The translations under genes were made by a program, and so were the position numbers. Positions 1 through 33,056 of a stretch of DNA of 33,056 nucleotides are shown here, in pieces; the stretch's first letter is position 1; each line of letters starts with the position of its first letter. The stretch is taken from assembly GCA_024685655.1 (NCBI GenBank), contig JAIKVO010000097.1:1-33056 (forward strand), read 5' to 3'. Below the pieces are notes generated by a model, which saw nothing but the letters and a program-made list of their open reading frames with translations, made no database searches and had not been told where the DNA came from. Source of the DNA: Treponemataceae bacterium. GTDB taxonomy: Bacteria; Spirochaetota; Spirochaetia; Treponematales; Treponemataceae.

Positions 1-156
1 GAAAAAATCGAACAGCAAAAACAGGCAGATTTATTTGATGACCTGAAATCCATCGAACTTACGCCACTGCCGCACTTTACGCATGAACTGCTGTCGCTTC
101 CAGAAGACATGCGGAAAGATAGGATGTCCGAAGGGAAGAAAACCACAGTTCACTAG
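1..156 (+). CDS. C-terminal end of an unrecognised protein (partial)
   Basis: An open frame enters at base 1 and stops at TAG 154-156, giving 51 residues of the C-terminus. The tail is charged and hydrophilic (ADLFDDLKSIELTPL, then a basic end). The LF..L...ELTPL pattern faintly recalls the tail of MutS proteins, but this is too weak to assign. The gene converges on the LURP-one-related gene on the opposite strand, with only 37 bases between their stop codons. Coding is likely because the frame is clean to the window edge and its composition fits; function is unknown. Confidence 0.55.
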   Translation, partial: EKIEQQKQADLFDDLKSIELTPLPHFTHELLSLPEDMRKDRMSEGKKTTVH

Positions 157-193
157 AACGGGGTTGTCGTCCCTTCGGCATTGAATCAGATAA

Positions 194-1105
194 TCAGCTC
201 TTTGACGCGTCCACTACATTGTCGCAAATGACAGCGATAGCAATCATCAAGTCTTTGTAACTTTCGTCAAGAATTTGGATGCGATAACAGTCCGCCCAGA
301 TTGTCTGAGCCGTATCAATGCGTCCGATACTCTTGCTACCAACAAGAACATCGAAATTGAAGCCCATAAGATCGCCCTGCAGCTTGAATTCCTGCCCATT
401 GAGCGTTCCTACAAGCTCAGGGCTTGTAAGCTTAAGTTTTTTCTTAAGCATTCCGATTTCGTTTCCGTTCTGAAGAATCGTGTATTCAGGCAGGATGGCG
501 ATAAGCTTTTTCTTTATCTCCGCAACTTCCATACCGGCTGAATTCTTTACCTTGAAATCAAGACGGGTAATATTTCCGTCAACGTGATAAACAGGCTCGT
601 GCTGCTCTGTGTAAATATCGAACTTCGGATTAATGGAAAGTATCTTCTGGTCCATGTAGTACTCAATGGCTTTTCCAGATGAGGTGTTCACAGACGCCGT
701 AACATTGCTTTCGGTAACAGTCTCGCCAGCCTCAAGCTTCTTAATGATTTCGCCAAGCTCGTCAACAGCGCGGTCTGCCTTTGAAGTTCCCTCGTCTTTA
801 GCGCCATCGAACGCGAACATATCAACCATCATAGACATTGCCGTTGCCATACTGCTCACGCCGTCAGTCCCAATTTTGCCCATGATTACGCTGTTTCCGT
901 CAACGCGCACAAAAACGTCGAATTTCTCAGAAACTTTCTTGTACATTACAGACTGTGTACCCTTTATGTCACCCATCTGCGGAGTACCAAAGCTAACATT
1001 AATTCCAGAAAGCTTGTCCAACAAATCCTGATTCGTAAAATTCTGCGTGTTCTTAATTTTCACGAACCCCACACCGCTACCTTTTGACATATCAAAAAGT
1101 CCCAT
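194..1105 (-). CDS. LURP-one-related (LOR/YxjI-like) family protein
   Basis: About 303 residues, no signal peptide or membrane segment, so probably cytoplasmic. The C-terminal half (about residues 150-300) shows the beta-rich LOR pattern: YYMDQKILSINPKFDIY, then FDVLVGSKSIGRI, then W..CYRIQI and a hydrophobic final helix MIAIAVICDNV. LOR proteins have a tubby-like fold; their bacterial role is not settled. The N-terminal half (about 1-145) matches no family I recognise. Start choice: a further in-frame ATG lies 6 bases upstream at 1111, but AAGGAG sits directly against it and is about 7 bases from the ATG at 1105, so 1105 (beginning MGLFDMSKG) is preferred. A TATAAT at 1124-1129 would give a leader of only about 12 bases that holds little but the Shine-Dalgarno site. 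Confidence 0.75.
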   Translation of the reverse strand: MGLFDMSKGSGVGFVKIKNTQNFTNQDLLDKLSGINVSFGTPQMGDIKGTQSVMYKKVSEKFDVFVRVDGNSVIMGKIGTDGVSSMATAMSMMVDMFAFDGAKDEGTSKADRAVDELGEIIKKLEAGETVTESNVTASVNTSSGKAIEYYMDQKILSINPKFDIYTEQHEPVYHVDGNITRLDFKVKNSAGMEVAEIKKKLIAILPEYTILQNGNEIGMLKKKLKLTSPELVGTLNGQEFKLQGDLMGFNFDVLVGSKSIGRIDTAQTIWADCYRIQILDESYKDLMIAIAVICDNVVDASKS

Positions 1106-1183
1106 TTTCATTCTCCTTTACAGATTATAACGCACAAAAATGATATTTCATTTTTTTACGATTTTTTGTAATTTTTTGCGATT

Positions 1184-2278
1184 CTAATGTTTTGCGAACT
1201 CGATTTCATCAAGGCCGTTTGTGACGACGTTCTTGTGGCCGGTTTCCGTAAAGCCCTTCCGGCGGTAAAGACGCGCGGCGTTCACGTTGTTCTCCAGAAT
1301 CCATAGAGTCGGAGTACCCGCGCATTTTGTACACGCGAATTCTAAAAGCGCAGAGCCGTATCCTTTGTTCTGTTTTTCGGGAAGGACGTAAAGGTCTTCT
1401 ATTAGGCTTTCTTTTACGGCCACAATGCCAACAGGCTCCGCGTCCAAAAGCATATAAAGCTTGTATCCGTTTTTAAGCTTCCCCAAAAGATATTCGCGCT
1501 GGCGTTCCGGTGTATGAAGAGCGACAAAATCGGCTTTGCAAAATGCGCGGTGAGACTCTTGCCACGAAACTGAATGAATCCGCGCTGCGTCAAAAACGTT
1601 TGTTTCATCAACTTCCACAATCGTTGAACCGAACCGCATATCCTGCCCCTGAAACTGGCGCACGTCTTGACGCACATTCTCGCATATACCCGCGCGCGTT
1701 GCCCCGCAAGTGTTTTCACACAATTCCAAGCGCGTCACCTCACGCCATTTTTCAGCTTCTTCAAGCAGTTTCGCAATAATTTCGCTTTTGCCGGCAGTGT
1801 ATTTTTCCCGGTTATCAGGATACATGGCTTCAAGCTTGTCCTTTACAGCCTCGTATTCGCGCGCGGCACTTGGGGTTGCGTTAAGAAAATCCCTGAAATT
1901 CAGATAGTTTTTCCACTCTTTTGAAGTTTTTAATACGACATGAATATGATGAGTCCGCGTATCTTTTTCAAAATCGCCTTTGACATACAACAGTTCTTCG
2001 GGATGGTCGTCAAAACCCCAGCTTGCAGGAAAAATACACACTTTTTTAAGCTTATCGTTCCGCGCAGAAACAGACTCAAAATCAGGAACTCCAACGGCAA
2101 TGTCGATAATAGGTTTTGCCTTTATGGACTTTATCGAAGTGCTGCCTACGTGCTGTACATCCGCATCTATTCCGTCCAAAGCATTTTGTATTTCTGCAAT
2201 CGTTTGTTCCGCGCTGTCTTCCCAAGCTTTCTGGTGTTTTTCAAGACAGACAGTTCCTCTCTTTAATCCTATACTCAT
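1184..2278 (-). CDS. GrpB/UPF0157 domain fused to a GNAT N-acetyltransferase
   Basis: Two domains in one chain (numbering from the GTG at 2287). Residues about 5-180 are a GrpB/UPF0157 domain with a nucleotidyltransferase-like fold: HVGSTSI at 47-52, KPIIDI at 58-63 and paired histidines near 113-116. Residues about 221-367 are a GNAT acetyltransferase: the acetyl-CoA loop is QNKGYG (306-311), followed by the late N..AARLYRRKGF motif. A cysteine-containing linker (about 185-220) joins them. The start could be GTG 2287 or ATG 2278; GGTGAT, a good match to the anti-SD, lies 4 bases before the ATG. The gene is 30-40 bases downstream of the DinB-like gene and probably co-transcribed. Substrates of neither domain can be read from the sequence. 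GrpB-GNAT fusions are known in other bacteria, so annotation of only one half would miss the other. Confidence 0.85.
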   Translation of the reverse strand: MSIGLKRGTVCLEKHQKAWEDSAEQTIAEIQNALDGIDADVQHVGSTSIKSIKAKPIIDIAVGVPDFESVSARNDKLKKVCIFPASWGFDDHPEELLYVKGDFEKDTRTHHIHVVLKTSKEWKNYLNFRDFLNATPSAAREYEAVKDKLEAMYPDNREKYTAGKSEIIAKLLEEAEKWREVTRLELCENTCGATRAGICENVRQDVRQFQGQDMRFGSTIVEVDETNVFDAARIHSVSWQESHRAFCKADFVALHTPERQREYLLGKLKNGYKLYMLLDAEPVGIVAVKESLIEDLYVLPEKQNKGYGSALLEFACTKCAGTPTLWILENNVNAARLYRRKGFTETGHKNVVTNGLDEIEFAKH

Positions 2279-2317
2279 GATAATCACCCAAAGACTCCGC
2301 GTCAGTCGTAGAGCCTG

Positions 2318-2977
2318 CTAATTCTTCTCCAATTTTTTAATTATACGCCGCATCGCTTCAATATGCATTATCCAGTGACGGCTTAGCGGCATTTTGATTA
2401 ATCCGCAGACATTTTTTCCGCACCAGTATTCAATGAGCCAGCTTGCCTCTTTATCATCACTGACACAACCGGTAGCTTGTAGTTTTTCAATCATCTCGTT
2501 CCCGAATTTCCGTTTCAAATCGGGATATTCCAGATTCCGCAATATCAGATTTGTAGATTCCATCACCTTTTGCGCATAGTGGTAAAGCTCTTTTATATCC
2601 AGCTGCTTGCTGAACTCTACTGTTTCACTGTCAGAAAGCTCGTTCGCCGTCGTAATAATCGGGGAGCGGATGGATTTTTGAAAACCGTCGGTGAAAAAAA
2701 TCTGAGTATCGCCAATAATCATTTCATGAACCACAATATCTTCAATGCGGAATGTATGCCATATGGAAAACGCCAGCGTGCTATTGTGCAAACCTTTCAC
2801 ACCTGCAAAAGGCATCTGGTAAAACGCATCATCCGGATAATTCCTGACGATATGAGTAATCTGGTCGAACATCTCTACTCTGAACGAAACGAGTTTTTCA
2901 ACGGCATCTTTGAAAGTCGCTTTTTTTGAGAGAAGTTTCTGTATTTCTTTGTTTTTCTCAGACCAATTCTTATCCAT
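2318..2977 (-). CDS. DinB-like four-helix-bundle protein
   Basis: 219 residues, largely helical and soluble. The family signature is three spaced histidines that would bind one metal: H74 in SIWHTFRIED and H201/H205 in SRHWIMHIEAM near the C-terminus. This is the DinB/YfiT layout, in which bacillithiol- or mycothiol-dependent transferases are also found; the substrate here is unknown. A GAGG lies a short 3 bases before the ATG. The gene stands first in a probable two-gene transcript with the GrpB-GNAT fusion. Fold-level assignment is fairly secure, function is not. Confidence 0.7.
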   Translation of the reverse strand: MDKNWSEKNKEIQKLLSKKATFKDAVEKLVSFRVEMFDQITHIVRNYPDDAFYQMPFAGVKGLHNSTLAFSIWHTFRIEDIVVHEMIIGDTQIFFTDGFQKSIRSPIITTANELSDSETVEFSKQLDIKELYHYAQKVMESTNLILRNLEYPDLKRKFGNEMIEKLQATGCVSDDKEASWLIEYWCGKNVCGLIKMPLSRHWIMHIEAMRRIIKKLEKN

Positions 2978-3451
2978 AATCCTCGCCCGCAGACTACTTG
3001 CACCGCCATGTACTAAAAATGCAGTTCAAATCGCAGTGAAAAGCTGCCGAAAGTTTTCTATAATATATAGAAATACAGACATCTTAAAAACTCATTTTCG
3101 AGATTTTAACGATGTCATTTTCTGATATTCTACCATAAAATACGATGATAGCAACCATTCCAGAAATCGGGTTGATATAAGACTTCGCAAAACGATTCGT
3201 GAGCATAATGTGTTTCTCAGAGACAACAACGACTTGAAAACAAGCACAAACACGATTCATAAACGCAAACTCGGAGCTCATACAAGCTTCATTACTAATC
3301 ACACCTAAGTCCGCTTGTTACTCACTGTTTCACTTTACAGAATCTCCGTAAATTGTTAAATTCTATTAGAAACCTAATGGAGTATCTGAACTCGCGCTAA
3401 TCACAAGATTAACTGGCGCAAATTATTTTGACAAATACATAGGAGTTTGCT
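2978..3451. other. Gene-free intergenic region between divergent genes
   Basis: About 470 bases separate the DinB-like gene (minus) from the BAX-inhibitor gene (plus). It holds a perfect 19-bp palindrome at 3055-3073 that includes a TATAAT. It also has an AT-rich stretch before the AGGAG of the downstream gene. A short minus-strand frame at 3084-3302 lacks a ribosome site and recognisable content, so I do not call a gene. Divergent promoters are expected here. Confidence 0.5.
3055..3073. promoter_or_regulatory. 19-bp palindrome overlapping a -10-like box
   Basis: TTTCTATA, a 3-base centre and TATAGAAA form perfect 8-bp arms. TATAAT at 3059-3064 lies inside, and GTGAAA at 3036-3041 is 17 bases upstream, a 4/6 match to a -35 box. 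The arrangement suits an operator overlapping a promoter, reading toward the plus-strand genes or (from the other strand) toward the DinB-like gene. A symmetric AT palindrome can arise by chance, so confidence is modest. Confidence 0.35.
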
Positions 3452-4141
3452 ATGGACGGATTTATAACTTTAAATCAGGCACAACCGGAAGTACAGCGTA
3501 AATTTATGACAGGCGTATATTTACGAATGTTTATCGCACTGATTATAACGACTGTCTCCGCATATGTCACAGTTTCGTCTCAAGTATTGCTTAACGCAAT
3601 TTATGGCAGCTGGCTCATTTACGGTCTTATCATCGGGGAGCTTGTTCTTGTAGTAACAATTTCTGCCGCTATTCGTAAACTTTCTCCACTTGTCGCTATG
3701 CTACTGTTCGTATTGTACTCAGTCGTGAACGGAATGACCCTCTCATCAGTCTTCCTTTTGTATTCAGTACGGTCGATAACGAGAGTCTTTCTTGCGACGG
3801 CTGTGATGTTTCTTGCCATGAGCGTGTACGCCATTTTCTCGAAATCCGACCTCTCAAAATACAGTCGCTATCTTGGAATGGGACTTATCGGAATTCTAGC
3901 AGTTAGCGTGTTGAACCTGATTTTTAAATCATCACTTATTGAGTGGGGTGTATCGATTCTTGGCGTTGGTATTTTCGCAGGACTTACAGCATACGACACT
4001 CAGAAATTCATGAAAATTTCGATTCACGACGATGGCTCTGAGAATTTTCAAAAGCTCGCCATTTTTGCCGCACTTGAACTGTACCTGGATTTCATCAATA
4101 TCTTCATAAGGTTGCTCCGTCTTTTCGGAAAACGGAAATAG
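3452..4141 (+). CDS. BAX inhibitor-1/YccA family membrane protein
   Basis: 229 residues with seven predicted membrane segments (roughly 24-42, 50-72, 77-100, 106-126, 137-160, 166-185 and 200-222) and a short basic C-terminus, the normal length and topology for the Bax1-I family. The signature GLTAYDTQK follows the sixth segment. Members are inner-membrane proteins, some of them pH-sensitive calcium leak channels; bacterial roles include stress and membrane protein quality control. AGGAG lies 6 bases before the ATG, a strong ribosome site. It is the first of three plus-strand genes with gaps of 32 and 23 bases, so an operon with the HAD phosphatase and queH is likely. Confidence 0.9.
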   Translation: MDGFITLNQAQPEVQRKFMTGVYLRMFIALIITTVSAYVTVSSQVLLNAIYGSWLIYGLIIGELVLVVTISAAIRKLSPLVAMLLFVLYSVVNGMTLSSVFLLYSVRSITRVFLATAVMFLAMSVYAIFSKSDLSKYSRYLGMGLIGILAVSVLNLIFKSSLIEWGVSILGVGIFAGLTAYDTQKFMKISIHDDGSENFQKLAIFAALELYLDFINIFIRLLRLFGKRK

Positions 4142-4173
4142 TCGTTGGAACACAGAAAGAGTGACAATCGAAA

Positions 4174-4827
4174 ATGAAAAATTTTATTCTTGACATTGAC
4201 GGTACTTTGTGGGATTCCACCGAGGTCGTTGCAGTTGGTTGGAACCGCGCCTTGAAAGAGACTGCGGTCCCTGAACTAAAGGATCTTGTTATTACAGCTG
4301 ACAGTCTGAAAAAAGAGTTCGGAAAGCCGATGAATGTGATTGCTGACGACCTTTTCGGCCCCATCGATGCTGATAAGAAAACTGCTCTTCTGAAATTGTG
4401 CTGTAAATACGAACACGAAGCGATAGTCAACAACACAAAAGATATTACTTTTCCTGGCGTAAGAGAGACTTTACGTGCGCTTGCCGGTGACGACAAACAC
4501 GGCAAGCCCGGTAAATGCGGTCTTTACATTGTAAGCAATTGCCAGAACGGATATATTGAGCTTGTCATGGAAAAGAACGGCATAACTGATATTATCCGTG
4601 ATTTTGAATGCTTCGGACGCACTGGACTCCAAAAAAGCGAGAATATAAAGCTTGTTATCGAGCGGAACGGGCTTGATGATGTCTATTATGTCGGTGATAC
4701 AGTAGGTGATTTTGATGCGTCAAAAAAAGCCGGAGTGAAGTTTATATTCGCATCTTATGGGTTTGGCGACGTAACCGGCGCAGATTACGAGATAAAACAG
4801 TTCGCAGATTTACTGAAAATGGTGTGA
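4174..4827 (+). CDS. HAD-superfamily hydrolase (phosphoglycolate-phosphatase-like)
   Basis: 217 residues with all four HAD motifs: DIDGT with D7 (nucleophile) and D9 (general acid/base), S121 in IVSN, K154 after the FGRTG turn, and GDTVGD with D175/D179 for magnesium. The helical cap between residues 15 and 95 is of the C1 type (subfamily IA), as in phosphoglycolate and pyrophosphate phosphatases. The substrate is a small phosphorylated metabolite that cannot be named from sequence. The ribosome site is weak (AAGAGTGA). Its place between a membrane protein and queH gives no pathway hint. Confidence 0.85.
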   Translation: MKNFILDIDGTLWDSTEVVAVGWNRALKETAVPELKDLVITADSLKKEFGKPMNVIADDLFGPIDADKKTALLKLCCKYEHEAIVNNTKDITFPGVRETLRALAGDDKHGKPGKCGLYIVSNCQNGYIELVMEKNGITDIIRDFECFGRTGLQKSENIKLVIERNGLDDVYYVGDTVGDFDASKKAGVKFIFASYGFGDVTGADYEIKQFADLLKMV

Positions 4828-4850
4828 CATAACAAGCGGTCGAGGCGCAG

Positions 4851-5696
4851 ATGGCAGGAAACTATAAAGACGGATGTTCTGGCAACGCGAAGAGAAACTA
4901 CCAGCGAGAGATGGAACAGATACTACAGTCGCTGAGCGGTTGCAGTGCGCCTTTTGAGGTGTCGCGAGTGGGCGGCAGCTCAGTTCCTGGCGAAAGTTCA
5001 GTTTCTGGCGGCACTCCACAAACTAGCAATTCAGTTTCCGGCGGCGTTGAAAATGCCACAGATTATACAAAATCCCCACAAAACTCCGCACCAGAATCTG
5101 GTACCCCCCAGCGAAAACCGACGCTTCTGCTTCATGCTTGCTGCGGACCGTGCAGTTCGTACTGTCTGGAAACTTTGGTTCCATTTTTCAACATAACAAT
5201 CTATTACTACAATCCAAATATCAGTCCGCAGCAAGAGTACGAAAGGCGTCTTACTGAGCTTGAAAAGTTTCTAGCACGTTTTCCCGCCGCGGTTTCCAGC
5301 AGTGTGAAACTTGTTGAAGCTGCTTACAACCCGGAAGATTTTTACAACGCAACGAACGTGCGTAACGAACCGGAGCTTGCAACAGAACCGGAACGCGGCG
5401 AACGGTGCCGACGGTGCTACGAGCTTCGCATGAGAAAAGCCTACGAGTACGCATGCGCGAACGGCTTTGACTGGTTCACGACGACACTGAGCATAAGTCC
5501 GCACAAAGACGCGGAGAAAATAAACACAATTGGATTTGCGCTCGAAACCGCACGTAACAGAACGCGCTTTTTACCGTCCGATTTCAAAAAGAAAAACGGC
5601 TTTTTAAGAAGCACCCAGCTCACGGAAGAATACGGAATGTGGCGGCAAGATTACTGCGGCTGCATCTACTCCGCACGAAAAACACCGCAAAACTGA
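4851..5696 (+). CDS. queH: Epoxyqueuosine reductase QueH, with a low-complexity N-terminal insert
   Basis: QueH (DUF208) carries out the last step of queuosine synthesis, reducing epoxyqueuosine to queuosine in the wobble position of certain tRNAs using an iron-sulfur cluster. Cysteine motifs are all present: HACCGPCSS (C97, C98, C101), CRRC (C186, C189) and YCGC (C269, C271). Further family blocks are YYYNPNI, TTTLSISPHKD and FLPSDFKKK. Family members usually pass from NYQREM almost straight into the LLLHxCC strand. Here about 55 residues of Ser/Gly/Pro/Thr-rich sequence (about 32-88) separate them. GAGG lies 5 bases before the ATG. It uses QueH rather than the cobalamin-dependent QueG. Confidence 0.93.
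   Translation: MAGNYKDGCSGNAKRNYQREMEQILQSLSGCSAPFEVSRVGGSSVPGESSVSGGTPQTSNSVSGGVENATDYTKSPQNSAPESGTPQRKPTLLLHACCGPCSSYCLETLVPFFNITIYYYNPNISPQQEYERRLTELEKFLARFPAAVSSSVKLVEAAYNPEDFYNATNVRNEPELATEPERGERCRRCYELRMRKAYEYACANGFDWFTTTLSISPHKDAEKINTIGFALETARNRTRFLPSDFKKKNGFLRSTQLTEEYGMWRQDYCGCIYSARKTPQN
4981..5043 (+). repeat. Imperfect 12-bp repeats encoding the QueH low-complexity insert
   Basis: A 12-base unit CAGTTYCYGGCG occurs at 4981-4992, 4999-5010 and 5032-5043. It encodes repeated SVxGG/SVPGE segments in the N-terminal part of QueH. Such units suggest expansion by slippage within the gene. Confidence 0.6.
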
Positions 5697-5747
5697 ACAT
5701 CTACTCCGCCAGAAACCGGGCACAAGATTAAACAAACCGAACCCTGT

Positions 5748-6434
5748 TTATGCCGCGCTGTTGTTCGGGGAGCCTCGCGGAGTGTCATTGTCGTTGCCGT
5801 TCATTGTAAAAATCCACAGAAGCCGCCGTATTGTTCCAGGCAGGAGGTCGCGCAAAAGAACAGTTTCCACGCTGTCCGGCGAAACGGAGACAGCTTGCTC
5901 CATAACATCTGTCATCACAGGCGGCAGAGACGAGAACAGTTTCTCCGCCTCTTTTCCAGCATACTGCCGCTTTTCCACCGGCGGATTCCGTTTCGCAAGC
6001 ATACTTTCAGGATAAAACCGACACGGCCGCCAAACACGCTCGCCATTTTTACCACCGGAGCACGACGCACCGAAAAGCCTGCACACAAAAGGACGACCGC
6101 CGTATATCGAACAATGATAAGAATTATCTGCATTAAAGAACGGGCAAGTTTTTCCATTATCGAACGGAAAAACTTCGTCAGCAATTTTGAGCGCGTTGTC
6201 GTTCTGATTCTCCAGAAGCCACGCAGCCATATATAAAGCCTCGCACTCAAGCAAATCCGGCTCAAAATTGTGGCAGCACGAACCGCATCCGTCCGGGCAA
6301 AAAAAACGTGATTTTTCGTACCATTCGCTCTGAGATTCTTTTAAGCACTGGTACTGTCTCTCCGTCTCTACAAGAATGTCATATTCTTTTGTGCCGTATA
6401 GAAGCCCCAGCACATGGGCTATTTCTGATTTCAT
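5748..6434 (-). CDS. YkgJ-type cysteine-cluster protein (UPF0153-like)
   Basis: 228 residues with a dense set of cysteines: CPDGCGSCC (C46, C50, C53, C54), then C97, C108, C118, C125 and C138. The spacing, with C..FN....C.IY...P..CR, matches the YkgJ/CxxCxxCC family, proposed to bind zinc or an iron-sulfur cluster; the biochemical role is not established. There is no signal peptide. The C-terminal 70 residues are outside the core and end in an Asn/Gly-rich tail. AAGGT lies 4 bases before the ATG. It converges on queH across a 51-base gap. Confidence 0.8.
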   Translation of the reverse strand: MKSEIAHVLGLLYGTKEYDILVETERQYQCLKESQSEWYEKSRFFCPDGCGSCCHNFEPDLLECEALYMAAWLLENQNDNALKIADEVFPFDNGKTCPFFNADNSYHCSIYGGRPFVCRLFGASCSGGKNGERVWRPCRFYPESMLAKRNPPVEKRQYAGKEAEKLFSSLPPVMTDVMEQAVSVSPDSVETVLLRDLLPGTIRRLLWIFTMNGNDNDTPRGSPNNSAA

Positions 6435-6630
6435 AAGTACCTTAAATGCCAGAAAGCTGCATTAGACCATAAAAGATGCTTGAACACACAGTTTCCGAAC
6501 GTGCACAAATATGACATAACTAAGGGATTTTACGCAATAGATTTTTAACAGGAAACTCGCAGAAAAAATTGCTCATTGCAGCCTGCGACGAGCACTAACA
6601 TAACTTATTATACAGTTTGCCAGAATATCT

Positions 6631-7416
6631 TCATTTTTCCGACGGCAATTCCAGAAATTTGTCTTTTATTCGGATCACTTCATCGTCAGAAAACTTCAGT
6701 TCCTTTGCGAAATAATTCTCCAACGAACCGTATGTTTTTTCTATAGACGCAAGAGAAGCTCGGATATTTGCTTCTTCCGCAAGAAGATAATTCTTCACTT
6801 TACGCGCAAAAACTCGATTCCGCTTCAAAATAACGCCACCGACATACGCCAGATTCGCCTTTATCCATTTGCCTTTGTTCGTATAAAGATAATCGTCAAT
6901 AACATCGTTTCTGTCTGCCCCAAGAAACGTCAAAAGAAGAGCAGCCAGCACTCCGGTACGGTCTTTTCCGGCAGAACAGTGAAAAACGACAGAAAACTCA
7001 TTCACCGGCATAAGAAGGATTTTTCGCAGAACAGCGGTTATATTCGGCAGATTCTCAGGATTCACCATCTTCTCATACAGCGATTCCATCGATGGTAGCG
7101 CGATTAGCGACTTTATGCTGTGAACTTTTTTCTCGTGACTTATTCCGATAACAGCCTCGTCGAACACGGGCATCAGATGATATGATACACCGTCAATCTT
7201 CTTATCCGGCTTCTCCTCTGCCTCTTTCCGCGTCCTAAGGTCGATAATTGTCCGTAAATTATACTCTTCCTTAAGGCGCAGAATATCACCCTCGCTAAGT
7301 TTTGACAGGGCAGTTCCCCTGATAAGCATACCTTTTTTCAAAATCTTGCCAGACGAAGTCTTGATTCCGCCAATATCGCGGTAATTCTTCGCGTGCTTTA
7401 AAAATATTGGTTCCAT
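6631..7416 (-). CDS. Tyrosine-protein phosphatase (Y_phosphatase3 / MptpB-like)
   Basis: 261 residues. The catalytic P-loop is HCSAGKDRTG with nucleophile C147 and R153. The lysine after the Gly (CSAGKDR) is typical of the bacterial PTP family that includes M. tuberculosis PtpB, which also acts on phosphoinositides. N-terminal blocks N..NYRDIGG (11-17) and the conserved DLR (59-61) agree. No signal peptide or membrane segment is seen, so it is cytoplasmic unless secreted by another route. No clear Shine-Dalgarno precedes the ATG; a promoter lies about 40 bases upstream. Substrate unknown. Confidence 0.88.
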   Translation of the reverse strand: MEPIFLKHAKNYRDIGGIKTSSGKILKKGMLIRGTALSKLSEGDILRLKEEYNLRTIIDLRTRKEAEEKPDKKIDGVSYHLMPVFDEAVIGISHEKKVHSIKSLIALPSMESLYEKMVNPENLPNITAVLRKILLMPVNEFSVVFHCSAGKDRTGVLAALLLTFLGADRNDVIDDYLYTNKGKWIKANLAYVGGVILKRNRVFARKVKNYLLAEEANIRASLASIEKTYGSLENYFAKELKFSDDEVIRIKDKFLELPSEK

Positions 7417-7454
7417 AATAAAACGCCCGGAAACCTTCGCTTACGGACAAATTC

Positions 7455-7483
7455 ATTATACACAAAATAAAAACATACGCCAA
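7455..7483 (-). promoter_or_regulatory. Sigma-70-type promoter for the tyrosine phosphatase gene
   Basis: Reading the minus strand, TTGGCG (7478-7483) and a perfect TATAAT (7455-7460) are 17 bases apart. Transcription would begin near 7448, giving a leader of about 32 bases. The -35 box matches consensus only in TTG. Confidence 0.5.
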
Positions 7484-7586
7484 GCCTTGGGAATGAAAGT
7501 GTCCACGAAGACAGTTGTTTTTATAATGAAGCAGGGGAAAGCCTTCCACTACCGCAAATATCGCACGTTTTCAAGAATTTTTGGAA

Positions 7587-8816
7587 TTAAAATCTGGATT
7601 TCACAACTTCAAAAATAGAATTAAGTATATCTGTGGATACTTTTTTATCATTCTTCAGTTCTTCAAAAGCATTTATGTACTTTTTCCCAAAGTCATCAAA
7701 TATTTTTGAAAAAACAGAATATTTAATATTCAAAGTTTCTGCTAACAGAGAAAAATCTTCTTTTGTTACTTTCTGAATCTCGTAATGTTTTCCAATTTTC
7801 ATTGATAGCTTTTCCGTCAGACCTGGATAAATTACAGTCGAAACAACATCGTACAAAGGAGACAGCTCAACACTTCTGTTTTTGTAGAGAAGAGAATAGT
7901 TTTTCCCGTGACTGTCACAATTTCCTATCAAATAATTGAAAAGAACATAGCGCAGGAATTTCTGGCTTTCCAAAGCTGGAACGGTGCAAACTTTTGTTAT
8001 TGTATTAAAAATGTCAGCAATTCCAGGTCCGCCATCATTCTGATATTTTGAAGTGCTAATAATACCGAGTGCCTGACAAAAATCTTCCTGATGAAGGCGT
8101 TGAATTGAGTTTCCTTCATTGATTCGGTCATATCGTTCAACTACAAAAACCTCTTTTCCTGCAATCTTCAGTAAATCAACATTTGGAACAGGGAGCGCAA
8201 AACTTTTTGCCAGTTTCATGCAGATGTATTCATTTTTTGCAAGCGAAGAAAGACTACCTGTGCGAGTCGGTTTTAATATATGAGTGGATGGAGCACCATT
8301 TAATGGCAGATACCATTTTTCATTTTTTTTTGCAAGTGCTAGTTTTTCCTGTGCCCCTGCAAGCGAAAGACGTAACTTATCATCTGCCTTAATAAGAGGA
8401 CGCATATTCATTTTTTCGATAAAATCCGAAAGCCTGTCAGAATCAATCAGTTCATAGTTATCTGAATCTAAATTATAACTTGTTTCTGTATGAATCGAAT
8501 CATCTTCACTCAGAATTGAAATGAGTCCTGCACATTCACCGCCTAATGCTTCAAGCAATTTCAGGGTGCTGGTTTCTGATATATGAAGATAATCCGCAAT
8601 TTTTTTCCGCGAATTTTCTTCAGGTAAAAGCCCTGCGAAAAAGGGAATACACTGTTTTTGGGGAAATTCTTCACTTTGTAAAGGAAGCGATGCAGAGAGC
8701 GGAAGTGCGTTTTTGTTCAGCAGATAATTTTTATCGTAAACGAAAATCACGCCACGGTTTTCTGTTGATTCAAGCGAACCAGCTTTTTCATTTCCAAAGA
8801 AAACATTCAGTTTCAT
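7587..8816 (-). CDS. hipA: HipA-family serine/threonine kinase toxin (first locus)
   Basis: HipA toxins are kinases that stop growth by phosphorylating a translation factor (glutamyl-tRNA synthetase in E. coli) and are neutralised by HipB. The 409-residue chain holds the N-terminal beta domain (about 1-100) and the kinase core: SLAGAQEKLAL (151-161, ATP loop), K182 in HILKP, ERYDR (227-231), catalytic NCDSHGKN (299-306, D301 the likely base) and metal-binding D323 in LYDV. The length is normal and no key residue is missing. Its ATG overlaps the hipB stop as ATGA, and GGAG lies 8 bases upstream within hipB. The target cannot be predicted. Confidence 0.92.
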   Translation of the reverse strand: MKLNVFFGNEKAGSLESTENRGVIFVYDKNYLLNKNALPLSASLPLQSEEFPQKQCIPFFAGLLPEENSRKKIADYLHISETSTLKLLEALGGECAGLISILSEDDSIHTETSYNLDSDNYELIDSDRLSDFIEKMNMRPLIKADDKLRLSLAGAQEKLALAKKNEKWYLPLNGAPSTHILKPTRTGSLSSLAKNEYICMKLAKSFALPVPNVDLLKIAGKEVFVVERYDRINEGNSIQRLHQEDFCQALGIISTSKYQNDGGPGIADIFNTITKVCTVPALESQKFLRYVLFNYLIGNCDSHGKNYSLLYKNRSVELSPLYDVVSTVIYPGLTEKLSMKIGKHYEIQKVTKEDFSLLAETLNIKYSVFSKIFDDFGKKYINAFEELKNDKKVSTDILNSIFEVVKSRF

Positions 8817-9046
8817 TTATTTTCTCCGGTGTCATCCTCACGGTTTACGGCGTAGAGATTTATTCCGAGCATTTCTAGGCAGTGCAGAACCTTATTTATC
8901 TGTAAAGTTTCTTTACCGTTTTCAAGTTCCGAGAAAAAACGAGCTCCAACATTACACATTGCAGCAGTTTCTGATTGAGTAAGACCTAATTGCTTTCGCC
9001 GTTTTTTTACAGCCTCTGATACTGATTCGACCGAAATAATTCTCAT
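8813..9046 (-). CDS. hipB: HipB-family HTH antitoxin (first locus)
   Basis: A 77-residue XRE-type repressor: KKRRKQLGLTQSETAAMCNV begins the helix-turn-helix and FFSELENGK completes the recognition-helix region. It should bind HipA and repress the hipBA promoter. No Shine-Dalgarno precedes the ATG; instead a promoter with -10 TATACT ends only 6 bases before it, so the mRNA probably starts at or next to the ATG. No alternative in-frame start exists within the first part of the domain. Two matching palindromes upstream are the likely operators. The acidic tail (NREDDTGENK) may contact HipA. Confidence 0.9.
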   Translation of the reverse strand: MRIISVESVSEAVKKRRKQLGLTQSETAAMCNVGARFFSELENGKETLQINKVLHCLEMLGINLYAVNREDDTGENK

Positions 9047-9052
9047 ATCAAT

Positions 9053-9081
9053 AGTATAACTTTCCCGAACGGGAAAATCAA
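9053..9081 (-). promoter_or_regulatory. hipBA promoter with the operator inside its spacer
   Basis: On the minus strand TTGATT (9076-9081, 4/6) and TATACT (9053-9058, 5/6) are exactly 17 bases apart. The expected start of transcription, about 7 bases beyond the -10 box, falls at 9046-9047, that is on the hipB ATG. The first palindromic operator fills the spacer, so repressor binding would exclude RNA polymerase. Confidence 0.7.
9061..9076. promoter_or_regulatory. hipBA operator O1 (palindrome)
   Basis: TTTCCCG-AA-CGGGAAA: 7-bp arms with a 2-base centre, between the -35 and -10 boxes of hipBA. Probable HipB binding site; the same core recurs 49 bases away. Confidence 0.75.
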
Positions 9082-9110
9082 GGAGAAGAAGTCTGCTTAT
9101 TGGTACTATT

Positions 9111-9124
9111 TTCCCGAACGGGAA
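9111..9124. promoter_or_regulatory. hipBA operator O2 (palindrome)
   Basis: TTCCCG-AA-CGGGAA, 6-bp arms with the same centre as O1. Centre-to-centre distance is 49 bases, between four and five helical turns. Two spaced operators fit co-operative HipA-HipB binding and DNA bending, as in the E. coli system. Confidence 0.7.
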
Positions 9125-9125
9125 T

Positions 9126-9161
9126 AAAAAAACGCCAGCCGCATTTCTGAGACTGCGTTTT
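9126..9161 (-). terminator. Probable intrinsic terminator between carB and hipBA
   Basis: Read on the minus strand, AAAACGC (from 9155-9161) pairs with GCGTTTT (9129-9135), extended by AG/CT across one bulge, and the stem runs into a T tract of seven. It would stop carB transcripts before the hipBA promoter. The stem is AT-rich, so strength is uncertain. Confidence 0.45.
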
Positions 9162-9283
9162 CATTTGTGCGAAACCTCACGATTCGCGCTTACTTAATAC
9201 GGCAGGTCAAGGCACTCTTCGTTCTGTCTTGTCTCTGCCGTTTTACAAGCCGCTTCGCACTTCTTTTATAAGTGAATGCGACA

Positions 9284-9309
9284 TTTATCTGTTCTTCAGA
9301 ACAGATAAA
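9284..9309. other. Perfect 12-bp hairpin downstream of carB
   Basis: TTTATCTGTTCT and AGAACAGATAAA enclose a 2-base loop. No T tract follows on either strand, so it is more likely a 3'-end stability or processing element than a terminator. It lies 6 bases beyond the 3' edge of the next hairpin on the carB side. Confidence 0.6.
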
Positions 9310-9315
9310 CTCGTT

Positions 9316-9347
9316 ATTCATTAATCCGCACTAGCGGATTAATGAAT
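9316..9347. other. Perfect 14-bp hairpin spanning the carB stop codon
   Basis: ATTCATTAATCCGC and GCGGATTAATGAAT pair perfectly around a 4-base loop. The carB stop (TAG on the minus strand, 9331-9333) falls in the loop, and the last five codons form one arm. It is one of two tandem perfect hairpins at the carB 3' end. Confidence 0.65.
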
Positions 9348-12300
9348 GGTACTCCTGCAGGCTGCGGACACCACCCTCACCGCCGTTGCCGTTCTTTACG
9401 CTGGCGATACCCTGTACCGCCGCCAAAGCACCAGCCAAAGTCGTGATATAGCTTACTTTGTACTTCAAGCAAGCCTTGCGGATTGTCTTGCGGTCCTCGG
9501 CGTAGTTGCGCTTTGCTTTCGGTGTGTTGATTACAAGGCAAACTTCCTTGTTCATAATCATATCCACAACATCCGGGCGGCCCGCACCGATTTTGTTGAC
9601 AACTTCGCACTTTATTCCGTTCGCATTGTAGAACTCAGCTGTTCCTTCTGTTCCCACAAGCGTGAAGCCAAGATCCTTCAATGTCTTACCAATTTTAAGA
9701 ACCTGATCCTGCTGACCCTCCTTGTTGCTGAGCGAAATAAGAACTTTCTTGTTTTCCCACGCAGCCGGCGCATGCGGCAGCTCCGAACCGGCAGCTTCCT
9801 GCGACTTGTAGAAAGCGAGCGGGAATGTCTCTGCAAGGCCAAGAACCTCGCCCGTAGAACGCATTTCCGGACCAAGAATCGGGTCAACTCCTGGGAAGCG
9901 GCTCCACGGAAGAACAGCTTCTTTCGCGCCGTAGTACGGGATTACCTTGTCTTTAAGGCCAAGGCTCTCCAAAGACTCGCCGAGCATCATGCGGGTTGCA
10001 AGACGCGCCATCTGCGTGTCACAGACCTTTGAAACAAGCGGGACAGTGCGGCTTGCGCGCGGGTTCGCCTCGATCACGTAAACCTTGCCGTCCTCTATGG
10101 CGTACTGCATGTTCATCAATCCGCAAACATGGAGTGATTCTGCAATTTTTTTCGTATATTCCTTGATTGTCTCAAGGTTGTCTTTCGGGATATTCACAGG
10201 CGGAATTACGCAAGCCGAGTCACCGGAGTGGATACCCGCAAGCTCAACGTGCTCCATAACAGCCGGGATATAAACATGCGTTTTATACGTCGCGTCAAGG
10301 CCCGCTCCGCTTGAAGCCTTGACATCGCCGTTTTGCAGACCGCTAGAAATTATCGGTCTGCAATCCGCAAGCGCGTCAGCCTCGCACTCCAAAGCGTTCT
10401 TCAAGAAACGGTCGATAAGAAGCGGGCGGTCAGGCGTAACGCCGACAGCCTTTTCAACATACTCTTTCAAAGTAGCTTCGTCGTAGATAACTTCCATACC
10501 GCGACCGCCAAGAACAAACGACGGGCGAATCATAATCGGGTAACCGATTTTTTCTGCGATTGCCTTTGCTTCCTCAAAATTAACAGCCATTCCGCTTTCC
10601 GGCATCGGGATGTTAAGGTTTTCCATCATGTGGCGGAACAGGTCGCGGTCCTCGGCGATATCGATTGAGTCAATCGAAGTTCCAAGAATATTCACGCCGT
10701 TTTCCTGAAGCTCACGCGCAATGTTGAGCGGTGTCTGACCACCGAACTGAACAATAACGCCGAACGGTTTTTCTTTTTCGTAAATCTGAAGAACATCCTC
10801 TGTCGTAACAGGCTCAAAGTAAAGCTTGTCAGAAGTGTCGTAGTCGGTAGAAACTGTCTCCGGGTTACAGTTTACGATAATCGTTTCGTAGCCAAGTTCC
10901 TTAAGCTGCATAGCCGCATGACAGCAGCAGTAGTCGAACTCGATACCCTGACCAATTCTGTTCGGACCGCCGCCAAGAATCATGATTTTCTTCGGGTTTG
11001 TCGTAGCAACACTCTTGTCCGGCGCATTGTATGTAGAATAGTAGTAATTCGCGTTCTTAACACCGCTAACAGGAACTGCAAGCCAAGCTTCTTTCACGCC
11101 AAGTTCCTTGCGACGGTTACGTATATCTTTCTCCGCGACCTTTAGAATCTTGGAAAGATACTTGTCGCTGAATCCGTCTTTCTTAGCGCGGATAAGCAAA
11201 TCATCCGCCGGAACGCGACCAGGAGTTTTGAGCATCTCTTCTTCCAAATCAACTAGCTCTTTCATCTGCTCAAGGAAGAATTTCTTTACGTAAGTGATTT
11301 CGTAAAGTTTGTCGAGCGAAACACCCTTACGGATAGCCTCGTAAAGCTGGAAATACCTTTCGCTAGAAGCTGTCCTTAACATTTCGCACAATTCATCAGC
11401 CGATTTGCGGTTAAAATCTTTCGCAAAACCAAGACCGCTCCGGCCGTTCTCCAACCCACGGATAGCTTTTTGGAAAGTCTCCTTGAAAGTCTTACCGATA
11501 GACATAACCTCGCCAACTGCTTTCATCGATGTTCCGAGCGAATCTTCAACACCACGGAACTTCTCAAAAGCCCAGCGAGCGAACTTCAATACAACGTAGT
11601 CGCCGTCCGGAGCTCCGCCCGGTGTGTATTTTTCAAGCGTGCCGTCGCGCCAGTAAGGAATCTCGTCAAGCGTCATGCCGGAAGCAAGCTTTGCGGAAAT
11701 CAGCGCGATAGGGAAACCTGTCGCCTTAGAAGCAAGCGCAGAAGAACGCGACGTTCTTGGGTTAATTTCGATAATAACGACGCGGCCTGTCTTTGGGTTA
11801 TGCGCGAACTGAACGTTCGTACCGCCGATAACACCGATAGACTCAACAATCTTGAACGCGTCGCGCTTCAATCGCTCTTCCAAATCCTTATCGATTGTAA
11901 GGAACGGCGCGGAACAGAACGAGTCTCCCGTATGAACGCCGACAGCATCAATATTCTCGATAAAACAGATAGCAATCATCTGGTTCTTCGCATCGCGGAC
12001 AACCTCTACCTCAAGCTCCTCCCAGCCAAGAATCGACTCTTCAATCAAGCACTGGTGCGTCATTGAAAGATCAAGACCGTTCATTACGATTGTGCGAAGC
12101 TCCTCTACGTTGTAGCAGAAGCCACCACCCTGACCGCCCATCGTGTAAGCAGGACGAACAACAAGCGGGAATCCAATTTCCTCAGCGATTTTTTCCGCGC
12201 CTTCAACTGTGTGGCAAATACCGGAACGCGGCGTGTCTATGCCAAGGCTTTTCATCGTCTCTTTGAAAACTTCACGGTCTTCACCGCGCTCAATAGCATC

Positions 12301-12657
12301 AAGGTTTACACCAATAACTTGAACGCCGTATTTATCAAGAACACCGGCCTTGTTAAGTTCCATAGCCATGTTCAAACCAGTCTGACCACCAAGGTTAGGC
12401 AGCAACGCATCAGGACGCTCTTTTTCAATAATCTGTGAAAGACGCTCAACGTTCAGTGGCTCAATATAAGTAGCATCAGCCATAACTGGGTCTGTCATAA
12501 TCGTAGCCGGATTACTGTTCACCAGCACGATTTTGTAGCCCTGCTCACGCAAAGCCTTACACGCCTGAGTTCCCGAATAGTCAAACTCGCATGCCTGACC
12601 AATCACAATCGGGCCTGACCCAATAATCAAAACCTTGTTAATGTCTGTCCGTTTCAT
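9331..12657 (-). CDS. carB: Carbamoyl-phosphate synthase large subunit
   Basis: CarB makes carbamoyl phosphate from bicarbonate, two ATP and ammonia delivered by the small subunit CarA, for pyrimidines and arginine. The 1108 residues show the duplicated architecture: first half starting KVLIIGSGPIVIGQACEFDY, ATP-grasp loop MGGQGGGF and ending NPRTSRSSALASKATG; second half starting KIMILGGGPNRIGQGIEFDY, ATP-grasp loop LGGRGMEV and ending NPRASRTVPLVSKV. The C-terminal allosteric MGS-type domain (about 965-1095) follows. It is about 35 residues longer than the E. coli protein. GGAG lies 9 bases before the ATG. No carA or other pyrimidine gene is in the window. Two hairpins sit at its 3' end and a possible attenuator upstream. 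Confidence 0.98.
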   Translation of the reverse strand: MKRTDINKVLIIGSGPIVIGQACEFDYSGTQACKALREQGYKIVLVNSNPATIMTDPVMADATYIEPLNVERLSQIIEKERPDALLPNLGGQTGLNMAMELNKAGVLDKYGVQVIGVNLDAIERGEDREVFKETMKSLGIDTPRSGICHTVEGAEKIAEEIGFPLVVRPAYTMGGQGGGFCYNVEELRTIVMNGLDLSMTHQCLIEESILGWEELEVEVVRDAKNQMIAICFIENIDAVGVHTGDSFCSAPFLTIDKDLEERLKRDAFKIVESIGVIGGTNVQFAHNPKTGRVVIIEINPRTSRSSALASKATGFPIALISAKLASGMTLDEIPYWRDGTLEKYTPGGAPDGDYVVLKFARWAFEKFRGVEDSLGTSMKAVGEVMSIGKTFKETFQKAIRGLENGRSGLGFAKDFNRKSADELCEMLRTASSERYFQLYEAIRKGVSLDKLYEITYVKKFFLEQMKELVDLEEEMLKTPGRVPADDLLIRAKKDGFSDKYLSKILKVAEKDIRNRRKELGVKEAWLAVPVSGVKNANYYYSTYNAPDKSVATTNPKKIMILGGGPNRIGQGIEFDYCCCHAAMQLKELGYETIIVNCNPETVSTDYDTSDKLYFEPVTTEDVLQIYEKEKPFGVIVQFGGQTPLNIARELQENGVNILGTSIDSIDIAEDRDLFRHMMENLNIPMPESGMAVNFEEAKAIAEKIGYPIMIRPSFVLGGRGMEVIYDEATLKEYVEKAVGVTPDRPLLIDRFLKNALECEADALADCRPIISSGLQNGDVKASSGAGLDATYKTHVYIPAVMEHVELAGIHSGDSACVIPPVNIPKDNLETIKEYTKKIAESLHVCGLMNMQYAIEDGKVYVIEANPRASRTVPLVSKVCDTQMARLATRMMLGESLESLGLKDKVIPYYGAKEAVLPWSRFPGVDPILGPEMRSTGEVLGLAETFPLAFYKSQEAAGSELPHAPAAWENKKVLISLSNKEGQQDQVLKIGKTLKDLGFTLVGTEGTAEFYNANGIKCEVVNKIGAGRPDVVDMIMNKEVCLVINTPKAKRNYAEDRKTIRKACLKYKVSYITTLAGALAAVQGIASVKNGNGGEGGVRSLQEYHSLIR

Positions 12658-12713
12658 CTATATATACTCCTCATAAAAAAACCGTGTCATACCGAACTAG
12701 TCTCATCATCTTC

Positions 12714-12906
12714 TGGGCGTTCCCGACGGTCGCTAACGCGACCTTCCCAGTTTTGTTCGCTACGCTCCCAAAACTGGCGGGCGGGCTTTTCGGGTAGCTC
12801 GAAACTGCGCACTTCGTGCTTGTTGCGGAATACCGCTACCGCTCCAGCCTCCGCACTTCCTCGCGTTCCGCTCGGTCGCTTGCGGTGTCCGGCTCCGCCG
12901 CCCCTA
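12714..12906. repeat. GC-rich mosaic of short hairpins, probable dispersed repeat
   Basis: About 190 bases between carB and dnaE are much richer in GC than the flanks and carry nested inverted repeats: GGTCGC/GCGACC (12728-12743), CCAGTTTTG/CAAAACTGG (12747-12777) and CCGCA/TGCGG (near 12851-12885), plus repeated CGCTCC/CGTTCCGCT words. No convincing reading frame or ribosome site is present. The make-up resembles intergenic mosaic repeats of other bacterial genomes, but only one copy is in the window, so its dispersed nature is inferred. Confidence 0.5.
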
Positions 12907-12923
12907 CAATCCCTAACACATAT

Positions 12924-12956
12924 AAAAAAAGCGGAATCCTTAGATAAGAATTCCGC
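12924..12956 (-). terminator. Intrinsic terminator or attenuator in the upstream region of carB
   Basis: On the minus strand GCGGAATTCTTA (12945-12956) pairs with TAAGGATTCCGC (12931-12942) with one mismatch and a 2-base loop, followed at once by seven T. This is a textbook rho-independent terminator reading toward carB, whose ATG is about 267 bases further on. No gene on the minus strand ends here. It may cut off a short upstream transcript or act as an attenuator of carB. Confidence 0.6.
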
Positions 12957-13166
12957 CGTTGAAGTCAAAAAAAAGAAAACCGCACACAAACAGTTTGAGA
13001 GTTTCTTATAATTTGTTTGCTCAGTTTTCATACTGGAATTGAATATTATCAAAAAAATGATTTTTGTTCTAGTAGGAAGAAACAATTGTTATGAACAGAT
13101 TGGGACTAGCGAATCATATAGAATTCGGATAATATAAACAAATACCGCACTCACAAGGAACATTCA
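12957..13166. other. AT-rich region upstream of dnaE and carB
   Basis: About 210 AT-rich bases that should hold the divergent promoters of dnaE and carB. A GGATAATAT stretch at 13127-13135 could be the -10 of dnaE, but I find no -35 at a good distance. No reading frame here looks real. Confidence 0.35.
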
Positions 13167-16100
13167 ATGGCAGATATCCATGTTTTTGACCCAGCACCGG
13201 AAGGAACACCGGTCGCGAACTTTGTACACCTGCACGTTCATTCCGACTATTCGCTTTTGGACAGCTGCGCGAAACTCGACAACCTTATTGCAAAGGCAAA
13301 ACGGCTCAATATGCCCGCACTCGCGCTGACCGACCACGGAAACATGTTCGGCGTTCTGAACTTTGAGCATATCTGCCACGCGAACGGCATAAACCCGATC
13401 GTCGGCGAGGAATTCTACATCGCATACGGAAGCCACCTTGAAAAAAACGATGTCCCCTACTCCCACAAAGGCGAGGACGGTGACCACCACGCGCATTACT
13501 TCCATCTTATCCTTTTGTGCGAAAACGAAACTGGCTACAAAAACATGAGCTGGCTTTCTTCAATTGCATACACGGAAGGTCTTTACTACGGCAAACCGCG
13601 AATTGACTACGAGCTTTTGGAAAAATACCACGAAGGTCTTATCTGTCTTTCGGCATGTATCGCGGGCGAGCTTCCGCAGCTGCTTTTGGCGGGCAAAGAC
13701 GACGATGCAAAAGAGCTTGCTCTTAGATACAAAAATCTTTTCGGACCAGATAGGTATTACATCGAGATTCAGGACCACGGGCTTGAGGACCAGAAATTCG
13801 TGAACAAAAAGCTTATCGCGCTTGCAAAAGAGCTTGATATTCCGCTTGTCGCCACGAACGATATTCACTACGTAGAGAAAGAAGATGCGGAGGCGCAGGA
13901 CTGTCTTCGCTGCATCGGCTTCAAGAAGATAATGACAGAACCGCACCAGACGATGGGCGGCGACGGAAACTGCAACTGGTACTTCAAGACAGAGCAGGAG
14001 ATGCGCTCTCTTTTCCCGGAGAATCAGGAGGCGTTCGACAACACAATAAAGATTGCGAACATGTGCAACCTGACGATTCATCAGTACAAAACGCAGGAAC
14101 TAAAAGACTGTCTGCCGCGGTTCGAGCTTCCGAAAGAGTTCCAGACGCACGGCGATGACTACAAGCAGAATCAGGACGACTACGTTCGCTACATCGTAGA
14201 AGAAGGCCTTAAAAAGCGGTACAAGGAGATAACGCCCGAAATCCGCGAGCGCGCCGAATACGAGCTGGGAATTATTTTCAGCATGGGTTTCTCCGGTTAC
14301 TTCCTTATCGTGTGGGAGTTCATAAACTGGTCAAAATCAACATGGGACAACGTGAACAACCGCCCCAAGCCGTACATTCCGATCGGGCCTGGTCGAGGTT
14401 CCGGCGCGGGCTCGCTCGTCGCTTACGCAATGACGATTACGGACATCGATCCGTTCCGATACAAACTGATTTTTGAGAGGTTCCTTAACCCAGAGCGCGT
14501 TTCCATGCCGGACTTTGACGTTGACATGGACTTCGACTACAGACAGGACATTATCCAGCACACGCGCGACCTTTACGGCGACCCGCAGGTAGGGCACATC
14601 GTCACGTTCGGAACGCTTAAGCCAAAAGCTGTTATTGCCGACGTTGGACGCGCACTTAATATTCCGCTTTCAGAAGTAAATATGCTCAAAAAATGCGTTC
14701 CGGACAACCCTAAGGCAAAGCTTAAGGACGCATTCGAAGTTTCCGAGAAGTTTCCTGCGGGCGAAGGCGGACTTCTTGCACCGTACAAAGATGATCCTCG
14801 CTACCAAAAGCTTTTTGAGCTTGCGCGAAAACTTGAAGGCGTAATCCGCCAGACAGGCTTGCACGCATCCGGCATGGTTATCGGTCTTACAGCGCTGCCG
14901 AACTGGGCGCCGGTTTTCAAAGATTATAAGACAGGCGAAGTCGGCGTTCAGTACACGATGGACATCATTGAGCCGTGCGGACTTGTTAAATTTGACTACC
15001 TCGGTCTTAAGACACTTTCGCTCATCAGGTACGCGGAAGACATCATAAACAAACACAAGAAGCCAGAAGACCCGGTTTTCAAGTGCGAGGAAGTTTCAGA
15101 GGAAGACGAAAAAACATTCGACCTTTTCTGCCGCGGAGACTCCGTTGCCGTATTCCAGTTTGAAAGCCCCGGAATGCAGAAGATTCTTCGTCAGGCAAAG
15201 CCGCGCCGCCTTGAGGAGCTTGTCGCTTTGAACGCGCTTTACCGTCCTGGTCCTATGGACTACATTCCCAAATATATCGACGGAAAGTGGAAACCAGAGA
15301 CAATAGAATATCCTGACCCGTGTCTTGAAGGCATTTTGAAAGAAACTTACGGTGTTATGGTCTATCAGGAGCAGGTTATGCAAGTCTCCCAGAAGATAGC
15401 CGGATTCTCACTTGGCGGCGCGGACATGTTGCGTCGTGCTATGGGAAAGAAAAAGCCGGAAGTCCTTATGGGAAAAAAGAAAGAGTTCATAGAAGGCGCT
15501 GTAAAACAAGGCTTTACAGAAAAGCACGCAGACGATATTTTTGAAATAATGGTTCCGTTCGCAGGCTACGGTTTCAACAAATCGCACGCCGCAGCCTACT
15601 CCGTCCTTGCATACAGAACAGGCTGGCTCAAAGCCAACTATCCTGCTGAATTTATGGCGGCTAACTTGCGCAACGAAATAACTTCAACGGACGGAGTTGC
15701 AGCTTACATAGCAGAATCGCGTAAGATGGGCATTCCTATAGACCCGCCGGACGTGAACCGCTCTGATATTTACTTTGATGTCGTTGACGGCAGAATTGTC
15801 TACGGGTTCAAAGGCATTAAGGGGCTGGGAGAAGGCGCGTCCGCAGAAATCGTGCAGAAGCGCGAGAAAGACGGCCCGTACAAGAGCTTCATGGACTTTT
15901 TACAGCGCGTAGACACAAAAACTGTGAGCAAAAAAGTTCTTGAGCTTCTAATAAAGACAGGCGCATTCGACAACCTGGGACAAGGACGCGCCGTGCTGCT
16001 CACAAACATGGAGCGTGCTGTTGAGTATGTGGAAAAGATAAACGAGGCTAAAGAATACGGACAGGCAAGCCTTTTCGAGGACACAGGCGAAAAAGAATTC

Positions 16101-16766
16101 GCAGAGTTTGTTTTTGTAGAAGCAGAAGAATGGAGCCCTCTCGAAAAACTTGCGATCGAAAAAGAAATTCTCGGATTTTATATTTCAGGCCACCCGCTCG
16201 ACACATACCGCAAGGCTATTGAGCGCGCCGTCACGTTCCGCACGTCGATGATAGGCAAGGCGATGAAAGACCACTCCTACACGGCAATCGGAATGCTCAA
16301 AGATATAAAGCCAATCGTAACTAAAAAAGGTGCGCCAATGGCATTTGCGAAACTGGAGGATTTTGACGGCGCGATAGACCTGACTTTCTTCCCCAAAATT
16401 TGGGAAAAACTCCAGACGCAGCTCCACAACGATGCTATCATCGCCGTAACCGGAAAAATCGACACATCGCGCGATCCTGTATCATTCTTGGTTGACGACT
16501 TAAAAAATCCTGATACGCTTCAGACTCATTCAATTCAGGAAATTCACGTAAAAATCAACCCATCCGTGTCTAATGAGCGAGAAATGATGAAATTCCGTGA
16601 TTTTATATTTGGCGCTACGGGGAATTGTTCATTATATTTACATATGGATACCATGAACAAAAGCTACACAGTCAAAGCTGGTTCTTTGCTGAAAGTCTCC
16701 GCGGATGAGGATTTCCTTTCCGAGCTCAAGGAGCAGCCAGAAGTCATGGAAATCTGGACAATGTAA
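13167..16766 (+). CDS. dnaE: DNA polymerase III alpha subunit
   Basis: The replicative polymerase subunit of the C family, 1199 residues, as expected for a DnaE1 form. The N-terminal PHP domain starts HLHVHSDYSLLD (H21, H23, H25) and continues with LTDHGNMFG. The palm has the catalytic PDFDVDMDF (D451 and D453) and the third acid D610 in VKFDYLGL. The fingers carry GPGRGSGAGSLVAYA and MGKKKPEVL, the helix-hairpin-helix region follows, and an OB domain near residues 1035-1120 ends the binding region. There is no exonuclease insertion, so it is not PolC. AAGGAA lies 6 bases before the ATG. A YggT-family gene follows after about 50 bases. Confidence 0.98.
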   Translation: MADIHVFDPAPEGTPVANFVHLHVHSDYSLLDSCAKLDNLIAKAKRLNMPALALTDHGNMFGVLNFEHICHANGINPIVGEEFYIAYGSHLEKNDVPYSHKGEDGDHHAHYFHLILLCENETGYKNMSWLSSIAYTEGLYYGKPRIDYELLEKYHEGLICLSACIAGELPQLLLAGKDDDAKELALRYKNLFGPDRYYIEIQDHGLEDQKFVNKKLIALAKELDIPLVATNDIHYVEKEDAEAQDCLRCIGFKKIMTEPHQTMGGDGNCNWYFKTEQEMRSLFPENQEAFDNTIKIANMCNLTIHQYKTQELKDCLPRFELPKEFQTHGDDYKQNQDDYVRYIVEEGLKKRYKEITPEIRERAEYELGIIFSMGFSGYFLIVWEFINWSKSTWDNVNNRPKPYIPIGPGRGSGAGSLVAYAMTITDIDPFRYKLIFERFLNPERVSMPDFDVDMDFDYRQDIIQHTRDLYGDPQVGHIVTFGTLKPKAVIADVGRALNIPLSEVNMLKKCVPDNPKAKLKDAFEVSEKFPAGEGGLLAPYKDDPRYQKLFELARKLEGVIRQTGLHASGMVIGLTALPNWAPVFKDYKTGEVGVQYTMDIIEPCGLVKFDYLGLKTLSLIRYAEDIINKHKKPEDPVFKCEEVSEEDEKTFDLFCRGDSVAVFQFESPGMQKILRQAKPRRLEELVALNALYRPGPMDYIPKYIDGKWKPETIEYPDPCLEGILKETYGVMVYQEQVMQVSQKIAGFSLGGADMLRRAMGKKKPEVLMGKKKEFIEGAVKQGFTEKHADDIFEIMVPFAGYGFNKSHAAAYSVLAYRTGWLKANYPAEFMAANLRNEITSTDGVAAYIAESRKMGIPIDPPDVNRSDIYFDVVDGRIVYGFKGIKGLGEGASAEIVQKREKDGPYKSFMDFLQRVDTKTVSKKVLELLIKTGAFDNLGQGRAVLLTNMERAVEYVEKINEAKEYGQASLFEDTGEKEFAEFVFVEAEEWSPLEKLAIEKEILGFYISGHPLDTYRKAIERAVTFRTSMIGKAMKDHSYTAIGMLKDIKPIVTKKGAPMAFAKLEDFDGAIDLTFFPKIWEKLQTQLHNDAIIAVTGKIDTSRDPVSFLVDDLKNPDTLQTHSIQEIHVKINPSVSNEREMMKFRDFIFGATGNCSLYLHMDTMNKSYTVKAGSLLKVSADEDFLSELKEQPEVMEIWTM

Positions 16767-16772
16767 CAGACC

Positions 16773-16799
16773 TGTTCGTAAAACTGAAGTTTACGAACA
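16773..16799 (+). other. Intercistronic hairpin between dnaE and the YggT-family gene
   Basis: TGTTCGTAAA and TTTACGAACA (10-bp arms) enclose 7 bases, 6 bases after the dnaE stop and 18 before the next ATG. No T tract follows, so it may protect or separate the dnaE message rather than end it. Confidence 0.55.
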
Positions 16800-16817
16800 C
16801 ATCAAATGGAGGCAATT

Positions 16818-17411
16818 ATGGCACCAATTTTATGGATTTTTCGCCTGATTTCTTGGGTAATATCAATTTATATGTTTGTCTGTTTGATACGGATAATTAT
16901 CACTTGGTTTCCGGGTGCGCGAAACTCAAAAATCACTGGATATCTCAGCAAGGTATGCGATCCGTACCTGAATCTTTTCAGGAAAATCAGTTTCCTTCAT
17001 ATTGCGAACCTCGATTTTACTCCCGCTCTAGCACTTGGAATACTCGCTGTAGTCTCGAATTTGCTCAATTCAATTGTGGCTAACGGTGCGTTCCGGATTG
17101 GTTCCACAATAGGCTCGCTCATCCAGCTGTTATGGTCAATAACGTCGTCAATAATCACGTTCTTCAACATAATCATCGCACTTCGTCTTATTGCGAATGC
17201 GCTCCACAAGGACTTCAGCTCCGGCATCTGGAGCCAGCTCGACAAAGTGATTTATCCAGTGCAGAAGACCGTAATGTCTATTTTCAAAGGAAAGACTTTC
17301 TCGTACAAAGCCCAGTTAGGAATAACGCTTATAGCATGCATCCTCGTCCAAATTATTGGCAGCTGGCTTATCGGACTTATCGTTCTTTTGCTCACAAAAT
17401 TACCGTTCTAA
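16818..17411 (+). CDS. YggT-family membrane protein
   Basis: A membrane protein of about 197 residues with four to five hydrophobic segments. YggT features are RIIITWFPGARNSK followed by a CDPYLNLFRK segment, and a second, more diverged copy in the C-terminal half (SQLDKVIYPVQKTVMSIFKG). The two-copy layout is normal in this family, which is linked to osmotic tolerance and cell-envelope or division functions in other bacteria. Start choice: the longest frame begins at ATG 16806, but its own bases form GGAGG (16808-16812), which is 5 bases before the ATG at 16818; the later start is therefore preferred. Probably co-transcribed with dnaE. Confidence 0.82.
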   Translation: MAPILWIFRLISWVISIYMFVCLIRIIITWFPGARNSKITGYLSKVCDPYLNLFRKISFLHIANLDFTPALALGILAVVSNLLNSIVANGAFRIGSTIGSLIQLLWSITSSIITFFNIIIALRLIANALHKDFSSGIWSQLDKVIYPVQKTVMSIFKGKTFSYKAQLGITLIACILVQIIGSWLIGLIVLLLTKLPF

Positions 17412-17451
17412 AAAACAGGGGGAACGCTGAACACAGTTGTACGCTCCCCCT
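17410..17451 (-). terminator. Intrinsic terminator of the DUF6273 operon
   Basis: On the minus strand AGGGGGA (17445-17451) pairs with TCCCCCT (17417-17423), with two further GC pairs beyond one mismatch, and is followed by GTTTTTT. It lies about 50 bases past the stop of the 923-residue gene, and its T tract overlaps the stop codon of the convergent YggT gene. It has no T tract in the plus direction. Confidence 0.65.
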
Positions 17452-17502
17452 CTGCCACACAGGTGCAAAATTCATTTTACACCGCAACGCCGTTGCTTCC
17501 AG

Positions 17503-20274
17503 CTACTTCGCCACAAATTTAATCGTTCCAAAAGAATTCACGCCACCCGAAGTCCTGAACTCGCCTACAAGGAAAAGTCGCTCCGTTCCTTGCGAAAGTT
17601 TGCAGGAATACGAGAAACTCCTTGGCGAACCACCGGCAGAAACGACTTCCGGGAACGTTGCAACAACATTTCCATCCGCAATGAGCGTTACATTTCTTGC
17701 ACAAAGTTTATGCGCACCTTTTGTGTATGTGAATGTCGTCTCAAAATTTGTCGTACTTCCTTTTACGCATGCTGAATAATCAAATATAAACTTCTGATAT
17801 TCAGTCGTAAAGTCGCCATCTTTCCATGTAGAGGAATTATTTCCTTTTTCAAGGATTGTCTTAACAGCATTCCGCATGAGAGAATCCGCACTTTCAGCTA
17901 CCTGGATTAATTCAGCCGATTCCAGTTCCGACGAAATAAAAAGAGCTGGAACAACGCCTGCTGATTCATACGGCAGATGAGTACCTCTTGGGTTATTATC
18001 AAGAACATGATGTACCGATTCATTGGTAGCCGGAGAGCGCAACCACCAATCACCGTAAATCTTTTTATAATATCCTGTTTGAACTGGAACATACGCTCCG
18101 TTAGCTTTTGCAAAGTCGGTCGGAAGGCGCGTCAGATAACTGTCTTTCTCAAAAAATCCGTATCCCTTTTCCGATGCCTGGTCTTCGCTCAAAAGGAAAA
18201 TCTTATCAGTTGTGTCATGGCTGACATAAAGCTTTAAGTCATCGTCAGCTTTTTCATCCGCATGAACCATGCTTTGAACGCCGTTATCAACATACGCAGG
18301 AATAATCAATTCTTGCAAGTCCGGAGTAAACGCATTCTGCAAAAAGCCGTTATCAAGATATTCGTCGTTCAAAACCGTCTTATTACTGTCGGCTTCCCTT
18401 TTATAATATGAAAGGCCGTTGAGATAAGCGCGGAGTATCGAGTATTCGTAATTATTCGCATGGATTTTTTGTCCTTTTATAGTCCTGGCGCATGAATCAA
18501 AATCAAAACTGAAATCTCCGTCATACCAGCAGACATCAGCCAGAATGTCCTCCGCAAGAAGAAACCTTTTACCGTTGTAATCATCTGTTAAAATACGCCA
18601 TTTTATCGGCTCAACCTTAAAATATGCATCGGTCAGGCCGTTCTGACCTACAGGCGTTCCATCGGAATATTTAGCCAGAGCGTCACCATATCCTGCAGAA
18701 TTGACATAGAAATAGCCGTCACTTCCAAGATAATATGTGAATCCGCCGACTTCTACAGATTTCGTAATGTCAACCGAAACATCAGGTGCTTTTTTTGTTT
18801 TCGGCCAATCACCGAAAAGAGCATACATCTCGCTACTGCCAGCAGTTCCGTCTGTTCCTCTTGGCAGTTCCGTATATGGAGTGCCTTTGAATTTGCCGGT
18901 AAAATCTCCGTCAAAAGGGAACTCCACAGCGTACCGAACAGAAGTTTCCTTCCTTATGCCTTTTTCGTTGTAGATTACTGTCAGCTCAGAAATTCCTGCC
19001 GTATCAGTTTCAAAACCGTTCGTTTTATAGTACTCAACATTTTTTCTAGAGCCATCACTGTATCTTGCCGTAACGACAAGTCCGCTAAGATCAAGAGACT
19101 CACCTGGGAAATACCATGATTTTGCAGGCCGCGACGTAACTTCTATGCTTTCTAGTGTTGCACCGCTGTAAGGAATACAAATAGCCGGAACAATACCATG
19201 ATCTTTGATATTTCCCCATACATATTTCGCAGCTACGAAACTGCTTTCAATTCTACCGTCGGCATTGCTTATACAGACACATTCATCATCTATCGTATCA
19301 GGGGAACGCAGCCACCATTCATCTCCTACCATGTACGAAATCGATGTTTCCTTAGCATAATCCGTAGCCTCACGGATTCTTGATTTTTCCGCGATTTCTT
19401 TAGGATGTTTCACTTCATAAAGTTTGTTATCCTCATCCAGAAAACCAAATTCAGAGTTCCAAAGATCAACATTGCTCAAAAGAAAAACCTTATCAGAAGT
19501 AGAATGCGCAGTTGGGTAATAATTCGTTATATCAGGGTCAATGTCTATGCTTGCATTGCTATTATCGATTTTTGTATTGATAATGCGTCTTTGTATATTT
19601 GCGCTGAATGCAGTCTGCAAAAAGCCCCTATTAAGGAATTCATCGTTCAATATCTGATCATGATCTGCTGTTTTCTTTACGTGGTAAGAAAGTCCGTTAA
19701 GGAACGCACGTATTCTTGAATGCTCGTAATTGTTAAGATAAACCATCTCACGGTCTATATTCCGTCTGTTATAGCCCGTCTTATATTTACTTGCACGTTT
19801 GCCGTCATCATCGGAATCTTGCCATATATCATAGGCAAGGATATTCTCCGCAAGAAGCAGCATTCCACCCGCAGGCTGATAATCAACTGTTAGAACGCGC
19901 CATTTTATCGGCTCCACCTTAAAGTAGAAATCGTTTTTCTTTGCGTACCAGTTGCCATCATTTCCGTAATAATATATGAACGCTCCTACATTTACGGAAC
20001 GTCTTTCATTCACAATGACATTGCTCGCTTTCTTCGACTGGGGCCAGTCACCGAAAAGCACGTAATCCCCTGTCGGTCCTATCGTTCCGTCCGTTCCTTT
20101 TGGAAGTTCGGTAAAAACCGTTCCCCTGAAATCTGTCTGTGCGAAAATGTTGCCGCCGCAAATGCAAATGAACACAATAAGTGCAAATGCGCTAGCAAAA
20201 CGGTGAGATGTACGGAACATCCACGACATACCGTGTTGTCTGCAATATTTTGCAAATAGCCTTCTTTTTTCCAT
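17503..20274 (-). CDS. Secreted protein with two DUF6273 domains and an Ig-like domain
   Basis: 923 residues. A basic N-terminus and hydrophobic stretch (about 26-45, ending NIFAQ) form a signal peptide. Order of domains: DUF6273 (about 52-367), group-3 bacterial Ig-like domain (373-450; SIEVTSRP start, YSDGSRK), second DUF6273 (463-782) and a C-terminal beta-rich domain (about 815-923). Each DUF6273 has the string FGDWP, KVEPIKWR, LLAE, LNGLSY, GFLQ.AF, FLLS, WWLRSP and VPA. The C-terminal domain (TYTKGAHKLCARNVTLIADG) resembles the small beta-sandwich at the end of some family-20 glycosidases; that is a weak inference. GGAGAG lies 5 bases before the ATG. It starts 18 bases after the larger paralogue, so the two are one operon. 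Ligand unknown. Confidence 0.88.
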   Translation of the reverse strand: MEKRRLFAKYCRQHGMSWMFRTSHRFASAFALIVFICICGGNIFAQTDFRGTVFTELPKGTDGTIGPTGDYVLFGDWPQSKKASNVIVNERRSVNVGAFIYYYGNDGNWYAKKNDFYFKVEPIKWRVLTVDYQPAGGMLLLAENILAYDIWQDSDDDGKRASKYKTGYNRRNIDREMVYLNNYEHSRIRAFLNGLSYHVKKTADHDQILNDEFLNRGFLQTAFSANIQRRIINTKIDNSNASIDIDPDITNYYPTAHSTSDKVFLLSNVDLWNSEFGFLDEDNKLYEVKHPKEIAEKSRIREATDYAKETSISYMVGDEWWLRSPDTIDDECVCISNADGRIESSFVAAKYVWGNIKDHGIVPAICIPYSGATLESIEVTSRPAKSWYFPGESLDLSGLVVTARYSDGSRKNVEYYKTNGFETDTAGISELTVIYNEKGIRKETSVRYAVEFPFDGDFTGKFKGTPYTELPRGTDGTAGSSEMYALFGDWPKTKKAPDVSVDITKSVEVGGFTYYLGSDGYFYVNSAGYGDALAKYSDGTPVGQNGLTDAYFKVEPIKWRILTDDYNGKRFLLAEDILADVCWYDGDFSFDFDSCARTIKGQKIHANNYEYSILRAYLNGLSYYKREADSNKTVLNDEYLDNGFLQNAFTPDLQELIIPAYVDNGVQSMVHADEKADDDLKLYVSHDTTDKIFLLSEDQASEKGYGFFEKDSYLTRLPTDFAKANGAYVPVQTGYYKKIYGDWWLRSPATNESVHHVLDNNPRGTHLPYESAGVVPALFISSELESAELIQVAESADSLMRNAVKTILEKGNNSSTWKDGDFTTEYQKFIFDYSACVKGSTTNFETTFTYTKGAHKLCARNVTLIADGNVVATFPEVVSAGGSPRSFSYSCKLSQGTERLFLVGEFRTSGGVNSFGTIKFVAK

Positions 20275-20292
20275 AATAACTCTCCAATATTT

Positions 20293-23200
20293 CTACTTTA
20301 CGATACAAATCGCAGGAACTACGTCTATGCAGTCATTGATATAATCATATTCTTCTGTATTTCCGTCATAAAGTACCTGGCGTACACAACATCCCTCATC
20401 AAAGCTTGAGAAATAATAAGGAGACCTAAGCCACCAATAACGGCCAGTAATCAAGTCAGAATAAGGAATTTCACCAGTCATATCCAGATAATCAGTAGAT
20501 TCACGGATTCTTGTGCTTCCTGTTTTATCGTACTTTGGGAAACCATAAAGCGATTCTGTAATTTCTTTCTCGCTCAAAAGGAATACTTTATCCGTTGTAT
20601 CTGCGCAGATAAACTGCCCAACCGCAGGTTGCTTACGGGCCGCATCAGAAGTGCTGTACAAACCGTTGTCAATTGTTGTAGACGCAATTACTTTCTGCGC
20701 AGTCTCGCTGAACGCAGTCTGTAAGAAACCTTTGTTCACGAACGATGAGTTCATGATTTGCATTGAGCTGTCAGAATCTTTTGTTATATACGAAATACCA
20801 TTAAGGTAAGCACGAATTTTTGAGTGCTCGTAATTGTTAGGATAAACTACTTTTCCGTCCAGAGTTCTATTGTATATGTAATCATAGAACTGACAGTCCA
20901 TAAGTGACTTCTCTGACAAAAGCAGAGTATTTCCGTTGAAATCATCGGTAAGAACACGCCACTTAATAGGCTCTACCTTAAAGTAGAAAGCATATGCCTC
21001 ACAGTACCACTCTCCGTCACTACCAAGGTAATACGTGAATGAGCCTGCCTGCCGTGTCTCGGATTCATAAACAACGACATCGTTTTCCTTAAGCGACTGC
21101 GGCCATTCGCCGAACAGAACATATTTTCCGCTTCTTCCTGCCGTTCCGTCTGTTCCAGCGGGAAGCTCCGTATATCCAGTTCCTGCCGTGTTGCTTACAC
21201 TCGCCTGCTTGAATAAGCCAGATTCATTCTCATCTACAGCCGCACCTACGACTTTTGCAGCATCGCTTGCTTTTGCCTGTTTTTCATAGCGGACGATTCC
21301 TACTCTTTCTGGAATCACATTAGTTTTCCGTGGTTGTGATTCTGTGGTGACTACAGTGGTTGGATTGACAGTTGTATTTGAAACCGTAGCCGTTGCCGAA
21401 CTGCTCGCCGAATCTGGAATATTTTCCGAACTTGAGGAATCTGCAACATCGGCTGCAGAATTATCCGTCATATCAGAATTATCATCTTCACGCGGAATTC
21501 TTGTGGCATTTACCTTTTTTGTCTTTCCGCTGTAATAAACAAGTATAGAGTAATCTTCCAGCCTACTGTCAGCATTTCCTGAACTCGATCCCCATGAGGT
21601 TATTGTATAAACAAACGGGGCTTCTTTAGTTACTCCATTTTCTTCATAGCTCACTGTCGCTGTATGTTTTCCAGGAATAGATGAATTGAAATCTCGAATA
21701 ATAAATTCTTTCAAATCTTTCGAACTACCGTCACTGTATTTTGCGACTACAGAATCTATATCCCAAGTAATCCAGTCGATAGTTTCACCAACTTCATACT
21801 CATAATCCATAGCGAACGGATTAATATTAATTTCTATACTTTCGAGAACAGCTGGCATACCTGTGTTCTGTGGCTTGCTGTTTGTACCGGAGCTTGTTCC
21901 TACTCCGCTCGTTGTGTTTGTACTCGAACTGGAACTGTCAGAGCTGCTTGAAGAACCTGTGCCGCTCGGTTTAGTCGTGCTACTTGCCGAGCCTGTTCCA
22001 GAAGAAGAGCTGCTTGAAGAACTCGTACCGCTCGGTTTGGTCGAGCTTCCTGCCGAACTACCACTGCTTCCAGAACTACCGGAACCGCTTGAATTTCTGG
22101 AAATCAATGTCGTGGACATTGATCTGCTTTTTCCATTATCCGTAATTACAATCTTATAATCTTCTGTATCATCTTGCTTTGAGCCGGTTGAATTTTTTCC
22201 AGTAATCGTATAACTATACGGGATTTCTTTCGTAACACCATTCTCCGTATAGCTCAGTGTAATCGTATGCTTTCCCGGCGTGGAGGAGCTGAATCCTTTT
22301 ATAATATACTCCATCACTTCTTTTGAGCTACCATCACTATAATTCGCAATTACAGATGATATATCAAACAGAATCCAAGCAGCAGATTCTCCTATATTAT
22401 ACTCTCGTCCTGCTGTATAGCTCTTGTTTATAACCTCTATACTGTCCAAAGTCATCGGGCCGGCAGGAGTCACCATGCTATTCGGAAGGCACAACGCAGG
22501 AACAATTCCATTGCTTGTCTCATTAACATCATCACGTGCAGTTTCTATAGAAGAATCTACCACCCGGTATACAGACTGCCAGAAAGAATCACTTGGAGAA
22601 CGGAGCCACCAAGCACCTTTCGTAGATTTGCCGCTGCCAGAAACAACTCGTGCACCCAATGCTTTCGAAAAATCAGTCAAAAGGCGAGACCTCTCAGGCA
22701 CAGCCGTACTTCCGGACTTCTCGCCCAAACCGAACGCCTTCTTAGTCGCATCGTTCACACTCAGAAGGAATATCTTATCTTTCGTATTATTACTTATGTA
22801 TTTTGACGATTGGCTTGCAAGTCTCTCATCTTTTGCGGTACTTTCTTCACTGTTGTCAACTGTTGTAGTCACAATCTGATTCTGGGCTTTCTTGCTGAAT
22901 GCAGTCTGCAAAAAGCCTTTATCAACATAATCTTTGTTCACAGACTGCTTGTGGTTTCCGCTTGTTTCCAACGTATAATATGAAAGACCGTTAAGATACG
23001 CACGAATTGTAGAATACTCATAATTGTTCGGATAAACAGTGTTTCCGCTTATAGATCTGTGAGCATTCGTTCCTCCGCCGGAATATGAATAGTCGTAACC
23101 AGAGTACCACGTACCTGCCGCAAGAACGTTTTCTGCCAGCAGCATAGCATTTCCGCTGTAAAAGTCAGTTACTACGCGCCACTTTATAGGTTCGACCTTA

Positions 23201-25527
23201 AAGTATTTATACGTCTGATTATTTCTTCCTGCTGTCGTTCCATCGGCATATTTGTAATTTGATGAGAATGCATTCTCAAATATCTTCGCGTAGAAAGCTC
23301 CGTCACTTCCCAAATAGTACGTAAACGCACCGACTTTTACCGATTTTGTTTCGTCTATAGCGATATTCGATGCCTTTTTAGTCTGCGGCCAATCACCAAA
23401 CAGTGCATATCGACCTTTTGTACCGAACGTTCCGTCTGTTCCTTTTGGAAGCTCTGTATATTCAGTTCCTTTGAACTCGCCTGTAAATGTTCCTTTAAAT
23501 GGGAATGAGACTGTGTAATCGATTTTAAAACTTTGGTCGGAATAAGGCTCTCCCAAACGTATCGTAAGGGTATGATTTCCTGCAATCTCCGTATCGAAAT
23601 CGCTTACCGTGTAGTTGGTGATCGTTTTCTTTGTACCGTCATAGTATGTTGCCGTAATGACAAGTCCTTTGAGGTCAAGCGACTCTCCGGCATTATAAAC
23701 CGTCTTAGTCGGCTTTGAAGAAATACCTATCACAGGCAGAACAACTTTGTAATCTATACTAAGTTCTTTTTCTACAAGCAATTCCGAGCACTTTATAGTA
23801 AGTTTGTGATTTCCGGCTACCGTAGAATCAAAACCGCTCGTAGTATAGCGGGTCAGAGTTTTCTTGCTGCCGTCACTATATGTCGCTGTAATAACGAGTC
23901 CTGTAAGATCAAGCTCCTCCCCGGGACTGTAAGTTGTCTTCTTTGGCTTCGACGAAACTTCTATGCTTTTGAGAGTCGGTATATCTGATGAGATTGCCAG
24001 AGCTGGAACAAGACCATGGATTTCCGTTCCGACAAAGCTTTCTCCATCGCCCTCACCGGATACTCTCATGTTTCCGTTGCTTTCGACAGTGAAAACAGAG
24101 TGTGTAGCATGATTAAAAAATGGAGAATCCTGCGAGAATCCTTGCGCTACAGAAGAACCAGACGAACTTCCTTGCTGCTTGGTAATGTTCAGACCTGCAG
24201 AAGAATCTGCCAGAATGCGGCCAGAAGCGTAATACGTTCTCTTCCAATATGGCTCGCTAAGGGCAGATATTATAACGCCAGTTCTGCGGCCATCACTGAC
24301 AGCATTGATCATCTTGTTGTCACCAAGATAAATTCCAACGTGGGAAACTTTTGTACCGTTCTCACTGAAAAAAACAAGATCACCTGGCTGACGCTCAGAA
24401 TCCTTAATGTGCGTGGAAGCCTGATATTGAAGAGCCGCCGTTCTTGGAATCTGCATTCCTATTGCCTGCGCCGCAAGATAAGTCAGTCCCGAACAGTCAA
24501 TTCCTTTTTTCGACGTTCCGCCCCAAACATACGGAACACCCAAATACTTCTTTGCGTTCTCAATAAAAAGATTTCTTTCCTCGCCGACTACAACTCCCAA
24601 AGTCTGAAGCAGCAATGCACCGTCAGTATCATTCTCAACATACTGCGGCTCGGCATAAAACGAAGCATACGGGGAACGAAGCCACCATTCTTCTATATCA
24701 TCTTCAGGATTATCTTCCGCGCTTGCCTCTGCAAAATGAGTTGGCAGACGAACTCGCCCGGAAGCGGAACCAGTTTCAAAGTACTCACCGAAACCATATT
24801 TTTTTGTCGTAGCTTCTTTCCGGCTAAGAAGAAATATTTTGTCCAACGTATCATCGCACGATGAAAGCGATGCTGTGTTATAATTGTAGAAACCAGTCTC
24901 CGTTGCAGAGCTTTCCGGGCTATTATCTACTTTTGTGTCGGCTATATAGTACCGGATATATTCACTGAACGCAGTCTGCAAAAATCCTTTTCCCTGAAAT
25001 TCATCATTCGTAGTTTGAGAAGTTTTGTTCGATTTTTTCACGGGATATGAAAGACCGTTCAGATAAGCGCGGACTTTTGAATGCTCGTAGTTGTTGTCAT
25101 AAACTTCATTGCCGTTTACTGTTCTGAAATCAGCAGTTGAGTTGTCATACCAATCTATGCTGAAAAGAATGCTCTCCGCAAGAAGAAGAATATTTCCGTT
25201 GTAGTTGTCGGTGACAATCCGCCATTTTATAGGCTCTACCTTGTAATAATCCCAGTCAACTTTCGCATACCAGTAACCATCGCTTCCGTAATAATATGTA
25301 AACGCACCAACCTGCACTGATTTGCTTTCATCGATTTTTACGCCATAGGACAGAGGAGATTGCGGCCAGTCACCAAAAAGCGCATACCTGGCATCTTTTC
25401 CGGCAGTACCGTCAGTCCCAGCAGGAAGAAGTGTAAAATATGTCTCTGAAAAAGGCTGAGCATGCAAAGGAATTAACGCTAATAGAACAAGAAAAAAAAC
25501 AAACGTGAAAATTTTATACTTTTTCAC
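20293..25527 (-). CDS. Giant secreted DUF6273/Ig-like protein with an embedded NlpC/P60 peptidase
   Basis: About 1744 residues (numbered here from GTG 25533). Signal peptide 1-25 (LIPLHA/QPF). Domains: DUF6273-1 (about 31-316), NlpC/P60 (317-440), a second DUF6273 tail (470-515), Ig-like (520-596 and 600-675), DUF6273-2 (686-1016), Ig-like (1029-1110), Ser-rich linker (1148-1222), Ig-like (1229-1311), acidic Ser/Thr linker (1345-1450) and DUF6273-3 (1453-1746). The peptidase has Cys347 in DCSGL, His398 in SHVGIYLG and Asn410 where the third catalytic residue usually falls, so it should cut peptidoglycan-type peptides. Start: GGAG overlaps GTG 25533 but sits 7 bases before GTG 25527, giving VKKYKIFTF as the start. 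It leads a two-gene operon with its own promoter. Surface or periplasmic location is inferred. Confidence 0.9.
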   Translation of the reverse strand: MKKYKIFTFVFFLVLLALIPLHAQPFSETYFTLLPAGTDGTAGKDARYALFGDWPQSPLSYGVKIDESKSVQVGAFTYYYGSDGYWYAKVDWDYYKVEPIKWRIVTDNYNGNILLLAESILFSIDWYDNSTADFRTVNGNEVYDNNYEHSKVRAYLNGLSYPVKKSNKTSQTTNDEFQGKGFLQTAFSEYIRYYIADTKVDNSPESSATETGFYNYNTASLSSCDDTLDKIFLLSRKEATTKKYGFGEYFETGSASGRVRLPTHFAEASAEDNPEDDIEEWWLRSPYASFYAEPQYVENDTDGALLLQTLGVVVGEERNLFIENAKKYLGVPYVWGGTSKKGIDCSGLTYLAAQAIGMQIPRTAALQYQASTHIKDSERQPGDLVFFSENGTKVSHVGIYLGDNKMINAVSDGRRTGVIISALSEPYWKRTYYASGRILADSSAGLNITKQQGSSSGSSVAQGFSQDSPFFNHATHSVFTVESNGNMRVSGEGDGESFVGTEIHGLVPALAISSDIPTLKSIEVSSKPKKTTYSPGEELDLTGLVITATYSDGSKKTLTRYTTSGFDSTVAGNHKLTIKCSELLVEKELSIDYKVVLPVIGISSKPTKTVYNAGESLDLKGLVITATYYDGTKKTITNYTVSDFDTEIAGNHTLTIRLGEPYSDQSFKIDYTVSFPFKGTFTGEFKGTEYTELPKGTDGTFGTKGRYALFGDWPQTKKASNIAIDETKSVKVGAFTYYLGSDGAFYAKIFENAFSSNYKYADGTTAGRNNQTYKYFKVEPIKWRVVTDFYSGNAMLLAENVLAAGTWYSGYDYSYSGGGTNAHRSISGNTVYPNNYEYSTIRAYLNGLSYYTLETSGNHKQSVNKDYVDKGFLQTAFSKKAQNQIVTTTVDNSEESTAKDERLASQSSKYISNNTKDKIFLLSVNDATKKAFGLGEKSGSTAVPERSRLLTDFSKALGARVVSGSGKSTKGAWWLRSPSDSFWQSVYRVVDSSIETARDDVNETSNGIVPALCLPNSMVTPAGPMTLDSIEVINKSYTAGREYNIGESAAWILFDISSVIANYSDGSSKEVMEYIIKGFSSSTPGKHTITLSYTENGVTKEIPYSYTITGKNSTGSKQDDTEDYKIVITDNGKSRSMSTTLISRNSSGSGSSGSSGSSAGSSTKPSGTSSSSSSSSGTGSASSTTKPSGTGSSSSSDSSSSSTNTTSGVGTSSGTNSKPQNTGMPAVLESIEININPFAMDYEYEVGETIDWITWDIDSVVAKYSDGSSKDLKEFIIRDFNSSIPGKHTATVSYEENGVTKEAPFVYTITSWGSSSGNADSRLEDYSILVYYSGKTKKVNATRIPREDDNSDMTDNSAADVADSSSSENIPDSASSSATATVSNTTVNPTTVVTTESQPRKTNVIPERVGIVRYEKQAKASDAAKVVGAAVDENESGLFKQASVSNTAGTGYTELPAGTDGTAGRSGKYVLFGEWPQSLKENDVVVYESETRQAGSFTYYLGSDGEWYCEAYAFYFKVEPIKWRVLTDDFNGNTLLLSEKSLMDCQFYDYIYNRTLDGKVVYPNNYEHSKIRAYLNGISYITKDSDSSMQIMNSSFVNKGFLQTAFSETAQKVIASTTIDNGLYSTSDAARKQPAVGQFICADTTDKVFLLSEKEITESLYGFPKYDKTGSTRIRESTDYLDMTGEIPYSDLITGRYWWLRSPYYFSSFDEGCCVRQVLYDGNTEEYDYINDCIDVVPAICIVK
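21868..22092 (-). repeat. Ser/Gly/Thr-rich linker with a 22-residue tandem duplication
   Basis: Residues about 1148-1222 of the giant protein are almost only Ser, Gly, Thr, Lys and Pro. A 22-residue unit starting KPSGT occurs twice in a row; at the DNA level the plus-strand word GAGCTGCTTGAAGAA recurs 66 bases apart (21941 and 22007). It is a flexible spacer between two Ig-like domains. Its antisense strand gives a false Leu/Glu-rich frame. Confidence 0.75.
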
Positions 25528-25612
25528 AGACACTCTCCATTATCGACACAAAAAGATTGTTAAAGCGTTAAAGAATTATTGAAAAACAATCATCCGGCTA
25601 CGATATTTTCAT

Positions 25613-25641
25613 ATTATCGCACGAGATTCTTACGGTGTAAA
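25613..25641 (-). promoter_or_regulatory. Promoter of the DUF6273 operon
   Basis: On the minus strand TTTACA (25636-25641, 5/6) and GATAAT (25613-25618, 5/6) are 17 bases apart, with TG one base before the -10 box (extended -10). The expected leader is about 80 bases. It is the best-scoring promoter by eye in the window and points to strong expression. Confidence 0.7.
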
Positions 25642-25682
25642 CAGGTATATCAGTAGAACTCTATTCCTATAAATAAATAATG

Positions 25683-25711
25683 TTGTAACGGATTTCCTTT
25701 TATGATATACT
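25683..25711 (+). promoter_or_regulatory. Promoter of the CDP-alcohol phosphotransferase gene (leaderless)
   Basis: TTGTAA (25683-25688, 4/6) and TATACT (25706-25711, 5/6) are 17 bases apart. Transcription should begin at about 25718-25719, on the ATG itself. No Shine-Dalgarno is present. Confidence 0.6.
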
Positions 25712-25718
25712 TTCTTCT

Positions 25719-26855
25719 ATGAATATAAATAAAACTGTCACTACAGAGTACGGAGATTCCAAAAAAAACTATTCCTATTCAGCAGAAGATATGTCTATTA
25801 TTGACTGCTACGTACTAGTTCCGCTCGCAAAAAAGCTCATAACAAAACTTCCTTTATGGCTGCCTGCAAACATAATCACGATTATGTCCAACGGATTCGT
25901 GTTCTTAGCATCAGTAATCGCACTGACCGCAAGAAAAACAAACTGGCCTATTTGGATTCTGATACCGTTTTTATTTATTTTTTATCTTATCGGTGACACT
26001 GCAGACGGCTTGCAGGCACGACGCACAAAAACAGGTTCTCCTTTAGGTGAATTCTGCGATCACTTTCTTGATACATTCGTCACGGGAGAATTACTGTTCT
26101 GCGTATTAACTGCGTACGGAGTAAGAAACCTTCTGTTTGTCGGAATTCTTCTCTATGTCTCATATTTTACGCAAATGACTGCATTCTGGGAAAAGTATGT
26201 TACGAGCAAACTTCATCTCGGTAAATTCGGCTCATCAGAGACAGTCTTGGTATTGTCTTTGTTTTCAACAGTCGGATATCTCCCCAAGGTACATGCTTTT
26301 TTCACGAAATCTATAAATATTCCAATCTCATTCCTTCAGGGATACAACATAACGCTCGTAGAAGTGGTTCTCGCCATTTCTTTGATATTCCCAATTATCT
26401 CAATTGTGACGACACTAATTCGCACAAAGAAGATATCCAAGAATTTCATCCTCTATCTGATTTTAGGCTTGATTCTTACTCTTGCGGCGACATTTTTGGA
26501 GAAAGGCTCTTTCGCCATTGCGTTCCTTACCCTCACATTTTATCACGTTGATTACTCAGCTGCGCTCCTAAGCGCGATCATAATGAAAGAAAAAGAACCA
26601 AAACCAGATTTTATACTGACTGCAGCAATGTGTATCGCATTGTTCTTTGATATTCATCATCCTGTTCTTTATTCGGCTTTCTTCCTATATATTGTTGTAT
26701 TTGTGACAGCAAGAACTGCAATGTTCGTCCATAGGAACAACAAATACTGGTATTGGATAAACCCAGAGCTTCCAAAAGAAGATGAGAACAAAGCTGATAT
26801 AAACAAAACCGCAGCTAAAGCGGCTACAAAAACATCTGAGAATAAAACTGAATAA
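25719..26855 (+). CDS. CDP-alcohol phosphatidyltransferase family membrane protein
   Basis: 378 residues with eight or more membrane segments. The family catalytic motif is complete: D93, D96-G97, A100-R101, G110, D114 and D118, in the order DGxxARx8GxxxDxxxD, which binds the CDP-alcohol and divalent metal. The size and the WLPANIITIMSN block before the motif are closer to choline/ethanolamine phosphotransferases (about 390 residues) than to the smaller PgsA or Pss enzymes. That would mean transfer of phosphocholine or phosphoethanolamine from CDP to diacylglycerol, a pathway known in oral treponemes; the head group is inferred. The C-terminus is a charged Lys/Ala/Thr tail. Diverges from the DUF6273 operon. 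Confidence 0.88.
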   Translation: MNINKTVTTEYGDSKKNYSYSAEDMSIIDCYVLVPLAKKLITKLPLWLPANIITIMSNGFVFLASVIALTARKTNWPIWILIPFLFIFYLIGDTADGLQARRTKTGSPLGEFCDHFLDTFVTGELLFCVLTAYGVRNLLFVGILLYVSYFTQMTAFWEKYVTSKLHLGKFGSSETVLVLSLFSTVGYLPKVHAFFTKSINIPISFLQGYNITLVEVVLAISLIFPIISIVTTLIRTKKISKNFILYLILGLILTLAATFLEKGSFAIAFLTLTFYHVDYSAALLSAIIMKEKEPKPDFILTAAMCIALFFDIHHPVLYSAFFLYIVVFVTARTAMFVHRNNKYWYWINPELPKEDENKADINKTAAKAATKTSENKTE

Positions 26856-26961
26856 ATCTTGTGTTCGTGTTGAGCTATCTATCCCCGGACTTTCCGAGGC
26901 TGCTGAATAATTCCTAAGTATTAGGGCTTTTTCCGTAGTCTCGCCTTCCTGGGGCTTTTTT

Positions 26962-27648
26962 TTATCTTTCACCAACCTGCTTTACAGGCATTTCTTCTAA
27001 TTCAGAGCTTTCCTCAACTTGAATATCATTTTTTTGCATAATTGCATTTTTTTTCTTTTTCTTATGGTCGATAATCTTTTTTATTACAAAAACAAGAACA
27101 GCACTCCAAATGATTATAAAAAGAACAATGCCGACAATCTTAAAGCCTTTCTGCGCAGATTCACCAATGAATAACACTAAAGAATACAACGTGAGCGAGC
27201 TGATAACCGCAGCTATTCCATCAAACAGCATGAATTTCGGGAAAGGCAGCACTGTAAAGCCCGATGTCATAAAAAGCGCGTTCCTCATTCCGAACGGAAT
27301 AAACCGTGTCACTATAAACGTAAGGAAACCATGCTTCTCAAGTTTTTTGGAAAGAAACTCCATTTTTGAATTTGAAAGCGCCTTTGTAAAAAACTTAATC
27401 TTAAGAACACCCTTACCTATTAATCGTCCCATCCAGTAACAGATTATGTCGCTTACGTAAATACCGGCATATAAAGCAATATAGTTCGGAATAAGCAGAG
27501 AATTGTCCTCATATGCAATCAACGCAGACATTACAATAAGGACATCTTCGGATATAGGAAGATTGAAGCCAGCCAAAACTAACGCGAAGAAACAAACGAG
27601 CGGCCAATATGTAAAATAGCTGCTGAAAAAAGCAATTATCGATTCCAT
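26962..27648 (-). CDS. DedA-family membrane protein
   Basis: 228 residues with the DedA (SNARE-associated/VTT) layout: hydrophobic N-terminus, re-entrant NLPISEDVL motif (29-37), IYVSDIICYWMGRLIG, and the second signature TRFIPFGMRNALFMTSGF, followed by membrane segments near 150-190. DedA proteins help flip or recycle lipid carriers such as undecaprenyl phosphate and phosphatidylethanolamine. The C-terminal 30 residues are a hydrophilic tail rich in Lys then Glu. AGAGG lies 7 bases before the ATG. It lies next to the CDP-alcohol phosphotransferase on the opposite strand, convergent with it, which suits a lipid theme but is not proof. Confidence 0.9.
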   Translation of the reverse strand: MESIIAFFSSYFTYWPLVCFFALVLAGFNLPISEDVLIVMSALIAYEDNSLLIPNYIALYAGIYVSDIICYWMGRLIGKGVLKIKFFTKALSNSKMEFLSKKLEKHGFLTFIVTRFIPFGMRNALFMTSGFTVLPFPKFMLFDGIAAVISSLTLYSLVLFIGESAQKGFKIVGIVLFIIIWSAVLVFVIKKIIDHKKKKKNAIMQKNDIQVEESSELEEMPVKQVGER

Positions 27649-27692
27649 TCACAAACCTCTTTTTTTTTACTTTTTCGAATTCGTGATAACAT

Positions 27693-27721
27693 AATGTACG
27701 TTAATATGATATAATTTGCAA
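27693..27721 (-). promoter_or_regulatory. Possible promoter of the DedA gene
   Basis: On the minus strand TTGCAA (27716-27721) and TACATT (27693-27698) are 17 bases apart, each a 4/6 match. It overlaps the recG promoter on the other strand, so the two divergent genes may compete for polymerase. Weak boxes keep confidence low. Confidence 0.3.
27707..27715 (+). promoter_or_regulatory. Extended -10 promoter of recG (near-leaderless)
   Basis: TGATATAAT is a perfect extended -10 box (TG, one base, TATAAT at 27710-27715). Transcription should begin near 27722, only about 4 bases before the recG ATG at 27726. No clear -35 box and no Shine-Dalgarno are seen. Confidence 0.6.
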
Positions 27722-27725
27722 TACC

Positions 27726-30170
27726 ATGAAACTAAAGGATATAGGCACACCTGTCAGCACTGTTGCAGGAGTAGGTCCTTCGTTGGAAAAGCTTCTGGCG
27801 AGACTCGGAATTTTTACAGTATCAAATCTTCTATCTTACTGGCCAAAGACATGGGAGGACAGAACAAGAAAAATTCCCCTTTCTGCATGGAAAAGCACGT
27901 CAAAAGTGCACACAATAGCGCAAGTCCTTCGCCACGACTGGTTCGGTTTCGGCAGGATGCGCACGCTTAAAATCATCATCGATGACGGAACAGCTACAGC
28001 CGCCTTAGTATGTTTCAACCGTTCTTTTCTGGAAAAATCGCTTCCAGTCGGGTCTGTTATCGCGGTTACCGGCAGATTCTCGCCACGCTATGGGGAACTT
28101 CAGACATCTGCGTTTGAGGCGACATGCCTTGCGAAGTCCGCGTCAATAGACGAATTCCTTGACAAACCAGTACCAGGTTCCGCAGTATTCCCGATTTATC
28201 CGCTCACAGCAGGTCTTTCACAAACACAGCTTCGAAAAATCATAACAAAAGCACTGAAAGAATACTGCAAAGGAATTGAAAACGAGCTGCCGGAAAACAT
28301 TATAGAAAAACGCGGACTTATGCAAAAAAAAGAAGCAGTTTTTTGCATGCATCAGCCGCGTGACATAGATACAGCAGAAAAAGCAAAATACTCGCTTATT
28401 TACGAAGAACTCTACCACTTTCAGGAAACGATACTGAAGCGTTCGGAGGAACACAGAAAAACTGCCGAGAAAGCAAAAAAATCAGTTGATGGAAGCAAGA
28501 AAACTTTTGAGGAAACACTATCGCCCAGGCAGAAGCAGCTTCTTGCGCGACTGCCGTTCGAGCTTACCGAGGATCAGAAAAAAGTCATCTATGAAATGAA
28601 CATAGATATCGACCTTTCGAACAACCAGCCGGATGTGCAGTTTGGGGCTGTTCGTGAGTCAGAAACCGGCGTGCTCACAGAAACAGAAGCGGCAAATCCA
28701 CCCGTAAAACCGGACGAAATATCCGTGAACAAAGACGGTGAGCAGCCGGGCAATGACTCCGAGAGCACGGTTCCCACCGATGGCGCAAGCACGTCAGCCG
28801 CGCAGTTCCACATGGCTCGGCTCTTACAAGGCGATGTCGGCTCCGGAAAAACGCTAGCCGCTTTTTTTGCCGCGCTTCGTACTGTGGATTACGGCGGACA
28901 ATGCGTTATGATGGCTCCGACAGAAATCTTAGCGCGGCAGCATGCAAACAACGCGGCAAAGCTTCTTGAACCATTAAGCATAAAAGTCGCATTTCTTACA
29001 GGGAACTTAAAGGCTTCCGGCAGATCGCAGCTTCTTTCCGCATTAAAAAAAGGCGAGATAGATATAATTATCGGAACACACGCAGTTTTCTCACAAGCTG
29101 TGCTTTACCACGACTTACGATTCGTCGTAATAGACGAGCAGCACCGCTTCGGTGTCGTTCAGCGTAGCGCAATCCTTGACAAAGGCAGACAATCGGTCGT
29201 GCAAAAAGAAAAACTCGCACAAGGCATCATGCCGCGCGCACCGGACTTTCTTCTCATGAGCGCGACACCAATACCGCAGACGCTCGCGCACACGCTTTTC
29301 GGCGATCTAGATATCTCGATTATCAAGTCGATGCCCGCCGGCCGCCAGCCAATAAAAACATACCTCACAAAAGAAGGGAACGAGTCGCGCGTGTACGAGG
29401 CCGTCCGCCAGGAGCTTAAAAACGGGCACCAGGCGTACTTTGTCTACCCGCTTATAGAAAACGTGGACAGCCCGGAGGATGATACCGCCGAGCAGGGCGA
29501 TACTCAAAACAACATGGCAGCGTTCAATGCGGACGGCGGAGCGAAAACTGCAATCAGTACGGACGGCACCCGAAGCACAGCGGCCGGCGGAACAGGCGAT
29601 GTGAAATATGCCGGTAACACAGGCACCGGAACAACAAGCGGACAAAAGTCGCTTAAATCCGCCGAATCGATGTACAGCTTTTTGTCGCAGCAAGTGTACC
29701 CTGAGTTCAAATGCGCGCTTATTCACTCGCGAACGGATGAGGCGGAGCAAATAGCCGCACTAGAAGCGTTCCGCAAAGGCGAAGTTCAGGTTCTTGTCGC
29801 AACGAGCGTAGTTGAAGTCGGCGTTGACGTACCGAACGCGACATGCATGGTCATAGAGCATGCGGAACGGTTCGGACTTGCCGCCCTTCATCAGCTGAGA
29901 GGACGCGTAGGACGCGGAAGCGCGGCATCTTTCTGTTTTCTTGTGTACAGCGAGAAACTTACTGAGCTTGGAAAAGCGCGTCTTAAAGTGCTTCACGAAA
30001 GCACGGACGGATTTTATATCGGTGAAGAAGACTTAAAACTACGCGGCCCCGGCGACGTGAACGGAATACAGCAGTCGGGCTATATAACGCTCGGCATAGC
30101 GGATCCCGTCCGCGACAAAGCAATTCTGGAGCAAGCCAGAGCGGATATACTCGAAAACCTGGCCAGGTGA
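27726..30170 (+). CDS. recG: ATP-dependent DNA helicase RecG with two low-complexity inserts
   Basis: RecG remodels stalled forks and Holliday junctions. The 814 residues include the N-terminal wedge/OB domain (about 1-140), Walker A GDVGSGKT (369-376), MAPTEILA (396-403), DEQHRFG (470-476), SATPIPQTL (512-520), GVDVPNA (699-705), the QLRGRVGR block (723-730) and the C-terminal GEEDLKLRGPGDVNG. The usual length is 680-700, and the excess is two inserts: about 297-361 just before Walker A and about 581-642 between the two helicase-domain-2 blocks VYPLIE and FKCALIHSR. Both are rich in Gly, Ser, Thr, Asp and Glu and keep the frame. All catalytic motifs remain, so activity is likely. Promoter almost abuts the ATG. 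Confidence 0.96.
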   Translation: MKLKDIGTPVSTVAGVGPSLEKLLARLGIFTVSNLLSYWPKTWEDRTRKIPLSAWKSTSKVHTIAQVLRHDWFGFGRMRTLKIIIDDGTATAALVCFNRSFLEKSLPVGSVIAVTGRFSPRYGELQTSAFEATCLAKSASIDEFLDKPVPGSAVFPIYPLTAGLSQTQLRKIITKALKEYCKGIENELPENIIEKRGLMQKKEAVFCMHQPRDIDTAEKAKYSLIYEELYHFQETILKRSEEHRKTAEKAKKSVDGSKKTFEETLSPRQKQLLARLPFELTEDQKKVIYEMNIDIDLSNNQPDVQFGAVRESETGVLTETEAANPPVKPDEISVNKDGEQPGNDSESTVPTDGASTSAAQFHMARLLQGDVGSGKTLAAFFAALRTVDYGGQCVMMAPTEILARQHANNAAKLLEPLSIKVAFLTGNLKASGRSQLLSALKKGEIDIIIGTHAVFSQAVLYHDLRFVVIDEQHRFGVVQRSAILDKGRQSVVQKEKLAQGIMPRAPDFLLMSATPIPQTLAHTLFGDLDISIIKSMPAGRQPIKTYLTKEGNESRVYEAVRQELKNGHQAYFVYPLIENVDSPEDDTAEQGDTQNNMAAFNADGGAKTAISTDGTRSTAAGGTGDVKYAGNTGTGTTSGQKSLKSAESMYSFLSQQVYPEFKCALIHSRTDEAEQIAALEAFRKGEVQVLVATSVVEVGVDVPNATCMVIEHAERFGLAALHQLRGRVGRGSAASFCFLVYSEKLTELGKARLKVLHESTDGFYIGEEDLKLRGPGDVNGIQQSGYITLGIADPVRDKAILEQARADILENLAR
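28614..28808 (+). other. Low-complexity insert 1 in recG
   Basis: Encodes about 65 residues rich in Asp, Glu, Pro, Thr and Ser directly before the Walker A strand. RecG homologues normally pass from the TxxQ-containing helix to the LLQGDVGSGKT strand within about 15 residues. Probably a disordered surface loop. Confidence 0.65.
29466..29651 (+). other. Low-complexity insert 2 in recG
   Basis: Encodes about 62 residues rich in Gly, Thr, Ala and Asp, between the VYPLIE strand and the ALIHSR strand of the second helicase domain. Family members have a shorter charged loop here. Confidence 0.65.
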
Positions 30171-30208
30171 CACGCCACAAGCCGCGCACAAACGAGAACA
30201 AACTAAAC

Positions 30209-31048
30209 TTACGCGACGTAAGCTTCCAGTTTGCTCATGCGAGTCGGGTGCTTTAAGCGTCTAATAGCTTTTTTCTCAATCTGACGGATTCTCTCTTTGG
30301 TCAGATGGAACACATCGCCAACTTCCTTAAGCGACATAGACTCTTTTCCGTTAAGGCCGAAGCGGCAGCGAAGTACCTCCGCCTCTTTCTCTGTAAGGCT
30401 GTCAAGAACAGCATCTATATCTTCTTTCATGCTCGTCTGCATAGCGTGCTCTTCCGGATCATCGTAAAGCGAATCAGAAATAAACTCACCAAGTGAAGAA
30501 CTGTCAGAATCGCCAGGATTTACCGCTGTATCCAGAGAAATCATATCTCTTGCTATATTAAGCAAATCACGCACATGAGCCTTGTCCATGTTGAGCATCT
30601 CGGCAATTTCCCGAATCTCCTGCTCCTCGGACTTGCTTCCGCCCACAGTCTTGCGGGCTTTTTCAATTTGAACAAGCTCGTTCGCTCTGTTAAGCGGCAG
30701 ACGAATCATCTTTGCCTTCTCGTAGATAGCTTTTAGTATCGCCTGGCGAATCCACCAAACTGCGTAAGAAATGAAATGGTATCCTTTTGACACATCGTAA
30801 CGGTCGATTGCTGTAAGAAGCCCGATATTGCCCTCGCTGATAAGGTCAGTAAGGTCAAGACCACGGTTCTGATATTTTTTTGCAACATTGACTACAAAGC
30901 GGAGATTAGCGCGTACTATCTTGTCTTTTGCAATTTTATCGCCAGCCTTTGCGCGCTGGGCAAGCTCGGTCTCCTCATCTCGTGAAAGAAGCGGGATTTT
31001 GTTGATCTCTTTAAGATACATCGCAAGTATTACATCATCATTTGTCAT
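30209..31048 (-). CDS. RNA polymerase sigma-70 family factor (compact RpoD/RpoS type)
   Basis: About 279 residues with all core regions: 1.2 (MYLKEINKIPLLSRDEE), 2 (NLRFVVNVAKKYQNRGLDL; GYHFISYAVWWIRQAI), 3 (EIAEMLNMDKAHVRDLL) and 4 (LTEKEAEVLRCRFGLNG; LTKERIRQIEKKAIRRLK). Region 1.1 and the non-conserved insert are absent, so it is a group-2 factor or a compact main factor; the sequence does not settle which. The longest frame starts 33 bases upstream (31081), but GGAGG at 31055-31059 is 6 bases before ATG 31048, so the chain starts MTNDDVILAM. It converges on recG across 38 bases. A TATAAT on the minus strand at 31262-31267 may be its promoter. Confidence 0.93.
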   Translation of the reverse strand: MTNDDVILAMYLKEINKIPLLSRDEETELAQRAKAGDKIAKDKIVRANLRFVVNVAKKYQNRGLDLTDLISEGNIGLLTAIDRYDVSKGYHFISYAVWWIRQAILKAIYEKAKMIRLPLNRANELVQIEKARKTVGGSKSEEQEIREIAEMLNMDKAHVRDLLNIARDMISLDTAVNPGDSDSSSLGEFISDSLYDDPEEHAMQTSMKEDIDAVLDSLTEKEAEVLRCRFGLNGKESMSLKEVGDVFHLTKERIRQIEKKAIRRLKHPTRMSKLEAYVA

Positions 31049-31081
31049 TTTGTGCCTCCGTTTGCAACTTCCGTTACACAA

Positions 31082-31411
31082 TCATAATTGCAAATACCGT
31101 GCCAAAATCCCAAATCAACAAAAAAAATATTTCCAGAAATTTACTTGCACACACTCCACTTCCAATTTCTTATAAAACAAACAGTTAAATCTCATAAATC
31201 CGCCCTTCAGTTTTTATCCGCAGATTTTTATCGATTTTTCTTTACTTTTTGACACTCTGTTATTATATTCTATTGTGTAAATTTGACACACTGTTTACTT
31301 TCACCCACTTTACTGGTTCATTTTGACACTTTTCTTTTCCAGATGGCTCATTTCGCGCCCTGAGCAACGTGCCACTTACGCGAAATATCACTAAAAATCC
31401 AACGCAGACAC
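31082..31411. other. Gene-free region upstream of the sigma factor with three TTTGACAC repeats
   Basis: About 330 AT-rich bases. TTTGACAC occurs at 31248-31255, 31282-31289 and 31322-31329, all in the same direction, and the first two are each followed by a CTGTT word. A minus-strand TATAAT (31262-31267) lies between the first two, where it could serve the sigma factor gene about 210 bases downstream. I see no gene or RNA here. Confidence 0.4.
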
Positions 31412-32719
31412 TTATAAACTTATTTTTATAAACTCCCAAATCTCGTCGATTCTTCTTTGGGAAACCCCTGAATTTTTTGCTATTATCTTCCAATTAGAAA
31501 CCGCTGTTTTTACATCGGCTATTGCATTTTTAACTTCACGGTGAGATAGGTTTCCAAATTTCGCACAGTTTTCAAAATCTAATTCTGTAAAGTTTTTTCT
31601 TTTTCCGTTAACGGTCATCTGATGGCTTGATGTCCACAATCCATTTGGATTATAGGCAAAAGAAACATCGTAGGCAGGAGAAAGTTTCCATTGTCCCTGC
31701 TTATCCATGAGGAAAGAAATGTTTTTTGTGTGATCGTCACAGTTAAAGGCATAGATATTGAATACCATCCGCTTAAATGCCTCAACAGAATCCAGATGAT
31801 GTAGGCCTATTTTATTCATGACGGAAAAAAACTGTTCATAACTGTAGGCCCCTGCCTGGTTAAAATCCATGTGAGCCATAGCGCATAATGTCTGCATGTG
31901 AAATTTATTACCTTTGTCATCACGGTCAAAGCGTTTTGTCATAAAATGCGAGTTTTTACCATCATCCAGAATTCTGCATTCGCTCATATTAATTCCGGCT
32001 TCTTTAGCCATAAGATAATATGTATATTCAATGATACCAAAATCTTCCCGGTCTTCATCTTCCTTATCTTTATTCCCTGCAACTCCGCTGAATTTAATCA
32101 ACCAGTGTTCAAACCCTTTTGAATTCTCCGTCTGCCCGGAGCGGACTTCATTTGTTTCAGGATTCCATGCAATTACTGCTTTCGCTCTTGCTCCACCGGC
32201 AGAAGTTCCGACGCTTATAATTTGAGAAAGAGCTGTATTCATTTCTGCTTTGTTACATTCATCAAGAACAATATTCAAACTTTTACGGTTTCTTAAGACC
32301 ATAGATGCCAGCTCTACAAGTTCTGAAACATTGATTTTTTCATCTATATTTTCAGAAGCAATTACGGGATAATATTCCAAAGCACCCATTCCGCGCTTTC
32401 CTGTATAACACAGTCTTTCAACTGCATTAAAGCTTTCGGGAAGCCGGCCTTGTTTTGACAACCACACATCAATAATACTGTTACCAAATTTGTCAGGAAG
32501 CGAATCTGAAACCAACCCCGGAAGCCCATGATACGTTTCATACGGAAGCTCCGGAAACCTATAAATGCCTTTTTTTAGCGGCATTACAACAGGAGAAAGC
32601 TGTATTCCACTTTGCACAAAAGAAGGATTATATTCAAAATCTGCAGTACGATTCTGGTCATCAAGGGAGACGGCACCGATGACAGTTCCCCATAGTCTTA
32701 TTTCTGCATTGTTTTTCAT
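31412..32719 (-). CDS. hipA: HipA-family kinase toxin (second locus, different subfamily)
   Basis: 435 residues with the HipA plan: N-terminal beta domain (about 1-115), the loop SVGTSAGGARAKAVIAW (169-185), K209 in HWLIKFSG, MTKRFDR (260-266), catalytic NCDDHTKN (326-333, D328 the likely base) and metal-binding D351 in SPAYDVSF. The NCDDHTKN and GTSAGGARAK forms place it in a subfamily distinct from the first HipA of this window, whose loop is SLAGAQEKL. The residue downstream of the kinase core is intact and no truncation is seen. The ATG overlaps the hipB stop as ATGA. Its cellular target is unknown. Confidence 0.92.
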   Translation of the reverse strand: MKNNAEIRLWGTVIGAVSLDDQNRTADFEYNPSFVQSGIQLSPVVMPLKKGIYRFPELPYETYHGLPGLVSDSLPDKFGNSIIDVWLSKQGRLPESFNAVERLCYTGKRGMGALEYYPVIASENIDEKINVSELVELASMVLRNRKSLNIVLDECNKAEMNTALSQIISVGTSAGGARAKAVIAWNPETNEVRSGQTENSKGFEHWLIKFSGVAGNKDKEDEDREDFGIIEYTYYLMAKEAGINMSECRILDDGKNSHFMTKRFDRDDKGNKFHMQTLCAMAHMDFNQAGAYSYEQFFSVMNKIGLHHLDSVEAFKRMVFNIYAFNCDDHTKNISFLMDKQGQWKLSPAYDVSFAYNPNGLWTSSHQMTVNGKRKNFTELDFENCAKFGNLSHREVKNAIADVKTAVSNWKIIAKNSGVSQRRIDEIWEFIKISL

Positions 32720-33056
32720 TCATCCTCTCCCCATTTCCAGTTTGAATTGCTTTGTTTCTGAGTGTCCGTTGCTTTTCTTACTCTCTGGCGCGGCTTTTCA
32801 AACTTTGACTGAATCAATTCCATAGGGCTTATTTCAGAAGCGGGTAAAAGGACTTCAAGAGAATTTAGTAAATCCAGTTCCCTAAAGATTTTAAGCAGAT
32901 TTCCAAACTGTACGCTTTCTCCTTTTTCAACATTCGAAACAGTCCCCTTTGAAACACCTGACAGGGCAGCAAATTCACCTTGAGTATACGATTTTCGTAT
33001 GCGGCAGGCTTTTATCCGGTTACCAAGTTCAATGAGGATTTCAGAATCTGAAAGGT
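32716..33056 (-). CDS. hipB: HipB-family HTH antitoxin (second locus, 5' end outside window)
   Basis: A minus-strand frame open from the window edge to TGA 32716-32718, giving 112 residues. The helix-turn-helix is clear: RIRKSYTQGEFAALSGVSKG then VSNVEKGESVQFGNLLKI. It is longer than the first HipB and has a basic/polar tail (KPRQRVRKATDTQ) that may bind HipA or DNA. The start codon and promoter lie beyond base 33056. The ATGA overlap with hipA shows tight translational coupling. Confidence 0.85.
   Translation of the reverse strand, partial: LSDSEILIELGNRIKACRIRKSYTQGEFAALSGVSKGTVSNVEKGESVQFGNLLKIFRELDLLNSLEVLLPASEISPMELIQSKFEKPRQRVRKATDTQKQSNSNWKWGEDE

Follow-up and report, generated by a model that had tools for sequence, protein, structure and literature searches.

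A peptidase domain of the NlpC/P60 family interrupts the first DUF6273 domain of a giant protein (P0001) near the C-terminal end of that domain, rather than lying between two whole domains, as comparisons with sequence profiles confirm. The probable explanation is that a MepS-like peptidoglycan endopeptidase was inserted once into the part of a C-type-lectin-like domain that carries the ligand loops, with the host still closing around it. The architecture is rare but understandable.

P0001 is encoded on the minus strand (20293..25533) of the window, that is, of the whole stretch of 33,056 nucleotides that we analysed, which is one contig (C2) in the draft assembly of a Treponema-type genome (G000; 293 contigs, 3.16 Mb). 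The protein has 1746 residues and a GTG start and is predicted to be exported: by eye, its N-terminus (residues 1-25, approximately) is hydrophobic and signal-peptide-like, without a lipobox cysteine. Pfam finds three DUF6273 domains, three Big_3 domains and one NlpC/P60 domain in it, and Ser-rich linkers connect the lectin-like and the Ig-like modules. Copies 2 (22477..23493) and 3 (20296..21192) of DUF6273, both on the minus strand, are uninterrupted and served as controls. Next to P0001 lies the gene of a paralog, P0002 (17503..20274, minus strand; 923 residues), in which one Big_3 domain accompanies two DUF6273 domains, both of them uninterrupted.

To describe the host domain we built a DUF6273 profile of 317 positions from 24 uninterrupted copies from the genus. 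Copy 1 of P0001 matches it in two pieces. The first one covers profile positions 3-294 (residues 33-303, 296.8 bits), with the WWLRSP motif at about positions 274-279; the part that ends at this motif comprises residues 33-288 (24670..25437). The Pfam model PF19789 also recognises copy 1 (59.7 bits, cut-off 23.5), as a fragment that covers positions 1-140 of 172. The second piece covers profile positions 288-316 (residues 489-515), and the gap between the two holds the enzyme. Hence the order on the minus strand is the first piece, a linker (residues 289-319, 24577..24669), the NlpC/P60 domain (residues 320-442, 24208..24576), a Ser/Gly-rich exit linker (residues 443-466, 24136..24207) and the tail of the host, SPFFNHATHSVF...GLVPALAIS (residues 467-515, 23989..24135), followed by a Big_3 Ig-like domain (residues 529-591, 23761..23949). 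The tail joins this Ig-like domain as it does in copy 1 of P0002, and the junctions have the same wording, VPALAISSDIPTLKSIEVSSKP in P0001 and VPAICIPYSGATLESIEVTSRP in P0002. Since the second profile piece leads into a junction like that of P0002, we take the second tail to be the end of the host domain.

We looked for the same arrangement in other Treponema genomes and found it in one, a buffalo-rumen MAG (G003, JAFZVC010000119.1; L012/L041), where the ortholog is 69% identical over residues 4-521 and forms one open frame. Here copy 1 matches profile positions 3-296 and then 285-316, again with the enzyme in between; the exit linker is shorter than in P0001. The original prediction of a peptidase inside the tail region of DUF6273 was thus borne out by a parse of core, enzyme, closing strand and Big_3 domain that recurs in the ortholog. 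All of its landmarks are present, namely WWLRSP at residues 283-288, LGVVVGEE at about 312-319, the Ser-rich exit, and the stretch SPFFNHATHSVF...GLVPALAI, which ends near residue 514; the interval that it gave, 24127-24585, corresponds to residues 317-469, i.e. to the enzyme and the exit linker. It had also stated that WWLRSP is followed by G(V/I)VPA after 30-50 residues in the other four DUF6273 copies. The motif holds, except for one copy with DVVPA, and the spacing is 24-34 residues instead.

Pfam matches NlpC/P60 (PF00877) at residues 332-436 (E 3.3e-29; 101.4 bits, cut-off 23), in agreement with the predicted domain with Cys347 and His398. The codons of Cys347 (24493-24495), His398 (24340-24342) and Asn410 (24304-24306; all minus strand) have counterparts in the ortholog, where all three residues are conserved, so that by sequence the catalytic set is complete in both proteins. 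The third, polar position is Asn in both orthologs and in a few stand-alone relatives, and His in most stand-alone relatives; the family allows Asn for His at this place, and Asn410 is the putative third catalytic residue. Among proteins of known structure the best matches are E. coli Spr/MepS (2k1g and 8xud, E from about 1e-21 to 2e-21), with an alignment that extends through the C-terminal EPYWK strand. Like MepS/Spr and other NlpC/P60 (C40) endopeptidases, the insert contains the whole catalytic domain including the EPYWK-R strand, with Cys and His in place; it differs from MepS/Spr in its third residue, Asn instead of His, and in being nested inside another domain.

The two inserts group together in a tree of 39 enzyme domains (support 99/96), which resolved neither a nearest stand-alone relative nor a donor of the insert. 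The Treponema family also has stand-alone NlpC proteins (about 380 residues; e.g. L007, with 416 residues), which, among the matches listed, occur in nearly all of the 274 family genomes. The closest are 57-58% identical to P0001 over the enzyme, but have no DUF6273 and carry a downstream segment of their own after the enzyme. The stand-alone NlpC of the window's genome (L007 736-1986) has a long C-terminal region that by eye resembles an outer-membrane beta-barrel. Furthermore, a 3.4-kb stretch with a stand-alone NlpC is 99.3% identical between this genome (L007, G000:C64) and one that is classified in a different genus (L130, G267:C137), which is either a recent transfer or a contamination of the MAGs.

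Published work with AlphaFold and DALI has assigned DUF6273 to the C-type lectin fold, with a variable hairpin or region near its C-terminus (PMC10743442, PMC11792537). Our own AlphaFold models reached a mean pLDDT of 35.5 for copy 1 and 50.0 for copy 2, probably because of the shallow alignments (8 and 6 rows). For copy 1 we removed the tails of the remaining copies from the alignment, so that neither tail was favoured, and discarded a version with NlpC-only rows, which MAFFT had misplaced. A Foldseek search with the poor copy 2 control model returned no significant match, only noise, and a profile search of the PDB with DUF6273 found nothing.

Taking the published fold as a basis, we propose that a MepS-like NlpC/P60 domain was inserted a single time, before the two species separated. 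In this view it entered a loop or hairpin that lies after the WWLRSP strand and ahead of the closing VPAL strand, in the first DUF6273 of an exported protein with several lectins and an Ig stalk. The host domain would close around the enzyme by means of the post-enzyme tail, and two flexible linkers of about 31 and 24 residues would hold the enzyme on the side that bears the ligand loops in C-type lectins. The other DUF6273 and Ig-like domains may serve as a stalk and for binding, placing the enzyme on a wall or glycan surface, which may belong to the cell itself or to neighbouring cells. Its simplest predicted function is to cut the stem peptides of peptidoglycan. One could go further and suppose that, with the enzyme at the position of the ligand or variable loops, the binding face itself bears the catalytic site and the capture of a ligand orients or switches cleavage, as in a lectin-gated peptidoglycan hydrolase; we regard this as speculative and unlikely.

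Two known systems are similar in parts. The DUF6273/tentaclin C-type-lectin-like phage proteins that are targets of diversity-generating retroelements (DGR) also combine DUF6273 with Ig-like domains, and their variable region maps to the C-terminal portion of DUF6273, broadly the region that holds the insertion in P0001 (PMC10743442, PMC11792537). They are diversified by retroelements and not by the insertion of a domain. We found no reverse transcriptase (PF00078) in either G000 or G003, both of them draft assemblies, and therefore no sign of a diversity-generating system. The IgA protease ThomasA likewise joins DUF6273 and a peptidase in one exported protein with multiple beta-domains, but its peptidase is of another family, M64, and is appended after DUF6273 (PMC12402451). 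Nested domains are found in about 20% of multidomain proteins (PMC13114784), and a 2019 survey table lists LysM, SH3, SLH, SPOR and similar modules as partners of NlpC/P60 (PMC6403190); in the literature that we searched we found no NlpC/P60 wall peptidase with a lectin-like domain as its host. If the host still binds, P0001 would be a natural test case for a binding face that tolerates an inserted enzyme, and for binding that steers wall cleavage in ruminant-associated spirochetes.

ThomasA is also a precedent for an unlikely alternative, namely that the peptidase is merely appended between a whole DUF6273 and a separate module, and that the second tail belongs elsewhere. The first segment, which is unlike other tails and yet conserved at GVVVGEERN, might then replace the closing strand. 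We compared both segments with a profile of 23 other DUF6273 tails from the genus. The closing GVVPAL tail is present C-terminal of the enzyme and scores 16.1 bits in the window and 33.1 bits in the ortholog against this short profile, and none of 2000 shuffles reaches either score. Since it also supplies the profile positions that the first piece lacks and precedes a Big_3 domain as in uninterrupted copies, the evidence argues for nesting rather than for an appended enzyme.

Potentially, the insertion has destroyed copy 1 as a binding domain, leaving the enzyme as the only part that counts and the tail as a remnant in decay. The tail of the window is indeed diverged: it reaches 16 bits alone, and a parse with the full DUF6273 profile gives it 0.7 bits; given this, copy 1 could be partly degenerate. 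Between the orthologs the second tail (61% identity) is less conserved than the DUF6273 core (73%) and the enzyme (77%). On the other hand, the core is conserved nearly as well as the enzyme, which in turn is at least as conserved as the core and more so than the exit linker (56%) and the first linker (55%); the tail of the ortholog is a strong match, and tails vary widely in all copies. We therefore consider a complete loss of the host quite unlikely. For core, enzyme and second tail alike, dS between the orthologs is saturated and gives no usable dN/dS.

The original prediction went beyond nesting and held that the tail occurs on both sides of the peptidase, as if recombination had brought in a segment of peptidase plus tail and so duplicated the end of DUF6273. 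By eye the first segment does look like a tail, with WWLRSP-Y and a GVV 24 residues later; SP is found on both sides of the enzyme, and the profile weakly aligns the first 15-20 residues after WWLRSP. We were not able to substantiate this. Against the tail profile, the segment before the enzyme obtains 1.3 bits in the window and -0.6 bits in the ortholog; out of 2000 shuffles, 278 and 1759, respectively, do at least as well. When the segment is anchored behind the WWLRSP core, 52 (window) and 144 (ortholog) of 500 shuffles still do as well. Copies 2 and 3 have tails that are members of the profile, and these beat 500 of 500. The two segments are also unlike each other, with Smith-Waterman scores at chance level (609 and 969 of 1000 shuffles). 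Finally, WWLRSP plus the first segment gives no match in a Pfam scan, as compared with 22.8 bits for the equivalent piece of copy 2; for bare tails such a scan lacks sensitivity, as control tails without WWLRSP also go unmatched. Only the post-enzyme tail is recognisable, and a second copy of it is improbable. Because the duplicated tail is not supported, neither is a recombined segment of peptidase plus tail. Residues 289-319, which score like their shuffles in both species, appear to be a linker, and their GVV is no evidence of homology. GVVVGEERN beside the enzyme is almost fully conserved between both species (89% identity over residues 311-319) and for this reason should have some role, perhaps as a lead-in to the enzyme.

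An artefact of assembly or binning that fused an NlpC gene to a DUF6273 gene, conceivable in a draft MAG of 293 contigs, can be dismissed, since an independent MAG has identical joins at about 70% amino acid identity, in one open frame each.

How common, then, is the insertion? We searched 274 family genomes with a query that runs from the last part of the core through the enzyme to the tail; among the matches listed, only those in the window's genome and in G003 were full-length, and the others had the enzyme but not the host, in most cases as stand-alone proteins of about 350-450 residues. DUF6273 as such occurs in 118 of 269 family genomes, and the matches listed extend, with few exceptions, to the end of the profile. 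In eight DUF6273 matches from other family genomes that Pfam truncates, we saw no inserted domain in the frames that could be read. As the nesting was seen in two genomes only and in none of these truncated matches, the insertion of NlpC/P60 into DUF6273 appears to be rare. The viral contigs that we searched gave no relative of DUF6273 and one of NlpC. Some DUF6273 matches (G000:C266, C214 and C276; G003:C115) are read through one in-frame TAG, which suggests decaying or split paralogs.

The genomic setting differs between the two species. The genes dnaE, yggT, a CDP-alcohol phosphotransferase gene, a VTT protein gene and recG are contiguous in G003, G006 and G001. In the window, the P0001/P0002 pair (17412-25718) sits between yggT and the CDP-alcohol phosphotransferase gene, and this site is empty in G001, G003 and G006. 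The ortholog in G003 is on another contig (C63), beside genes that by eye look like birA and a biotin transporter; hence the gene has changed place. The stretches at the boundaries of the pair have no inverted repeats of at least 14 bases within either, and the only direct repeat there is an imperfect pair of 18 nt (25660-25733). Elsewhere in the window two genes encode N- and C-terminal HipA domains, one in the first third (7587-8816) and the other towards the end (31412-32719).
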